Part shown: positions 1-61,772 of the stretch, piece by piece
How positions within the stretch are numbered: position 1 is the first letter of the stretch
Layout: each line of letters opens with the position of its first letter
Assembly (NCBI GenBank): GCA_945862215.1
Contig: CAMAXY010000010.1
Location: 1-61,772, forward strand
Direction of reading: 5' to 3'
Source: Singulisphaera sp. GP187
Lineage (GTDB): Bacteria; Planctomycetota; Phycisphaerae; Phycisphaerales; SM1A02
Length of the DNA: 61,772 bases
Translations under genes and position numbers: made by a program
The notes under the pieces: generated by a model
The model's input: the letters and a program-made list of their open reading frames with translations, nothing else
What the model was told of the DNA's origin: nothing
The model's database searches: none

Positions 1-413
1 TCGCAGAGCCACTCTTGCTCGCGAGTGGAACCGCCACAGATGGTTCGGTTTGGATCGAATCCGTGGAGTGGTTCAATCACGGTTTCATTTCTGGATACAG
101 AGTCTGTTTCATTCCTTCGACTGCGCAAGAGAAGAGCAGGGATGATCGCACCGCGCAAGGGTTGCGCGTTTGGTTTGGTTCGCCAAAACTTCCAGAGAGT
201 GTTGATGCAAAGGCATTGCAGAGTGAGTTGAAAGAAGCTGATCGCGTTGGAATTGTTGCAGGTATTACAGTCAAAGTAGAAGGTTCTGCGCCGAAAGTTC
301 TTGCAAATCGTGATGAACTTATTACGACCACCAATGCGCTTATCGCTCGTTGGGCTCCAGACGAAAGTCAGGATGGCGCATCGACCGTGCCAGCCGTTCC
401 GGCCAACAAATAA
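1..413 (+). CDS. C-terminal part of an unknown protein (5' end outside window)
   Basis: The reading frame is open from base 3 and runs to a TAA at 411-413, so the gene starts upstream of the window. About 136 residues are visible. They contain an aromatic-rich stretch near the left edge and a mixed alpha/beta-like central part, then end in a short Pro/Ala-rich tail (VPAVPANK). I recognise no family. The last 46 bases overlap the convergent gene that ends at 368, so the two 3' ends interlock. The function is unknown. Confidence 0.6.
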   Translation, partial: AEPLLLASGTATDGSVWIESVEWFNHGFISGYRVCFIPSTAQEKSRDDRTAQGLRVWFGSPKLPESVDAKALQSELKEADRVGIVAGITVKVEGSAPKVLANRDELITTTNALIARWAPDESQDGASTVPAVPANK

Positions 414-1618
414 CTCGCTGCGGAATTCTCGACGGCAAGCCCACATTCTGGGCAAGGGTTTCCCGCTGGAAGGTGTTGCACATCGTGTTGGCACCCTGCA
501 CATTTGATATCGCGAAATGCAACGAGCACATGGAATCCGCAGTGGGAGCAGGGATGCTCACCAGTAGAAAAAATTGCTTTCTTCCCGCAGCGCGGACAAT
601 GAAGACTTGCTCCTGTGACGATCCATTCTTTGTGGGCACCCCGTCGACCAATGACATAGAAAATAACGACTGTTAATACCAAGCACCCGTCCAAGACCAA
701 AGTCGCGGCAAGAAGTCGCCCAGTCAATTCAGAGAATTGACCGTCTGAGTTTTTTGTAGCCAAACTTCCAGCGAGCCATCCCGCAAGGGTCGTAAGCAGC
801 GTGATCCCAGGCAGCAACCGATGTTCAACGGGTCCTAAAGGCAGCGCTTGGCCGATTGACAATATGCCAATTCCTGCTGCAATTCCGCTCGAAACAAGCG
901 CCAAGCGAAGTATCGATGTGTCTTCTGGTCTGAAGTCAGAAAGGACTTGATACATCCAACATGCAACTCCAATACTCGTCGCGAGAACGCCAATGATCGC
1001 CAACACTTTTCGCCAGCGCAGAGATCCAGCAATCAACCCAAATGCACAGCAGGACAGAACGATGCTGCCGCAAAGTAGCGTGAACCACGAGCCCATAAGT
1101 TTTCCAGTGAGTTGCATCTGATTTGAACCGATGCTTGCCGTGAGCAACGCCAAAGCGAAACCGATGGTGAGCAAGCCAATCAGCACAGTCGTAAATCTTG
1201 AAATTCTCAAGTGTGGTCCAGATGCGCGTTCAAGTTGTCGCATCGGCATAAAGGCAGCGTTGTAGCCCACATAGGAAACAAGCATTGCGCAGAAAACGTT
1301 CTCAGGACGAAGCCATGATGCCACGCTTAACAGATCTTCCCAGATCAAGAAAAGTCCAGCAACAACTTCGAATGCGACGACGCCGATCCAGACGAGTCCT
1401 GTCAGCAAGATTCGCTGCGTGTCGGACTTTGGCATCATCGGCAGGAGTGCCGCACATCCGACTGCAAGCAGCACGCTCGATCCAACGAGTCGCGAACCAA
1501 GGTCGTTTTGGAAAGATGCGAAGATCGAAGTAATCGCAGTCGAGCATGCAATAAAGAGCATGAAAAGCATCGAGCGAAGAACGATGACGCGGATTGCCAT
1601 GCAAAACGAATAGTACAT
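368..1618 (-). CDS. Polytopic membrane protein with C-terminal double zinc ribbon
   Basis: Encodes about 416 residues. The first ~330 form several hydrophobic segments (roughly ten predicted by eye). The C-terminal ~75 residues are cytosolic-looking and carry clustered Cys pairs (CPRCG, CSHCG, CAGC, CPECG), which suggests two zinc ribbons. I placed the start at the ATG at 1618 because the longer frame up to 1669 would run through the clpC terminator hairpin. A second in-frame ATG lies at 1600. Membrane proteins with such ribbons are frequent in planctomycetes, but I know no function. It follows clpC on the same strand behind a terminator, so it is probably transcribed separately. Confidence 0.7.
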   Translation of the reverse strand: MYYSFCMAIRVIVLRSMLFMLFIACSTAITSIFASFQNDLGSRLVGSSVLLAVGCAALLPMMPKSDTQRILLTGLVWIGVVAFEVVAGLFLIWEDLLSVASWLRPENVFCAMLVSYVGYNAAFMPMRQLERASGPHLRISRFTTVLIGLLTIGFALALLTASIGSNQMQLTGKLMGSWFTLLCGSIVLSCCAFGLIAGSLRWRKVLAIIGVLATSIGVACWMYQVLSDFRPEDTSILRLALVSSGIAAGIGILSIGQALPLGPVEHRLLPGITLLTTLAGWLAGSLATKNSDGQFSELTGRLLAATLVLDGCLVLTVVIFYVIGRRGAHKEWIVTGASLHCPRCGKKAIFSTGEHPCSHCGFHVLVAFRDIKCAGCQHDVQHLPAGNPCPECGLAVENSAASYLLAGTAGTVDAPS

Positions 1619-1631
1619 GGATCGCCTCAAC

Positions 1632-1661
1632 AAAAAAACTCCCGACTTTTCAGTCGGGAGT
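1632..1661 (-). terminator. Intrinsic terminator of clpC
   Basis: A perfect 10-bp stem (ACTCCCGACT paired with AGTCGGGAGT) with a 4-nt loop is followed, on the minus strand, by seven T residues. It lies 41 bases past the clpC stop codon. The plus strand lacks a T-run after the stem, so it should act only on the minus strand. Confidence 0.9.
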
Positions 1662-1701
1662 AAAAACAATCAGTGATGAATCAGATTCGCGATGAATCAG
1701 A

Positions 1702-4263
1702 TTATGCAGAAGCTGGAGGGAGTTCTGGTTCAGCCACGGGTGCTGCAGAAGTAGGCACTGTTTCCGTTGAAGAACTGATCACGAAGGAAAGATGATCTTT
1801 GCCTTCTGGGCGAGTTCCCTTGATCGTATCGCCAGCCTTGAACTCTCCTGAGAGCAGAGCTTCCGCAAGTGGATCTTCAATGTACGAGCCAATTGCTCTG
1901 CGCAAAGGTCGCGCTCCGAAGTCTGGGTTGTATCCCTTGTCGATCAGGAAGTCTTTCGCAGGTTGATCAAGTTCAAGCGCCATTTGGCGCTCGGTCAATC
2001 GCTCGCGAACCTTCGCTAATTCGATATCGATGATCTGAACCAAATCATCTTTGATCAGTGGACGGAAGACGATGATTTCGTCAAGTCGATTGATGAACTC
2101 TGGTCGGAAGAACTTTTCAGATTCGGCGAGAAGTGCTTTCTTCATGCGGTCATGATCCTGCACCTCGGCTCGTTTCGTGAATCCGAAAGCAGATCCGCCC
2201 TTGATCAAGTCTGCACCGATATTGGATGTCATGATCACAATCGCATTCTTGAAGTCGACTTGTCGGCCGAATGAATCGGTCAATCGACCTTCTTCCATGA
2301 TCTGCAAGAGCATGTTGAACACATCGGGATGCGCCTTCTCGACTTCATCGAGCAAAACGACTGAATATGGACGGCGACGAATCTTTTCGGTCAATTGTCC
2401 GCCTTCTTCATAGCCCACATATCCCGGAGGTGCGCCCACAAGTCGAGAGACCGTGTGCTTTTCCATGTACTCGCTCATGTCGAGATAGATCATCGCTTCT
2501 GGATCGCCGAACATAAATTCTGCGATCGTCTTCGCTAACAGAGTCTTGCCAACTCCAGATGGACCGACAAACAGAAACGATCCCATCGGACGCTTCGGGT
2601 CCTTCAGTCCAGCACGAGCCTTGCGGATCGCACGCGAAACAGCTTTGACCGCTTCGTCTTGGCTGACGACTTTGCGATGCAGCTCGGATTCGAGTTGCAG
2701 CAATCGCTCTGATTCGCCCTTTGCCATACGAGTCAGCGGAACGCCCGTCATCTTTGCGACAACTTCGCGAATGACTTCTTCGTCCACAACTGCTTCGGTT
2801 TCGTTCATGCGGTCACGCCAAGTCTGTTGGACTTTTTCCTTCTCTTTGCGCAGTTTTTCCGCTTGATCTCGCAATTCTGCAGCCTTCTCATAGTCGGCGC
2901 CTTTGACAGCTTCGTCCTTCTCGATTGCAAGTCGTTCGACCTTTTCTTCGAGTTCGGTCAAGTCCGGTGGCTTGGTCATGCTTTTCAGTCGCAATCGTGC
3001 GCCTGCTTCGTCGATCACGTCGATCGACTTATCTGGCTGCACACGACCCGTGATGTAACGAGCCGACAATTCCACCGCACTGCGCAAAGCATCGTCGGTG
3101 TATTTCACACGGTGATGCGCCGCGTATCGATCTCGAAGTCCCTTGAGAATTTCAATCGTCTGAACCGCATTTGGTGGTTCGACTGCGATGGATTGGAATC
3201 TTCGTTCTAGCGCAGCATCTTTTTCGATGTACTTGCGGTATTCATCGAAAGTTGTCGCGCCGACGCACTGGATTTCACCGCGCGAGAGAGCAGGCTTGAG
3301 AACATTGGACGCATCGATTGCGCCTTCTGCTCCACCAGCGCCAACGAGCGTGTGTAGTTCATCAATGAAGAGGATGACATTCTTCGCGCGTCGAACTTCG
3401 TTCATCACGGCCTTGATGCGTTCTTCAAATTGTCCACGGTATTTCGTTCCTGCAACCATTGCTGCAAGATCGAGCACAACAAGTCGCTTGTCATAAAGCA
3501 AGTCTGGGACTTCCTGATTGATGATCGCTTGTGCAAGACCTTCGGCAATTGCAGTCTTTCCAACGCCTGCTTCACCGAGAAGAACTGGATTGTTCTTTGT
3601 GCGGCGACAGAGAATCTGAATGAGCCGTTCGATTTCTGCGTGACGACCGATGACGGGATCAAGCTCGTTATTGCGAGCCAATTCCGTCAAGTCGCGGCCG
3701 AATGAATCCAAAGCAGGGGTCTTGCTTTTCGCTGTTCGTCGAGGACCACCTTCACGCTCGGCACCAGGCGCTTGTTCGCCTTGAGCTTCTGCAGGATTCT
3801 GTGGTTGTTCTTCTTCTGGGTCGCCACCTGCGCCGAGCAAGTTGAGAACTTCTTCACGAACTTCTTCCAATTTCAATCCAAGGTTGACGAGCACTTGTGC
3901 TGCAACGCCATCTTGTTCGCGAAGTAGTCCAAGCAAGAGATGTTCGGTACCAACATAATTATGATTGAGATTGCGTGCTTCTTCGATTGCGTATTCGAGA
4001 ACTTTTTTCGCACGCGGAGTTTGCGGCAACTTTCCCATCGTGACCATTTCAGGTCCGCTCTTGACGAGCTTCTCAACTTCAAGGCGAACCTTGCGGAGAT
4101 CAATGCCGAGATTCTTCAAGACATTGGCGCCGACGCCAGATGCCTCTTTCACCAAGCCAAGCAGAATGTGCTCGGTTCCGATGTACTCGTGGTTAAAGCG
4201 TTGAGCCTCTTGATTTGCAAGGGCCATTACTTTTCGTGCGCGGTCGGTTAAACGTTCAAACAT
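1702..4263 (-). CDS. clpC: ATP-dependent Clp protease ATP-binding subunit ClpC
   Basis: An 853-residue Hsp100 unfoldase that should deliver substrates to ClpP in the cytosol. Two Clp_N repeats occupy residues 1-145. The first AAA+ module has Walker A GEAGVGKT at 230-237 and Walker B VILFIDE near 296-302. A UVR-type coiled segment lies at about 446-481 and the second AAA+ module has Walker A GPSGVGKT at 567-574. The middle UVR domain and the length distinguish ClpC from ClpA and ClpB. The ClpP-docking loop reads FGF (about 693-695) where Bacillus ClpC has VGF. The ATG at 4263 has an AAGGAGG Shine-Dalgarno at 4270-4276. No clpP or mcsA/ctsR is adjacent, and a clear terminator follows. Confidence 0.97.
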
Positions 4264-4579
4264 TGAAAACCTCCTTAAGTGGATCTGAATCGTACGGAGC
4301 CGGCGAAGAAGCCGCTCTCAACCCTAGAGCATTCAGCGTGCCACTGCTTCAATAATCGGATACGAATGATCGCCACTCAAATGAAATGACCAATTTTTCT
4401 TCCGGATTGATAACTCGCAGCAAGATTTTTCGCAGCAAAACATATAAAAAAGCGCGTGAAAGCCAAATGTGCGATTGGTCGGCCTCATAGTCCGATAAAA
4501 TCTTGACCAATTGCAAAAAATTTGAAACAACGAGTCCCTATGCCAATTTATGTTCCAAATGGCAGTAGGAGAATTTTCA
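4264..4579. promoter_or_regulatory. Divergent intergenic region clpC / cytochrome gene
   Basis: These 316 bases hold the 5' regions of two divergent genes. I see the strong clpC ribosome-binding site (4270-4276, minus) and GTAGGAG before the ATG at 4580 (plus). The stretch 4370-4530 is AT-rich and contains TTGACC at 4503-4508, but I find no convincing -10 at the correct spacing on either strand. No CIRCE-like inverted repeat is visible. There is no ORF worth calling. Confidence 0.4.
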
Positions 4580-7285
4580 ATGCAAACAAGATTTAGCTTC
4601 CGCAGCGCAATTTCGATCTCAGCACTCTCATTTGTGTGCGCTTTGGCCATCCCATCCACGATGGCAGCGGGGCAGTCGACTTTCACAAATTGGGAATCGC
4701 CACAGACTCATTCGGTCGAATTGACACCCTCGGGCAATTTTCTTTTGGTTGTCAATACCCCAGATGCAAAGTTGGAAGTTTTCGACATTGTAAAAGGTGC
4801 GCTGCAGAAGCGCGGATCGGTGAGCGTTGGTCTCGATCCAGTTTCGGTTCGTGCTCGAACGGAAACGGAAGCGTGGGTCGTCAATCAAATTTCTGATTCG
4901 GTCAGCGTTGTCGATCTTGCAACGATGCGCGTTGTTCGAACGATCAATGTTGGAGATGAACCTGCCGACGTGATTTTCGCTGGTTCACTTCAGCGCGCAT
5001 TTGTCTCTCTCGCACAACCAAGTCAGTTGGCCGTCATCAATCCCGCAACTCCAAGTGCTGCTGCGACAATTCTGACAATTGCTGGATCATCACCTCGCGC
5101 GCTTGCAGTCAGCCCCGATGGATCGAAGGTCTATCTGGCAATTTTCGAAAGTGGCAATCATTCGACTATCGTTCCGCGCTCTTCAGTAAGTTCTACGAGC
5201 AGTCCGTATGGCGGGCAGAATCCGCCTCCGAATTCTGGCAATCTTTTTTCGCCAGCGCGCACAGCGGGACAAGCGACTCCACCAAGGGTCAATCAGATTG
5301 TTCGCAAGAATGCAGCAGGTCAGTGGATGGACGGCAATGCTCGCAACTGGTCATCATTTGTGACATGGGACGTGCATGATCACGACATCGCAGTCATCGA
5401 CGCAAATACGCTTGGAATCTCTTATATCAACGGGCTTATGACCACTCTCACGGCACTTGCTGTGGCACCAAATGGAACATTGCTTGCCATTGGTATGGAA
5501 TCGCGAAATGAACTTCGATTCGAGCAGAATGTCAACGGCGTGTTCATTCAATCAAAGGGTGCGCTTCTTGTCGGTGGCGCTGGACCAGGAACTGTTGTTG
5601 ATTTGAATCCACACTTGACCTATGCCACTGCAAGCGTTCCGCTCATCACTCGTCTGCAATCAATTGGTGATCCACGCGGAGCTGTCTGGAATGCAGCTGG
5701 GACGACTGCATATGTCGCAGGCCTTGGCAGCAACAATGTGATTGCGATGGGGTCGACAGGCGCTCGCATTGCAACAATCTTGGTTGGTGAAGGTCCAACA
5801 GGATTGGCGCTCTCTCCAAATGGCCAACGTCTGTATGTTCTCAATCGCTTTGAAGGTGCAGTATCTGTCGTTGACACAACTTCCAATTCGGAAATTGCTC
5901 GACTGCCACTCTTCGATCCAACACCTATTGCAGTCAAGCAAGGTCGTCCATTTCTCTTTGATACGCACATGACATCTGGCCTTGGACAAGCGTCCTGCGC
6001 ATCGTGTCATACAGATGGACGCAGTGATCGGATTGCATGGGACATTGGCAATCCGCAAGGTTCAGTGTTGCTCTTTGATGAAACATGCCAAGTTCAAGGA
6101 TGTCAAAGTTGGCATCCGATGAAGGGTCCAATGACATCGCAGACATTGCTTGGAATCATCGGAAATGAGCCATTTCACTGGCGTGGCGAGAAGAAAGATC
6201 TTGCAGATTTCAACGAAGCGTACACCCATCTTCAAGGTCGCGACGCTCAAATCACAACTGACGAGATGGCGAAAATGACGACCTATGTTGCGTCATTGAC
6301 CTTCCCTCCAAATCCAAATCGCAATATCGATTCTTCTCTCAAGACATCTATCGCGCTCGCAACTGGAACGGGAAGTGCTGTTTCGGGCTTGAACATCTTC
6401 ACGAATGTAAATACGTTCGGCATTGGTGCACCTGGTGGTCCATTCAAGTGCGTCACGTGTCACTCAGGAACAAGTGGTTCGAATCACCTCGTTGATATTC
6501 CTGGTGGTGCAAATCCAACGGAACAACAGAATCGTAAGAACGCTCCGCTGCGGGATGTGTATCGCAATGTTGGAGCGAATCGTGCAAGCTTGACTGCCAA
6601 CCGTGGATTTGGTTTCGACCATGACGGCGAAGAGTCGACTTTGCAAGAAGTGCTCGCAGAAGGATTTACTTTTTCCGCTGGAGCGACTGGTGTCCAACAG
6701 AAAAAAGATGTCGAAGCATATTTACTAAGCTTCGGCACGGACACGCATGGCGGAGTTGGAGCGCAATCCACAGCATCCAATGCAGGTGGAACTGGCGATG
6801 ATTCCGCGCGAATTGCGCAGATGATCACACTTGCGACCGCGAATCAGGTTGGTCTCATTGTGAAGGGTAGAGTCGCTGGTATCGCACGTGGATGGACTTT
6901 TGTGAGCGGAACATTCATGAGTGACAGAGCCGCTGAAAGCATTGCTCCAGCGGCACTTCTTGCACTTGCGGCAAGTGGCAGCGAGTTGACATACACGCTC
7001 GTTGGAGTCGGTTCTCAAACACGACTGGGAATTGACCGAGATTTAGATGGCGCATTCGACCGTGACGAAATCGATGCGGGGACAGATCCTGCAGACGCTT
7101 CCAGTCACCCAGTCGTTTGTATCGCTGATATTTTTGGCGGAGATCGAATTGTCAACGGCAGCGATCTCACCGTATTGCTGAGCAATTGGGGTGCAACTGG
7201 GGGTGTCGCAGACATCAATCGGGATCTGTTCGTGGATGGTCAAGATATGGCAACATTGTTGAGCTCATGGGGACCATGCCCATAA
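4580..7285 (+). CDS. Secreted YVTN beta-propeller / di-heme cytochrome c with C-terminal dockerin-like module
   Basis: Encodes about 901 residues. The ATG at 4580 follows GTAGGAG and opens a signal peptide ending near TMAAG. Residues ~35-460 carry YVTN-type propeller blades (VVDLATMRVVRTINVG and similar). Two haem-binding CxxCH motifs follow, CASCH at ~473 and CVTCH at ~625, and between them lies a segment (MKGPMTSQTLLGIIG...FHWRG) typical of planctomycete propeller-cytochromes. The last ~54 residues (848-901) are two dockerin-like repeats ending LLSSWGPCP, usual in secreted Phycisphaerae proteins. It is probably an envelope or extracellular electron-transfer or oxidoreductase protein; the substrate is unknown. 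It is monocistronic and converges on lolD. Confidence 0.85.
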   Translation: MQTRFSFRSAISISALSFVCALAIPSTMAAGQSTFTNWESPQTHSVELTPSGNFLLVVNTPDAKLEVFDIVKGALQKRGSVSVGLDPVSVRARTETEAWVVNQISDSVSVVDLATMRVVRTINVGDEPADVIFAGSLQRAFVSLAQPSQLAVINPATPSAAATILTIAGSSPRALAVSPDGSKVYLAIFESGNHSTIVPRSSVSSTSSPYGGQNPPPNSGNLFSPARTAGQATPPRVNQIVRKNAAGQWMDGNARNWSSFVTWDVHDHDIAVIDANTLGISYINGLMTTLTALAVAPNGTLLAIGMESRNELRFEQNVNGVFIQSKGALLVGGAGPGTVVDLNPHLTYATASVPLITRLQSIGDPRGAVWNAAGTTAYVAGLGSNNVIAMGSTGARIATILVGEGPTGLALSPNGQRLYVLNRFEGAVSVVDTTSNSEIARLPLFDPTPIAVKQGRPFLFDTHMTSGLGQASCASCHTDGRSDRIAWDIGNPQGSVLLFDETCQVQGCQSWHPMKGPMTSQTLLGIIGNEPFHWRGEKKDLADFNEAYTHLQGRDAQITTDEMAKMTTYVASLTFPPNPNRNIDSSLKTSIALATGTGSAVSGLNIFTNVNTFGIGAPGGPFKCVTCHSGTSGSNHLVDIPGGANPTEQQNRKNAPLRDVYRNVGANRASLTANRGFGFDHDGEESTLQEVLAEGFTFSAGATGVQQKKDVEAYLLSFGTDTHGGVGAQSTASNAGGTGDDSARIAQMITLATANQVGLIVKGRVAGIARGWTFVSGTFMSDRAAESIAPAALLALAASGSELTYTLVGVGSQTRLGIDRDLDGAFDRDEIDAGTDPADASSHPVVCIADIFGGDRIVNGSDLTVLLSNWGATGGVADINRDLFVDGQDMATLLSSWGPCP

Positions 7286-7307
7286 GCTGTCTCGATCGAG
7301 TGAAAAT

Positions 7308-8048
7308 TTATTCGCTTGCTGATGACTGTACGACACAACCGTTGGCAAGCTTGACAACGCGTGTGGCCCGAGCAGCCACAGCAGGATCGTGAGTGACCAT
7401 TATCAGTGTCAATCCGTTTGCATGTCTCTGTGCGAGTAGATCAAGAATTCCTTCGCCAGTTTTTGCGTCAAGATTTCCCGTTGGCTCATCAGCAAGTAAA
7501 ACGCGCGGAGAATTCACCAACGCGCGCGCGATTGCAACCCGTTGGCGCTCTCCGCCAGAAAGTTGCCCAGGTCGATGTGCAAGACGGTGGGAAAGACCGA
7601 AGGAATCAAGCAATTTGCTCGCAGATTTGCGAGCTTCGCTGCGGTTGGTCAGCCAATTTCCGACCATTCCAGGCAGCATTGCATTTTCAAAGACCGAAAG
7701 TTCTGGGAGTAAGTGATAAAACTGGAATACGAATCCGATGTCTTTATTGCGGTAACCATCCAAACGCTTGCCATGCGAAACGGAAATGGGTTGCCCATCA
7801 AAGCAAATTTCCCCACCGTTTTTATCGGGACGATCTAGACCACCCAAGAGATGAAGCAGTGTGCTCTTGCCTGATCCGGATGATCCAAGCACTGCAACCC
7901 ATTCGCCCGGATGAACGATCAGGTCCGCGCCACTGAGAACTTCGACCGGCACTGCTCCGAATGAATATGTTTTGCGCACTCCTCGTGCTTCGATCAGCGG
8001 GGAAGTTTTGTCAGAATGATTTTGGAGATTGTTTTGGTGATCAGCCAT
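7308..8048 (-). CDS. lolD: ABC transporter ATP-binding protein, LolD/MacB type
   Basis: A 246-residue ATPase with Walker A GSSGSGKS (about 55-62), the signature LSGGERQR, Walker B VLLADEPTGNLD and the H-loop MVTHD. The LolD/FtsE/MacB subfamily is indicated by the DEPTGNLD sequence and by the permease encoded immediately upstream. The start overlaps the end of that permease by 8 bases, so translation is probably coupled. The likely role is to power extraction of lipoproteins, or another outward transport, from the inner membrane. The substrate is inferred from the permease only. Confidence 0.88.
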   Translation of the reverse strand: MADHQNNLQNHSDKTSPLIEARGVRKTYSFGAVPVEVLSGADLIVHPGEWVAVLGSSGSGKSTLLHLLGGLDRPDKNGGEICFDGQPISVSHGKRLDGYRNKDIGFVFQFYHLLPELSVFENAMLPGMVGNWLTNRSEARKSASKLLDSFGLSHRLAHRPGQLSGGERQRVAIARALVNSPRVLLADEPTGNLDAKTGEGILDLLAQRHANGLTLIMVTHDPAVAARATRVVKLANGCVVQSSASE

Positions 8049-9681
8049 ATCTCAATGCCTCCACTGGATCAATATCAGCAGCCTTGGATGCTGGAATGGC
8101 AGCGCCGATCACGCTGAATACGACGCCACCGATTGCAGTTGTCCATGCGGTAATCCAATCAACTTGATCTGGAACGCTTGTGAAGTAATAGACACTCGGA
8201 TCCCAAATTAGAGTTCCATGATGCAGGGCTAAAAAAGTTGCGATCAATCCCATCACGAGAGTTGCAAGCAACCAAAGCAAGATGCGCAAAAGTTTGCCGC
8301 GCCAGATGGAATACAGAAGTCCGATGGCGAAGAATCCAGTCAATACGAACGAGCCAATCCAGATTGTTGGTGGGGCATCGCTGCCAATTGCTTCGTGAAT
8401 TGCGTTGATATTGCGTACAACAAGCCAAGCCAAGAGAACGCCGAGTGCACTGCCTAGGACTCCGATGACAAGGCCATACCGCAGGAAAATCCACATCACT
8501 CCAAGTCTCGATGCGCCGACGCTGCGCAAGATTCCGATGTCACGGGTCTTCTCGATAACGATCGACCAGAAGATCGACAAGATCAATCCAGCGCAAACGA
8601 GATAGATCAACGAGAAGAGCACACGCATCATTTCCCGTTCTTTTTCGACCGGTGCGATCAAGTCACGCAGCTGTTGTTCCCAAGTCAGAACATTGACGAA
8701 GTCTGGCATCGACGCGTTGCGAGTTGGATCCGCATTGATTCGTTTCGAAAATGATGCATAGGCTGTTTCGACTTGAGCGCGTAGTGAATTTGCAGAGACA
8801 CCTTGCTTTGCACGGACAAGAATCTTGGTGACACGTGCTGGCGTTGTTCCAATGACTGGATAGCGGCCTTGCCCATCTGGTTCTGCATTCAGGTCATACA
8901 GTGGAGCCTCGTCAAGTCGCAACAATCGTTGACCCTCTTTCAAAGGGATATAGATTCGATTATGGTCGACTTCATAGATGCCAGTTTGGACTTCGTTGAC
9001 GACCGGAAAAATCTGTTCGCGCGGCTCGGCAATTTTCCCTTGGCTCGAAACTGGAACAACTGTCAAAGTCACATCATTTTCAGGCATAAACCAACCATAT
9101 CGAGGTCGGTATGAGCCATCACGTTGGCGTTCATTTCCAATGGACACATGTATTCCAAGTGCAATGCCTGGATTTCCCGTTTTCGATTGGATGAGTGTCT
9201 TGCCATCTGTGAGAATTTTCTCGCTTAGATTTTTTCGAGGATCATCTTCTGCCATTTCTTTTGCTGCGGCGGCATTCTCAGCAGGCTTCCAATAAAGATC
9301 GTTCGCATAATCCGTGACCGTCGCAAGCGAGATTGGATCCACGGCCCAAACTTGCACATGTGTGACTTCTTTCTGATTGCCGCGCGGATACGGCATGCGC
9401 AAAAGTCCGATCGTGTCGATCAACGGTGTCGCGCCTTGCACGTCTTTCAGTCCCTTGAGGTCGACAAGAAATTCATCGGAGTATGGCAAACCTGCAATGC
9501 CAGAAGAAACGATGACATCACCAACGATTTGCCGCCCAGAATTCTTGAGCATGTCCAAGAAGCCAGTCATGACAGAAACAACTGTGACAACCATTGCAAC
9601 GCACATCGCGACGGCTGCGATGGCAATAAATGGGATCAGTCGGGAAGTCAGGTAGCGATTGGAAAGGAGAGCGGCGTACAA
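8041..9681 (-). CDS. lolE: ABC transporter permease, LolC/LolE-like
   Basis: A 546-residue permease that starts at TTG 9681 (MYAALLSNRYLTSRLI), nine bases after the nnrE stop. It has an N-terminal membrane helix, a large periplasmic MacB_PCD-like domain, then further helices. It ends PASKAADIDPVEALRYG, the standard LolC/E and FtsX-family C-terminus. A segment VYYFTSVPDQVDW matches the conserved LolC/E region before the last helix. It is longer than E. coli LolC/E (about 400-415 residues) because of an enlarged periplasmic part and an additional hydrophobic region near residues 430-480. A single permease gene implies a homodimer with LolD. Confidence 0.85.
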   Translation of the reverse strand: MYAALLSNRYLTSRLIPFIAIAAVAMCVAMVVTVVSVMTGFLDMLKNSGRQIVGDVIVSSGIAGLPYSDEFLVDLKGLKDVQGATPLIDTIGLLRMPYPRGNQKEVTHVQVWAVDPISLATVTDYANDLYWKPAENAAAAKEMAEDDPRKNLSEKILTDGKTLIQSKTGNPGIALGIHVSIGNERQRDGSYRPRYGWFMPENDVTLTVVPVSSQGKIAEPREQIFPVVNEVQTGIYEVDHNRIYIPLKEGQRLLRLDEAPLYDLNAEPDGQGRYPVIGTTPARVTKILVRAKQGVSANSLRAQVETAYASFSKRINADPTRNASMPDFVNVLTWEQQLRDLIAPVEKEREMMRVLFSLIYLVCAGLILSIFWSIVIEKTRDIGILRSVGASRLGVMWIFLRYGLVIGVLGSALGVLLAWLVVRNINAIHEAIGSDAPPTIWIGSFVLTGFFAIGLLYSIWRGKLLRILLWLLATLVMGLIATFLALHHGTLIWDPSVYYFTSVPDQVDWITAWTTAIGGVVFSVIGAAIPASKAADIDPVEALRYG

Positions 9682-9690
9682 AGCGCACCA

Positions 9691-10383
9691 TTATTCCACG
9701 ATTTGACTTCGCCGTGTGATCGGCGGACCACCGATTGGGATTTCGGTAATGATTCCAAGGTACGAACGGGCTGAATATGCTGAAAATCCAGTCTTTTTCG
9801 CAACCATTGTCAGGGTTCGAGTTGCGATGACCACGTCCGCATCAGCGCCAAGCGCCTTTCCAGAGTCGCAATCCATTCCGCTTGGAAGATCGATCGCGTA
9901 GATAGATGTTCCTTTGGATGCATGTGCGTTGATCCAGTGAATTGCATCCAGAGCTGAACCCGTTGGTGCGCGTGAAAGCCCTGTGCCGAATATGGCATCA
10001 ACGATCACGATTCGTTCTTGCCCATCGACCATACGAGAGAGATTCGACCAAGCATGAACCAATCCCATTCGCTGTGCGGATTCGCGCATGATGTTTGCAT
10101 CCGATTCGGGGCGACATTGCGCGACTTCGATTGCGGCTGCATCGATTCCATGACTGTGCAGAGTGCGAACAATTGCATATCCATCTGCGCCATTATTGCC
10201 GCCACCGCATAGCGCGATGACACGAATCGAAATGCCCATTGAATCGCTGGGTAATTCATTTCGAATGATCGCCGCGCATTCGACTGCGGCATGAGTCATC
10301 AAGACAAGTGGGCAGACGCCGAAGTCCGTTGTGCAAGATTCGTCGTACTGAGCTGCTTGAGATCGCGAAAGGGCACCATTCAC
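9691..10383 (-). CDS. nnrE: NAD(P)H-hydrate epimerase (YjeF N-terminal domain)
   Basis: A 230-residue protein that would epimerise R- and S-NAD(P)HX in cofactor repair. The signature GGGNNGADGYAIVRTL and the VDAIFGTGLSR and DLPSGMDCDSG motifs match the YjeF_N fold. The C-terminal ADP-dependent dehydratase domain (NnrD) that is often fused is absent and not encoded nearby. The start is GTG at 10383. It is the first gene of a tight minus-strand group with lolE and lolD. Confidence 0.88.
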   Translation of the reverse strand: MNGALSRSQAAQYDESCTTDFGVCPLVLMTHAAVECAAIIRNELPSDSMGISIRVIALCGGGNNGADGYAIVRTLHSHGIDAAAIEVAQCRPESDANIMRESAQRMGLVHAWSNLSRMVDGQERIVIVDAIFGTGLSRAPTGSALDAIHWINAHASKGTSIYAIDLPSGMDCDSGKALGADADVVIATRTLTMVAKKTGFSAYSARSYLGIITEIPIGGPPITRRSQIVE

Positions 10384-10446
10384 TCCACAAGCGTAGCGGT
10401 GTGACGTGTTCGCGATGACATTGCATCGAGGCGATACTCTGTGCTG

Positions 10447-11679
10447 ATGGCAGTTTTGATTGTGACAGTTTGGGTTTTGAGTGGTCTATCGCTTGCAGGC
10501 GCCGCATATTGGTTGCTTGTGCGTTGGCGCGTGCACCGCGATGGTCGAAATCGGCCGAGTTTGCGCGAAGGTTTGACAGTCACGATGCCTTTATGGCCAA
10601 GTGTTTCGATCATCATCCCCGCACATAATGAAGAGGCACATGCACCTGACCTTTTGCGCACATTGCTTGCACAGATTTATGCAGGCTCGATCGAGATCAT
10701 CTTCGTGCTAGATCGTTGCACGGATGGAACCCGCGCTGCATTGGAGAAAGAACTTGCGCTTGGGGGCGGTGGTGCAAGACAATCACTTGTTCGTTTGATC
10801 GACAATCACGATTGTCCAGATGATTGGGCTGGTAAATGTAATGCTGCAAATCGAGGAAGTGCGATTGCAACTGGCGAACTTTTGCTCTTTACGGATGCCG
10901 ACACAACATTTGATCCAGCGTTGGTGCGTGCTTCGGTTGCGTTGCTGCGACAGCGAGAACTTGCACTTCTTTCTGCACTTCCCAAAGTGAGCGTTCGCAG
11001 CAATTTTGAAGCAGTTGTGCAACCTGTTGCGATTATGCAGTTGATGAAGATATATCCGATTTCAAAGGTCAACGATGAAGAGAAGCCACGGGCATTCGCC
11101 AATGGACAGTTCATGCTTTTCACTCGTGAGGCTTATGACGCCGCAGGAGGTCATGCGGCAGTCAAAGACGATCTCTTGGAAGACATCGCATTTGCGCGTC
11201 GAATCGTGCAGTTTCTTCGCCGAAAGGCTGGGATTTTCGTCGCCGACGAATTGCTGCATGTTCGGATGTACGAGTCGTATGAACAATTTCGAGAAGGATG
11301 GCGGAGGATTTTTATAGAGGCGTGCAATCGAAATCCATCGAGACTGTTTCGATATGGGCTTGAATGCGTCGTTGTTGGAGCTGGAGTGACAATCATTGCC
11401 CTCGCGACAATCGCCACTGGGGTTGCAGGGTTGGCATTGGGTGATCAACCGCTTGGTATTTCTGGTGTGACGACTGGATTTCTTGCACTTATCTGTCAGC
11501 AAATCACGCTGCGCCGCATCTTTGAGTTAATCGGTGTTCCGCCGATCGCGGCACTTGCCTATGCATATGGATCATTGGCCGTCACTCGCATTCAATGGAG
11601 AGCCGCAAAGGATTTGCGCGCGCAAAAGCCGGTGCGCTGGGGCGGGCGAAAATATGTTTTGAAACCACAATCGAATTGA
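10447..11679 (+). CDS. Membrane-anchored family 2 glycosyltransferase
   Basis: Encodes about 410 residues. I prefer the ATG at 10447, although a GTG lies in frame at 10441. An N-terminal membrane helix (VLIVTVWVLSGLSLAGAAYW) is followed by a GT-A domain with SIIIPAHNEE, VLDRCTDGT and the metal-binding LLFTDADTTF (DxD). A DDLLEDIAF acceptor-region motif and a late Q/RxxRW-like motif (VRWGGRKY) follow, then two or three C-terminal membrane helices. It probably transfers a sugar to a lipid or polymer at the inner membrane. The donor and acceptor cannot be read from the sequence. The family resembles hopanoid-associated and other processive-like GT2 enzymes. Confidence 0.82.
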   Translation: MAVLIVTVWVLSGLSLAGAAYWLLVRWRVHRDGRNRPSLREGLTVTMPLWPSVSIIIPAHNEEAHAPDLLRTLLAQIYAGSIEIIFVLDRCTDGTRAALEKELALGGGGARQSLVRLIDNHDCPDDWAGKCNAANRGSAIATGELLLFTDADTTFDPALVRASVALLRQRELALLSALPKVSVRSNFEAVVQPVAIMQLMKIYPISKVNDEEKPRAFANGQFMLFTREAYDAAGGHAAVKDDLLEDIAFARRIVQFLRRKAGIFVADELLHVRMYESYEQFREGWRRIFIEACNRNPSRLFRYGLECVVVGAGVTIIALATIATGVAGLALGDQPLGISGVTTGFLALICQQITLRRIFELIGVPPIAALAYAYGSLAVTRIQWRAAKDLRAQKPVRWGGRKYVLKPQSN

Positions 11680-11718
11680 ACACTCTTTCACGACCACTTC
11701 AACTATGTTGTCACACCT

Positions 11719-12507
11719 ATGAAAATTTTACTTACAAACGATGATGGAATCACCGCCCCTGGAATTGCTGCTTTGTATAACGCGATTCGTTCGCTTGGCG
11801 AAGTGGTGGTGATTGCTCCCGCAGGTGTTCAATCTGCAATGAGCCACGGAATTACTTTCCACCGTCCGTTGATGACGCGGGATTTCCAGGTGAACGCCGA
11901 AATGTTTGGGACTTCGATTGACGGAACTCCTGCGGACTGCGTGAAACTTGGACTGCGGACGATTTGGGCCGAAAGATTTGGAGCAGGTACGAAGCCTGAT
12001 TTGGTTATCAGTGGAATGAATAGTGGCGCAAATGTCGGTATCAACGTGATTTATTCGGGGACAATCGCTGCCGCAATCGAAGCTGCATTTCTTGGAGTGC
12101 CTGCGATCGCTGTCAGTTTGCACATCGGAGAATCGCCACGGACTCAGTGGCAACGGGCAGCAGAAATTGCGCGCGCGGCGATTGATCGAGTGATTGAACA
12201 TCCACTTGATGCGCACCGTGTTGTTTCGATCAATGTTCCGCGCACTGAAAAAGCGGATGCTGCGATGCCCGCGCTGCGGGTGGTGCGAATGAATACATCT
12301 GCGGGAGTTGATCGGCATGAGCGACGCGAGTCTCCTGAAGGCAGGGCGTATTACTGGCCGTATGGAAATGGCATGGAGTTTTTTCATACTGCGCAGGGGA
12401 GCGATGTTGAAGCGCTTATGGCGCACAATGTCACGATCACGCCGCTGTGGTACGACTTGACCGATGATGCTTCGCTTGCAGCGTGGCAGAAGAGATTGCA
12501 CGCATAG
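11719..12507 (+). CDS. surE: 5'/3'-nucleotidase SurE
   Basis: A 262-residue metal-dependent nucleoside monophosphate phosphatase. The N-terminus MKILLTNDDGITAPGI carries the two catalytic/metal Asp residues (DD at 8-9), and the NSGANVG motif supplies the remaining metal ligands. Full length for the family. It starts 39 bases after the glycosyltransferase stop and may be cotranscribed. A long antisense frame across this gene is a shadow. Confidence 0.95.
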   Translation: MKILLTNDDGITAPGIAALYNAIRSLGEVVVIAPAGVQSAMSHGITFHRPLMTRDFQVNAEMFGTSIDGTPADCVKLGLRTIWAERFGAGTKPDLVISGMNSGANVGINVIYSGTIAAAIEAAFLGVPAIAVSLHIGESPRTQWQRAAEIARAAIDRVIEHPLDAHRVVSINVPRTEKADAAMPALRVVRMNTSAGVDRHERRESPEGRAYYWPYGNGMEFFHTAQGSDVEALMAHNVTITPLWYDLTDDASLAAWQKRLHA

Positions 12508-13419
12508 CGCAAGTGACGGAATCGAGCCACGGAAAGAGCCACGGAAATGCATAAGTGGGCAGCCGTGAAAAGTCCTCTCGGGGCTCAGACAGTCCTCGGC
12601 GACCGACACGATCTGGTTTACGAAATTTAATTGCAAGTGCCGTCGGCCGCCTGCGGAACTCGCCCGAGAGAACTTTCCAACGGCTGGATACGCAAACAGA
12701 TGTCCGACTGATCTGAAAAACGTTCGAGCGAGAATTTGATTCGCCAACGTGGGCGCCATCCGATGACAACTCGGCAGACACGCGTGGACTTCCGTAGATC
12801 TTGCGGCTCCGCGCAAAACTGCAGCGTCGAGACTCTGAAATGGGCAACTAGTGTCGTTTTTCGACACTGGTTGCCCATTTCAAGCAGTAGAGAGTGCAAA
12901 CAACGGCTGGATACGCAAACAGATGTTCGACTGATCTGAAAAACGTTCGAGCGAGAATTTGATTCGCCAATGTGGGCAGTGGAATGATTTGAACCCCGGC
13001 GAGTTTGCAAGCCGAGCCGGAGTCTGCGTAGGCGAGGCGCAGCATGTTTGAGCCCGGGGGGGAAATCAGTCCGCTGCCAAAATCTGCGCGAACCACTTTT
13101 GAGTCCATGCATGTTTGAGTCCGGGGGCAAATCAGTCCGCTGCCAAAATCTGCACGAACCATATTTAAGTCCATGCATAAGTGGGCAGCCGTGAAAAGTC
13201 CTCTCGGGGCTCAGACAGTCCTCGGCGACCGACACGATCTGGTTTTGGAAATTTTATTGCAAGAGCCGTCGGCCGCCTGCGGAACTCGCCCGAGAGAACT
13301 TTCCAACGGCTGAGTACGCAAACAGATGTCCGACTGATCTGAAAAACGTTCGAGGGAGAATTTGATTCGCCAACGTGGGCAGCGGGATGATTTGAACCCC
13401 GGCGAGTGTTGCGTGCGAC
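12508..13419. repeat. Non-coding block of nested direct repeats
   Basis: No credible gene lies in these 912 bases. A unit of ~206 bp occurs at 12547-12752 and again at 13173-13380, about 95 percent identical by eye. Both copies begin at ATGCATAAGTGGGCAGCCGT. The last third (GCAAACAGATGT...TTTGATTCGCCAA) occurs a third time at about 12903-12975. The motif GATTTGAACCCCGGCGAGT occurs at 12987 and 13389. A 66-bp unit is tandemly repeated at 13043-13108 and 13109-13174 (CAAATCAGTCCGCTGCCAAA core). The palindrome at 12836-12882 sits inside. It looks like a decayed or still-duplicating mobile repeat. Confidence 0.8.
12836..12882. repeat. Dispersed palindromic element, copy 1
   Basis: Two 21-bp arms with a 5-nt T loop. 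The arms are TGAAATGGGCAACTAGTGTC plus G on the left and the near-perfect complement on the right, with one mismatch that is G-U compatible. A second copy lies at 49809-49855, 37 kb away, with the same outer sequence and the complementary AAAAA loop. Confidence 0.85.
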
Positions 13420-14772
13420 TCAGTTGAGAATAAAACGAATTCGAAAGGTCAAAGTTTTTCCTGGAGCAAGTTTTTCAAGTTGCGAACCTTTTGCACGCCA
13501 GCGATACAACGCATCTGTGACCGGTCCATCAATATCTGCAAACCCACTCGATTGAAGAATCTTGCACGACACTGGCACACCATCTTTGCCGAAAAGAACT
13601 TCGCAAACGGGATTTCCAGGAGACGTCGTGAGTCTGGTCAGAATCGGAAGTTCAGGTTTTTTAGTCTTGATTTCCAGCCCTTTTCGGGCAAGCGGCTTTC
13701 CACTGCGCCACATTGAAGGAGGAACATCAACAATACTTGTCGCATCAGATTCGCGATCAGATTTATCGCCAGTTGCAGTTCCCTTTCCAGGTGCACCAGG
13801 CGGGCCAGTCACTGGCGAAACAACTGGTGAAGTCGCTCCATTCGCACCAGAGTTTGGATTCTGCGGCGTTTGCGGAGTTGGTGGCGATGGTGGAGTTTGT
13901 GGAGAAGGGGGCTGCAAGTTTGGAGTTGTTGGAATCTCAACTTGTGGCTTTTCCGTTGGTGGAACTTCAGGGCGCGGAACGGGTTCTGGAGTATTCATCG
14001 GTTGCACTGCCGCAGTTGGTGGCGCCTCCTTCGATGGATCAGGCTTCACTTCTGCTCGCTCAATCGCAGGCGGCAGATTTGGATCTGGACCAACGGGAGC
14101 AGTTGGAAGTGTCACCGTTTCCACTGGCATCGGAGCGACACCTTTCATATCACTTGGTTGGGGAGTTTCAGTTGGACTCACTGCACGAACCGCTTCAACA
14201 GGTTTCATCTCTTGAGGAGTTGGCGGAGTCGTCGGCGACTGCGGAGTCTCGGGGGTTTGCGGCGTAGCAATTGTTTGCGGAGTCGCAGGAGTAGGCGGAG
14301 TTGGTGGCGAAGGCTGAGCAGTTGGTGGCGGAGGCGGCGGCGAAGCCTGCGCCTCTTGTCCAGGTGCGACTGCAGGAAGTTGCTTCACTTCACCCTGAGC
14401 AAGCGCGCCACCACCCGCAACATCTTTATCAGTGAATGCAGCTTGTTCGACTTCTGCATGTTGCGCAAGTTGTTCTTTATATTCGTCATATCCAATCCAA
14501 GTCATGCCTTGATCGGACCCATTCTCCAATCCAGGAACGACTTCGTCCTCATTTTCTGGGGAAGTTTCCCTCGCTTTCTTGAGCGCTTCTTCAAGTCTTT
14601 CGCGTTGCCGTTTTTCGCTCTCACTTTTTCCGTCGAGCGAAGAATGAAGGGGGCTATCGCCTCCGACTCCCCACGCACCACTGAGAACAGGAATCGCGAT
14701 CAACAAATGCAGGATCAATGCAATGACAGCGCCAAAATAGAGTGGAGCGTTCTGTTGACGCGATTCCGTCAC
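13420..14772 (-). CDS. tonB: Proline-rich TonB-family energy transducer
   Basis: Encodes 450 residues. A single N-terminal membrane helix (FGAVIALILHLLIAIPVLS) is followed by a charged region and a long Pro/Thr-rich spacer (about 150-330, many PPTP/PQTP repeats). A C-terminal TonB-like domain (about 370-450) ends with the expected strand TLTFRIRFILN. The protein should span the periplasm and pass inner-membrane proton-motive energy to outer-membrane receptors. The start overlaps the exbD stop by 4 bases (ATGA), showing translational coupling. No TonB-dependent receptor is in the window. Confidence 0.82.
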   Translation of the reverse strand: MTESRQQNAPLYFGAVIALILHLLIAIPVLSGAWGVGGDSPLHSSLDGKSESEKRQRERLEEALKKARETSPENEDEVVPGLENGSDQGMTWIGYDEYKEQLAQHAEVEQAAFTDKDVAGGGALAQGEVKQLPAVAPGQEAQASPPPPPPTAQPSPPTPPTPATPQTIATPQTPETPQSPTTPPTPQEMKPVEAVRAVSPTETPQPSDMKGVAPMPVETVTLPTAPVGPDPNLPPAIERAEVKPDPSKEAPPTAAVQPMNTPEPVPRPEVPPTEKPQVEIPTTPNLQPPSPQTPPSPPTPQTPQNPNSGANGATSPVVSPVTGPPGAPGKGTATGDKSDRESDATSIVDVPPSMWRSGKPLARKGLEIKTKKPELPILTRLTTSPGNPVCEVLFGKDGVPVSCKILQSSGFADIDGPVTDALYRWRAKGSQLEKLAPGKTLTFRIRFILN

Positions 14773-15299
14773 GGCGTGGCCGTCGGCGCAGTTGTTGCTG
14801 GTGCATTTGGTACTGGTGCATTTGGTACTGGTGCATTTGGTACTGGTGCAGTCTCAGCTGGCGCAGTCGAAGGTTTCTTCTCGTCACTATCGATTGGCCG
14901 GCCTACAAAGTTGACTTGAAGCCCGCATCCGCGCAATTTATCCCAAACACTTTGCATGATTGGCGCACGATCAATTGTTCCTTGACCATCTGCGACGGCG
15001 ATATACACAACCGTCTTTGCATCTTCAGATTTGGATTCTGCGACACGACCAGCAATATCCTGCAATTCACATGGAACTCGGTTGTAATAAAGCTTGCCGT
15101 CAAGCGTGATCGAGATCGTTGCAGCGGGAGCTGGTTTCGCTGCTTGGGCACTTTGAAACTTTCTCAGTTCCATAGGTACCACGCTGATACGCACGGCAAG
15201 AGCCTGAGAATAAATAAAGAACGAAAGCAAGAACATCATCACGTCGATCAGCGGGATCAATTCGATTCGAGGTTCGTGGGTTGTTCGGCGAATTCGCAT
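14769..15299 (-). CDS. exbD: ExbD/TolR-type biopolymer transport protein
   Basis: A 176-residue protein. The N-terminal helix carries the proton-relay Asp in ELIPLIDVMMFLLSFFIY, and a periplasmic ExbD domain follows. The C-terminus ends in an unusual low-complexity tail with three PVPNA repeats. The tail is encoded by a 15-bp tandem repeat at 14806-14850. ExbB/TolQ, the obligatory partner, is not upstream; a STAS gene takes that place. It is probably coupled to tonB, which starts inside its last codons. Confidence 0.85.
   Translation of the reverse strand: MRIRRTTHEPRIELIPLIDVMMFLLSFFIYSQALAVRISVVPMELRKFQSAQAAKPAPAATISITLDGKLYYNRVPCELQDIAGRVAESKSEDAKTVVYIAVADGQGTIDRAPIMQSVWDKLRGCGLQVNFVGRPIDSDEKKPSTAPAETAPVPNAPVPNAPVPNAPATTAPTATP
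14806..14850. repeat. 15-bp tandem repeat inside exbD
   Basis: Three perfect copies of TTTGGTACTGGTGCA (plus-strand reading) encode the APVPN repeats in the C-terminal tail of ExbD. The unit is in frame, so copy-number change would lengthen or shorten the tail without frameshift. Confidence 0.9.
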
Positions 15300-15319
15300 T
15301 TGTTTTTCACCCGATGGCC

Positions 15320-15376
15320 AGAGTCCCCATTACTAGAGTCCCCATTACTAGAGTCCACATTTCTAAAGTCCCAGCT
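15320..15376. repeat. 15-bp tandem repeat between exbD and the STAS gene
   Basis: Two perfect copies of AGAGTCCCCATTACT (15320-15334 and 15335-15349), one variant copy (15350-15364) and a partial fourth fill the gap upstream of exbD and run into the stop codon of the STAS gene. They separate two genes that would otherwise form an operon. Confidence 0.85.
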
Positions 15377-15701
15377 GGGCCGCTGCCAAAGCTGTGGGCA
15401 CATCGTCCGTGAACTTGAAGAGGCGATCCAATCCAGTCATCAGCAAGATGCTCCAAACAGCGTCATTCACACCGCAGAGATGCAGGCTTCCCTTTGCAGC
15501 GACGATGGTCTTTCGTAGTTGAAGAAGTTGTGCGATATTGGATGAATTGAGATACGTCACCCCTCGCATATCGAGCACGAAATGTAAATCGGCCTGTTTC
15601 TTTTCGGCGCGAGCGATCAACATTTTCAGATCATCGCCCAGTATGGGTTCGTCGGTCATTTCGCCGATGACAATATTTTCAGACCAATCGCTTAGTGGCA
15701 T
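15363..15701 (-). CDS. STAS-domain protein (anti-sigma-factor antagonist type)
   Basis: A 112-residue single STAS domain like SpoIIAA/RsbV. The conserved phospho-loop reads RGVTYLNSSNIAQLL, with Ser residues where the phosphorylatable Ser of the family lies. It probably binds an anti-sigma kinase or acts in a partner-switching module. No RsbW-like kinase is adjacent. It lies 12 bases downstream of gyrA on the same strand, so it is likely transcribed with it. Confidence 0.8.
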   Translation of the reverse strand: MPLSDWSENIVIGEMTDEPILGDDLKMLIARAEKKQADLHFVLDMRGVTYLNSSNIAQLLQLRKTIVAAKGSLHLCGVNDAVWSILLMTGLDRLFKFTDDVPTALAAAQLGL

Positions 15702-15713
15702 GTTGTGATCCTA

Positions 15714-18323
15714 TCACTCGGTCGGTGGCACAATGGCTGCTTCTGATTCCGCGACCTCGCCGGATTCAAAACAGGCTGCACCAACAAGAGCGTCGTCTTC
15801 TTGCAGCTTGACGACTCGAACACCCAGAGTATTTCGACCTACGAGTCGGACTTCGCTCGCGCGGATGCGGACAATCATTCCCCCACGAGAGATGAACATC
15901 AAATCATCATCTTCGAGGGTTGAATGCACCGCGACAACGCGTCCATTTCGCTCGTCTGTCTTAATGTCGATTCTTCCTTTACCGCCACGGGCTTGCGCGC
16001 GTGTTTGTCCATCTTCTTGATGGACGAGGTATTCGGTCATCGACGTTCGTTTGCCGAATCCATGTTCTGTGCATGTGAAGAGTGCGGCTTGATCGTCGCA
16101 GCGAACAAGTCCAACGACGGCATCGTTTTCAGCGAGATCGATTCCCGCAACTCCGGCGGCGGCACGACCCATCACGCGAGCATCATTTTCATCGAAGCGG
16201 ATAGACATTCCTTCGGCAGTCGCTAAGAGGATGTGATCATTGCCTCGTGTTTGCACAACATTCACCAAGCGGTCGCCTTCATTCAGTTTTACAGAAATGA
16301 TTCCGCTTCGATTGACATTTCGGAAATCCTTCAGGGACGATCGCTTCACGCGTCCGCTTGATGATGCGAAGAAAAGATAATCCTCGCTGCGTTCGAAGTC
16401 CTTGATCGGCAGATAGGCGACCATTCTTTCGCCGTCCTTCAATTCGACCACGCTATTGATTGCGCGGCCTTTTGCAGTTCGCGACATTTCGGGGATCTGC
16501 CAAACTTTTATTTGATAGACGCGTCCAGTATTGGTGAAACAAAGAAGATCGTCGTGCGTGCTGGCGATGAAAACACGTTCAATGTAATCGCCATCCTTCG
16601 CATCGGATCCGCGAACGCCAACGCCGCCACGGCCTTGCGTGCGGAATGTGTCGACAGCAAGTCGCTTCACAAAACCTTCGTGGCTGACGGTGACAGCCAC
16701 GTCGTGTTCTTGGATGAGTTCTGCGAGATCGAAGTCGCCTGCCTCGTCAGCCTCGATGGTGGTGCGTCGCGGATCGCTAAATTTTTCAGCGATATCGAGC
16801 ACATCTTGGCGAACAATTTTTAAGACGAGCGATTGATCGCCAAGGAGTTTTTCAAAGCCGTCGATTTCGAGCAGAAGTGCAGCGAATTCGCTGGCGAGTT
16901 TTTCGACTTCCAATCCAACCAACTGAATCAGTCGCAGTGCGCCGATCGCGTCAGCTTGAACGCGAGTCAATTTGATGCCTGCACCGACTCGGCTTGCAAG
17001 CGCAATGCGCTCTGGAACCAAGTGTGCGCTGGGATGATCTTCTGCGATCCGGAACGCACGTTCCATGAGAGCCTGAATCGCTTCTTCACGCGTGCGCGAA
17101 GCTCGAATGATTGCAATGACTGCATCGATGTCGCACACTGCATAGACAAGTCCTTCGAGACGATGCGCTTGCTGTCGCGCTTGGCGAAGTTGGAATTCCG
17201 TGCGGCGACGGATCACTGTGCAACGATGATCGATGTAGCACGAAATCAGATTGCGGAAGGGGAGCGTTCGAGGCTGGCCGTTGACCAGCGCAATATTCAT
17301 GATGCTGTATGTCGTTTGCAGCGGCGTGAATTCGTACAACTGGCGTTCGACGACAGCTGGATCTGCTCCCTTTCGAAGCACAACCAGAATGCGCGTTTGT
17401 GCATCGCGTCCCGAATGATTTCGCACATCGACGATGTCTGGAATTCGATCGTCTTTCTTCGCATCGACAATGCGCTCGATGAGAATGCTCTGCACTACTT
17501 GATATGGAATCTCTTCGATGATGATCATGTTGCGTCCGTCTTTCGTCTCGTGACGAATACGACCACGCACAGTCAACCGTCCACGACCTGTGGCATACGC
17601 CTCGGCGATACCGCGACGTCCAATGATCGAACCTCCCGTTGGGAAATCAGGTCCCGGCACAAGCGCAAGAAGTCCATCCAATCCAATGTCTGGATTATCG
17701 ATCGTCGCCACAATCGCATTGGCAATTTCGCCAAGATTGTGCGGAGGCATTGCACTTGCCATACCCACAGCAATTCCAGACGAGCCGTTCACAAGAAGAT
17801 TTGGAAACTTGCCTGGAAGAACCATCGGCTCCATCAAGCGGTCATCATAATTTGGCTTAAAATCTACGGTTTCTTTGTCGAGATCTTCCAGCATCGCAAC
17901 TGCAACGCCAGTCATTCGAGCTTCGGTATATCGCATCGCTGCAGGTGGATCACCTTCAATCGATCCGAAGTTTCCTTGTTTGTCGATCAACAATGCGCGC
18001 GTCTTCCACGATTGACCAAGATTCACAAGCGTTGGATAAATGACGGACTCGCCGTGCGGGTGATAATTTCCGCTTGTGTCGCCGCAAATCTTTGCGCATT
18101 TGATTTGCTTGCGACCAGGTGAAAGATTCAAATCATGCATCGCAACAAGAATGCGGCGCTGCGATGGCTTGAGTCCATCGCGAACATCAGGAAGGGCACG
18201 ATCCATAATCGTGCTCATTGCATAGACGAGATATGACTCGTGCAATTCACGGTCGATCGTCTTATCGATCACATGACCGAGAGTCGAATTTGGATCTGGA
18301 GTTGCAGGTGGAACAGTGGTCAC
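15714..18323 (-). CDS. gyrA: DNA gyrase subunit A
   Basis: An 869-residue type IIA topoisomerase subunit. The catalytic Tyr is Y132 in AAMRYTEARM. The quinolone-pocket region reads HPHGESVIYPTLV, with Ser at the position equivalent to Ser83. The C-terminal beta-pinwheel blades carry the GyrA-box as QARGGKG (about 777-783), with Ala where the usual box has Arg. The presence of the box argues for GyrA over ParC. The start is GTG 18323. No gyrB is adjacent. The ORF on the other strand across 16833-18122 is a shadow. Confidence 0.95.
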   Translation of the reverse strand: MTTVPPATPDPNSTLGHVIDKTIDRELHESYLVYAMSTIMDRALPDVRDGLKPSQRRILVAMHDLNLSPGRKQIKCAKICGDTSGNYHPHGESVIYPTLVNLGQSWKTRALLIDKQGNFGSIEGDPPAAMRYTEARMTGVAVAMLEDLDKETVDFKPNYDDRLMEPMVLPGKFPNLLVNGSSGIAVGMASAMPPHNLGEIANAIVATIDNPDIGLDGLLALVPGPDFPTGGSIIGRRGIAEAYATGRGRLTVRGRIRHETKDGRNMIIIEEIPYQVVQSILIERIVDAKKDDRIPDIVDVRNHSGRDAQTRILVVLRKGADPAVVERQLYEFTPLQTTYSIMNIALVNGQPRTLPFRNLISCYIDHRCTVIRRRTEFQLRQARQQAHRLEGLVYAVCDIDAVIAIIRASRTREEAIQALMERAFRIAEDHPSAHLVPERIALASRVGAGIKLTRVQADAIGALRLIQLVGLEVEKLASEFAALLLEIDGFEKLLGDQSLVLKIVRQDVLDIAEKFSDPRRTTIEADEAGDFDLAELIQEHDVAVTVSHEGFVKRLAVDTFRTQGRGGVGVRGSDAKDGDYIERVFIASTHDDLLCFTNTGRVYQIKVWQIPEMSRTAKGRAINSVVELKDGERMVAYLPIKDFERSEDYLFFASSSGRVKRSSLKDFRNVNRSGIISVKLNEGDRLVNVVQTRGNDHILLATAEGMSIRFDENDARVMGRAAAGVAGIDLAENDAVVGLVRCDDQAALFTCTEHGFGKRTSMTEYLVHQEDGQTRAQARGGKGRIDIKTDERNGRVVAVHSTLEDDDLMFISRGGMIVRIRASEVRLVGRNTLGVRVVKLQEDDALVGAACFESGEVAESEAAIVPPTE

Positions 18324-18412
18324 GGCGAAGTAAAAATCATACCCGTTTTCGATAAAGTTTGCCTACTGTGGCGTCTACTTTTCCATCCAAAAAACAGCGC
18401 CTTTACAAGTAT

Positions 18413-18997
18413 TTACGATCGCGCAACCGCAGTCTTGTTTGTCAGTCGAAGAAGTGCCAAATGCTCGCTGTTTCCGCCGCCTCCTTCGAGGGGACTTGGG
18501 CAATCGGCGATCACTTGCACGCCAAATTCAGTCATTTCTGCCAGGACTCGCTTGACAACATCCGCTGCGATATGCGCAGGGAGGCAACCTTTGACAAGCG
18601 CTTTTCGTTCTTCTCCTTGCGACTCGTAGTGAGGTTTGATAAGCGCCACGATGCAGCCTGTCGGGCGCAACCAACGCAATGCGACGGGGATCGAATGTCG
18701 TTGTCGAGTCCACGCCATATCGAGCACGACGATGTCGACCCCTTGGGGCGGAACTGGAGAATAAAGCACATTGGTTCTTTCGCGAACATCCACGCGAGGA
18801 TCATTGCGAAGTTTCCAATCGAGCATGCCATATCCCGTATCGACGGCAATGACTTTCGCTGCGCCTCGCTTCAATAGGCAATCTGTGAAACCGCCAGCAT
18901 TGCAGCCGAAATCAGCGCATTCGAACCCGGTGACATCGATCTGAAACGCATCAAGCGCGTGGGCCATCTTGATTCCAGCTCTGGAGACATATTCCAC
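18413..18997 (-). CDS. TlyA-like rRNA 2'-O-methyltransferase lacking the S4 domain
   Basis: A 194-residue protein. The start YVSRAGIKMAHALDAFQIDV and the following DFGCNAGGFTDCLLKRGA and DTGYGMLDWKLRNDPRV are diagnostic of the TlyA/YtqA-hemolysin group of FtsJ-fold methyltransferases. Typical TlyA proteins are about 270 residues with an N-terminal S4 RNA-binding domain. Here the frame begins (GTG 18997) directly at the methyltransferase domain. No S4 sequence is found upstream in any frame before lpxI ends at 19053. Either substrate recognition is provided otherwise or this is a natural short form. Confidence 0.8.
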   Translation of the reverse strand: MEYVSRAGIKMAHALDAFQIDVTGFECADFGCNAGGFTDCLLKRGAAKVIAVDTGYGMLDWKLRNDPRVDVRERTNVLYSPVPPQGVDIVVLDMAWTRQRHSIPVALRWLRPTGCIVALIKPHYESQGEERKALVKGCLPAHIAADVVKRVLAEMTEFGVQVIADCPSPLEGGGGNSEHLALLRLTNKTAVARS

Positions 18998-19052
18998 AAT
19001 TTCACGCTCTTCGTTTCATCGGCTTCGTTTCATCATCTTTCATCATCATCTC

Positions 19053-19904
19053 TTATTTAGATACACCAAGTAGGGCGATTCCCAGTCGATCTGCAACTTC
19101 GATCATGCGAGGTTTTTCAAGCATGATGACTCGTCCTGCTCCAAGCACAAGCATGCGTCCTCCCGCACTCGCAAGCCTTTCGAGTGTTGGAACGCCAACA
19201 GTTGGAACATCCGCTCGCATGTCATGAGAATCGTGTGCAGTTTTCAACAAAGTCCATCCGCCAGTTCTGCAAAGTTGCGCAGAGCGATCGATCATCGCAT
19301 CTGTTCCTTCCATTGCTTCGACAGCGATCACATCGCACTCACGCACAGTGATCGCTTGGCCTACTCCAAGATTTGCAATTGATCTCAACATCGGCCATGC
19401 GAAGTCCACATCGCGTTGTTGAACTGCGGTCAATTTTACTTTTCCCATCAAGCCGATGGTTGCAAGATGTTCTGGGATATATGTGGTCGAGTCGATGAGT
19501 CGTACTCCACTTGTTGCAAGTTCATCGGCGACCGCGCTGAGCAGCACGTGACTTCGTCGATCAAACCTCAGACGTCGATAGTAAAGCAGAGCGGCACGAA
19601 GATCGGGCAGTTGGCGAAGAACTCGAAATGGCTCGTACATCCGCGCTTTGCCAACTCGCCCAACCATCACGGTTTCCTCGATTTTTGCCCGCCGAAGAAT
19701 TCGGATCCATTTGCCGATTTGCAGCACTCCAGCAGTGGAAAAGACATCGCAGTGGTCTGGAAGGGCAGCATCAAATTGATCGCGAAGGCCGATGCACACC
19801 ACTTTTCGACCCGTGGCGCGAATTCCATCTGCAACCAAGATCGGAAGCATTCCGCTGCCTGCGATCATTCCGATTTGCATTGGAAGTACATGTTCGCGGT
19901 TCAT
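19053..19904 (-). CDS. lpxI: UDP-2,3-diacylglucosamine pyrophosphatase LpxI
   Basis: Encodes about 283 residues and cleaves UDP-2,3-diacylglucosamine to lipid X in lipid A synthesis. The Rossmann-like N-terminus IGMIAGSGMLPILVADG and the C-terminal DUF1009 motifs (GQAITVRECDVIAVEAMEGT and DVPTVGVPTLE) are characteristic. I chose the ATG at 19904, since the longer frame would run back through the upstream gene. Its start lies 13 bases after the LOG-family stop, so the two are probably one operon. Its presence supports a lipid A-containing outer membrane. Confidence 0.93.
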   Translation of the reverse strand: MNREHVLPMQIGMIAGSGMLPILVADGIRATGRKVVCIGLRDQFDAALPDHCDVFSTAGVLQIGKWIRILRRAKIEETVMVGRVGKARMYEPFRVLRQLPDLRAALLYYRRLRFDRRSHVLLSAVADELATSGVRLIDSTTYIPEHLATIGLMGKVKLTAVQQRDVDFAWPMLRSIANLGVGQAITVRECDVIAVEAMEGTDAMIDRSAQLCRTGGWTLLKTAHDSHDMRADVPTVGVPTLERLASAGGRMLVLGAGRVIMLEKPRMIEVADRLGIALLGVSK

Positions 19905-19917
19905 CGCTCTTGTCCGT

Positions 19918-20541
19918 TCATCCTTGCGGTCCGTGCATTGGAAGAAAAATCTTTGGGTCGTGTGTTTCTGCAACGGCCGTGGTCATTGCAACATACAAAC
20001 GTTTAGCAAGCGTATGAGGATCCGATTCCATCCACATCAGTTCACGAGCTGCACTGCGAACAAATCCATGATCGACTCCATGGCTGACAAGATCCCAAAG
20101 CGGATCCGCAAATCCATTTGTATTAAGCAACCCAATTGGTTTGGAATGTCTGCCGATGACACGGCCAACGAATGTTTCGAAAAACTCTTCCCATGTTCCA
20201 AGGCCACCAGCCAAGATTGCGAATCCCGCTCCGCGCTCCTCTAATTGACGCTTTCTTTCTCGCATTGAATCAACGACAATCATTTCGTCGCACCCGGTCC
20301 AACCTTGTTCGAGGTGCAGAAATTGTTCCGTGATAATGCCCGTGACATGCGCACCTGACTTCTGAGCGCTTCGAGCCAACTCGCCCATCAATCCAATGCC
20401 GCCGCCTCCATACACCAAATTCATGCCAGATTCGCCGAGTGCTTCGCCGAAGATTCGCGCAGCGGCGAGAAAGTCTTGATTGATTCCGCGTGCGCTTGCA
20501 CAGTAGACGGTGATGGCGGGACGCTGCATAGGGGGAGCCAT
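19918..20541 (-). CDS. LOG-family nucleotide phosphoribohydrolase
   Basis: A 207-residue protein of the TIGR00730/LOG (lysine decarboxylase-like) family. It shows YGGGGIGLMGELA and the AGGLGTWEEFFE variant of the PGGxGTxxE catalytic motif, plus the conserved RERKRQLEE segment. Family members split nucleoside 5'-monophosphates into base and ribose 5-phosphate, and plant relatives activate cytokinins. It starts 23 bases from the divergent O-antigen-ligase gene, so their promoters overlap the coding ends. Confidence 0.88.
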   Translation of the reverse strand: MAPPMQRPAITVYCASARGINQDFLAAARIFGEALGESGMNLVYGGGGIGLMGELARSAQKSGAHVTGIITEQFLHLEQGWTGCDEMIVVDSMRERKRQLEERGAGFAILAGGLGTWEEFFETFVGRVIGRHSKPIGLLNTNGFADPLWDLVSHGVDHGFVRSAARELMWMESDPHTLAKRLYVAMTTAVAETHDPKIFLPMHGPQG

Positions 20542-20564
20542 AGGTTTCTATACGATAGTGGACG

Positions 20565-22805
20565 ATGAATCGAGATGCGGTACCTCTTGTCGATCGAATT
20601 GCCTTCGGTGCGATCGTGGTCGCAGCGAGCGCAAGAGTCTTGATCGCATTTTCTCCTATGTTGATTTTTGATATGGATCCTGCAATCGATGCGTCGCCAT
20701 TTATCGGCGCAACTCCTGCTGAAAGTGTGCTCTTGGATGCGTTGGCTTTTGGGAGTGCATCGTGGTTGCTCCTTCGCCGAATGCTTTCTGCCAAGACAAT
20801 CGGTTGGAATTGGATTTTGATTGCACTTGCGTGCATTCCCGCAATCATGGTGGCATTGTTCCATGGGGCAACGGATGCGGAACAACTTTGGCGCGCGTCG
20901 ACTTGGGTCGCAGGAATTGCGATCGCTCTTTCCTTCATGGCACAAAATGGCGGGATGTCTGCAACTTTTTTGAGGCGAATGATTGTCGCATCACTCGCAG
21001 GAATTGCAGTGGTTTTGTGTGTACGAGGTATCGCTCAATTGACGAGCGAGCACATCTCGAATGTGCAGTATTACACGGCGAATCGTGATGCTTTCTTAAG
21101 GTCACAAGGTTGGTTGCCCAACTCGCCACAAACATTGTCTTATGAGCGCCGGCTTTTTCAGAATGAAGCCACAGGTTGGCTTGGATTTGCAAATGTCTTC
21201 GCAACCGTTGCCGCTGGATCTGCTGTATTGATGGCGAACATAGCGATTGGGCGTGGAGTTGTTGCAGCTCGTTCTTGGTTGTGGTTCTGCATGGTTCTTT
21301 GTGCTGGTCTGGTCATCACAAGCGGATCGAAGGGCGGAGTGAGCGCACTGGCTCTTGGATTGGTTGTCAGTATTGTCGCTCGCCGTTGGAGTGCATTGGC
21401 GCGTCCGCTAGTGGTGGCATTGCCGATCATCGCAATTTGTGGAATCATTCTGCGCGGAATGATCGGCTTACAATGGGGTGAGCAAAGCCTGCTTTTCCGC
21501 TGGTATTACTTCGTGGGCGCTGTAAAAACCGTGCTCTCATCGCCGTGGATTGGCGTAGGCCCCGCTGGATTTCAATCGTCGTTTGTGCAATTTCGTCCTA
21601 TCGAATGCGTCGAAGAAGTGGTGAGCGCTCATGGGGCATTTGCAGACTGGATGATTGCATTTGGTCTGGCTGGAATTGGTCTTGTTCTCTTGCAACTCAT
21701 TCTCGCGTGGTGTTCGGCACCATTTTTCCCTACGAAGTCTGGGATTTCATCCGAAGAATCGCGATCGACGCCGATGGTGGGAGTGGTCGAACTTTCAATT
21801 GCGGTGGTGGTTCTGTCGTCGATTGTTTCGATTGTCTTTGAAGCGCCAACATTGGATTCAATTGGATATGTTTGGAGATTCGCTGGTCTTGCTGCAGGAT
21901 CGGTCACCACATGGGCAGTCGTCAAGATCATGGATACTGGAAAAGTTTCTGCGGATCGTGCAGTTGCAATTGGATTGTGTGGAATTGCCGCTGTCGTTTT
22001 GACCCATGGTCAAATCGATATGGTGTTCTGGCTTCCAGGAAGTGCGCTGTGGGCGTGGTTGGTCTTGGGTATCGCAGCATGGTGGAATCGCTCCGATTCG
22101 GATGCCGATGCACTTGCGAAAAATTCTGGAGAAATGAACCAGCGCATTGGAGTCAATCGCATCGCGCTTGCAGCATTCGCATTGTTTTTTCTCTTGGGTG
22201 CGCTGGGAATGGTTTTCGTTGTTTCGCCCGCGTTCGTTCGGCAAGATCAAATCGCATTGCAGGCAGCGATTCATTTAAACGATGAAGCACAGAAAGGCTC
22301 GAGTGATTTGCTTGCGAATGCAAGAGCGCAAGCAGGGGAATCTCTTTTTCGAGTCTCTCAAATTTGGCCACTAAGAACGGTCTATGCACTCCGTGCTGCG
22401 GAACAGTGGCAAGCGGCCGCGTCGTGCGATCCGCTGCCAAATGAGGCTGGTTCGTGGCTTCGCAGCGGGCGCGAATCGGCGCAAAGCGTTGAAGCAATTA
22501 GGTCATGTCAATTCGCAGCGCGTTTATTGATCTCGACGATTGCAATGCGCGAAGCAGAAATATCAAGCGGTTCGTGGGAGGCAGCTCGGGATGCACTGCG
22601 AAGATTGCTCGCAATGAATCCACGCCATTCTGAAAGTTGGTTGCGCTTGGCCGAGGTGCTGAAGCAGTTGGGTGATGGTCCAGGTGCACATTCTGCATTG
22701 CAAACAGCTCTTGAAGTAAACGAAACTTTTTCGCTCGATCCACTCCGTCAGTTTTCTGCCGAACGACGCGCATGGATTGAAAATCAAATGTTGAAAGTGA
22801 AATGA
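20565..22805 (+). CDS. O-antigen ligase/polymerase-like membrane protein with C-terminal TPR
   Basis: Encodes 746 residues. About a dozen hydrophobic helices cover residues ~10-565. The conserved Wzy_C region includes SGSKGGVSALALG, and the periplasmic loop is GVGPAGFQSSFVQFRP...SAHGAFADWMIAFGLAGIG, where ligases have an HN..L motif. The last ~180 residues are soluble and helical, with TPR-like spacing (NPRHSESWLRLAEVLKQLGD). It probably polymerises or ligates surface polysaccharide at the periplasmic face of the inner membrane. No other polysaccharide genes are adjacent. Confidence 0.75.
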   Translation: MNRDAVPLVDRIAFGAIVVAASARVLIAFSPMLIFDMDPAIDASPFIGATPAESVLLDALAFGSASWLLLRRMLSAKTIGWNWILIALACIPAIMVALFHGATDAEQLWRASTWVAGIAIALSFMAQNGGMSATFLRRMIVASLAGIAVVLCVRGIAQLTSEHISNVQYYTANRDAFLRSQGWLPNSPQTLSYERRLFQNEATGWLGFANVFATVAAGSAVLMANIAIGRGVVAARSWLWFCMVLCAGLVITSGSKGGVSALALGLVVSIVARRWSALARPLVVALPIIAICGIILRGMIGLQWGEQSLLFRWYYFVGAVKTVLSSPWIGVGPAGFQSSFVQFRPIECVEEVVSAHGAFADWMIAFGLAGIGLVLLQLILAWCSAPFFPTKSGISSEESRSTPMVGVVELSIAVVVLSSIVSIVFEAPTLDSIGYVWRFAGLAAGSVTTWAVVKIMDTGKVSADRAVAIGLCGIAAVVLTHGQIDMVFWLPGSALWAWLVLGIAAWWNRSDSDADALAKNSGEMNQRIGVNRIALAAFALFFLLGALGMVFVVSPAFVRQDQIALQAAIHLNDEAQKGSSDLLANARAQAGESLFRVSQIWPLRTVYALRAAEQWQAAASCDPLPNEAGSWLRSGRESAQSVEAIRSCQFAARLLISTIAMREAEISSGSWEAARDALRRLLAMNPRHSESWLRLAEVLKQLGDGPGAHSALQTALEVNETFSLDPLRQFSAERRAWIENQMLKVK

Positions 22806-22806
22806 T

Positions 22807-23115
22807 TCAAGCGCGACCGATGACGTCACCGCAACTGCGCTCGTATTGAATCTCGTGTGTCGCTGGAAAATGGCGAAGCCCTTCTTCCCGCAGTCGCGGG
22901 GCGTGATCTCGAACGTAGCGTTCAAAATCTGAGCGGCAAGCAAAAGAATATCTTGCTTCGCAGCGGATTAAAACACCGTCAATTTTAATGATTTCTGCAT
23001 TCTGCGCTCCCGCCTGCACGACCTGCGCTGCATGCTCGTCGCGCATCCAAGCCAACCACTTCACTGCGGTGGATGGGTCGGTAAATGTCAGGGTGACGGT
23101 GTATCGAAAAGACAT
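22807..23115 (-). CDS. DUF4286-like small protein
   Basis: A 102-residue cytosolic protein with a ferredoxin-like alpha/beta pattern (RYTVTLTFTDPSTAVKWLAW and later FERYVRDHAPRLREEGLRHF). It resembles DUF4286, whose function is not known to me. Its ATG overlaps the dsbD stop in ATGA form, so it is the second gene of a coupled pair. Its end abuts the convergent O-antigen-ligase gene by one base. Confidence 0.65.
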   Translation of the reverse strand: MSFRYTVTLTFTDPSTAVKWLAWMRDEHAAQVVQAGAQNAEIIKIDGVLIRCEARYSFACRSDFERYVRDHAPRLREEGLRHFPATHEIQYERSCGDVIGRA

Positions 23116-25085
23116 CAGTTGATTTTCGAAAGTGGCTTATTGATTTGGCTGGTCGCCTCGTTTATCGCATTCACAACTTCAGATGGGGTATAGGCGTCGC
23201 TTTTAAAAATCTCTTTGCCATCAGGATCGAGAATGACGAGCAGCGGAATCGTCACGCGGTCATACTGCTTCAGCAGCGTTCGTCCATCTATGTTGTTTCC
23301 AGTCAGATCGACTTTGACCGATTGAATTCCACCAGCTTTCAATCGAGCAAGCACGCTCGAACTTTCCAGCACAGTCTTTTCGAGTGTCTTGCAATTCAAA
23401 CACCACTCCGCTGTGAAATCGATCATGACTGCGTCCCCGCTCTTGAGAATCGTGTCCAGACGAGCGGGGGTATAGAACACCCATTTGATCATGCCATCGT
23501 GACTGAATTGAAAGCCGACGCTGACACTGATGGCGGCAATCGCAATTCCAAGAGAGCAGAAAATGCCTCGGAATTTCGCGCTTTTTGTCAGTTTCAGCGT
23601 GCGCCAGCACAACCAGAGTCCTGCGATGGTTCCCAGTGCTGAAACGATCCACCAATAATCATTGGTTGGAGGACTTGGCGGATCAACAAGAAATCCAGCG
23701 AGACCAGCTCCGACAAAATATGCCGCCGCCGCCAAGAGCAGCAATCCCATTGTTTGCTTGACAACATCACTCGGTGGTCCGCTCTTTGGTACGTGACTGA
23801 CGAGTTGAGGAAAAGCGCTGAGTATGAAATAGGGCAGCGCCATACCAAATCCAATTGAGCCGAAAACGATCAACACAATCAACGGATTTTGAGTCGTTGC
23901 CCATGCGGCAGCCGCACCCATCAGAGGCGCAGTGCATGGAGTCGAGAGCACCGCGGTCATTAAGCCGAATCCAATGGAGCCAACGAAAGTGTCGTGTCGG
24001 AAATCAATTCCTGCGATGGACTGCGGAAGTTGAATCGCGAAGAACCCGCACATTCCCACAGCCATCACGGCAATAATCAATCCAACAGTCACTGTGAAGA
24101 GTGGATATTGAAAGAGTTGGCTCGCACTCGTGAATCCGCTGAGAAGAGAGACAGCAAGTCCCAAGCAGATCCAGAAGACGACCACGCCAGTCGAGAGCGC
24201 TGCACCCAAAACTAAGCAGCGTCGGCGATTTCCGGCGATACGCGAAAGACCCATAATTTTCAGGGGAATCACAGGCAAAACACATGGTGTGAAGTTCAAC
24301 AAGAGTCCGCCAGTTGCAGCGATGATCAAGACGAGGAAAAAGCCACCCCCATTTGGATCGATAGAAAAATCCCAACCAAAGAAATTAAATTGGATGTTTG
24401 TAGATGGGGCAATTCCCGAATGAATCTGAGAAAATATTTCGGAATCGAACTGCGCAAACACTGCAGGTGGCGCTCCGCTCGCTGAACCAGCTTTGACCTC
24501 AACCTCCATCGAAACTTCGACAGTCGAAGGCGCAACGCAATTTGTCGCTGTACACGCCTGAAACTCCAACTTGAAAACAATCGTCTGCGGACCAAGCGAA
24601 GCATCTGGGGCGATGGAAAAGGGCACAAAGATGACAGCCTGTCCTTCAAAGACTGGATAAGTTTGAATGCCATCACCAACATCGGCTTTTACAGGATGAA
24701 ACTCAGGCCACTGTGCGCGAACATCTGTGAATGAATCGATTGGTTTGGTTGTCAACCATTCGGGTTTGCTCGCGCTTGCCGCACGGACAACCTTCCATGC
24801 GTTTGATGCCTGAATTGAAGTAAAGACGGCACCATCAAATGTGGCAATGCCTTTTGCAGCATCATCATTTCCAAGACGATCGTTCGTCCAAATATGCCAA
24901 CCAGGGCTGATTTCTAGCACGATTGCAACGGGGAGGTCAGCTCCTGCAGCGACAGTTTGCATCGCAGGAATCGCTTGAACCTTTACGACATCTGCAGAAT
25001 CCTTGGCCCCGCCCTGCGCCATCGCTGCGTTTCCCATGAAAATCGCTGTGATCAAAGTGAAAATTGCAAGCCGCATTTCAAGCAT
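23115..25085 (-). CDS. dsbD: Thiol:disulfide interchange protein DsbD
   Basis: Encodes about 656 residues; the start is ATG 25085 or 25076, either giving a signal peptide. It shuttles electrons from cytosolic thioredoxin across the inner membrane. The periplasmic alpha domain has the Cys pair CTATNC (about 178-183). The membrane beta domain has FTPCVLPVIPLK (about 265) and STPCTAPLMG (about 383). The C-terminal thioredoxin domain has WCLNCK (about 560-565). All six redox cysteines of the family are therefore present. It is divergent from nusA. Confidence 0.93.
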   Translation of the reverse strand: MLEMRLAIFTLITAIFMGNAAMAQGGAKDSADVVKVQAIPAMQTVAAGADLPVAIVLEISPGWHIWTNDRLGNDDAAKGIATFDGAVFTSIQASNAWKVVRAASASKPEWLTTKPIDSFTDVRAQWPEFHPVKADVGDGIQTYPVFEGQAVIFVPFSIAPDASLGPQTIVFKLEFQACTATNCVAPSTVEVSMEVEVKAGSASGAPPAVFAQFDSEIFSQIHSGIAPSTNIQFNFFGWDFSIDPNGGGFFLVLIIAATGGLLLNFTPCVLPVIPLKIMGLSRIAGNRRRCLVLGAALSTGVVVFWICLGLAVSLLSGFTSASQLFQYPLFTVTVGLIIAVMAVGMCGFFAIQLPQSIAGIDFRHDTFVGSIGFGLMTAVLSTPCTAPLMGAAAAWATTQNPLIVLIVFGSIGFGMALPYFILSAFPQLVSHVPKSGPPSDVVKQTMGLLLLAAAAYFVGAGLAGFLVDPPSPPTNDYWWIVSALGTIAGLWLCWRTLKLTKSAKFRGIFCSLGIAIAAISVSVGFQFSHDGMIKWVFYTPARLDTILKSGDAVMIDFTAEWCLNCKTLEKTVLESSSVLARLKAGGIQSVKVDLTGNNIDGRTLLKQYDRVTIPLLVILDPDGKEIFKSDAYTPSEVVNAINEATSQINKPLSKIN

Positions 25086-25121
25086 CCTATGAGCGAATCG
25101 GCTCTTGAATATGGGAGGGAC

Positions 25122-25150
25122 TTGAAAAATAGGCGTTGTCACGCTATAAT
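25122..25150 (+). promoter_or_regulatory. Sigma-70-type promoter of the nusA operon
   Basis: TTGAAA at 25122-25127 and a perfect TATAAT at 25145-25150 are separated by 17 bases. Transcription would start near 25157, giving a leader of about 298 nt before the nusA ATG at 25455. This is the clearest housekeeping promoter in the window. Confidence 0.85.
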
Positions 25151-25158
25151 AGCCCCTC

Positions 25159-25179
25159 CCGTGGAGATGGCCTCCACGG
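25159..25179 (+). promoter_or_regulatory. 5'-terminal hairpin of the nusA leader
   Basis: CCGTGGAG and CTCCACGG form a perfect 8-bp stem with a 5-nt loop, immediately after the predicted transcription start. No T-run follows, so it is not a terminator. It could protect or structure the 5' end of the leader RNA. Confidence 0.7.
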
Positions 25180-25208
25180 TTGCCCGTCCGTCCTTTGTCA
25201 GTCGCACT

Positions 25209-25289
25209 ATGAGAACGACCATGTCTACGAATTTCTTTCATCGTATTTTTTGGAATCGTGTCGAATCGGCAAACCGAAACCGCTTATGA
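25209..25289 (+). CDS. Possible 26-residue leader peptide upstream of nusA
   Basis: An ATG at 25209 opens a 26-codon frame ending in TGA at 25287-25289, inside the nusA leader. The peptide is basic and aromatic (FFHRIFWNR). I see no good ribosome-binding site, and there is no run of one regulatory amino acid as in classical attenuation. It is listed because the leader also contains a terminator/antiterminator pair. It may be chance. Confidence 0.25.
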   Translation: MRTTMSTNFFHRIFWNRVESANRNRL

Positions 25290-25361
25290 CGCATTTTGGC
25301 GTCCATCCGCGTTTTGTTTCGGCAAAGGCGATCGTTTGGTCGGAGACCCGAATGGGTTGAT

Positions 25362-25390
25362 TGACCAGCCGAGCGCAGTCGGACGGGTCA
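25362..25390 (+). promoter_or_regulatory. Candidate antiterminator hairpin in the nusA leader
   Basis: TGACC at 25362-25366 can pair with GGTCA at 25386-25390. Inside this, CCGA can pair with TCGG around a 6-nt loop. This structure would consume the left arm of the terminator that starts at 25386, so the two folds are mutually exclusive. Confidence 0.55.
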
Positions 25391-25422
25391 TGAACGCTAC
25401 CGCGGCGATCATGACCTTTTTT
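25386..25422 (+). terminator. Intrinsic terminator (attenuator) before nusA
   Basis: A perfect 8-bp stem GGTCATGA/TCATGACC encloses a 15-nt GC-rich loop and is followed directly by TTTTTT. It lies about 230 nt into the leader and 33 nt before the nusA start codon, so termination here would prevent expression of the whole operon unless antagonised. Confidence 0.8.
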
Positions 25423-25454
25423 ATTCGCGGTGACAATTCGAAAGGACCTCTCAA

Positions 25455-26789
25455 ATGAATGACATCATCCGACTGCTCGACTCCGTTGCCCGTGACCGAA
25501 ACATTGATCGTGAACTCTTGGTTCAAGACCTCGAACTCGCCATGGTGAGTGCCGCGAGGAAACATTTTAATTCTGAGGATCCAGACGAATTTGGTTGCGA
25601 GATCGACCGCCTTGCTGGTGGGATTTCGCTCTGGCGTAACAATGAAGATGAGACTCGTGAAGTGATTCCACTGGAGAGTTTGGGACGCATCCCAGCGCAA
25701 ACTTTCAAGCAGGTGATGATCCAAAGATTCCGAGAAAACGAGCGCATTTCCCTCCTTGATGAATTCTCGAAGCGTCAAGGCGAACTGGTCACAGGTGTGG
25801 CGCAGCGTTACGAAGGTAACGCATTGATCGTGCAATTGGAACGCACCGAAGGATTCATGCCCAAGAGTGAGCAGATTCCAGGCGAGCAATTTCAAGCAGG
25901 TGATCGAGTTCGTTGCATTCTTCTTGATGTCCGCGATGCAGGCAGTCAGGTTAAGATTGTGATGAGCCGTGCGCATCCCGATTTTATTCGTCGACTCTTT
26001 GAGTCCGAAGTTCCAGAAGTCGCAGAGCGAACGATCGAAATCAAGGCGATGTCGCGCGAACCTGGATTCCGCACGAAATTGGCGGTTTCGTCTGTTGATA
26101 CAAAGGTCGATGCTGTCGGTGCATGCGTCGGCGTGCGTGGTTCGCGCATTCGAAATATTGTTGACGAACTCGGCGGCGAGAAGATCGACATCGTTCGTTG
26201 GAATGAATCCAGCCAAGTGTTGATCGCCAACGCGCTCAAGCCTGCTGAAGTTGAAGAAGTCAGTTTGTGCTTCGAACTCGGACGAGCGACGATCATCGTT
26301 CGCGATGATCAGTTGTCGCTGGCAATCGGCCGTCGTGGACAAAACGTGCGACTTGCTGCGCGTTTGACTGGTTGGGACGTCGATATTTTGACTCCGCCTG
26401 AATTGGAAAAGGGATTGCAAACCTTGCAGGCTGCGGTGAAATCAGTTGAAGGCGCAACGGATGAAATGCTTGATCGCATGGGCGCTCTTGGCATGATCAG
26501 CGTTTTCGATGTTGAAGAAATCGGCGAGACAAGTTTGGTTTCGGATTGCGGCATGACGGAAGAGTTGGCGACCAAGGTTGTCGATGCTTGTTCTGATCGT
26601 GCCAAAGTCGTCGCAGAAGAAATGCAGAACGAACGGACTGCAGCTGAACTGAAGCAGGCTGAAGAGGGCGCAGTGGTTGACGCATTGCTCGGCGGCGGTT
26701 CAGACATGCCTGTTTCAACGGATCAGCGCAGCGAAGCAGCCGCAGACAACATCCTTGGATTCGGTTCATCGGAGCCCACCAAATCGTGA
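25455..26789 (+). CDS. nusA: Transcription termination/antitermination factor NusA
   Basis: A 444-residue RNA polymerase-associated factor. The N-terminal polymerase-binding domain (DIIRLLDSVARDRNIDREL) is followed by an S1 domain and the KH1/KH2 region (VGACVGVRGSRIRNIVDELGGEKIDIV, then LAIGRRGQNVRLAARLTGW). A C-terminal acidic/Ala-rich helical part follows. AAAGGA precedes the ATG at 25455. rimP, the usual first gene of this operon, is absent here. In E. coli NusA regulates its own operon, so the leader terminator just upstream is a natural target. Confidence 0.96.
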   Translation: MNDIIRLLDSVARDRNIDRELLVQDLELAMVSAARKHFNSEDPDEFGCEIDRLAGGISLWRNNEDETREVIPLESLGRIPAQTFKQVMIQRFRENERISLLDEFSKRQGELVTGVAQRYEGNALIVQLERTEGFMPKSEQIPGEQFQAGDRVRCILLDVRDAGSQVKIVMSRAHPDFIRRLFESEVPEVAERTIEIKAMSREPGFRTKLAVSSVDTKVDAVGACVGVRGSRIRNIVDELGGEKIDIVRWNESSQVLIANALKPAEVEEVSLCFELGRATIIVRDDQLSLAIGRRGQNVRLAARLTGWDVDILTPPELEKGLQTLQAAVKSVEGATDEMLDRMGALGMISVFDVEEIGETSLVSDCGMTEELATKVVDACSDRAKVVAEEMQNERTAAELKQAEEGAVVDALLGGGSDMPVSTDQRSEAAADNILGFGSSEPTKS

Positions 26790-26870
26790 TGACCTATCAC
26801 TCCAACACTGATCCTTCAGTATGGAACGTTTCATTCGCGTTTGTTTTTTCACTTTCCATTGGAGTAAATC

Positions 26871-29681
26871 GTGGCAACTAAGACCGTCAAGAAGATCCGA
26901 ATCACGCAGGTCGCCAAAGATCTCGGTATCCCCACAAAGGACATCATCGAGAAATGCATAAGCGAAGGCATTGAAGGTGTAACGTCGCCACAAGCATCGA
27001 TCCCAATTGGATTGGCTGAGACAATCAAGGAATGGTTCGGAGGATCAGGTTCCACGACTGGAGCGGAGATCGCAGCCAGTGTTGATGTTGTTGGAATTCG
27101 TGAGCGTGTCCAGAAGGCTGCACCGAAGAAAAAGAAAGTGGCGGGGGATGCGCCGCCATCTGATGAACCAATATCGGTCACGGAAACTTCTGTTGCCGCG
27201 ACTGCAAGCGCTGTCACTATTGAAGAGCCAATTGCTTCGATTGATATTGCAGCAAAGCAGCCGTCTGTGATGGTTTCATCTGCGGCGGCTTCATCTGTGA
27301 ACGCGAAGGATCAATCGAGCGATGGAATTGATGGAGGAACTTCAGTTGTTGACGCTCCCGTCGCGCCACCAAAGCCGGTTGTTCCTGTTCTGCCGCCCAA
27401 GCCTGTTGTTGTTGTTCCACCGCCGAAACCATTTGTGCCTGCACCGATGAATGTTCCCACGCGTCCAGTTCGGGCGCGTCCGACATCTCAAGTGCTCGAT
27501 CAACCCACGAAAACAAGCCTTTCTGGACCGAAAGTCATTCGAGTCGAAGCTGCCGACAACATCGCCGCGCCTCGCCCTCGAATGGGCGGTCAATTCGGTA
27601 CGAATCGTCCTCCGATGGGTCGTACTGGTGGTCCAAGTATTGGCACTGGCGCAGGCGCTGGCGCAGGTGATCCCGCGAATCGTCGAGGTGCATTGCCTCC
27701 ATCGAAGCGCCGTCCATCGGATGCGGGTCGAACTGGTCGAGCAGATCCAGCACGTGATGGTTCGCGTTCAAACAAAGATATTGAAGAGCGTGCAAGTCGA
27801 ATTGGCCAAGCAGATGGTTTCTTTCGCAAGCACCGAACTTCCACACGGCCTTCGCATTCTCCGCAAGGTCGAGCGGTTGTAGCCAAGCCACAAGGTCCAG
27901 TCCATGTTCCCAATCCAGTTTCGGTGAAGGAACTTTCTGAGCTGACTGGTGTGAAGATGTCGGAGCTCATGAAGAAATCTCTGCTTGCCGGAAATCCAAT
28001 CACAATCAATACAGCGCTTGATGGAGATCAATCGATGGAATTGATGATGGCATTCAATATTGAAATTGAAATCGACGAAGCAAAGACCGCATCGGATGAA
28101 ATCGAAGAACGATTCGCAGCGCGAACCAGAGTGGATGAACGTTCGCGTCCAGCCGTTGTCACGATTCTCGGGCATGTCGATCACGGCAAGACGACTCTTC
28201 TTGATCGAATCCGCAGCACAAATGTTGCAGCAGGCGAAGCGGGTGGAATCACCCAATCTACTCGGGCATTTCAGGTTGAAGTCAAGGCTGGCGATCAGCC
28301 ACGCATGATCACATTTATCGACACGCCAGGTCACGAAGCCTTCACAGCAATGCGTGCGCGCGGTGCGAAAGTGACAGACATCGTCATCTTGGTCATTGAT
28401 GCTGTTGACGGGCTGATGCCACAAACCATCGAGAGCATCAATCACATTAAAGCGGCGAAAGTTTCCGTGATTGTCGCTCTCAACAAGATTGATCGTCCAG
28501 AATTCGACGAGAAGAATCTGCAACGCATTTATGGCGAGCTCGCCAAGAATGATTTGAATCCCGTTCCATGGGGAGGTTCAGTCGAAATCGCTCTTGTCAG
28601 TGGACTCAAGGGCACTGGACTTCCAGAACTTTTAGAAACGATTGCGCTGCAAGCAGACGTGTTGGACTTGAAGGCGGATTGGGGAGGTCACGCTCAAGGA
28701 AGTGTGCTGGAAGCGCGCATGGAAGAAGGCCGTGGCCCCGTCGCACAATTGCTCGTGCAAGAAGGTTGTCTCAAGCGAGGCGATTTCGTAGTGGTCGGAC
28801 GAGCCTTTGGTCGAGTCCGCGACATCGTGAGCGATCGCAATGAGCGCATCACTACCGCGGAACCGACTGCAGCTGTAGCAATTTCTGGCATCGACATGCT
28901 TCCAGATGCTGGCGATAAGTTCTATGTTGTTGAGAGTCTCGCAGCGGCCGAACAGGCTGCGATTGAGCGACGCGCATTCGAGCGAGATCGAGAACTTTCT
29001 GCTCCAAAGGTGACGCTGGACAATATTTTCGAGACGATGGCGAAATCGAAGAAGAAGGAATTGCCATTGATCGTCAAAGGCGATGTGCAAGGATCCGTGG
29101 AGACGCTCAAAGTCGTTCTTGGCCGCATCAAAGCAGAAGATGTCAGCATTTCTATTAAGCATGCAGGCGTCGGCGGAATCAACGAAAGTGATGTCGAACT
29201 CGCTGCAACGACTGGCGCAGTCATCGTGGGCTTCAATGTGACAAGCAACGCAAAGTCGCGGCAACTGGCTGAAGTGCGCAAGATTGATATTCGACTTTAC
29301 GAAGTGATTTATCAGTTGACAGATGACATGGACAAAGCTGTTCGCGGACTCTTGGAACCAGAGATCAAGTTGCAGGTTCTTGGACATGCAGATGTTCGTG
29401 CAGTCTTCAAGATCACGAAGGTCGGCGCAATCGCAGGTTGTTATGTCACCGACGGAGTCATCGAGCGAAATGCCCAGATCCGCGTGACGCGCGATGGAAT
29501 CGTGGTCGAAAAAGATCGCCGTCTCGAGCAACTCAAGCGATTCAAAGAAGATGCGAAAGAAGTTCGCTCTGGAAACGAATGCGGCATGAAGATCAATGGG
29601 TATGACGACATCCGCGAGGGCGACGTGTTGGAGTGCTATCGCACGATCACGGTTCGGCCGCTAGGTGGCGGAAATGCGTGA
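26871..29681 (+). CDS. infB: Translation initiation factor IF-2
   Basis: A 936-residue initiation factor GTPase that starts at GTG 26871 behind GGAG. The IF2N module is at residues 1-55. A long low-complexity Pro/Val/Ala/Gly/Arg linker (about 80-345) and a second IF2N-like segment (VSVKELSELTGVKMSELMKK) follow. The G domain has G1 GHVDHGKT (434-441), DTPGHE and NKID. Domains II-IV close the protein. The switch-I segment reads GGITQSTRAFQV where most IF-2 proteins have GGITQHIGA. The catalytic His in DTPGHE is kept. Confidence 0.96.
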   Translation: MATKTVKKIRITQVAKDLGIPTKDIIEKCISEGIEGVTSPQASIPIGLAETIKEWFGGSGSTTGAEIAASVDVVGIRERVQKAAPKKKKVAGDAPPSDEPISVTETSVAATASAVTIEEPIASIDIAAKQPSVMVSSAAASSVNAKDQSSDGIDGGTSVVDAPVAPPKPVVPVLPPKPVVVVPPPKPFVPAPMNVPTRPVRARPTSQVLDQPTKTSLSGPKVIRVEAADNIAAPRPRMGGQFGTNRPPMGRTGGPSIGTGAGAGAGDPANRRGALPPSKRRPSDAGRTGRADPARDGSRSNKDIEERASRIGQADGFFRKHRTSTRPSHSPQGRAVVAKPQGPVHVPNPVSVKELSELTGVKMSELMKKSLLAGNPITINTALDGDQSMELMMAFNIEIEIDEAKTASDEIEERFAARTRVDERSRPAVVTILGHVDHGKTTLLDRIRSTNVAAGEAGGITQSTRAFQVEVKAGDQPRMITFIDTPGHEAFTAMRARGAKVTDIVILVIDAVDGLMPQTIESINHIKAAKVSVIVALNKIDRPEFDEKNLQRIYGELAKNDLNPVPWGGSVEIALVSGLKGTGLPELLETIALQADVLDLKADWGGHAQGSVLEARMEEGRGPVAQLLVQEGCLKRGDFVVVGRAFGRVRDIVSDRNERITTAEPTAAVAISGIDMLPDAGDKFYVVESLAAAEQAAIERRAFERDRELSAPKVTLDNIFETMAKSKKKELPLIVKGDVQGSVETLKVVLGRIKAEDVSISIKHAGVGGINESDVELAATTGAVIVGFNVTSNAKSRQLAEVRKIDIRLYEVIYQLTDDMDKAVRGLLEPEIKLQVLGHADVRAVFKITKVGAIAGCYVTDGVIERNAQIRVTRDGIVVEKDRRLEQLKRFKEDAKEVRSGNECGMKINGYDDIREGDVLECYRTITVRPLGGGNA

Positions 29682-30063
29682 GCGTCGAGGAAAAGGACCG
29701 AAACTTCCATCGGGAGTTTCGTTCAGTTCGGATGGAACTGCGCGGCATGAAGCGCCAAGTTCGCGTCCAGCTCAGGTCGCAAGCGTTTTGCAGCGCGCGC
29801 TCCAAGATCGAATCGTACGAGGACTCTCCGACCCTCGCTTGCAGGGAATGGTTTCCATTCAAGAAGTTCGTCTCAGTCCAGATTTATTGGCAGCTCGGAT
29901 CAAGGTCTCGGTCCTTCCCGCAGATCGAGGTCCGCTCTCGCTCGCTGCTTTGCGAAGTGCGATCGGTTTTTTTAGATCTTCGCTGCGCGAAACCACCAGT
30001 CTGCGGCGCGTGCCGCAATTGATATTCGAATTGATTCCACCAACTGAAGAGGCTCTCCCATGA
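29674..30063 (+). CDS. rbfA: Ribosome-binding factor A
   Basis: About 129 residues from ATG 29674, behind AGGTGG; a GTG at 29665 is an alternative. The KH-like core is recognisable in RPAQVASVLQRALQDRIVRG, in LSDPRLQGMVSIQEVRLSPDL and in the C-terminal VPQLIFELIPP. It matures the 30S subunit 16S rRNA. It overlaps the infB stop by 8 bases, and its own stop overlaps the next start (ATGA), so three genes are translationally linked. Confidence 0.9.
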   Translation: MRERRGKGPKLPSGVSFSSDGTARHEAPSSRPAQVASVLQRALQDRIVRGLSDPRLQGMVSIQEVRLSPDLLAARIKVSVLPADRGPLSLAALRSAIGFFRSSLRETTSLRRVPQLIFELIPPTEEALP

Positions 30064-30881
30064 CAGAGAAGAAACCGGCGTTCAACATCAATCGTCTGAA
30101 TTCATTGATTAAGAAGTACAGCGCTCGTGCGCGTACCGAAGAACCAAATGTCGCAGATTTGACGGCTTTACTGATTCATTCATCTCTCTTGTATGACGCA
30201 ACCACCGAGATGGCCGATACGGCGATGCAGCGCGTGCGAAGTCGCAATGTTGACTTCAACGAGTTTCGAGTCAACTTGGTTGAAGAGATGGTGACGACGA
30301 TTGGGCTGAAATATCCAGATGGCTTCGGGCGTATGCGCAGATTGCGGATGACATTGTTTGACCTCTTCCGTCGACATCACCGAGTCAGTTTGGAACAACT
30401 TGTCGGTAAGCCAAAAAAAGACGTTCGGATTTATCTTGAGAATCTTGAGGGAATGCGAACCTATGCAGTTTCCCGCATGATGTTGCTTGGATTCGATGTC
30501 GCCCTCGTGCCGATCGACCAGACAACAGTTGATATGTTGGTGCATTATGAAGTGCTTCCAGAAGATATGAAGCCCAGTTCGCTGACAGAACTTTTTGCAA
30601 AGAAATTTAAGAGCGATCGTGCACGGCAGATGCATTTCGCACTCGTTGCCGCAGCGGATGCGTTTCATACTTCAGGTCGTGCTGAAGAGGCTCGCATCAA
30701 ACGCGAAGCAACGAAGAAGCCACGCGGTGCAGCGGCAACATCCGCCGAACATGCCAAAACGCATCCCAAGCCCGTGGCAAAGCCGAGTGCAAAGACCAGT
30801 ACTAAGACCAGTGCTAAAACCATTACAAAGCCGAAGGTAAAAGCAAAGCCAAAGGCGAAAGCCACGGCTCGATCCCGTTAA
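30060..30881 (+). CDS. Degenerate endonuclease III-like HhH protein with Lys/Ala-rich histone-like tail
   Basis: A 273-residue protein. Residues ~30-200 are helical. The segment LENLEGMRTYAVSRMMLLGF followed by VPIDQTTVDMLV (125-160) lines up with the helix-hairpin-helix and V-D-T-H region of endonuclease III. The catalytic Lys position is occupied by Tyr (MRTY), the Asp is retained (D153), and the C-terminal [4Fe-4S] cysteines are absent. Residues ~218-273 form a basic KP/AK/TK-repeat tail like histone H1 or bacterial Hc1-type proteins. It sits between rbfA and yebC, coupled to rbfA by ATGA. It may be a non-catalytic nucleic-acid-binding protein; this is inference. Confidence 0.65.
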   Translation: MTEKKPAFNINRLNSLIKKYSARARTEEPNVADLTALLIHSSLLYDATTEMADTAMQRVRSRNVDFNEFRVNLVEEMVTTIGLKYPDGFGRMRRLRMTLFDLFRRHHRVSLEQLVGKPKKDVRIYLENLEGMRTYAVSRMMLLGFDVALVPIDQTTVDMLVHYEVLPEDMKPSSLTELFAKKFKSDRARQMHFALVAAADAFHTSGRAEEARIKREATKKPRGAAATSAEHAKTHPKPVAKPSAKTSTKTSAKTITKPKVKAKPKAKATARSR

Positions 30882-30894
30882 ATTTATTTTTATC

Positions 30895-30951
30895 AATAGG
30901 CGCAAAAAATAGGCCACAAAATAGGCACCCAAAATAGGCGCAAAAAATAGG
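30895..30951 (+). repeat. Five AATAGG iterons with 12-13 bp period before yebC
   Basis: AATAGG begins at 30895, 30908, 30920, 30933 and 30946, each followed by an A-rich spacer (CGCAAAA-like). The run fills nearly the whole gap between the preceding gene and yebC and ends 10 bases before the yebC ATG. The last copy may serve as a weak ribosome-binding site. Confidence 0.85.
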
Positions 30952-30961
30952 TACAAAGCTC

Positions 30962-31687
30962 ATGGCTGGTCATAGCGCATGGAAAAATATGAAACACCGC
31001 AAAGCTGCGGTGGACAAGAAGCGCGGGAAGATGTGGTCCAAAGCATCTCGTGCGATCATCGTTGCTGCGAGACTTGGCGGGGGAGATGTCCGATTCAATT
31101 CTTCGCTGCGCATGGCTATTGATGAAGCCAAGAGCGTCAACATGCCTCGCGAGACAATCGAAAAGGCAGTCAAGAAGGGGTCGGGTGAAATTGATGGTGA
31201 GAATTTTCAGGCGATTCGATATGAGGGATATGGCGCAGGAGGGGTTGCCATCATCGCTGAATGTTTGACATCCAATGTCAATCGCACTGCTCCTGACATC
31301 CGAATGATCTTTGACAAGAACGGCGGAAATCTTGGTGTTCTTGGTTCGGTTTCTTACAACCTACATCATGCAGGAGTGTTGGTCATCGAGCGCACACGCA
31401 TCGAAGAAGATCGTTTAATGGAGATCGTTCTGGAGGCTGGAGCGGACGATGTTTCTGCCGAAGAAGAAATGTGGCAAATCACGTGTGCGCCTGCTGCTCT
31501 TGCGGCCATTCGTGACGCTCTCGAAGCTGCACAAATGCCAGCTGCGGAAGCGCAGATTATGTGGATACCCTCCACAACAGTCGAAGTTGAAGGCGAACAC
31601 TCGGCGCAGATTGTTCGTTTGATCGATGCCCTTGAAGAGCACGATGATGTGCAGAAAGTTTTTTCAAATGCAATTTTTATCGATTAA
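30962..31687 (+). CDS. yebC: YebC/PmpR-family protein
   Basis: A 241-residue member of the TACO1/YebC family. The N-terminus MAGHSAWKNMKHRKAAVDKK is the family signature. RETIEKAVKKGSGE and YEGYGAGGVAIIAECLTSN follow, and then the conserved C-terminal domains. Family members act as transcriptional regulators (PmpR) or help ribosomes translate difficult sequences such as proline stretches. Its location after infB and rbfA fits a translation role. Confidence 0.94.
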   Translation: MAGHSAWKNMKHRKAAVDKKRGKMWSKASRAIIVAARLGGGDVRFNSSLRMAIDEAKSVNMPRETIEKAVKKGSGEIDGENFQAIRYEGYGAGGVAIIAECLTSNVNRTAPDIRMIFDKNGGNLGVLGSVSYNLHHAGVLVIERTRIEEDRLMEIVLEAGADDVSAEEEMWQITCAPAALAAIRDALEAAQMPAAEAQIMWIPSTTVEVEGEHSAQIVRLIDALEEHDDVQKVFSNAIFID

Positions 31688-32252
31688 GAATGCAGTGATG
31701 ATGTGCGCCGTAATCTTGCTTGCAGCAGGATGCAATACCGTCTCGCGTGATTATCCCGGCGCCAGTCACGATGAACTTTGGCAAGCTGCGCTTGGTGCCG
31801 CTCGGAATCCAAAGTATTCCAACTGGTTCGTCACGGAAAACGGTGTGTTTGTCGATGCGAACGCAAATCGCATAGAAATTTACCGCGAACTAAAGCGAGA
31901 TTATGCCGAGCCAGGGGAAGCACTTCGACGCCAAAATGAAACGTGGACTTTTTCTGTTCTTGTCGACGCAGATGATCGAGTACCGAAAATTGTTCTGAAT
32001 TCACGGGCGGCAATTCGTCCTCCAAATTTCTTGACCGAAGCGGATCATTTCTTTGGCGAGATCGATTCACGACTTGCGCAGTTGCCGATGGACTCGAGCA
32101 AGCCGGCTTCAGCGATAACCACGATGCAAGTTGCCGATCCAAATGGATTGGAAGCGCCGTCTGCCCTCGACACTTCAACTCAGACGATCCCTGGTCCTGC
32201 GCCAGCAGTTGCAAATCCTTCCGGAGTGCAGCCGCCGTTGACTGGTCCTTGA
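31668..32252 (+). CDS. Putative lipoprotein
   Basis: About 194 residues from ATG 31668, overlapping the last 20 bases of yebC in another frame. A signal peptide ends in the lipobox LLAAGC, with acylation expected on that Cys. The mature part begins TVSRDYPGASHDELWQAALGA and has a compact domain to about residue 140, then a Pro/Ala-rich tail. It could be an outer- or inner-membrane lipoprotein. I recognise no family. Confidence 0.7.
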   Translation: MQFLSIKNAVMMCAVILLAAGCNTVSRDYPGASHDELWQAALGAARNPKYSNWFVTENGVFVDANANRIEIYRELKRDYAEPGEALRRQNETWTFSVLVDADDRVPKIVLNSRAAIRPPNFLTEADHFFGEIDSRLAQLPMDSSKPASAITTMQVADPNGLEAPSALDTSTQTIPGPAPAVANPSGVQPPLTGP

Positions 32253-32275
32253 GCTGTCTTTCCACGGCTGTATTT

Positions 32276-33028
32276 TTACGGCGAGGGCGGTGATTGTTCC
32301 ATCAAACCTGCCCGCTTGAGCGCGCTGATGGAAACCATGCGAATGGCGAATAGCGCGACGAGGAGGCAGCCGACGCCGACGGCAATCCATCCCCATCCTT
32401 GCTTTGCGAGAAGCTCTTGCAAGTCATGCGCTCCCGTTGCTGCGGCAGTCGCAGCAGTTCCACATATAAAAAATGTTCGCGGAAGCATTCCGATCCCGGT
32501 TCCTGCGAGAAGCGGAAGTGCTCTTACGCCTGCTGCGCCCATGGCTAGATTGGCGATCGCAAATGGTGAATTGGGAGGAAGGCGAAGGAGCAGGATGAGG
32601 AAAAAAGTTCGGTGTTGATTTGATTCAACGAGCGCTGTGCGGATAACTCGGCCGCGTGGATTGCGGTCGATCAATCCAATGATGGAAGCGCCGCTGATGA
32701 TGCGTGCAAAGAAAAAACCAATGGTCGCGCCGCCGAGTAGGCCGCACATGACGGCAATGGTTCCATACTCAGCGCCGAAGACCCAGCCTCCGAGAATTGC
32801 TTGTGCATAGGGCGGGAGAAGTCCAAATCCAGTGGTGATTGCGAATATCCCAACGAAAATAAAGAACTTCCCATTTGGTTGGCTTCGCAGCCAATCTCCA
32901 ACAGGTCCAATTTCAGTGAGAAGGAGTATCCCCAGAAATGCGGGCACCAACATCCACAAAATCCCAAGTGCGATCACCAGATTTCGCCGGAACTTTGAGG
33001 CCGTATGGTTTTGTGATTCCAAGTTCAT
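32276..33028 (-). CDS. TVP38/TMEM64 (VTT-domain) membrane protein
   Basis: About 250 residues from ATG 33028; a TTG at 33061 is possible but less likely. Several membrane helices surround the SNARE-associated/VTT core with GLLPPYAQAILGGWVFG, LGGATIGFFFAR and LRLPPNSPFAIANLAMGA, the typical DedA-superfamily pattern. Relatives act in lipid scrambling or undecaprenyl-phosphate recycling; the role here is unknown. It follows the TauE-like permease on the same strand. Confidence 0.85.
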   Translation of the reverse strand: MNLESQNHTASKFRRNLVIALGILWMLVPAFLGILLLTEIGPVGDWLRSQPNGKFFIFVGIFAITTGFGLLPPYAQAILGGWVFGAEYGTIAVMCGLLGGATIGFFFARIISGASIIGLIDRNPRGRVIRTALVESNQHRTFFLILLLRLPPNSPFAIANLAMGAAGVRALPLLAGTGIGMLPRTFFICGTAATAAATGAHDLQELLAKQGWGWIAVGVGCLLVALFAIRMVSISALKRAGLMEQSPPSP

Positions 33029-33061
33029 TTGTTGCTTGAGCCTATCACTTGAATGCGCCAA

Positions 33062-33880
33062 TCACTTGAACGTGACGATCCCCGACATGCGAATCGCAAG
33101 AATTGCGCAGAGCAATCCGAATGCGAAAGAAAGCTTGCGCATCGGAAGTTTGTGAACGAGCGACGCGCCAATGTTTGCGCCAACAAATGCGCCAGGAGCG
33201 AGTGCTGCCGCAAGCCAGAGTGCCGAACTGAGAGTGACGGGATCGCCTGCTGGTGTCTTGACAGATGAGAGCGTGGAATATTTCAAGATCACTGCAACGA
33301 TGACCGTTGGCAAAACTAAAAATGCGCTTGTTGCGATCGTTGTGCGAATGTCGAAGTGATTGACGACACGCATCAACGGCATCGCAATCACGCCACCGCC
33401 AATTCCAAGCAATCCAGAAAGCGTTCCCATCACCGATCCGATGATGGATGCTGGTCCCCACCCAAGTCGTTCGGCAAGCACGGGAGAGTTAGAATTTGCA
33501 GAATTATTTTGCAGTCGGCGAGTGATTTCAGAAATGGCTACACAGATTAAGAACGCCGCAAAAATCCATTCGAGCCATTGTGTGCTGGGAAGATAAATGC
33601 CGATGGCAATGCCTACGCCAACAGTTGCAATCGAAAATGGAATTGTGCGAACTGCGAATTCCCAGCGAATTGCCTGTGCACGAATGTGTTGCGGAATGCT
33701 GCCCGCGCTGACGAGCAGTGCCGCAACAAGGCTTGCCGCTTGATAGAGATGCGGATTACTTCCTTGCGCCATCGTCAGCAGGGGGATGATCACAACTCCG
33801 CCGCCAATTCCAAAGAGCCCTCCAAGGAAACCGCCAACGGTACCGATCAGAATTGAGAGTGTGAGAGTTGGGAAATCCAA
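33062..33880 (-). CDS. TauE/SafE-family permease
   Basis: About 272 residues. The family duplication is clear: GFLGGLFGIGGGVVIIPLL near the N-terminus and GTLSGLLGIGGGVIAMPLM in the second half, within about eight hydrophobic helices. It likely exports small organic sulfonates or sulfite, or a related anion. The start is uncertain. I chose TTG 33880 because it begins directly before the first helix; in-frame ATGs further up (for example 33976) would overlap the divergent ComM gene. Confidence 0.82.
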   Translation of the reverse strand: MDFPTLTLSILIGTVGGFLGGLFGIGGGVVIIPLLTMAQGSNPHLYQAASLVAALLVSAGSIPQHIRAQAIRWEFAVRTIPFSIATVGVGIAIGIYLPSTQWLEWIFAAFLICVAISEITRRLQNNSANSNSPVLAERLGWGPASIIGSVMGTLSGLLGIGGGVIAMPLMRVVNHFDIRTTIATSAFLVLPTVIVAVILKYSTLSSVKTPAGDPVTLSSALWLAAALAPGAFVGANIGASLVHKLPMRKLSFAFGLLCAILAIRMSGIVTFK

Positions 33881-33958
33881 GTGGCGCTCGCAAGGTTGAA
33901 GATAGAGAAAAAGGGGCAGATTTGTCGGACGTCGTCGGCAAGCAACTAGGTTCTCGCT

Positions 33959-35518
33959 GTGCACGCACTTGTTCATGCTTTTATGTTGCGGGGAATCGAC
34001 GCACTTCCGTGCGAAGTGGAAGTTCATCTTTCGCCCCATGGATTGCCGCAGATTTGCGTGGTCGGCTTGCCAGATGCGGCGATTCGTGAATCCGTCGAAC
34101 GCGTTCGGCGGGCGATCGAAGTCTCTGGATTTGAAGTCCCTCGTCATCATGTGTTGGTCAATCTTGCGCCTGCTGGTACGCGTAAGGAGGGACCCGTCTA
34201 TGACTTGCCAATTGCAATGGGTTTGCTATTCGCTGCTGGAACTGCGGAGCCAAAGCGAGCAGATGCGCCATCACCTGCGGATTGGTTGATCGCTGGCGAA
34301 CTCGCACTCGATGGTCGATTGCGTCCGATTCGTGGATCTGTCAGCGCTGCATTGATGGCGCGTGATCACAATCGTGGAGTCATCGTGCCGACAGAAAATG
34401 CGATCGAAGCATCGCTCGTTCCTGGCGTGAAAGTGATCGGCGCATCGACGCTCTGCGAAGTCGTCGCATTTTTTCGGGGCGAGGGTGCTCCATCTGCGCC
34501 GGCTTTGCTCGCAGATAAATCGTTCGATGCAAATTTGCCAGACGAACACGAACTTCCAGCGCCTGGACTCGCGCCTGTGAACTTTCGAGATATCAAAGGG
34601 CAAGTGCTTGCGAAGCGTGCGATGTTGATCGCTGCAGCGGGGGGGCATAATGCGCTGCTGCTTGGGCCGGCTGGATGTGGAAAGACCATGTTGGCGCGCG
34701 CACTCGCTGGGATTCTGCCGCCTCTCTTGGCGGAGGAAGCGCTGGAAGTCATGCGAATCGGTTCGTGCGTTGGCATGTGCGAATTTCGAAAGACTCCGCG
34801 CGGCACACTCGACATTGCACGACCTGTGCGTGCGCCGCATCATGGTGCAAGCGCAGTTGCGATTGTGGGTGGAGGTCCGATGGGGCGGCCTGGAGAAATC
34901 ACGCTTGCTCATCACGGCGTCTTGTTTCTCGATGAATTGCCTGAGTTTCGCAGAGATGTGCTGGAAGCTTTGCGAGAACCGCTCGAAGGCGGTGAAGTGG
35001 CGATCGCACGCGCGAGTGGGTCAGTGCGCTGGCCAGCAGTCACGATGTTGGTGGCGGCGATGAATCCAACTGCGCGCGGAGATCGAGTCGCAGGGGCAGG
35101 AGGTGCGAGGATGATGTCAGAATATCTCGGGCGTGTTTCTGGACCAGTGCTGGATCGCATCGATCTTCATGTCGAAGTGCGCAGAGTGAGTGCGCGAGAT
35201 CTTGCGCGAGTGAAGCCTGGTGTCGACAGCGAGACTCTGCGCGATCAAGTCATCGAAGCACGTCGCCGCGCGGCGAATCGGCAAGGGAATATTCCAAATG
35301 CGCGGCTCGGTGTCGATGTTCTTGATCGACATTGTCGCCTTGATGCAGCGGCGACTGATTTGTTGACTCGAGGATTGGATGAACTCGCGCTCAGTGCGCG
35401 GGCCTATGACAAGATTCGCAGAGTTGCGAGGACAATCGCAGACCTTGCTGGCGAAGTTGAAGTCAATGCAGTGTTCTTGGCCGAAGCGCTGCAATATCGC
35501 ACGCTTGGAAGTCAATGA
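33959..35518 (+). CDS. comM: YifB/ComM family Mg-chelatase-like AAA+ helicase
   Basis: A 519-residue protein. An N-terminal S5-like domain has VVGLPDAAIRESVERVRRAI and PAGTRKEGPVYDLPIAMG. The AAA+ core has Walker A GPAGCGKT and Walker B VLFLDELPEF, and a C-terminal lid follows. ComM is a hexameric helicase that promotes branch migration during natural transformation. The start is GTG 33959. It is the last ordinary gene before the repeat-rich accessory region. Confidence 0.93.
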   Translation: MHALVHAFMLRGIDALPCEVEVHLSPHGLPQICVVGLPDAAIRESVERVRRAIEVSGFEVPRHHVLVNLAPAGTRKEGPVYDLPIAMGLLFAAGTAEPKRADAPSPADWLIAGELALDGRLRPIRGSVSAALMARDHNRGVIVPTENAIEASLVPGVKVIGASTLCEVVAFFRGEGAPSAPALLADKSFDANLPDEHELPAPGLAPVNFRDIKGQVLAKRAMLIAAAGGHNALLLGPAGCGKTMLARALAGILPPLLAEEALEVMRIGSCVGMCEFRKTPRGTLDIARPVRAPHHGASAVAIVGGGPMGRPGEITLAHHGVLFLDELPEFRRDVLEALREPLEGGEVAIARASGSVRWPAVTMLVAAMNPTARGDRVAGAGGARMMSEYLGRVSGPVLDRIDLHVEVRRVSARDLARVKPGVDSETLRDQVIEARRRAANRQGNIPNARLGVDVLDRHCRLDAAATDLLTRGLDELALSARAYDKIRRVARTIADLAGEVEVNAVFLAEALQYRTLGSQ

Positions 35519-35545
35519 ATTGTTGGCGCAGGGTTTTTAGGCGCT

Positions 35546-35767
35546 TCACGAATTTGTGTTGGTAAGTGACTTTTTGGGGTACATATCAAGTCCGCCCACG
35601 TGAAACATGATTGCGTTGCGGAAGTGTTGACGATTGCGATAGCCGCAGACCTGCGACTTGATCTTCTGGATCTTCGCATTCATCGATTCGCCCAAGACAT
35701 TGGTTGCCTTCAACACGATTGCGTTGATGATTCCGTCCTTCAGGTTTTTGCACCATCTGCGCCGCAA
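35546..35767 (-). pseudogene. C-terminal remnant of an ISL3-type transposase
   Basis: Only about 73 residues are left. They include NAKIQKIKSQVCGYRNRQHF and FHVGGLDMYP, the characteristic C-terminus of ISL3-family (IS204/IS1001/IS1165) transposases. Upstream sequence that should encode the DDE core is missing. A strong inverted repeat (35825-35886) lies just beyond the truncated end and may belong to the same element. Confidence 0.75.
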
Positions 35768-35824
35768 GGGCTGAGCGGGCTGAGTTTTCTGAGTTGATCA
35801 TCGGCGCAAGCTTGCAATTCGTCA

Positions 35825-35886
35825 CCCCCCGGTTTACGGGCAAATCGGGCTGGAAATCGAGCGTTTTTTGCCCGTAGACAGGGGGG
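35825..35886. repeat. Long inverted repeat with ACGGGCAAA arms
   Basis: Left arm 35825-35844 (CCCCCCGGTTTACGGGCAAA) and right arm 35867-35886 are complementary with two mismatches around a 22-nt loop. A third half-copy (TGCCCGTAAA) lies at 35909-35918. It may be abutting terminal repeats of a lost element or a regulatory hairpin. There is no flanking gene within 300 bases on the right. Confidence 0.75.
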
Positions 35887-35936
35887 TCGCGTAAGGTGCG
35901 GCGATATCTGCCCGTAAATCTGCGGTAGAGTCAAAC

Positions 35937-35961
35937 TGTCCACTGAAAGTGGGGAAGTCCA
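35937..35961. repeat. Solo IS3-like terminal repeat (TGTCCACTGAAAGTGGGG type)
   Basis: TGTCCACTGAAAGTGGGGAA followed by GTCCA. The same 25-mer occurs inverted at 39337-39361 and with one change at 49936-49960. It shares its outer bases with the TGTCCACCAAATC...GGGGAGGTCCA ends elsewhere in the island, so it is likely the other end of the same IS group. No transposase gene adjoins it. Confidence 0.65.
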
Positions 35962-36435
35962 CTCCTTTTGGAAGGGTGCAATCCTGCCGACTGGGGGTGT
36001 CCGTGATTCGAGTGGAAGTCCACTTCCGTCAAATGCATCCACCTGTCACTCATATGCCCAAACATTTGGTCGATTGGGTTTTCGGCAACTGGATGACCCA
36101 ACATGCACATGTGGCGGATACTTGCGGGTTTGATCTGGCGCGTTAGGGCGACCAGTTTATTTCACACAGTTCTCATTTCTACTGTCGCGTTATTTGGTAA
36201 TTTGAATTTCGATAAACGGTATGTTGTTGTATAAATAAACCTATAACCGCTTGGTGGAGAAAGCATTCATAGAAATTCCCGCCGGCCACAAGAGCAAACT
36301 TTGGTCCGCGTGCTGATGCAGTGTTTATCAACGAGTGGGTTTAAATTGCGCAAAATTGCATGCAACTAATATGTGCATCTTAAATTAGTTATCGCCCCAA
36401 ACATTACCCCCTCTGTTGCCTATATAAATGGGTAA
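35962..36435. other. AT-rich gene-free stretch
   Basis: No supported gene. Bases 36150-36430 are clearly richer in A and T than the rest of the window, which suggests a different origin. A 7-bp stem (AACTAAT/ATTAGTT) occurs near 36362-36389. I see no promoter or RNA gene that I can defend. Confidence 0.4.
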
Positions 36436-36639
36436 TTACCTCTTCTTTTGCCATTGAGAGGCTGGTCCACGGCCTTGGCATTCCACCATGCCGGCACTCT
36501 GCTGGTCCTGAAGTACTCGCCGCACCATGTCTCGACTTACTCCCGGGCAACGCAATTCAAGTTGAGCCCCTCCGTGCCAATAGTGATGAGACACTTCCCT
36601 ACGCTCCAGACACTCTTGCCAAACAGGAGTCTCAATCAT
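36436..36639 (-). CDS. Small protein with winged-helix-like C-terminus, possibly decaying
   Basis: 67 residues from ATG 36639. The second half (VSRDMVRRVLQDQQSAGMVE then CQGRGPASQW) looks like a small winged-helix reader with a wing ending in a GRGP motif. A 54-bp copy of its first part recurs at about 40455-40508. Compared codon by codon in this frame, the copies differ largely by synonymous changes (REVSHHY is kept), but the copy has a stop for Trp. That supports past coding on this strand. A transposase-like frame overlaps on the other strand. Confidence 0.4.
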   Translation of the reverse strand: MIETPVWQECLERREVSHHYWHGGAQLELRCPGVSRDMVRRVLQDQQSAGMVECQGRGPASQWQKKR

Positions 36640-36763
36640 GGCAGAAAACCAAAAGAATCCCCTCAATTCGGCTTCAAACTCGTCTCGCACCACTTGCCGG
36701 CGCTTCAGTCACAGCGAGAAGTTGCGCATCGTCGAGGCGGCGGGGTATATACCGACCACATAG
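36638..36763 (+). pseudogene. Fragment of an IS OrfA-like transposase subunit
   Basis: ATG 36638 follows AGGAG and encodes 41 residues. CRRFSHSEKLRIVEAA resembles the start of helix-turn-helix OrfA proteins of IS3-type elements (RRFxxxxKLRIVxEA). It stops at 36763, well short of the usual ~100 residues, so it is a fragment. It overlaps the minus-strand small ORF, and only one of the two can be the original coding strand at the shared bases. Confidence 0.4.
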
Positions 36764-36998
36764 GTGACACAAGTGTTCGGGCACATGGGTGAAAGGTTGA
36801 GGCATTTGGGAGCATTTCCCAAATGCATTGGAAAGAAAGCCTCGCCTCCGCCTGCGAGAGCCGGGTTGCGAGATTTTCCTGAGGAAGAATTTTCAGTATC
36901 ACTTCGCGAAGTGCTCCCTCGTCTGGGGTGTCCACCAAAAAATACCCAACGAAATCCAGTGCGCTCCTTCTGACGAGATCAAACTCGCCGGTCAAGTG

Positions 36999-37024
36999 TG
37001 TTCACCAAATCAGGGGAAAGGCCA
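36999..37024 (-). repeat. IS3-like left end, inverted copy
   Basis: TGTTCACCAAATCAGGGGAA, preceded by AAACTCGCCG, is the reverse complement of the left-end region seen at 39435 and 42122 (GGTGGACACTAAG..CGGCGAGTTTGATCTCG). Only about 45 bases of the element remain. Confidence 0.65.
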
Positions 37025-37098
37025 GTCCCCAAACAGAGCGAACGCCGCCGGTTCTCAGGACCCTCGTTCGCGTGGGGGACATTGCGTGAAATTCCCAT

Positions 37099-37155
37099 TG
37101 CGACAGCCGCGCAATTTGAAATCTTGATGATATTTTAAATTGCGCATCTGTCGCA
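37099..37155. repeat. 55-57 bp imperfect palindrome, copy 1
   Basis: The arms TGCGACAGCCGCGCAATTT and AAATTGCGCATCTGTCGCA flank an AT-rich centre. It is preceded by CGCGTGGGGGACATTGCG, as in the copies at 40738 and 45557. The surrounding 36764-37312 region holds no gene that I can support. Confidence 0.8.
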
Positions 37156-37312
37156 TAGAACTTTCTCAAGATTTCCAGTGTCGCGGTCGACGGCAGATCA
37201 ACGATGCCATCCCAGAAGTGCCCAGTGGATCTATACCCATTGGGGTTCAGAATGCTGTGGCTGCATTCTCGAAGCATTTACCGAGACGCCACTAACAGTC
37301 ACAAGCGAATCT

Positions 37313-38722
37313 CTACTTCGCTCGGTCGTCTGACTTCACCGTCGTGCGAGTCAATTTCAGCGTCACTGGAATATCAGAATCGGGTCGAATTGTTGCGGAC
37401 TCGAACAATTCGGCATCACGCTGCGCAATGAGAGCAGCGAGCTGACTGTTCGCGGAGCGATTCGTTTCACTCGGAGCGACCAGTGTTTTTACTTGCAAGA
37501 GAGCCGTTGAAGCACTCGTCCATCTCCGCAGTGCGAGAGCTGCGAATGTGTCACAGTGTTGCTGCCACCAATCGTTCCCACCAAGTTCTGAAGCCTTTGT
37601 TTCGCTCCACAACTGAGCCTGCTTCTCCATCTCTGCACAGATTTCTCGCCGCTGCCGTTCTGCATCAGCAAGAATCAGACGAACTGCTTCACGGTCAAAC
37701 GATGCGTCCTCTGTTTCGAAGAGTCTTGCCTGAAAATCATGAAGCGTTGTCGGGTCGGGATACACGGTTGGGAAAAGAATCTCGGACAGTCGCGCGCGAA
37801 TCGACGCCGCACACTCGGCGGAGAGCCCGCTGGCATACTTCTCCACGACCAGTCGATTCCACTGCACGAGCGCGAGATTTGCGCGATGCTCTCGCTTGCC
37901 CGCTTGACGGCACACCTCCCACGCGTCTGGCTCCCCACTTCCATGTGTGCGTGCATTCGATTGCACCCGAGCGATTTCGCAGTGCGCATCCTTCGTCACT
38001 TCAATTCTCTCGCGGTGAAGGGCAATCCCTTGATCCAGTGCAGCGACAAGTGCCGCATCGCACTCTCGCACCGCAACAGGATCGGCCTTTCCTCCATCAC
38101 GCTCACACAGTGCAAGAAAGGCGACGATATCAACGAGCGCCCCCTTGAGTCGAGATGGACACGTCTGCGAAAGTCGAACCTCCTGTTGGTAGGCGTGCAC
38201 CGCCGCTGCGCGGGCTCCACGAGTTTGTTCTTGCGCGACGATCGACGCGAACAAGCGAGCCTCATGCGACTTCAACAGTCGATTGAGTCGGAGGAGTTCG
38301 CTACGCATCGAACCGCACCGCTCTGAAATCGCATCGCTGTCATCAGCACTCAGCGCCGCAGATAACTCCGCCATGCGCAATCGGAGGGACTGGATCGGTC
38401 CCGTGTGCACCGCGGTCGTCTGCTGACAGTACGAGCGACATGCTTCGATGCAGAGCAACTGCCCTTGCGGATTGAGTTCGAGCGACTTCACTAGTTGTTC
38501 GAGAGTTGCACACGTGAGAGGCGGTCGAACAAACAACAACTGAATCCCATCGACATCCGTAGACTCGCGAGTGCGCTGTTCAAGTTCTCTACAGTCGCGC
38601 ACGGCGCTCTCATATGCCGTGACAGAAGGATCAAGTTCGACCTGCGGCGATTGGGCGGACGATGCGTACGTGAGAATAAGTACTGCGGCTCGACAGCCTG
38701 CGATCGCACGTCTCACGGACAT
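37313..38722 (-). CDS. Secreted protein of unknown function (469 residues)
   Basis: ATG 38722 opens a signal peptide (MSVRRAIAGCRAAVLILTYA...SSAQS). The mature part is largely alpha-helical with scattered Cys (about 15) and many Arg/Glu residues, which could form helical bundles or coiled coils. No family motif is recognised. Its start lies inside the last codons of the upstream gene, so the two are coupled. The frame up to 38842 that includes further codons is not used, because it covers that gene. It lies in the accessory region and has no homologue nearby. Confidence 0.65.
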   Translation of the reverse strand: MSVRRAIAGCRAAVLILTYASSAQSPQVELDPSVTAYESAVRDCRELEQRTRESTDVDGIQLLFVRPPLTCATLEQLVKSLELNPQGQLLCIEACRSYCQQTTAVHTGPIQSLRLRMAELSAALSADDSDAISERCGSMRSELLRLNRLLKSHEARLFASIVAQEQTRGARAAAVHAYQQEVRLSQTCPSRLKGALVDIVAFLALCERDGGKADPVAVRECDAALVAALDQGIALHRERIEVTKDAHCEIARVQSNARTHGSGEPDAWEVCRQAGKREHRANLALVQWNRLVVEKYASGLSAECAASIRARLSEILFPTVYPDPTTLHDFQARLFETEDASFDREAVRLILADAERQRREICAEMEKQAQLWSETKASELGGNDWWQQHCDTFAALALRRWTSASTALLQVKTLVAPSETNRSANSQLAALIAQRDAELFESATIRPDSDIPVTLKLTRTTVKSDDRAK

Positions 38723-39192
38723 GTGGTGGGTTTCGTTGGATTTAGAAAGCTTGTGCACTTGACCGATCGTTGGAGGTCGGGCCTGGCAATGCAACATGGA
38801 CCATGGCCGGTGTAGTTGCAGAGCACAGGGATCCACACACATTTCTGGTCCTCGTGACCGAACTCGAGGGCTCCCCAGCCATCACCGTCGGTTGGGGTCA
38901 GCCGAAAAACATTCCCGTCGCTGGATGTTTCAGCCTGCAAGACACAGAGACATCCCACACAATTGGCAGGGACAATATTGGCATCGCAACATGTCCCATT
39001 CAACACGGTCCGCCAACAGAGGAGTTGCGACGCTGACTCTGCCGCAAACTCCGACACTGGCACCGCGTATTCGGGCACGACTGAGGCTGGGTGATTCCTC
39101 GCCCCGAGGGGAACTGCTTCGATTTGAAAGTTCAAGCAGATGAATGGTGCGAGAATAAACATCGACAAAACCTGCGATTTTCGTTGATGCAT
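38713..39192 (-). CDS. Small Cys-rich secreted protein
   Basis: 159 residues from ATG 39192, with GGAG about 9 bases upstream. A signal peptide (VLSMFILAPFICLNFQIEA) precedes a mature domain with eleven or so Cys, including CC, CVGCLC and CC pairs, suggesting disulfide bonding outside the cell. The family is unknown. It is coupled to the 469-residue gene and related in style, but not obviously in sequence, to the Cys-rich protein at 39782-40378. Confidence 0.6.
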   Translation of the reverse strand: MHQRKSQVLSMFILAPFICLNFQIEAVPLGARNHPASVVPEYAVPVSEFAAESASQLLCWRTVLNGTCCDANIVPANCVGCLCVLQAETSSDGNVFRLTPTDGDGWGALEFGHEDQKCVWIPVLCNYTGHGPCCIARPDLQRSVKCTSFLNPTKPTTCP

Positions 39193-39336
39193 GGACAGTC
39201 TCCACAATATTATTTTTATGATCCCCATAGAAGTCATCAGTATAGAGCGCCTGCGGCGTCTGTCAACGCGGCGCGCGATGGTGAACCGGCCATTGATTTT
39301 GTCTGCATTTCGTGGACAGATTGACTATGCCGTGAA

Positions 39337-39361
39337 CTGGACTTCCCCACTTTCAATGGAC
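39337..39361 (-). repeat. Solo IS3-like terminal repeat, inverted
   Basis: TGGACTTCCCCACTTTCAAT followed by GGACA is the reverse complement of the repeat at 35937-35961, with one change. It stands 74 bases left of the IS remnant beginning at 39435. Confidence 0.65.
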
Positions 39362-39434
39362 ACTACTTAACGGCGAGAGAGACTTCATCCCGTGTGCCAG
39401 GCGAACCACGTGAGCCGACTGCCGCCATCCAAAA

Positions 39435-39690
39435 TGAACCTCCCCAGATTTGGTGGACACTAAGAATCGGCGAGTTTGATCTCGCATCAAGGAGCGTGTC
39501 GCTGGGAATTATTCTTGGTCACTGTGCGTCAACTCACACCACTCACAGTTGTGTTGCAAGTGCTCGTCGCGGAACCGGTGGTCTGACTACGCAACAGCGA
39601 GCGAGCCAACCGTACGACTTCGCGAACTTGAAGCCCAACAACAAATTCCAAGAATCGAATTCTCAGAATCGAGCGAGATATTTTTTTAAG
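39435..39690 (+). pseudogene. IS3-like element remnant with internally deleted orfA
   Basis: It begins with the left end TGAACCTCCCCAGATTTGGT (39435-39454). The following ~70 bases match the copy at 42122. The orfA start then jumps from ATGCGTCAA-like sequence to HSCVASARRGTGGL, a loss of about 100 bases compared with the other copy. A C-terminal ELEAQ-like stretch follows. No orfB is present and no right end is found. Confidence 0.7.
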
Positions 39691-39781
39691 GATGTATTTC
39701 TAGAGCGTCAACTTCCGCGCCTCAGCCTAGAGCTCGCGCGCGCATTGATAGGAATTCGCTTTGCAAGTGTCGCCGGTTCAC

Positions 39782-40378
39782 TCACTCGCACTTCGGGCAT
39801 TCGCGCGGAGTTCCCAATCCAGGAATATTCGTAACACATACCGCTGTATCGCACGCGAGAGTCGGCCAGCAACTGCAGTCCTGCAACGCATTACAAATAG
39901 ACGGCTCTGAGGTGGATAGCGGTCCATATACTTCCAAGAAAACGCACGTCGACGCGGGTTTGCACGTCGAAGAGGTCACCAGCTTGTAATACACCGACTG
40001 TCCTTTTGGACAGGTTGGAGCGACGCAAAGATGCAATTTCTCCTCGATACAAAGTGCGCCGATGTAGTACGTCTCGCTTCGCCGAGTCACTTTGTCGCAG
40101 AAGTGCGCTGTAACAAAATAATATCCGCACCCCGGAAGCGCAGTCTTCGCAAGTGGATCAGCCAATCCAATCGCGATGTGTGCAAAGCGGTTCGCGTCCG
40201 CCGCCGTGAATCCCGCAGCACGAAATCTCTGGAGGCAGAGTTCAAGCTGCGCGAGAGTCGGATTGACCGCCGCGCTTTTGGCTGGGATCGCGTCTTGCGG
40301 TGTGTGCACTCCTTCGCTTTGAAAGCACGCACTGGAACAGTACAAGGACAAAAGTAGAATTTGATTGATCAAGAACAT
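39782..40378 (-). CDS. Cys-rich secreted protein of unknown function (198 residues)
   Basis: ATG 40378 has TAGGAG upstream and opens a signal peptide (FLINQILLLSLYCSSACF). The first half of the mature part is helical (PTLAQLELCLQRFRAAGF). The second half is Cys-rich (about fifteen Cys) and ends ECPKCE. It is likely exported and disulfide-stabilised. No family is recognised. Together with the genes at 38713 and 37313 it forms a same-strand group of secreted proteins interrupted by an IS remnant. Confidence 0.65.
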   Translation of the reverse strand: MFLINQILLLSLYCSSACFQSEGVHTPQDAIPAKSAAVNPTLAQLELCLQRFRAAGFTAADANRFAHIAIGLADPLAKTALPGCGYYFVTAHFCDKVTRRSETYYIGALCIEEKLHLCVAPTCPKGQSVYYKLVTSSTCKPASTCVFLEVYGPLSTSEPSICNALQDCSCWPTLACDTAVCVTNIPGLGTPRECPKCE

Positions 40379-40737
40379 GAAGAAAACTCCTAGTTGTAAA
40401 TAAATCGCCGGACCCCGCAAAACATAAATTATACAACAAATGTGCCATTGGCACAAACCCTCCGTGCTAATAATGATGAGATACTTCCCGCAACTCCAGA
40501 AACTCTTGGCATTTGATAGGACTTCGCTTTTCAAGTGTCGCGGTCGCGCGCGCTCCCGACAAATCCACTGCGAAGCGGCGGTTTCGTGCGTTTCATGTAG
40601 CACTGTTCATGTAACACCTCGGTGCTGAAATACAAATGGCAGGCTCGTTAGCAACCTTCGCCATCGCCGCGAAGTAGTTTCTGCTCGTTCCCGTTCATTG
40701 GCGGTGGTCGCGTGGGGGACATTGCGCGACAGTTCCA

Positions 40738-40792
40738 TGCGGCAGACGCGCAATTTAAAATATTATAAATATTTCAAATTGCGTTTGCCACA
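40738..40792. repeat. 55-57 bp imperfect palindrome, copy 2
   Basis: TGCGGCAGACGCGCAATTT and AAATTGCGTTTGCCACA flank an AATATTATAAAT centre. The change of A to G in the left arm is matched by T to C in the right arm relative to the other copies. The element is part of a longer repeat that continues to the IS3-like end at 40859. Confidence 0.8.
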
Positions 40793-40858
40793 GCGGCTTC
40801 AGCGAGATGGATTGACCTGCAGGAACCCATTGGTCCTTCAGCACTTTCTGCGTCAAGC

Positions 40859-40883
40859 TGTCCACCAAATCTGGGCGTGAGCA
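40859..40883 (+). repeat. Solo IS3-like end (TGTCCACCAAATC type)
   Basis: TGTCCACCAAATCTGGGCGT; the inner part is eroded. It is preceded by GGTCCTTCAGCACTTTCTGC, which also precedes the end at 45677. The two copies therefore share more than the terminal repeat. Confidence 0.6.
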
Positions 40884-41100
40884 CACCCCGGAGCAGGTTC
40901 TGGCACTCATCGCCCAGTCTTTTACCAGGCTATATTGACCGATAACTTGCGGAATGGCAGAGTGCCGCAAAGGGCAGAACCTTGTTTTTTGTTCTGATAG
41001 TGCTTTGAAACTGCTTGAAAATTCCGACTATATGGATATTTTAACGAGCATTCCAAACACTTGTATGGACAGTGATTTGAAATGGCGATATACTTCATAT

Positions 41101-41859
41101 ATGGAACGAAGTCATAGACATAGTTTAATCAAGCGGCTTCAGTTAGGGCTTCATAGAGGAACTCCCTTCGATGTGGCCACGCTGGAGCGCCTTGGCATAA
41201 GTGCTAAAGCTGCTTCGTACTACGCCAAAGAGGGCTGGCTCGTCCGTCTAGGGCACGGGGTCTATGCATTCCCTGGCGACCAACTTTCGCCACACGGTGC
41301 TGTCAAGTTTCTTCAAACGAAAGTGAAGGGGCTCCATGTCGGAGGGAAAACGGCCCTCGCCCTCCAAGGTGTACAGCACAACCTCGCCTTGCGAGAAACG
41401 CTCGTCCTCTGGGGCGAAGGTCGCTTTGTACTTCCCGCGTGGTTCACCTCGTTGACTCCTGCTCGCTATGTCTCCGCCCACCTCTTCGACTGGCCAACTG
41501 AGAAGTTCGCCGAATCTACAGTGACAACACCTCCCGGAGAAACCGAAGGTCTCCGTGTCTCAACGCCTGAGCGAGCAACTCTTGAGATGCTCTACCAGGT
41601 CGGCACTTACGAGATGCTTGAGGAGACTCGAAACGTTTTTGAAGGGCTCAGAAATTTCCGGACCGACGTAGCGGGCAAACTGCTTGCCTGCTGCACGGCC
41701 GTCAAAGCGGTTCGACTCTTCCTCAAGTGGAGCCGTGAGACTGGGCTCTTGGATGTAGAAAAACTCTACGCACAGTTCGACATCCGCGTGGGCAGCAATC
41801 GGCGGTGGATAAACCGCCTCCCTGACGGTTCACTGCTGACACTCAAGCCCAATGAATAA
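41101..41859 (+). CDS. abiEi: AbiEi-type antitoxin (type IV toxin-antitoxin)
   Basis: 252 residues from ATG 41101. An N-terminal winged-helix (DVATLERLGISAKAASYYAK, GWLVRLGHGVYAFPGD) is followed by the AbiEi C-terminal domain (GGKTALALQGVQHNL, VSTPERATLEMLYQ, NRRWINRLPDGSLL). AbiEi binds and represses its own promoter and antagonises the AbiEii nucleotidyltransferase toxin. Its stop overlaps the toxin start (ATGAATAA). The antitoxin looks intact while the toxin is truncated, so this is an orphaned antitoxin. Confidence 0.88.
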   Translation: MERSHRHSLIKRLQLGLHRGTPFDVATLERLGISAKAASYYAKEGWLVRLGHGVYAFPGDQLSPHGAVKFLQTKVKGLHVGGKTALALQGVQHNLALRETLVLWGEGRFVLPAWFTSLTPARYVSAHLFDWPTEKFAESTVTTPPGETEGLRVSTPERATLEMLYQVGTYEMLEETRNVFEGLRNFRTDVAGKLLACCTAVKAVRLFLKWSRETGLLDVEKLYAQFDIRVGSNRRWINRLPDGSLLTLKPNE

Positions 41860-42121
41860 AGTCTACGCCGATACAGTCAGACTGCTGCTCACCGTAGCAC
41901 CCGAAATTTTTCGGAGCGACATCTTCGCCATGAAGGGCGGAACCGCAATCAACCTCTTCGTGCGCGATATGCCGCGACTCTCTGTGGATATCGACGTGGC
42001 TTACACCTCTTGGGAGACGCCGAGGGATGCGGCACTTAAAGCAATTTCGGATGAGATCGAAGCCATCGCGAAAAGGCTCCGTGGAATGAAGCTTGAGGTG
42101 AAGACCACCTCTGCCTCAGAC
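41852..42121 (+). pseudogene. abiEii: AbiEii toxin, truncated by an IS3-like end
   Basis: 90 residues remain of a protein normally near 300. MKGGTAINLFVRDMPRLSVD followed by IDVAY is the nucleotidyltransferase GG...DxD core of AbiEii/AbiGii toxins. At 42122 the sequence switches to the left end of the IS3-like element, and the frame closes at 42166 in IS sequence. The C-terminal half is not found downstream, so insertion was followed by deletion. Confidence 0.85.
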
Positions 42122-42520
42122 TGGACCTCCCCAGATTTGGTGGACACTAAGAACAGGCGAGTTTGATCTCGCCAGAAGGAGAGTGTCGCTGGGAATTACT
42201 GCTTGGTCACTATGCGTCAATACACCCTCGAGTTTCGTCAGTCCGCCGTCAATCTTGTTCTTGTTGAAGGCTTGTCCACCCGCAAGGCGGCGGAAAATCT
42301 TGGCATCCCCATTCACACCATTCACAGTTGGGTTGCAAGTGCCCGTCGCGGAACGGGCGGGCTGACTTCGCGAACTTGAAGCCCAACATACAACACCAAA
42401 AATCGAATGCTCAAAATCGAGCGCACTTTTTGAATGACTACTGAAGTGGTCGCGCAGTTCTTTGCCAAGGAGCATCCATGAACCAACATAATGTGTGTCC
42501 ACAAAACGCAGGTAAGCTCA
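42122..42520 (+). mobile_element. Internally deleted IS3-like element
   Basis: The left end TGGACCTCCCCAGATTTGGT (from 42122) is intact. It is followed by an orfA start, a C-terminal orfA relic (VVAQFFAKEHP at about 42440-42476) and an eroded right end TGTCCACAAAACGCAGGTAA (42496-42520), which matches the consensus at about 16 of 25 positions. orfB is absent. At ~400 bp it resembles a non-autonomous derivative. Confidence 0.65.
42212..42379 (+). pseudogene. Truncated IS3-family OrfA
   Basis: ATG 42212 encodes 55 residues. MRQYTLEFRQSAVNLVLVEG and KAAENLGIPIHTIHSWV form the helix-turn-helix of IS3-family OrfA proteins. The frame ends early at 42379 owing to an internal deletion. It cannot supply a working transposase. 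Confidence 0.82.
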
Positions 42521-42552
42521 CATTTGATGCGGCGAGTGAAAGGCAAGCGCAC

Positions 42553-42864
42553 ATGAAACATCGCAACGTCGGATTCGCGGCACTTGCGCTTGCGGTGACT
42601 CCAACACTTCTATGTGCAGGTTCACTCTTTGGGGATTGCAGTGACATCGGTGGACTTCCAAGCAGCGGCTGGGCTCTCGTCATTTCGGTGATCGGAGTGT
42701 TCACAGCACCGTTTGCATGGATCCCATTGCTCCTGCTGTATGCGCGTCACAAGCAACTGCGACACCGAATCGGATTTCTCGTCTTGAGTTGTGCTGTTGT
42801 ATTCGTGGCCAACCTACTTTTCTTCTATGCCACAGCCATCAGTTGCTACGCGTTCAAGTATTAG
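42553..42864 (+). CDS. Small membrane protein
   Basis: 103 residues from ATG 42553. An in-frame ATG at 42478 with AAGGAG upstream would add 25 residues, but these derive from the end of the IS remnant. Three hydrophobic segments are visible, including ALVISVIGVFTAPFAWIPLL and LVLSCAVVFVANLLFFYA. No family is recognised. It may be fused to or driven from the IS remnant. Confidence 0.5.
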   Translation: MKHRNVGFAALALAVTPTLLCAGSLFGDCSDIGGLPSSGWALVISVIGVFTAPFAWIPLLLLYARHKQLRHRIGFLVLSCAVVFVANLLFFYATAISCYAFKY

Positions 42865-42871
42865 TAACTGT

Positions 42872-43174
42872 TCAAGAAGATTTCGTCCGCTTTCGCGCTG
42901 CAGCCCGACCTTCGCGGAGGGTTTGTAGGGTTTGATCGCAAATTCGTACGCGCCGCGTACGAATTTGACGGATCAGTCGACCCCATCGTTGTCGACAGTC
43001 TTGGGCTGTCAGGCCAGTCGCCGCTGCGACATCATCCCACGGCATGCCTCCGAGCCGCAATCGAAGCAGACTCTGATCTGCCTCGCCCAAGTGCGACAAC
43101 ATCGCCTCGATTTCAGACCGCATTTCAGACCTTGACTGAGGTTGGTGTCTGCCACTTTCGGTTGATTCAGACAC
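42872..43174 (-). CDS. Sigma-70 region 4-like small protein
   Basis: 100 residues from GTG 43174, with AGGA 8-9 bases upstream. EIEAMLSHLGEADQSLLRLR followed by GMPWDDVAAATGLTAQDCRQ resembles sigma region 4 of ECF factors. No region 2 is present, and the C-terminus is strongly basic (RAAARKRTKSS). It may be a relic of an ECF factor or a stand-alone DNA-binding protein. It is divergent from the gene at 43249. Confidence 0.5.
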   Translation of the reverse strand: MSESTESGRHQPQSRSEMRSEIEAMLSHLGEADQSLLRLRLGGMPWDDVAAATGLTAQDCRQRWGRLIRQIRTRRVRICDQTLQTLREGRAAARKRTKSS

Positions 43175-43248
43175 GGCGGCTTCCTGTGATGCCGACTTGA
43201 TGCGACGAAATACCCAAATCTCCTCCGTTTCTCTATTGGAGGCTTTCT

Positions 43249-44298
43249 ATGCACACAACCATTCAAACAATTCTCTCGCTCGCACTCGCTCTTGCTCTTG
43301 GACTTTCATCCCAGCGATCCCTTGCCCAAGAACCTGTGCCGCCAAACGCACCAGCGCCGCCAAACGCACCTGCGCCGCCAAACGCACCTGCGCCGCCAAA
43401 CGCACCAGCGCCGCCAAACGCACCACTCTCCAAGCTCGAGACCAAGACAATTCAGTTGAATGAGGAAGCGGAGTCAATCGCAGCTGCATTGTTCCAAGTT
43501 GCGAGTCGCGTTGGCGTAACAATGACGCCGACCGATCGGTCAATCATCCTCATGGGCCCACCGGGCGGCGTTCTTCTAATTGAGAATCACGTCCAAGAGT
43601 TAGATTTGGAGCGCATGGGAAGGATTGCGGAAGATATCGAACTGGGTCGGATCCGAATGGGAATGCCTCCGTTCGATCTGGAAATAGGCCCAACACTCGG
43701 CGAGACGCTCGCACGTATCGAGGCCGCGTTCGCCGCGGAACGATTCGTGCTGAATGTTGTAGTGACCGACCCAGAATTGCTCAAGTTGCGGATGGTGAAA
43801 ACGAAACTTCGTGCAGTCGGTCTCATAGCAGTCGCCACGTTGATTCCAAAGCTCATGGTCGATCAACCTGCTATGTCGTTCCGCGTTGAAGTTGCCGACG
43901 ATTCCTCGCGCAGTCAACCGCAGTCGTCTCATGCCGAGAGCCGAGTCATTGAGAGCCTAGTCATGTTGATCGAGAGGACCGTCTTTCCGAATCAATCATC
44001 CAGTCCGGCGGTGCGCCCAGCTCCGCAATTCTCGGTCTACAAGATTGATGGAACGCAAGATACGAGTCCCGAGTTCGTCAAGGAGTTCGAAAAATCTCAA
44101 GACAACATTCTCGCTGCGATCGATACGGGGCTCGAAGTGATGGGGCGAAGTCCGGATTTCCAAATCAAGCTGCATCGACCGACTGGAACAATTTTCGTGA
44201 AGGGGTCTGCCGAGGAAATTCGGATGGTGCGTGAGGTCGTTGAGCTCGCAACGCTCCCAAATGGCAGTGCTGTCTTTTTCACAGACCCTCAGCCTTGA
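43249..44298 (+). CDS. Secreted repeat-containing protein of unknown function
   Basis: 349 residues from ATG 43249 behind TTGGAGG. A signal peptide (TILSLALALALGLSSQRSLA) is followed by five PPNAPA-type repeats and a mature domain of ~280 residues. The mature part has alternating helix and strand; EIRMVREVVELATLPNGS near the end resembles secretin-like (N-domain) modules. The family is uncertain. The ECF sigma gene begins 60 bases downstream, so the three genes 43249-45275 may be one unit. Confidence 0.6.
   Translation: MHTTIQTILSLALALALGLSSQRSLAQEPVPPNAPAPPNAPAPPNAPAPPNAPAPPNAPLSKLETKTIQLNEEAESIAAALFQVASRVGVTMTPTDRSIILMGPPGGVLLIENHVQELDLERMGRIAEDIELGRIRMGMPPFDLEIGPTLGETLARIEAAFAAERFVLNVVVTDPELLKLRMVKTKLRAVGLIAVATLIPKLMVDQPAMSFRVEVADDSSRSQPQSSHAESRVIESLVMLIERTVFPNQSSSPAVRPAPQFSVYKIDGTQDTSPEFVKEFEKSQDNILAAIDTGLEVMGRSPDFQIKLHRPTGTIFVKGSAEEIRMVREVVELATLPNGSAVFFTDPQP
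43336..43425. repeat. 18-bp tandem repeat, five units
   Basis: Five near-identical units of GCGCCGCCAAACGCACCA encode the PPNAPA repeats just after the signal peptide of the 349-residue protein. The unit is in frame. A similar PNAP repeat, with unrelated DNA, is found in the ExbD tail. Confidence 0.9.
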
Positions 44299-44358
44299 CA
44301 TGTCCGTTTATGCGAGAATGTCTGATGAATGGCAAACTCCCTGTCCATAGGAATCTCC

Positions 44359-44952
44359 ATGAACGGATCGCCGAACCGAGGGCAGGATGTCCAGCCCGTT
44401 TCGAATTCGGTCGATACCGACGCACATGCGTTGACGGTCGCGATCACTCGCGGAGATCGCGAAGCGCTTGGGCAACTCTTCGACAGGTACTACACAATGA
44501 TGCTGAATGAATGTCGCAAGTCATCTGGGACCAATTCGATACTCGCTGAGGACGCGGCGCAGGAGGCGTGGCTGCGTGTTGCGCGCAGGCCCGTTGAGTG
44601 TTCGAGCGCAGGGCAGTTGGCAGCGTGGTTGCGAAAGGTGGCAATGAGCGCATCGATCGATCTCCTTCGAAGCGAACTCGCGCGACGAGTACGCGAGCGT
44701 GCCGTCAGCAGAACGAATGACGAAGCGGTTCGATTTCTCGATGATCACGATCGACTTGAAGAGGCGCGAATCGCCCTCATGTCACTCGAACGCGATACGA
44801 GCGATGGCGCACTGCTTCTGGCGTTGCGCACACGGTCCGAGGTCACGGTCGCGCAGTTGGCAAAGTCGCTGGGGATCGGAGCATCAGCACTCGATAGCAA
44901 GTTGAGGCGCGCCGCTGCGCAGGCGCGAGCGACTCTCGAGGGCCAGCAGTGA
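44359..44952 (+). CDS. ECF-type RNA polymerase sigma factor
   Basis: About 197 residues from ATG 44359 with AGGAA upstream; an ATG at 44329 is an alternative. Region 2 is seen in REALGQLFDRYYTMMLNECR and in AEDAAQEAWLRVARRP plus LAAWLRKVAMSASIDLLRSE. Region 4 lies in VTVAQLAKSLGIGASALDSK. It should direct polymerase to a dedicated promoter set. The next gene overlaps its stop by 4 bases and encodes a single-pass membrane protein, a plausible regulator. Confidence 0.82.
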   Translation: MNGSPNRGQDVQPVSNSVDTDAHALTVAITRGDREALGQLFDRYYTMMLNECRKSSGTNSILAEDAAQEAWLRVARRPVECSSAGQLAAWLRKVAMSASIDLLRSELARRVRERAVSRTNDEAVRFLDDHDRLEEARIALMSLERDTSDGALLLALRTRSEVTVAQLAKSLGIGASALDSKLRRAAAQARATLEGQQ

Positions 44953-45275
44953 ACGAAGAATCAAACATTCGAGATCGCTTGCGCCAGCGCACGCTTGCCG
45001 AATTTGATCGCGCGATTGTGGCGCGTCGCGTTCGATCGCGTGTCGGTGCCGCCGCGCTCATTCTGATCTGCGCCGCCGCAGTGATTCTGACGCGCGAGGG
45101 TGAGCAGACCGCGCAGGTTTCAGTGACTCCGGTCGTTGCATTGCTTCCCGCGTACGTCGAAATCATCGAAACCGATGATGAACTTCTCGAAGCACTTCGC
45201 GACGCAGGTCGCTGCGAGGGGATCATGCGACAAGGCGCAATAGTCACACTGATCGCGTGCGATTTGGGTTCTTGA
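44949..45275 (+). CDS. Single-pass membrane protein, possible anti-sigma partner
   Basis: 108 residues from GTG 44949, overlapping the sigma gene stop by 4 bases. A basic cytosolic N-terminus (DRLRQRTLAEFDRAIVARRV) precedes one membrane helix (GAAALILICAAAVIL) and an acidic periplasmic tail. The position and topology fit an anti-sigma factor or sigma-linked sensor, but there is no zinc-binding HxxxCxxC motif. The function is inferred from context only. Confidence 0.55.
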   Translation: MNEESNIRDRLRQRTLAEFDRAIVARRVRSRVGAAALILICAAAVILTREGEQTAQVSVTPVVALLPAYVEIIETDDELLEALRDAGRCEGIMRQGAIVTLIACDLGS

Positions 45276-45556
45276 ATCAGGACTCCTGAATCATCCTGCG
45301 TGCTGCGGGCTGGTGGTGAGGAGCGTCTGTCCCAATTCGTACCAATCGAGCATCGTGCACCGAAGCCGCGGCGCATTCCATCGCGATCGTGGCGCGAGCT
45401 TATTAAGCATGCTCATGCATGATCATGCTTGATCCGTCTGGGTAGTTGATCCACTTCATTTTGATCGGACTTCGCTTTTCTAGTATCGCAGGCGGGCGCC
45501 CGACAAATTCACCGTGAAGCGACGTTCGCGTGGGGGACATTGCGTGAAATTCCCAT

Positions 45557-45611
45557 TGCGACAGACGCGCAATTCAAAATATTATAAAAATTTCAAATTG
45601 CGTGTGTCGCA
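45557..45611. repeat. 55-57 bp imperfect palindrome, copy 3
   Basis: TGCGACAGACGCGCAATTCA and AAATTGCGTGTGTCGCA flank AAAATATTATAAAAATTT. The outer pairs are conserved with copies 1 and 2, including a compensatory pair. Confidence 0.8.
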
Positions 45612-45676
45612 GCTGCTGCGGCGCGGTGGATTGATCTGCCCCAACCCATGGACCTTCAGCACTTTGTTCGTCAAGC

Positions 45677-45701
45677 TGTCCACCAAATCAGGGGAGGGCC
45701 A
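45677..45701 (+). repeat. IS3-like end (TGTCCACCAAATC type)
   Basis: TGTCCACCAAATCAGGGGAG then GGCCA; the best-preserved right-type end besides 48314. No transposase frame precedes it. Confidence 0.7.
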
Positions 45702-45777
45702 CTTGTGATATTATTTGTGCTATCTCATCATCCGCCCGGGCTCTGTACGAACGCTTCGAATCCAAGGAACAACCAAG

Positions 45778-46047
45778 ATGCTTCAAACGACCATCTTTGC
45801 CCCACTCTTTGCTGTATCGCTTGCGACGGTCGCAACGTCACAGGTGCTGAGTATCGACATTGACGGCGATGGCGCACCAGACCAGTTGACTGCCCACTCG
45901 GTCAACGGTCGCATGACGCTCAGTCTTTGCAGGTCAGTTGGTCTACCACTCTCGATTCAAGCGCTCCCGCCAGCCTCGATCAATGATGTGCGCGTACTTC
46001 CTCCGACCAACCTTGACGGCAGTTACTTGCCCTATCTGATCTACTGA
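45778..46047 (+). CDS. Small secreted protein with calcium-loop-like motif
   Basis: 89 residues from ATG 45778. A signal peptide (TTIFAPLFAVSLATVATS) is followed by DIDGDGAPDQL, a DxDGDG loop like those in FG-GAP/VCBS or thrombospondin-3 repeats. The remainder is unremarkable. Its stop overlaps the next start (TGATG), so it is the first gene of a coupled pair. Confidence 0.6.
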   Translation: MLQTTIFAPLFAVSLATVATSQVLSIDIDGDGAPDQLTAHSVNGRMTLSLCRSVGLPLSIQALPPASINDVRVLPPTNLDGSYLPYLIY

Positions 46048-46445
46048 TGGGCGCCCTTCTCTTCATCCTTCCCGTTATCGCTATTTTTTTCGCGATAAAG
46101 TTGCTTCGTGGCCTGCCTCGTCGCCGCCAGGTCTGGCTTGCGTGCTTTGCGATTGCATGCACAGCGATTACGTTCAGCATGGGCTACCAGTTGGGTGGCA
46201 TCGCACCGGAGTATCGCGGCAACATTGCGATCAATCGGCTCATACGTGATTCGAATCGCGCATTTGATGTTGGCGATTGCGAGCAGGTTCGCACTGCGTT
46301 CAGCGAAGCAAACCGCTTCGCCGAAGGCGGCGGGAGTCTGCATGACGCCGTTGGGATGATCAGTGAGCGACTTCGCCTTTCATCGTCCGCGCCAACACCC
46401 CAGCCTTCGTCCCGCCATCCAACTGCCAGTCCAAATCCCCACTAA
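46047..46445 (+). CDS. Small membrane protein, paralogue of 47699-48040
   Basis: 132 residues. Two N-terminal hydrophobic segments (FILPVIAIFFAIKLLRG and a second near 30-52) precede a soluble part with GDCEQVRTAFSEANRF. The same motif occurs as GECERLRIAFSEANLY in the protein at 47699, and the order of elements is the same, so the two are paralogues. The family is unknown. The tail is Pro/Ser-rich. Confidence 0.62.
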   Translation: MGALLFILPVIAIFFAIKLLRGLPRRRQVWLACFAIACTAITFSMGYQLGGIAPEYRGNIAINRLIRDSNRAFDVGDCEQVRTAFSEANRFAEGGGSLHDAVGMISERLRLSSSAPTPQPSSRHPTASPNPH

Positions 46446-46457
46446 TCAAGTTCATTC

Positions 46458-47585
46458 ATGCGAAGGTTTCCTGGTCTCAAACTCGCTGCGCTCGTCCTCG
46501 CCTCAGGGGCGACAGCAACGATGCTCATCGCGGTAATGGGATCATGGGATGCGTCGAATCCCTCTCCCTATAACCCCAAGATGGGATTATTCGGAAGTGG
46601 CGGCTATCCACTCCACCCAGTACTCGCTAGTTGGAAAGCGATCACCCCATTGAGTTGGCGATTCTCCGAATGGATGTACGAGTGGCAAAGTGCGTCGCAG
46701 GGGGAAGTGTTCGGAGTGTTCTTTGTTGGCGGTGCGATTGTGCATTGGGTGTTTGGTCGAGGACTCTTTGACGAAGTGTTTGTCGAACGGATGTCGGGGG
46801 TCGAGTTTTCCCAGGATGTTGATTTGCAGCGAAGTTGGTTGGATAACGACAAACTTGCTCACGAATTCCCGGCACCCCCGTGGCTCGATGCCCCTGCGGA
46901 CATAGTGGCATTTGGAATCCCCATACCAGAAGTATTCGGCACTTCGTGGTGGCTTCAATCAATCGAGGTGCCGTTTGGTGGGATGACATTAATTGGGGAT
47001 GACAGGCGCAGACGCGAAATGATCAAAGTGCCAATGGAAGTCCCAGTCCCATTCCCATTTCCAGGACACGAAGAGTCGTTCGACAAAAAAGACTGGGTGA
47101 AGATTAGTTACGGCGACTGGCTTCCACAGACCGAGTACGAAATATCACTCACCGACAACTCCTTCACGAATTCGCGTGAAATCCAACAATTCCGCGCGTT
47201 CGGTTGGCCGCTTCGCAGTGTGATCCTGCACGGCGTGATGCGCACTGTTGAGTGGCCGCGGTCCCCCGAGAACGAGCGCTACGAGCGAATCGAATTCTGG
47301 ACGGACGGGCTCGGTGATTGGGATGTTGGGTATCGGACGAGTTCGCAGGAGAGCCCTGCGGTCGGCATTGCGTGGAAGCCGATTTGGCCAATGTTTCTAG
47401 CGAATTCAGTCATCCTCGGTCTGCCGCTTGTGGCGATTGGATGGTGCGCTGTTCGTGTGTGTCGAACTAGGCACGCGAAGCGGCACTGCCAATCGTGTGG
47501 ATATAACCTTCGCGGTTCGCAATCATCTCATTGCCCTGAGTGTGGAGTAGAGACTTCGCATCTCAGCGCCACCAACACGAAATGA
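46458..47585 (+). CDS. Membrane protein with C-terminal zinc ribbon
   Basis: 375 residues with an N-terminal helix, an extracytoplasmic domain (about 40-300), a second helix (NSVILGLPLVAIGWCAVRVC) and a C-terminal ribbon CQSCGYNLRG...CPECG. The ribbon matches a motif common in planctomycete membrane proteins. A broken partial copy lies at 49961-50127. The 3' end and the following ~95 bases recur at about 49862-49960. It lies between two paralogous small membrane genes, so the three may act together. Confidence 0.68.
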   Translation: MRRFPGLKLAALVLASGATATMLIAVMGSWDASNPSPYNPKMGLFGSGGYPLHPVLASWKAITPLSWRFSEWMYEWQSASQGEVFGVFFVGGAIVHWVFGRGLFDEVFVERMSGVEFSQDVDLQRSWLDNDKLAHEFPAPPWLDAPADIVAFGIPIPEVFGTSWWLQSIEVPFGGMTLIGDDRRRREMIKVPMEVPVPFPFPGHEESFDKKDWVKISYGDWLPQTEYEISLTDNSFTNSREIQQFRAFGWPLRSVILHGVMRTVEWPRSPENERYERIEFWTDGLGDWDVGYRTSSQESPAVGIAWKPIWPMFLANSVILGLPLVAIGWCAVRVCRTRHAKRHCQSCGYNLRGSQSSHCPECGVETSHLSATNTK

Positions 47586-47698
47586 ATTGAGGGCGAGCGC
47601 ACACCTGCTCTGGTGTACTTTGGTGTCTACTGAGGAGTGGGGGGTGTCCACCTGCCTGCCGTATGTCGTCTGCTAGTGGGTTATTCAAGGAGAAAAGA

Positions 47699-48040
47699 AT
47701 GGCTGGTCTCGTCTACATCATCTGCATCGCGGCGCTGATCCTTGGGGTCGTATTGTTCTGGCTCATGCCGAAGCGGCGCAGAATGACTCTGTTGATACTC
47801 GCTGTCTCGTGGACTGGCTTTGTCGCAGTGCTCGGGTACTCATTCGGGATGATCGTTCCGACATATCGCTTGGCAAATGCGGCGCAAATCATTCGCATGT
47901 CCGATCGAATTCTTTCCGACGGAGAATGCGAACGACTTCGAATCGCATTTTCTGAAGCGAATCTCTACCTCCAGAATCCAGGATCAACAAACGAGGACGC
48001 GATCCTGTTGCTCTGTAAGCGTCTGAATAGCCCGCGGTGA
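47699..48040 (+). CDS. Small membrane protein, paralogue of 46047-46445
   Basis: 113 residues from ATG 47699 behind AAGGAG. Two hydrophobic segments (VYIICIAALILGVVLFWLM and LLILAVSWTGFVAVLGYSF) precede the GECERLRIAFSEAN motif shared with its paralogue. The conserved Cys/Glu/Arg in both suggests a functional rather than decorative segment. The family is unknown to me. Confidence 0.65.
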   Translation: MAGLVYIICIAALILGVVLFWLMPKRRRMTLLILAVSWTGFVAVLGYSFGMIVPTYRLANAAQIIRMSDRILSDGECERLRIAFSEANLYLQNPGSTNEDAILLLCKRLNSPR

Positions 48041-48454
48041 CAACCCTTCGCCAGTGCGTAAGAGAGATTTAAAGTTTGTCTCGGCGTGTACGACGGGCAA
48101 GTGCGGTCCCGACTTGAGGAGGCTCTTGAGTCCACAACCGCATGAATCCAAGTAACTCTCGATCGCCTCATAGACTCACTTCAAATACGCAAGCGAAATT
48201 GAGCACGCTCGCCGCGTCGGTCCGACCCAGACGGAGCGATCCAGAAATGCGGTGAAGTTCACTCTTTGCCATGTGGGCAAGGTTGCTCGGCTTGCAGCCT
48301 CGCTGGAAAATTGTGTCCACCAAATCTGGGGAGGTTCACCTTCGAAATTCGCTGCATCAAGTCAGAGGAACTCGGTCACATTGATTTGCTTGGGGACCAA
48401 ATTTTATACACCTGAAAATAGGCCTGATTTGGGGTCAAGACCAATATCCCCAAG
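48041..48454. other. Gene-free stretch before the AAA+ gene
   Basis: No supported gene. It contains an IS3-like end at 48314-48338 (TGTCCACCAAATCTGGGGAG then GTTCA). A short inverted repeat TTGGGG...CCCCAA lies near 48429-48454. The promoter region of the AAA+ gene follows. Confidence 0.45.
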
Positions 48455-48489
48455 TTAAGTGGATGATATTCGTCCATTAAGTGGTTGAT
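48455..48489 (+). promoter_or_regulatory. Direct-repeat operator candidate upstream of the AAA+ gene
   Basis: TTAAGTGGATGAT (48455-48467) and TTAAGTGGTTGAT (48477-48489) differ at one base and are spaced 22 bases start to start, about two helical turns. The second copy overlaps the -35 box of the promoter at 48485, so a bound protein would block transcription. Confidence 0.6.
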
Positions 48490-48513
48490 TTGCAGCCACG
48501 CCTTGGGTAGAAT
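48485..48513 (+). promoter_or_regulatory. Promoter for a likely leaderless AAA+ mRNA
   Basis: TTGATT at 48485-48490 and TAGAAT at 48508-48513 are 17 bases apart. The ATG at 48520 is 7 bases after the -10 box, where transcription would start. No ribosome-binding site precedes the ATG, which fits a leaderless message. Confidence 0.65.
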
Positions 48514-48519
48514 TTTGGC

Positions 48520-49776
48520 ATGCTCTCGCGAAACATTCTTCCCGCGGTCAAAGCGGCGTTGGCCGACACGCCAGTAGTGCTTCTGCATGGCGCCAGACAA
48601 GTTGGCAAGACAACGCTTGTGCACGCGATTGCGAATGGGCGTCCGCGCCGCGAATATAAATCCCTTGATGAAGGATCTGAACTCTCCGCGGCCTTGGCCG
48701 ACCCCGAAGGATATTTGCGCGGACTTGCGAACCCAGTGGTTCTCGATGAAGTTCAGCGCGCGCCAGAATTATTTCGCACAATCAAGGCTGCCGTCGATCG
48801 CAACCGAACCGCCGGTCGATATCTGTTGACCGGCTCGGCCAATATCATGTTGATGCCGCGCTTGTCAGAATCGCTCGCGGGGCGGATAGAAGTGATCACT
48901 TTGTGGCCGTTCTCGCAAGGAGAAATAGAAGGAACGGTTGAAACGTTTCTTGATAAAGTTTTTAGCGCGTCGCGCCTTCGGTGGCAAGCGCCCGCGGGCA
49001 AGTCGCGGCCACTCATTGAGCGCATAGTTCGCGGTGGATTTCCAGAACCAATGACACGCTCCGATGTTTCGCGCCGCCGCGCTTGGTATGCGTCCTATCT
49101 CGAGACAACGCTGCGCCGCGATATTCGAGATTTGGCCAACATTGACAGTTTGCTTGAGCTGCCGCGGTTGCTTTCACTCATTTCACATCGCACCAGCGGC
49201 TTACTCAACTTCGCTGATTTGTCGCGTGGAGTTGCAATTCCCCAGACAACGCTGAAAAGGTATTTCACGTTGCTTCACGCGTCGTTTCTTGTGGTCACGC
49301 TTCCTGCTTGGACGACCAACCGCGGGTTGCGCCAGACAAAGGCCTCAAAGATATTCATTTCGGATACGGGGCTTGCCGCTCATCTGCTTGGTGCAGACTC
49401 CAACACCATACGCACCGATGGCCGTGTTCGCGGAATGTTGCTGGAAAATTTTGTGACCATGGAATTGCTCAAGCAAATTGGTTGGAGCAAGACCCGTCCA
49501 TCCGCGCACCACTTTCGCAGCGCCAGCGGCCAAGAGGTGGATGTTGTTCTTGAGGATCAAGCGGGCAGAGTTGTTGGCATTGAAGTGAAGTCGTCGAAGT
49601 CAGTCACTGCCGATGACTTTCGCGGGCTTCGTGCGCTGCGTGATATTGCGGGCAAGAAGTTTTTGCGCGGCATTGTGCTTCACGATGGCGATGCAATCGT
49701 TCACTTTGACCAGCAATTTCTCAGCGCACCCATTGCAGCGCTGTGGTCAGACTTCATCCACCCAAACACCACCTGA
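48520..49776 (+). CDS. AAA+ ATPase with DUF4143 domain
   Basis: 418 residues. The AAA_14 module has Walker A GARQVGKT (about 24-31) and NPVVLDEVQRAPELF as the Walker B region, with LTGSANIML as sensor. The DUF4143 part ends with GQEVDVVLEDQAGRVVGIEV then K (about residue 355), a PD-(D/E)xK-like E..D..EVK arrangement. These proteins are common, often mobile, and of poorly known function. The IS end on the left and the palindrome on the right suggest recent acquisition. Confidence 0.85.
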   Translation: MLSRNILPAVKAALADTPVVLLHGARQVGKTTLVHAIANGRPRREYKSLDEGSELSAALADPEGYLRGLANPVVLDEVQRAPELFRTIKAAVDRNRTAGRYLLTGSANIMLMPRLSESLAGRIEVITLWPFSQGEIEGTVETFLDKVFSASRLRWQAPAGKSRPLIERIVRGGFPEPMTRSDVSRRRAWYASYLETTLRRDIRDLANIDSLLELPRLLSLISHRTSGLLNFADLSRGVAIPQTTLKRYFTLLHASFLVVTLPAWTTNRGLRQTKASKIFISDTGLAAHLLGADSNTIRTDGRVRGMLLENFVTMELLKQIGWSKTRPSAHHFRSASGQEVDVVLEDQAGRVVGIEVKSSKSVTADDFRGLRALRDIAGKKFLRGIVLHDGDAIVHFDQQFLSAPIAALWSDFIHPNTT

Positions 49777-49808
49777 CAGTGGATTTGTCGAGCGCCCGCG
49801 AAACTGCT

Positions 49809-49855
49809 TGAAATGGGCAACGAGTGTCGAAAAACGACACGAGGCGCCCATTTCA
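49809..49855. repeat. Dispersed palindromic element, copy 2
   Basis: Arms TGAAATGGGCAACGAGTGTC plus G and CGACACGAGGCGCCCATTTC plus A flank an AAAAA loop. The arms have three mismatches. The outer sequence equals that of the copy at 12836-12882. It lies 33 bases after the AAA+ gene and could also act as its 3' hairpin. Confidence 0.8.
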
Positions 49856-49861
49856 GAGGCG

Positions 49862-49960
49862 CGTTCTTCGCATCTCATCGCAACCAACACGAAAAGAATT
49901 GAGGGCGAGCGCACGCCTGCCCTGGTGTACTTTGGTGTCCACTGAAAGTGGGGAGGTCCA
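49862..49960. repeat. Copy of the 3' flank of the zinc-ribbon gene, ending in an IS3-like end
   Basis: TTCGCATCTCATCGCAACCA through GAGGGCGAGCGCACGCCTGC matches 47556-47645 closely. It ends with TGTCCACTGAAAGTGGGGAG (49936-49960). In the first copy the equivalent IS-like end is altered. Confidence 0.7.
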
Positions 49961-50127
49961 GTGATCCTGCACGGCGTGATGCGCACTGTTCGGTGGCCGT
50001 CACCACCCGATGGCGACTACCGCGAGCGAATTGAATTCTCGACGGATGGGCTCGGTGATTGGAACGTTGGGTATCGGACGAGTGCGCAGGAGAGCCCTGC
50101 GGTCTGCATTGCGTGGAACCCTTCCAC
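49961..50127 (+). pseudogene. Internal fragment of a second zinc-ribbon membrane protein gene
   Basis: Starting directly after the IS3-like end, ILHGVMRTVRWPSPPDGDYR and GLGDWNVGYRTSAQESPAV match the protein at 46458 (ILHGVMRTVEWP..., GLGDWDVGYRTSSQESPAV) at most positions. Both ends of the gene are missing. It is evidence of a second copy that was disrupted by the IS. Confidence 0.8.
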
Positions 50128-50188
50128 TCATAGAGGAACAACGGGGCCTTCGCACACACCAAAGCCTGAAGTCCGGTTTATATAGAAA

Positions 50189-51604
50189 TCAGCCTTGAAA
50201 TGGATAGATTGCAGGGAGGGCAAGTTGTTTCGTGAGCGCATCGAGTGCATCACGATTGCGCTTGAGCAGCATCGGATCGGCAAGATCTTCTGGAGTGAGT
50301 TGGTCTGGGTACCACGTTTCAACCCATGCTCGCAATTGTGCGGCACGCTGCGAATTGAAAATACAACCAGGGTGAATGCCCTGCAAAGTATTCGTGGAAG
50401 GATCGGAATCAGAATGAGGTGCGAGCGGCACGCGCAATCTCAGGCACGCTGGTCCACCACCATTTCGCATGCTTTCTCGCACATCGAGATACACCACACG
50501 CGAGATTGAATTGCGGCGATCCTGTTGAATACGCTGCGCCACTGCGCGCGCGCGAGCATGGTGTTCAACTTCGCTGGGACATACCAAAGTCATAGTTCCG
50601 TCGGTTGTCGTGACAAGTTGCGAATTAAATAAATATGTCGAGACTGCTTCGGCCATCGTCAGTTCATCGCGACTGACCGCGAGAGGGCAAAATGAATTGC
50701 CAACGCGCTCAGTAAGCGCATCCATGACCCGATCATGATCAAGCCAAGCATCTTGGTGATAGAGCAGGGTGGATGCATTTCCAACCGCAACGACATCGTT
50801 GTGAAAAACACCTTGGTCAATGGCGTCAGGGTGTTGCTGCGCAAAGACGCACTGCGCAAGATCGAGTTGCAATAAATTGGCAACGCTCTGACTGGCTTGC
50901 AGCGTTTGCCGCGCAGGATGAATCTTTGGTTGCCGCTGCGGATTTGCTGTGTCAATTCCGTATACAAAGAAATGCGTCGCGGGATGTTGAGAGTTTGTTG
51001 CGTCGAATAAACGTGTGTGGTTGGCTGCACCCTCGTCGCCCATCTGCGCACTGCTTGGAAGCGCCTGGTGAACAACGAATCGTTCGCGATCCGCAAAGAC
51101 AGCACTCAGAATCGCATGCGTGCATGGCGGCTCGATTGCGCGGTGCGGCATGGACTTCAAATTTGCCACGACCAAATGCGTTCGTTGATCGCGCGCATCT
51201 TGTGCTGGCGCGACAGTGGCAGCGTTTGCACTCCACATAAAACTTGAACTGCAACATTGCGCCAGCAGATGCGGCTTGTTGGCGTGTGCATCGGCGAGAA
51301 CTTTCGCGTCGTCGCCAGTGAAGCCGTTTTGACGCAGCACCCATATTGCTGGTCGCTCTTGAGGCGGAAGAAAACATTGCATCACACCAAGCGCCGCAAC
51401 CGCCTCCATTTTCGCAATGCCTTGCAGTGCCGCAGCCTTTGGGTTTGAAATCCGACCCGCATTATTCTGGCTTGCCATATTTCCCGCAGCAAGTCCAGCG
51501 TAATTGTGGGTCATGCCAACGAGCCCATCAAAGTTGGCTTCTGTTGCAGTGGGTATTCCAGTTTGATTCGCAGCGGTCACGCCACATACGGTATGCGATC
51601 GCAT
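50189..51604 (-). CDS. astB: N-succinylarginine dihydrolase
   Basis: About 471 residues from ATG 51604. It converts N2-succinylarginine to N2-succinylornithine, CO2 and ammonia in the arginine succinyltransferase pathway. EANFDGLVGMTHNYAGLAAG, MWSANAATVAP, DEGAANHTRL, FAQQHPDAIDQGVFHNDVVA and ESMRNGGGPACLRLRV are AstB signatures, with the catalytic Cys in GGGPACLR. The other ast genes are not in the window. An N-terminal extension of about 20 residues precedes the conserved start. Confidence 0.95.
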   Translation of the reverse strand: MRSHTVCGVTAANQTGIPTATEANFDGLVGMTHNYAGLAAGNMASQNNAGRISNPKAAALQGIAKMEAVAALGVMQCFLPPQERPAIWVLRQNGFTGDDAKVLADAHANKPHLLAQCCSSSFMWSANAATVAPAQDARDQRTHLVVANLKSMPHRAIEPPCTHAILSAVFADRERFVVHQALPSSAQMGDEGAANHTRLFDATNSQHPATHFFVYGIDTANPQRQPKIHPARQTLQASQSVANLLQLDLAQCVFAQQHPDAIDQGVFHNDVVAVGNASTLLYHQDAWLDHDRVMDALTERVGNSFCPLAVSRDELTMAEAVSTYLFNSQLVTTTDGTMTLVCPSEVEHHARARAVAQRIQQDRRNSISRVVYLDVRESMRNGGGPACLRLRVPLAPHSDSDPSTNTLQGIHPGCIFNSQRAAQLRAWVETWYPDQLTPEDLADPMLLKRNRDALDALTKQLALPAIYPFQG

Positions 51605-51672
51605 AGATGATTTGTTACGCTTCGCAATCACTCACAAGAATTGCAAGTTTCATAATCAAAGGAATAAATACG

Positions 51673-52026
51673 ATGAAGTTCGTTTTCAAAATCACTGGAA
51701 GTCTTCTCCTCCTCGCGCTCTGCGGATGCGCTCATCCAGCGGTCAGCTCTTTGATCGTGAATGCTTCGATTTCTTCTTTGGGCCAAGGGGCAGATTCGGT
51801 CACAGTCAATATTAAATTGCACAGCGCAGATGGATCGTTGCTCTCTGCGCCCAAAGTGGTGGCGGTCATTGGGCAGTTGGCCACTGTCAAGGTCGAAGAT
51901 GGCGCAAAGAGTATGGATTTCGCCGTTCAATCAAAGCGCATAAATGGCATGGTCATTGTCGAGACAGTTGCACGAGATGCACAGGGCGAAATTGTTGCCA
52001 GCGCAGTGACAGAAATCAAACAATAA
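51673..52026 (+). CDS. Small lipoprotein
   Basis: 117 residues from ATG 51673 behind AAAGGAA. The signal peptide ends LLLALCGC, with the second Cys as the likely acylated residue. The mature part begins AHPAVSSLIVNASISSLGQG and is strand-rich, ending EIVASAVTEIKQ. A DNA stretch related to secretin or pilus lipoproteins is possible, but the family is not recognised. It lies 11 bases before the DinB-family gene on the same strand. Confidence 0.68.
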   Translation: MKFVFKITGSLLLLALCGCAHPAVSSLIVNASISSLGQGADSVTVNIKLHSADGSLLSAPKVVAVIGQLATVKVEDGAKSMDFAVQSKRINGMVIVETVARDAQGEIVASAVTEIKQ

Positions 52027-52037
52027 GGATTTGCACT

Positions 52038-52544
52038 ATGAATTCAAACACGATTGCATGTGATGCGCATGATTGGCTGCGATGGATGACTGGACGCACA
52101 CTCGATGCTGCCGCAATAATTCCCGACGCAGATTTCCGCCGAGAGTTTCCAATTGGAATGGGATCTGTGCATGCAACCATCGTGCATCTCGTTGGTGCGG
52201 AAAGAATTTGGATTGGTGTGCTTGAGGGCGATGCGACAGTGACAATGCCTCCAACGAGCGAACTGCCAGATATCGCATCGATTCGCGCTGAGTTTGCGAA
52301 GGTTCGTGCGCGCTGGGATGGATATCTCGCACGGCTGACACCCGCAGAGTGCGATCGAGTCGTGGTTCGCGTTCGAGACGGAATCGAATATCGTCAAAGA
52401 GCCATCGATTCAATCATGCAAGTGCCAACGCACGCGCTTTATCACAATGCGCAGATTTCTTTCATGTTTCGCAGCATGGGTCATACGCTGCCAGATTCCA
52501 GTTGGATTTTGTGGGGGCGCCAGCGGATCGCTGGAGCAAAGTAA
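52038..52544 (+). CDS. DinB-family protein
   Basis: 168 residues of four-helix-bundle type. GSVHATIVHLVGAERIW provides the first metal-binding His and THALYHNAQISFMFRSMG the remaining His pair, matching DinB/YfiT-like metalloproteins that use thiols such as bacillithiol or act as small-molecule transferases. The specific reaction is unknown. Probably cotranscribed with the lipoprotein gene. Confidence 0.85.
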   Translation: MNSNTIACDAHDWLRWMTGRTLDAAAIIPDADFRREFPIGMGSVHATIVHLVGAERIWIGVLEGDATVTMPPTSELPDIASIRAEFAKVRARWDGYLARLTPAECDRVVVRVRDGIEYRQRAIDSIMQVPTHALYHNAQISFMFRSMGHTLPDSSWILWGRQRIAGAK

Positions 52545-52590
52545 GTTCTGGAATGTGTTTCCCCCGAAGTCAACTGCTCGACACCGCCGA

Positions 52591-53670
52591 TTAAGAACCG
52601 CACGCGCCCCAATTCGACAGCAGGAAACTGAAGTCGTTTCCGTCAACTGAATTATCGCCGTTGAAATCTGCAGCACAGTCTGTGCAAGTTCCCCATGCAC
52701 TCAGGAATGAGCTCAGATCAGAACCGTCGATGCAGCTATCACCTGTTAGGTCAAATGTGTTTGATATCGCGAATCGAAAAACTCCTTGCGTGTTGGTCGC
52801 GGCAACAAGCATTCCCTGATGGATCTCAAGATCAAAGATTGTCAGATCGGTCAATCCTGAATTGATGGCGATCCAGTGGTCGCCATTGTCGACAGAGTAA
52901 AAGACGCCTCCACCGAATGAACCTGCAACAATCATTCGATCATCATGCGCAAACCCTCTGTAACTGCCGGAGGTCAAGCCGCCACCAAGCAATGTCCAAC
53001 TCGTACCGAGATTGGTCGATCGGTAGACGCCGGTTCCAATTTGCCCGCCGGCGAAAAGTGATGTGCCTTTCGTCTCGATTGCTCGGATATTCGTCGATGC
53101 GAGACCGGTGTTGACAGCGGTCCAAGTCGTTCCCCAATTCGTGCTCATGTAGACACCAGAGCCGTTCGTTCCGACGAATACAGTCGAATCCACTGCGGTC
53201 ACGCACCTGACATCAACTCCAACCATCCCCGCAGCGGCCCAATTGTCGCCTTGGTTGTCCGAACGAAAAACACCCGTCGGTCCAACAACAAAGAGGTGCG
53301 ACTGAACTTGGATGATGCCGCTTGTAAGCGTATTCGTCATGCCTGCGCTCTTGGAAATCCACGTCGCACCATTGTTGGCGCTGCGAAAGACACCCTGGCT
53401 TGTGCATGTGTAAATGTACGAGGCGTCGGAGGTGAACCCTCTTGTTGGTCCTACTGAATCGTTGCCCGAGTTGGAACTGTTGAAAATTATTGCGCTCGTA
53501 TCCGATCGATAAGCGCCAGTGGCGCCACCTGCAAACACATAATTCTCTCGTGAGATCAGCGACTGCATATTCAGCGACGCCGTACCTGTCGATTGATGCC
53601 ACTGAGCGAATGCAGTGTTGGTCACTGCAAGGGCGGCGACGATGATCGGTAATGTGTAATTTTTCAGCAT
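52591..53670 (-). CDS. Secreted Ycf48/BNR-type beta-propeller with dockerin-like module
   Basis: 359 residues. A signal peptide (MLKNYTLPIIVAALAVTNTA) is followed by six or so blades with SxDxGxxW motifs (STNWGTTW, STNLGTSW, SVDNGDHW), the photosystem assembly factor/sialidase-like repeat. The last ~50 residues hold two dockerin-like repeats (DGSDLSSFLSAWG, DGNDFSFLLSNWGAC), as in the cytochrome at 4580. It probably sits on the cell surface or is anchored outside. The substrate is unknown. Confidence 0.85.
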   Translation of the reverse strand: MLKNYTLPIIVAALAVTNTAFAQWHQSTGTASLNMQSLISRENYVFAGGATGAYRSDTSAIIFNSSNSGNDSVGPTRGFTSDASYIYTCTSQGVFRSANNGATWISKSAGMTNTLTSGIIQVQSHLFVVGPTGVFRSDNQGDNWAAAGMVGVDVRCVTAVDSTVFVGTNGSGVYMSTNWGTTWTAVNTGLASTNIRAIETKGTSLFAGGQIGTGVYRSTNLGTSWTLLGGGLTSGSYRGFAHDDRMIVAGSFGGGVFYSVDNGDHWIAINSGLTDLTIFDLEIHQGMLVAATNTQGVFRFAISNTFDLTGDSCIDGSDLSSFLSAWGTCTDCAADFNGDNSVDGNDFSFLLSNWGACGS

Positions 53671-53858
53671 GGGGAATTGTTTACTTCTGTTTCAATGTGT
53701 CACGTAAAGCGCAGCGCAACTGCACACGTTGACCAGCCCAAGGATTCCTCGGACAGCGAATCTGGTGGAATCAATTAAAGATCGAAATCCCAAAAGATCG
53801 AAATCCCAGTCTCTTTGGTCATTTATTGCAATTGAAATGGCTCTGAAACGATGAAAGT

Positions 53859-56800
53859 TCAATCCAGCCCAGGAGCAAATCCACGGCGCATCGTGTTCTC
53901 GCAGACCGCGCGAGGCTCGACGAATTGCAAGAGATATTGCGCGCCGCCAGCCTTGCTGCCCACGCCGCTCATTCCAAACCCGCCGAAGGGTTGTCGACCG
54001 ACGAGCGCGCCAGTGATCGAACGATTCAGATAGAGATTGCCCACGCGGAATTCGCGTCGGGCTTTTTCTAAGTGCGATGGTCGACGGCTGAAAACTCCGC
54101 CAGTCAATTTGTATTGTGTCGCATTGGCGACTCGCAGCGCTTCGTCGAAATCTTTGACATGAATCACAGCAAGAACTGGGCCGAAGATTTCTTCGTTGGC
54201 AAGTCGATGTTCGGGTCGAATGCCAGAGAAAATTGTTGGTCCAACGAAAGGTTTGCCAACTCGGCTCTCCAGTCCATCGGGCACTTTCAGTTGAATCTCC
54301 AAACGACCTTCCTTCGATCCGATCTCGATGTATTCACGAATCTTCTTCGCAGCATCGTTATCGATGACGGGACCAACATCAGTTCCAGGAAGCATGGGAT
54401 CGCCGACAGTGAGTGTCCGCGTCGCTTCGACAAGTCGATACAGAAAAGCATCGTGTGCATTTCCCACGACGATCACTCGACTGCACGCAGAACATTTCTG
54501 TCCAGAGAATCCAAATGCAGATTGGCGCACGCCAAGAACCGCCTCGTCCAAATCTGCGCTTTCATCGATAATGATCGCATTTTTGCCGCCCATTTCGCAG
54601 ACCACTTTCTTGACGCACTCCTGATTCGCAAGCGTTCGACCCGATGCTTCAACAATGTCCAGTCCAACACCTTTCGATCCTGTGAATGCGATGAGTGCAA
54701 TTCGAGGATCGCGTACGAGCGCTGCGCCCACAGTTTCGCCAGGACCTGGCAAGAATGCGAGCGCATCTTTTGGCGCACCCGCGGCCCAGAGAATTTCGCA
54801 CATCAACTTTGCAATGGCAGGGGTCTGTTCGGCAGGCTTCACGATGACAGTGTTTCCAGTGACAAGCGCAGCGACGGTCATACCGCAACAAATGGCAAGT
54901 GGAAAATTCCACGGACTGATGACAGCAGCGACACCGCGCGGTTGAAACCATTCTTCGTTCAATTCGCCTGTGAACAAACCAAGTCGGCGGGGGTCGAACA
55001 ATTGAGCAACTTCTCGAGCGTAATACTCGCAGAAATCGATTGCCTCGCAGATGTCGCCATCAGCCTCACGCCACGTTTTCCCTGCTTCGCGAATGATGAT
55101 TCCGCAGAGTTCGTCACGCCGCGCGCGCATCGCTGCTGCAGCACGCACCAGCACAGCAGCGCGTTCGAGAAATGGCGTATCGCGCCACGCTGGAAAAGCA
55201 CGGTGTAGTCGATCGACCGTCGCATTGGCCATTTGCGCAGTGCCATCATTGGCGATGTTTGCAACGATTGCTCGAGAGATTGCACTTGCAAATGCTTCTC
55301 GCTGCGCACCATCTGAAAAATCGCGAAGACTTTCGGTAAAAAATGGTCTGCCATCTGCAATGTTTGGATGGCTTCGCCCTAGCGCATGTCTCTCAGCTGC
55401 ATGATCAAGCCTCTTTCGCCCATTATCCGATCCAGATCCAGAGCCAGTTGCTCGATGTGGAGATGCAACCAGAATCGCAGAGTCCGCGCCTTCTGCAAAT
55501 CCAGATCGCAACCAACTTTCATTGCTCGTGTTCTCCAGAAGTCTGCGCACGAGATATGCCATTCCCGGAATCATTTCGCCGACGGGCAGGTATTCACGAA
55601 GTCGCAAACCACGTGCAATCGTTGCAGACTTCATTGCATCGCCCATGCCGTGCAGCATTTGCAATTCGATGGCGTTCATCGGAAGTCCAGCCTTCTCAAC
55701 CATGGCAAGAGCAGCGCCGATCGATCGTGCGTTGTGCGATCCAAGTGCGAGTTTCACACCACCCACGCCCGCACGCTGAGGAGTGGATCGAATGAATCGA
55801 CTTGCCATCCGTTCGAAGCACGCGTCCGTATCTCGCTTCACTCCCCAAACGGGTGAAGTCCAGCCAAATTGTTCCGACTGAATCGTTTGCGAATCCCAGT
55901 ACGCACCCTTGACCAATCGAACGGTGACAACGCGTCCAGTTTTCTTGGACCAATCGATGATTCGCTGCGCGTCATTCTCGCCACTGCGAAGATAAGATTG
56001 CATCGCTATTCCTGCTGAAAATGGCACTTTTTCGCAGCATCGCATGAAGAGTTCAAGCGTCAGGTCTTTGAGCGAAAACTGTTCCATATCGAAATTCACA
56101 AAGACGCCATTCTTCTGCGCCGCAACAAGAATCGGCGTGAGTGCATCGACCAATCCATTGAGTGACCCAGCGAAATCGATTGGATCTGTTCGTGCAAAGA
56201 GGGATGAAATCTTGATCGAGACATTGGTGCGTGGAATCGCGCCAAGATGATCGCTCTCAAGTCGCGCATTTGGCTTCCATGTCGCAACTTCACCAGGAAG
56301 ATTCGCAATGAGATCAAGATATTTATCGCGGTACATCTGCGCTTCGGAATCACTCAGGCAGGCTTCGCCGAGAAGATCGACGCTGAACGCCATATTGTCA
56401 GACCAAAGTTTTTTCAATGTTGGAAGTGCGCTCTTCGCATCGCGACCTGCAATAAATTTGCTCGCCATCGATTCGATTTGGCCGGCCATTGTCTTGGCGA
56501 CTAAACCCTTTGCAAGCCCACCTGCGCGAAGTCCCATGTCCAGTCCTGGCGGAAGATTCAATCCAGGTTTGGACATGAAGTCGACCAAGTGTTCATAGAT
56601 TGCGTCCGAAGTTCGAAGTGCTGGGAAGCAATCGACGAAGTGAAAGAGTTGGACTTTGAAGTCTGGATCTTTCATCGACCACGCCATTAATTTGTCAGAC
56701 CAGAATGCGGCGCTCATCACGCCAGCTCGATCATCACGCGCAGCGTTCAAGATGGACAGCGCATGGACTTGCGTTTCGTGTTCTAACTTGGGATCGCCAT

Positions 56801-56936
56801 CAACAGGTGTTGGTGGGGTGTCCACTGTTTCAACGACGGGTTGCGCTGGTGCAGGCGTTCGTACGGATGCGGATATCGACGCTTTTTTTTGTGCGGCGGA
56901 TGACTTCGATCGAGTGAACAAACCCATAGAGGTCAT
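53859..56936 (-). CDS. putA: Bifunctional proline dehydrogenase / L-glutamate gamma-semialdehyde dehydrogenase
   Basis: About 1025 residues from ATG 56936; a second ATG lies at 56927. It oxidises proline to glutamate in two steps. The FAD-binding PRODH barrel shows VRLVKGAYWD (about 344) and the RxxRR-like GDAMKSATIARGLRLREYLP. The ALDH part has the catalytic Glu in VVCEMGGKN (about 779) and Cys in GQKCSACSRV (about 815). There is no N-terminal DNA-binding domain, so it is the non-regulatory form. The N-terminal ~55 residues are low complexity. Confidence 0.95.
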   Translation of the reverse strand: MTSMGLFTRSKSSAAQKKASISASVRTPAPAQPVVETVDTPPTPVDGDPKLEHETQVHALSILNAARDDRAGVMSAAFWSDKLMAWSMKDPDFKVQLFHFVDCFPALRTSDAIYEHLVDFMSKPGLNLPPGLDMGLRAGGLAKGLVAKTMAGQIESMASKFIAGRDAKSALPTLKKLWSDNMAFSVDLLGEACLSDSEAQMYRDKYLDLIANLPGEVATWKPNARLESDHLGAIPRTNVSIKISSLFARTDPIDFAGSLNGLVDALTPILVAAQKNGVFVNFDMEQFSLKDLTLELFMRCCEKVPFSAGIAMQSYLRSGENDAQRIIDWSKKTGRVVTVRLVKGAYWDSQTIQSEQFGWTSPVWGVKRDTDACFERMASRFIRSTPQRAGVGGVKLALGSHNARSIGAALAMVEKAGLPMNAIELQMLHGMGDAMKSATIARGLRLREYLPVGEMIPGMAYLVRRLLENTSNESWLRSGFAEGADSAILVASPHRATGSGSGSDNGRKRLDHAAERHALGRSHPNIADGRPFFTESLRDFSDGAQREAFASAISRAIVANIANDGTAQMANATVDRLHRAFPAWRDTPFLERAAVLVRAAAAMRARRDELCGIIIREAGKTWREADGDICEAIDFCEYYAREVAQLFDPRRLGLFTGELNEEWFQPRGVAAVISPWNFPLAICCGMTVAALVTGNTVIVKPAEQTPAIAKLMCEILWAAGAPKDALAFLPGPGETVGAALVRDPRIALIAFTGSKGVGLDIVEASGRTLANQECVKKVVCEMGGKNAIIIDESADLDEAVLGVRQSAFGFSGQKCSACSRVIVVGNAHDAFLYRLVEATRTLTVGDPMLPGTDVGPVIDNDAAKKIREYIEIGSKEGRLEIQLKVPDGLESRVGKPFVGPTIFSGIRPEHRLANEEIFGPVLAVIHVKDFDEALRVANATQYKLTGGVFSRRPSHLEKARREFRVGNLYLNRSITGALVGRQPFGGFGMSGVGSKAGGAQYLLQFVEPRAVCENTMRRGFAPGLD

Positions 56937-57039
56937 TGAGTATAGGAATGAGAGCACGATCTCGGTGCGAGACGATTTCGTCGGTCGAATCTGCGTGTCT
57001 CTTTTATGAACCTTTGTCCAGAAAAGCGATAAATCAGCT

Positions 57040-58629
57040 TTATTTTCTGCGCAAACCGACGGCAGATCGACCAACGACTGCAAGTGCTTTTTCGTAACTA
57101 TCGATGCAGCGCTTCGCAGCGCCATCCCAAGTAATTCCGCGCACTTCAAACAATCCTCGATCGCGCAGTTCCGCACGAAGCGGGGGATGCCGCAGTACTG
57201 CGACGATCTTGTTTGCCATATCGTCGACATCCCAGAAGTTGACTTTCAAAGCATGCGTCAAAACTTCAGATACGCCAGAGTTCTTACTGATGATTACTGG
57301 AACTCGATGGCCCATTGCTTCGAGGGGAGCGATACCAAATGGTTCGGAAACGCTCGGCATGACATAGAGATCTGCGAGCGAGAAAACTCGCTGAATATCT
57401 TTGCCGCGCAAAAAGCCTGTGAAGGTCATGCGACTTCCAATCCCTAGTTCCGCGGCCATCTCGATCATTGCTGTTGCTTGATCGCCAGATCCTGCCACAA
57501 CGAAGCGTACGTTTTGTTCAACTTCGAGAACTCGTTTCGCGGCGCGTACGAAATATTCGGGTCCCTTTTGCATCGTGATTCGCCCAAAATAGAGCACGAT
57601 TCGCTCGGAACGCTCGATGCGCTTGATGCCATATGTCGAAGGCTCGATATCAACTCCGTTATAAACAACATCGATTTTGTCAGGAGAGATGCCGTAACGG
57701 TTCACAAGCAGATTTCGAGTCAGCATGCTGACAGCAAGGACGCGGACTGCGGCGTGCATTCCTCGACGTTCAATGTTGTATACGGCTTGGTTGACATGTT
57801 CGCCTGAACGATCAAATTCTGTTGCATGAACATGCACAACAAGTGGTCGCCCAGTCAATCGTGCAAGTGCGATACCAGCGGGATATGTCAGCCAGTCATG
57901 CGCATGAATGATGTCGAATGGCAAATGTTGCGCAGCACGAACGCAGAAGTGCGCGTATCGCTCGGCTGCAAGAATCAGATCGCCGTCGTATCCACCGAGA
58001 GTGTCTGGCGTTGGACTGTGATTATTCGAACCGCCTCGTCCTGCTTCAGGAAGGGCGCGTTCAATCACGAGATCAGCAATTGATACTCCATCCAATTCCC
58101 CGCTTAACTTTCTGTGAGTGACTGTCTGGACAATGTGCTCAAATTGTTCATCGGTGAGCGATTGAAGCTCTTCGCCCAGGACATCTATCCCGCCGATTTC
58201 TTTGAGCGCATCACGCGGCGTCGTGATTAATCGACCGCGCGCAGAACCAGATGCATAAGAACTCTGCGCCATCATTGGCAAATCGAGAATCTTGATCCGT
58301 TCTGGTGTCCCACGTTGCAGAGATTCGGTTCGGACTTTCTCGATGCTGGCAATTCGCGTCGATTCTAAAATCTCTGATAAATCAGTGGATTCTGTGATCG
58401 TTCCTTCTGGAGGAGCAACCCACGCCGAGACCTCTGCAACTTCACTTGCAGGCGAAAGCAATCGGACGTGTGAAGAATGGGATCGAGAAATTGCACGTGG
58501 AAGCGCAAAGGTGATATCGCATCCAGCCGAAGTCAGCCCACGAGTCAATCCATAGCATGCAGTTCCCAATCCGCCGGTGATGAATGGTGGGAATTCCCAG
58601 CCAAGCATCAGAACTCGTGGAGGGGTCAT
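57040..58629 (-). CDS. GT4-family glycosyltransferase, glycogen synthase-like
   Basis: 529 residues. The N-terminal Rossmann domain opens VLMLGWEFPPFITGGLGTAC, the E-x-x-P...GGLG pattern of ADP-glucose-type synthases, and carries IIHAHDWLTYPAG. The C-terminal domain has VLYFGRITMQKGPEYFVRAA and SVSEPFGIAPLEAMGHRVPV, the E-x7-E nucleotide-sugar site. It probably makes or elongates a polysaccharide. The start overlaps the upstream gene by 4 bases (ATGA). Confidence 0.87.
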   Translation of the reverse strand: MTPPRVLMLGWEFPPFITGGLGTACYGLTRGLTSAGCDITFALPRAISRSHSSHVRLLSPASEVAEVSAWVAPPEGTITESTDLSEILESTRIASIEKVRTESLQRGTPERIKILDLPMMAQSSYASGSARGRLITTPRDALKEIGGIDVLGEELQSLTDEQFEHIVQTVTHRKLSGELDGVSIADLVIERALPEAGRGGSNNHSPTPDTLGGYDGDLILAAERYAHFCVRAAQHLPFDIIHAHDWLTYPAGIALARLTGRPLVVHVHATEFDRSGEHVNQAVYNIERRGMHAAVRVLAVSMLTRNLLVNRYGISPDKIDVVYNGVDIEPSTYGIKRIERSERIVLYFGRITMQKGPEYFVRAAKRVLEVEQNVRFVVAGSGDQATAMIEMAAELGIGSRMTFTGFLRGKDIQRVFSLADLYVMPSVSEPFGIAPLEAMGHRVPVIISKNSGVSEVLTHALKVNFWDVDDMANKIVAVLRHPPLRAELRDRGLFEVRGITWDGAAKRCIDSYEKALAVVGRSAVGLRRK

Positions 58630-59090
58630 TCTTCGCTCTCCGCGCCAGACATGTCTCCAAGTTGTCGAAACATCGACTCGAAGGCAAAGAGAAATAATTG
58701 TGCCCTTTGCAAGTCATCGACAAGATCAGCGCCGAATGGAACTGTGCATTCAAAAACATATCGCTTCGATTCGTCCCGAAAATGTCGAATCTTAGGAGGA
58801 GCCTCTAAGCAATCAAGATCAACCAGTTCTTCGCGGAGCAAATCTTCCATCGAGTCTCGTGACTCAACGAGTTGCGATTCGATTGATTCGCTTAGCCAAC
58901 GATCTGCAGTCCCAAGCGAAAGGCGCCAACCATCTGAAGCGGCTTCGATGCGGTACTGCGCCTTCGCTGCAGAGTCTTTCGCTTCGCATTCCAAACGTTC
59001 CCCAGTAAGTGCAACAGATGCGAAAATCGACACTTCTTTTGCGTGGTCATGGAGCGAGCGAAGAGTCTGTTGTGGTTGGGTCGAAGTCAT
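58626..59090 (-). CDS. Hypothetical protein coupled to the glycosyltransferase
   Basis: 154 residues, acidic, with no signal peptide or membrane helix. Alternating strands and helices in the middle (YRIEAASDGWRLSLGTADRW) resemble a small antiparallel-sheet domain. It is the first gene of a two-gene unit with the GT4 enzyme and could be an accessory or regulatory subunit. I recognise no family. Confidence 0.6.
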   Translation of the reverse strand: MTSTQPQQTLRSLHDHAKEVSIFASVALTGERLECEAKDSAAKAQYRIEAASDGWRLSLGTADRWLSESIESQLVESRDSMEDLLREELVDLDCLEAPPKIRHFRDESKRYVFECTVPFGADLVDDLQRAQLFLFAFESMFRQLGDMSGAESEE

Positions 59091-59138
59091 AATGTGCCGG
59101 GGGGGCGATAGTACGTCAGAAACCGTTAGGATTGTGTG

Positions 59139-60110
59139 ATGGCTGAAACATGGACGGTTCGGCGGTTGCGCAGTTGGATCAATACTTTTTTGACGGAGAA
59201 AGCGATCGATTCGCCCACAGTTTGCGCCGATTTACTGCTTGCGCATGTGCTGGGATGCGATCGAATGCGCCTGTATATGGATCCTGACCGACCTGCGAAT
59301 GCAGAAGAACTTGCGAAGTTGCGTGGACTTGTGCAGCGCGCTGGGCGGCATGAGCCCGTGCAATATCTTGTGGGAACTTGGAGTTTCTTTGGGTGCGAAA
59401 TCGAAGTCGGGCCGGCGACTCTCATTCCTCGTCCTGCAACCGAATCGCTCGTTGAAGAAGCACTACGACTCGTGCGTGGCAATGACGGCGTTCTGCTTGC
59501 TGATGAGATTCGCATTGCCGATCTCTGCACAGGTTCTGGATGCGTGGCGATTGCAATCGCAAAATCGCTTCTTGCTGCGCGTGGTGGGCGCAAGCAATTA
59601 TCGTGGCGCAAGGAGGATACAGAGTCTGCGGCGGAGGCATTGACTCAAACCGCGCCCGTTCGCATTTACGCAACCGAGATCGTTCGGGAAGCCTGCGAAA
59701 TGGCGCGCCGAAATGTGAAGTCGCTGGGATTGGATGCGGCCATAGAAATTCTTGAAGGAGATCTTGATGCGCCACTCGTTGGTCGTGATCTTGAGGGATC
59801 ATTCGATCTGCTCTGTGCGAATCCGCCGTACATCAGCGATGCAGAATGGGCTGAAGTCCCCAAGAATGTCCGTGAATTCGAGCCTTCGACGGCACTGCGT
59901 GGCGGACGCGATGGATTAGATTTCGTTCGCAGAATTGTCGGCGCGGCACCCAAGTGGTTGAAGCCAAGCGGATCAATTCTTATTGAGATCAGTTCGAGTC
60001 AAGGCAAATCAGCAACTGCAATTGCTGCGGATCTTGGATATCGATCGATTCGCATACTTCCAGATTTAGAAGGGCATCAAAGAATCTTGGCGGCGATTCG
60101 GCCAAGCTAG
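59139..60110 (+). CDS. prmC: Peptide chain release factor N5-glutamine methyltransferase
   Basis: 323 residues from ATG 59139 (GTG directly before). It methylates the GGQ glutamine of RF1 and RF2 using SAM. An N-terminal helical domain is followed by the Rossmann core with LIPRPATESLVE, IADLCTGSGCVAIAIA and the catalytic NPPYIS (228-233). The SAM-binding loop DLCTGSG is intact. A stretch of ~25 residues around RGGRKQLSWRKEDTESAAEA (about 150-170) is an insertion relative to typical PrmC. Confidence 0.92.
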   Translation: MAETWTVRRLRSWINTFLTEKAIDSPTVCADLLLAHVLGCDRMRLYMDPDRPANAEELAKLRGLVQRAGRHEPVQYLVGTWSFFGCEIEVGPATLIPRPATESLVEEALRLVRGNDGVLLADEIRIADLCTGSGCVAIAIAKSLLAARGGRKQLSWRKEDTESAAEALTQTAPVRIYATEIVREACEMARRNVKSLGLDAAIEILEGDLDAPLVGRDLEGSFDLLCANPPYISDAEWAEVPKNVREFEPSTALRGGRDGLDFVRRIVGAAPKWLKPSGSILIEISSSQGKSATAIAADLGYRSIRILPDLEGHQRILAAIRPS

Positions 60111-60133
60111 ATATCAAAATTGCGCTTGGTCTT

Positions 60134-61597
60134 TTATTCCGGTGCGCCAAAGGCTTTGCGTACTTCTTCCAATAAAACGCTTGCCTGAAATGGTTTGAAA
60201 AGAAAATTATTCAGCCCATCTTGCGTGGATCTGACGATGGAATGATTTGGGTCATATCCAAATCCGGTCATCATCAGGAATGCACAATTCGGCGTGCATT
60301 CTCGAGTACCGCGAAAAACTTCATACCCGTTGCGATCGGGCATTCGAACATCCGAGATGACGAGTTCGAATGGACGGCCTTCATCTTTCGCGCGTCGGAC
60401 GAGTTCGAGAGTTGCGCCGCCATCAGCGCGATTTTCCACAATTCCGCCTGCTTCCTGCAGAAGTCCTTGAATAGTCTCTCGAACATTCGCATCATCATCT
60501 GCGACAAGAATGCGTTTGCCTTTGATGTACGGATCAACGCTGCGGTCGCGCGGAAGTCGATCGATTCCCAGCACAGATTGCGGTCCAGATGTTGCGCCTC
60601 GGATGCGTGCGCCAAGGGTTTCAAGCGCAGCTTCGAGATTTTCATACGCACCTAGTTTTCCTGCAGCAAGATCGCGCGTTGCGTCGCGCAGACGTTGCTG
60701 CGGCACAATCATTTCTTCGCGCAGTGTCAGTGAGACCCGAGCACTCGTCGTGGATCGCTCGACAATCAGCATGTCAAGAATATTGAGCGCCATCGCTTGA
60801 TAGCGTCCATACGTTTCAAGTGCCATCCGATCTTCATCGGAGAATGCATCAGCTTGAATTGATTCCACATTGACAACACCAATGACACGATCGCGCAGAA
60901 GTAGTGGAACAGTCAAACTCGAACGCGCTCCAGGAAGTCCAGGGATATACAGTGGATCCGCATCAAGATTGCGCCCGATATAACTCTCACCCGTCGAGGC
61001 AACAAGTCCAGAAATGCCGTTGCCAGTTCCACGCGCAAAGATCGATTCGCCAATTCGAAGCGGATCGATACCGTGGCCGATCACAAGTTCCAACTGTTCT
61101 GTTTTTCGATTGCGAAGCCGCACTTCAAATGGTTGATCCGCAAATTGCGTACGCATCGTGTTGGCAATCTTGCCTTCAAGCAGTGCGAGTCGTTCGGCGA
61201 CATTGAGAGGATTGACGATCTGAGCATCGAGATCTAAGAGGTCCGCTCCAGCAAGATCGATCGCTTCGAGTCGTTCGCTCAGTCGTGTGCGATTCGTGAC
61301 ATCAAAGAGAATCCCAGTCGCGCGTCGATCGGATGCAGGCGAGATCATCACTTCGAAAAACTTTGGACCAGATGCAAAACGCTTGCGCACATGCAAAGTT
61401 GGAGAACTCTTGAATTGCACAATTGCTTCAGAGCAGAGTTCGGTAAAAACTCGAAGAGTTTCGGGCGAATGTTCTGCGAGACGCGAACTCATCCAGACAA
61501 TTTCACCTGCGTGATCAACGACGCCAACTCCTGCTCCGACGTTGTCGAAGAAGTCTCCAGAATCGTGGCGGAAAGGATGTGGCGCAGACTCAGCCAT
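60134..61597 (-). CDS. PAS/GAF sensor protein with C-terminal receiver domain
   Basis: 487 residues. A PAS-like N-terminus (DNVGAGVGVVDHAGEIVWMS) is followed by a GAF domain (about 150-290, with SLTVPLLLRDRVIGVVNVES), a helical linker, and a receiver domain from ~360 with ILVADDDANVRETIQGLLQE, phospho-acceptor Asp in VISDVRMPD (about 412) and a Lys in FLFKPFQ. There is no histidine kinase or output domain, so it is a phosphorylation target or adaptor. It ends 23 bases from the convergent prmC. Confidence 0.87.
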   Translation of the reverse strand: MAESAPHPFRHDSGDFFDNVGAGVGVVDHAGEIVWMSSRLAEHSPETLRVFTELCSEAIVQFKSSPTLHVRKRFASGPKFFEVMISPASDRRATGILFDVTNRTRLSERLEAIDLAGADLLDLDAQIVNPLNVAERLALLEGKIANTMRTQFADQPFEVRLRNRKTEQLELVIGHGIDPLRIGESIFARGTGNGISGLVASTGESYIGRNLDADPLYIPGLPGARSSLTVPLLLRDRVIGVVNVESIQADAFSDEDRMALETYGRYQAMALNILDMLIVERSTTSARVSLTLREEMIVPQQRLRDATRDLAAGKLGAYENLEAALETLGARIRGATSGPQSVLGIDRLPRDRSVDPYIKGKRILVADDDANVRETIQGLLQEAGGIVENRADGGATLELVRRAKDEGRPFELVISDVRMPDRNGYEVFRGTRECTPNCAFLMMTGFGYDPNHSIVRSTQDGLNNFLFKPFQASVLLEEVRKAFGAPE

Positions 61598-61603
61598 AGA
61601 TAG

Positions 61604-61630
61604 GAGAGTGTACGGTTCGATTACACTCTC
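61604..61630. promoter_or_regulatory. Perfect 9-bp dyad between divergent genes
   Basis: GAGAGTGTA and TACACTCTC are separated by nine bases and lie between the receiver-protein start (61597) and the ABC-transporter start (61642). The intergenic gap is only 44 bases. It could be an operator serving both genes or a 5' hairpin; its left arm also contains the GGAGAG that may act as ribosome-binding site in the plus direction only if unpaired. Confidence 0.5.
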
Positions 61631-61641
61631 GATTCTTCACA

Positions 61642-61772
61642 ATGATCATCGTTGACCATGTTCACAAGTCATACGGCGCGTTTAAGGCGGTTTCCGACCT
61701 CTCGTTTTCGGTTCCCGCTGGATCGGTTTGTGGTTTTTTAGGCCCAAATGGCGCGGGAAAAACCACCACAAT
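61642..61772 (+). CDS. ABC transporter ATP-binding protein (5' part)
   Basis: About 43 codons are visible before the window ends. [20 protein letters not shown] and Walker [11 protein letters not shown] identify an ABC ATPase of the DrrA/NodI/gliding (ABC-2) subgroup. The rest of the gene and its permease should lie to the right. The start is ATG 61642. Confidence 0.9.

Follow-up and report, generated by a model that had tools for sequence, protein, structure and literature searches.

A putative transcription attenuator with an ultra-short reading frame in the nusA operon leader of Phycisphaerae

Comparison of related leaders makes it reasonably probable that the leader upstream of nusA in the window (the whole stretch of DNA that was analyzed, 61,772 nt) acts as a transcription attenuator of nusA-infB-rbfA, with a decision coupled to translation of the leader itself. 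Three elements of this reading are supported by comparison, namely a terminator hairpin, a long-range helix (P1) that would compete with it, and a two-codon minigene; two tandem frames upstream of the minigene, ORF1 and ORF2, are supported less strongly. From these elements we infer that termination takes place, that the frames are translated, in what way ribosomes would act on P1, which signal is read and in which direction the operon responds. Judged by its conservation the finding is real, and the apparent retention of an ultra-short frame in two orders of the class is its surprising part. The short reading frames are the most unusual part of the leader, and they were absent from the first-pass annotation of this DNA.

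The window belongs to a draft genome of 2.79 Mb that is 93% complete. The operon runs in the order nusA, infB, rbfA, a frame without a name, and yebC. On the plus strand, nusA (25455-26789; TIGR01953, 335.7 bits), infB, encoding IF-2 (26871-29681; TIGR00487, 658.5 bits), and yebC (30962-31687; NF001030, 318.7 bits) all scored over their cut-offs, while rbfA (29665-30063; TIGR00082) passed narrowly, with 53.1 bits against a cut-off of 51.15. A probable Shine-Dalgarno (SD) sequence for nusA, AAGGA, lies at 25442-25446 (plus strand). The gap between rbfA and yebC holds a 273-aa frame (30060-30881) with no NCBIfam match. Divergent from the operon, the minus strand carries a DsbD-like gene with a thioredoxin-like end (23115-25082), and its top matches, TsoB and DsbD, both fell far under the curated cut-offs. 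rimP (PF02576) was not found in the window's genome (0 of 1 genome, 93% complete), while the same search detected it in 10 of 14 control genomes. No tRNA or tmRNA was found in the window. A known Rfam RNA was ruled out as the identity of the leader, with no match at gathering score over the whole window and none at E up to 10 over 25050-25500.

The leaders compared came from 130 of the 166 family genomes with nusA, from 44 of 80 order loci, and from four further loci. All were located through NusA, and the counts given here cover nusA leaders only. Representatives were taken as one per genus within the family, and order loci were each counted singly. A second order, that of genome G259, which by kinship falls in the same class as the window, contributed leaders from 30 of 39 genomes with nusA, and the outside-class sample comprised 25 leaders.

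Transcription of the leader probably starts from the promoter noted in the first-pass annotation, TTGAAA (25122-25127) and TATAAT (25145-25150) separated by 17 nt on the plus strand. That call was borne out, with 11 of 12 consensus matches and the top score among promoter-like sites within 22-32 kb. Since the number of such sites in that interval was at shuffle level (6 observed vs 5.8 in shuffles), the promoter call rests on the quality and the place of the site. Other leaders of the genus show a similar -10 box by eye. The leader downstream is real, as had been suggested, and is conserved; its length is about 270 nt rather than the earlier estimate of about 300 nt. Its predicted fold beats 200 of 200 dinucleotide shuffles (z -3.6), and for the 3′ part alone 198 of 200 shuffles are beaten. 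Near the 5′ end, hairpin H0 (25159-25179, plus strand; CCGTGGAG / CTCCACGG) had 86.9% of cells paired, with both-side changes at 4 of 8 pairs.

The leader ends in an intrinsic terminator-like hairpin with six T residues (25386-25422, plus strand), in which GGTCATGA (25386-25393) pairs with TCATGACC (25409-25416) around an inner CGC/GCG, and the T-run occupies 25417-25422. The first-pass annotation had described an 8-bp GC-rich hairpin with six T, 33 nt before nusA; hairpin and T-run are present, while the arms are 50% GC and not GC-rich, and the spacing to nusA is 32 nt. The hairpin was missing from the output of a terminator consensus scan, for which its 15-nt loop is the probable reason. Covariation upheld it: across 16 genus leaders 98.9% of cells were paired, and 3 of 11 pairs had changed on both sides. 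A permissive search found a hairpin of the terminator kind in 171 of 174 leaders, 147 of them over a score that we set. The stem reads GGTC...GACC in the window and, by eye, approximately GGGyCAyG...CrUGrCCC in many relatives; the U-tracts of many other genera look broken or weak by eye.

The terminator loop (ACCGCG, 25399-25404, plus strand) can pair with CGCGGT at 25426-25431, 3′ of the U-tract, a pairing that can form only after read-through. It was present in 100% of cells in the 16 genus leaders, with 5 of 6 pairs invariant and one showing both-side changes. Taken jointly, terminator and loop pairing had a covariation score above 500 of 500 shuffles; their count of both-side pairs was matched by 22 of 500 shuffles, and their 9 pair types were not above shuffles (462 of 500). 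Over 59 representatives the loop pairing scored 15.75 vs 14.68 with partners swapped, a modest effect that none of 40 swaps equaled, and it is retained despite tens of inserted nucleotides between the strands in L041-L043. The downstream partner lies in a motif, CGCGGYGACA, beyond the U-tract.

Directly upstream of the terminator domain stands the two-codon minigene (25342-25360, plus strand), with an SD sequence GGAG at 25342-25345, ATG at 25352-25354, GGT at 25355-25357 and TGA at 25358-25360 (GGAG-N6-ATG-GGT-TGA). It is enclosed by hairpin H2 (25338-25366, plus strand), with 87.3% of cells paired and both-side changes at 4 of 4 pairs in the outer helix, and 88.8% and 1 of 5 in the inner one. 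NTG-NNN-TGA occurs at this site in 18 of 18 genus leaders, one of them with CTG. More widely, an SD-led two-codon unit was found in 134 of 178 leaders, and in 74 of 91 representatives vs 4.8 in dinucleotide shuffles, where 91 overstates the number of independent cases (at least L164 and L202 come from genera that were already represented, and L233/L234 and L239/L240 are pairs of close sequences). The remaining 17 representatives are without a two-codon unit as defined. Units of 1, 3, 4, 5, 6, 7 and 8 codons were found in 7, 9, 2, 4, 1, 4 and 4 of the 91, near the shuffle values of 5.1, 4.5, 4.2, 5.0, 4.8, 4.5 and 3.9, respectively. Under a stricter SD definition the two-codon unit was present in 61 of 90 vs 2.7. 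It precedes the terminator, mostly by 30-100 nt, in a search that covered 12-100 nt.

The stops were TGA (59), TAG (13) and TAA (7), the starts ATG (49), GTG (19) and TTG (11), and the second codons were of 29 kinds, the commonest being ACC (20 of 79 sites). With three stops, three starts and 29 second codons in use, an ultra-short translation unit appears to be kept rather than a sequence, and the variation of the second codon makes a single amino acid unlikely as the signal. Recoding at the minigene stop was not adopted as an explanation, given that all three stop codons occur. By eye, genus g55 of the window's family apparently has TTG-TAA or TTG-TAG after GGAG, and g18 is mostly without a start. 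The order relative L210 has two copies of the module GGAGCGCGCC-ATG-ACC-TGA, which lie some 403 and 322 nt from the 3′ limit of its extracted leader. Second-order leaders have a unit that takes the form of AUG-stop or of 2, 3 or 4 codons, found in 26 of 30 leaders, vs 7.6 in shuffles, with a highest value of 14 among 50 shuffles. Leaders of other classes, serving as a control, had a unit of 1-4 codons in 7 of 25, vs 3.2 (highest shuffle 8), so the contrast with them is not absolute; among these 25, one-codon units numbered 4 vs 0.9 and three-codon units 3 vs 0.9. Across both strands of the whole genome, GGAG-N5-9-ATG-NNN-TGA, a pattern restricted to an ATG start and a TGA stop, has 21 matches (3 for the reversed control), which makes chance an unlikely reason for its place in the nusA leader. 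The 20 other matches lie in stretches open in some frame on either strand, for at least 150 codons in 19 cases and for 71 codons in one.

Two longer frames precede the minigene on the plus strand. ORF1 (25221-25289) has 22 codons, an alternative in-frame ATG at 25209 and a TGA at 25287-25289, and ORF2 (25286-25360) has 24 codons and the same stop as the minigene. The UGA of ORF1 overlaps the AUG of ORF2 (AUGA) within hairpin H1 (25286-25306, plus strand; AUGACGC...GCGUCCAU, of the form AUGACGC-N6-GCGUC(C)AU), whose outer pairs join 25281-25283 to 25309-25311. Within the genus, H1 had 97.5% of cells paired, with 7 of 10 pairs invariant and one showing both-side changes. In 18 of 18 genus leaders (two cut by contig ends) a frame that starts with ATG runs to the AUGA overlap, and while the length of ORF1 varies among them, both frames are retained. 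ATGA overlaps have been tied to translational coupling (PMC6728339). The idea that H1 directs selenocysteine insertion at the UGA was not adopted, as other families also have TAA or TAG as the ORF1 stop in or near the overlap.

Many leaders from other families of the order carry a nine-codon frame as their ORF1 (e.g., MQTAGNHGR, MRTTGIHAR and MLKVRNHAR), with a CAUG that holds an AUG overlapping the end of the frame; frames of exactly nine codons after a strict SD sequence occurred in 17 of 90 representatives vs 2.2 in shuffles. Many second-order leaders have a frame of 10-13 codons, such as MKKVGIFSRA and MTVKGTISRAVA. A recurrent pattern, M...G..(S/N)(R/S)(A/V), is seen in ORF1 of that order (e.g., in L274-L294; MKKVGIFSRA, MIYTGLNSRE, MVQIGKVSRAFA), and is possibly a conserved leader peptide. 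For ORF2, 73 of 77 representatives had the minigene's frame open for at least 20 codons upstream, vs 58 and 54 with the two remaining frames; for at least 25 codons the numbers were 63, 56 and 49. Of 34 hairpin-anchored leaders, 23 had an AUG frame that runs from H1 to its stop in the minigene, vs 13 and 8 when the two remaining frames were followed, counts that include several leaders misassigned by the automatic choice of H1. By eye, ORF1 and ORF2 peptides differ between leaders, and no run of regulatory codons was seen.

The helix that we propose as antiterminator, P1, joins the 5′ end of the leader (25182-25190) to nucleotides that cover the first positions of the terminator's left arm (25380-25388, plus strand), with a core of CCCGTCCG (25183-25190) and CGGACGGG (25380-25387). 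Within the genus 99.1% of cells were paired, with one-sided variation and zero both-side changes. Order-wide its sequence varies greatly while pairing is kept, as in GCCCGTCCG/CGGACGGGT, GTCTGTAGTG/CACTACAGGC and GTTCGCGACA/TGTCGCGGAC. Across 59 representatives with a terminator score of at least 12 (others were dropped), the mean helix score was 20.25, vs 17.27 with partners swapped between genera, and 0 of 40 swaps were as high; 31 of the 59 scored at least 20, vs 12.2 when swapped. All but one of these 31 helices include 3-4 nt of the terminator left arm, in a search that permitted an overlap of at most four arm nucleotides. Terminator and competing helix thus have nucleotides in common, and in folding predictions for 8 of 8 species the lowest three terminator pairs had probabilities of 0.47-0.74 with P1 free and 0.94-1.00 with 25181-25221 masked. 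Conservation and predicted folding together point to an antiterminator layout. An attenuator before nusA-infB-rbfA, as the first-pass annotation proposed, is supported by conservation of the terminator and of a competing helix; the supported competitor uses the leader's 5′ end.

The competitor originally proposed was local, with TGACC pairing to GGTCA and CCGA to TCGG. That complementarity is present in the window's genome, and over 16 leaders it was paired in 77.3% of cells, higher than any of 500 shuffles (mean 74.0; 0 of 500 as high) and than its best slid version (53.1). Its covariation, however, stayed within the controls (score equaled by 58 of 500 shuffles, count of both-side pairs by 64 of 500), and its predicted probability was 0.00 for all eight species in each of seven folding conditions. 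Part of TGACC, 25363-25366, is the 3′ arm of H2, opposite 25338-25341, and both-side changes were seen at all four of these pairs. We reject the local pairing as the main competitor and regard it as barely credible as an account of the leader; P1 is the better-supported competitor.

Other readings dispense with a competing helix or place the control elsewhere. In one of them the leader terminator simply depends on NusA, as it does in Bacillus subtilis, so that NusA sets its own level with no antiterminator, and the short frames only recruit or park ribosomes. This seems unlikely here: a B. subtilis study cites NusA-stimulated termination in the nusA leader as autoregulation (PMC12288461), terminators of the rimP-leader type that lack a visible antiterminator are described as widespread (PMC2965389), and by eye short hairpins with a T-run precede nusA in many of the compared leaders from other planctomycete classes, but P1 overlaps the terminator base and covaries order-wide, and the conservation of the minigene would be left unexplained. 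Alternatively, minigene and ORFs may act after transcription, with ribosome occupancy protecting or translationally coupling the leader mRNA, and the terminator being separate. Effects of this kind have been described for two-codon minigenes and proposed for those of axe-txe and LEE (PMC8708949), but the minigene here sits ahead of the terminator rather than beside the nusA start, and we consider this reading rather improbable. Even less probable, at long odds, is that the terminated leader, of about 265 nt, is a trans-acting small RNA with a role of its own; it has its own promoter, a conserved structure and a terminator, as such an RNA would, but the short frames point to cis control, Rfam gave no match, and the leaders were fetched solely through NusA.

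Under the attenuator reading that we favor, the terminator hairpin would stop transcription early, and formation of P1 with nucleotides before and at the terminator base would cost the hairpin its lowest pairs and favor read-through. Between the two strands of P1, ribosomes would read ORF1, restart on ORF2 via the AUGA, and initiate on the minigene near the switch. With almost no elongation, the minigene could serve as a readout of ribosome initiation, termination and recycling; because ribosomes may start there and must stop at once, we propose that the leader reports one of these steps and thereby influences the choice between P1 and the terminator. When initiation is good, ribosomes would stay on the leader and P1 would be disfavored, leading to termination, perhaps aided by NusA, while poor initiation would let P1 form and the operon be expressed. 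A feedback loop is proposed because the operon encodes IF2, RbfA and NusA.

The coupling of ribosomes to P1 is the weakest link, as folding with footprints is only suggestive and, where the minigene is concerned, mostly negative. When the energy model was given a footprint over the minigene's start, H2 was lost and P1 stayed at 0.68-0.90 in 8 of 8 species, and one on the minigene stop freed the terminator in only 1 of 8 (L034). At the ORF1 start (25209), a footprint covering -15 to +12 lowered P1 only in L034, from 0.72 to 0.57. The balance shifted only once the footprint extended to -20 or further; with 20 nt upstream covered, P1 fell to 0.12-0.49 and the terminator base rose to 0.60-0.93. 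Extension of the mechanism to the whole class is more tentative still. There, an ultra-short frame (start, 0-3 further codons, stop) might sense translation initiation and termination, with little elongation and no particular amino acid, and feed back on IF2, RbfA and NusA via a terminator/antiterminator switch. The matching of supply to demand for IF2 and NusA is understood in few models. If the reading is true, a minigene of constrained length, retained before nusA in two orders, would offer the cell a natural way to gauge initiation and recycling, and two-codon ORFs, usually held to be curiosities, could persist under selection over long times.

Among the matches listed (titles and abstract starts), no paper dealt with a minigene in the leader of nusA or infB, or with a Phycisphaerae attenuator. 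The general attenuator layout is not new, since nusA-leader terminators have been reported (PMC12288461; PMC2965389). Naville and Gautheret (2010; PMC2965389) describe the rimP-nusA-infB leader terminator as the attenuator of transcription with the widest occurrence, and in the excerpted text of that paper no larger conserved element is reported for the general form of rimP-leader. The leader described here shares with rimP-leader its place at the nusA-infB operon and a terminator-like hairpin; against the GGGc...gCCC stem of rimP-leader, the window has GGTC...GACC, and many relatives have, by eye, a GGG left arm and a CCC right arm. It differs from rimP-leader, as excerpted, in having P1, tandem short frames and the minigene, together with no detected rimP and no Rfam match. 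In B. subtilis, NusA represses itself by stimulating leader termination (PMC12288461). Similarly, judging from sequence, a nusA-leader terminator would gate entry into the operon here. Mondal et al. in 2016 reportedly found that no antiterminator is used in the B. subtilis nusA leader, unlike the leader here with its conserved competing helix and reading frames.

Two-codon minigenes regulate axe-txe and further genes, and are described in leaders of toxin-antitoxin systems, of ycbK and of LEE (PMC8708949); the present minigene resembles that of axe-txe in its SD sequence, start codon, single sense codon and stop. Unlike the known minigenes, as far as the excerpted account describes them, it is retained in two orders at a single housekeeping operon, where a putative terminator follows it. 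Another two-codon minigene is bar of phage lambda. Ribosome-mediated attenuators of the trp type combine a short leader ORF, competing structures and a terminator. The present leader likewise has a short ORF, and a putative terminator and competing helix with common nucleotides. Its minigene codon varies, and no regulatory-codon run was seen by eye. On present comparison it would be a variant of the known nusA leader attenuator, marked by the ultra-short reading frame.
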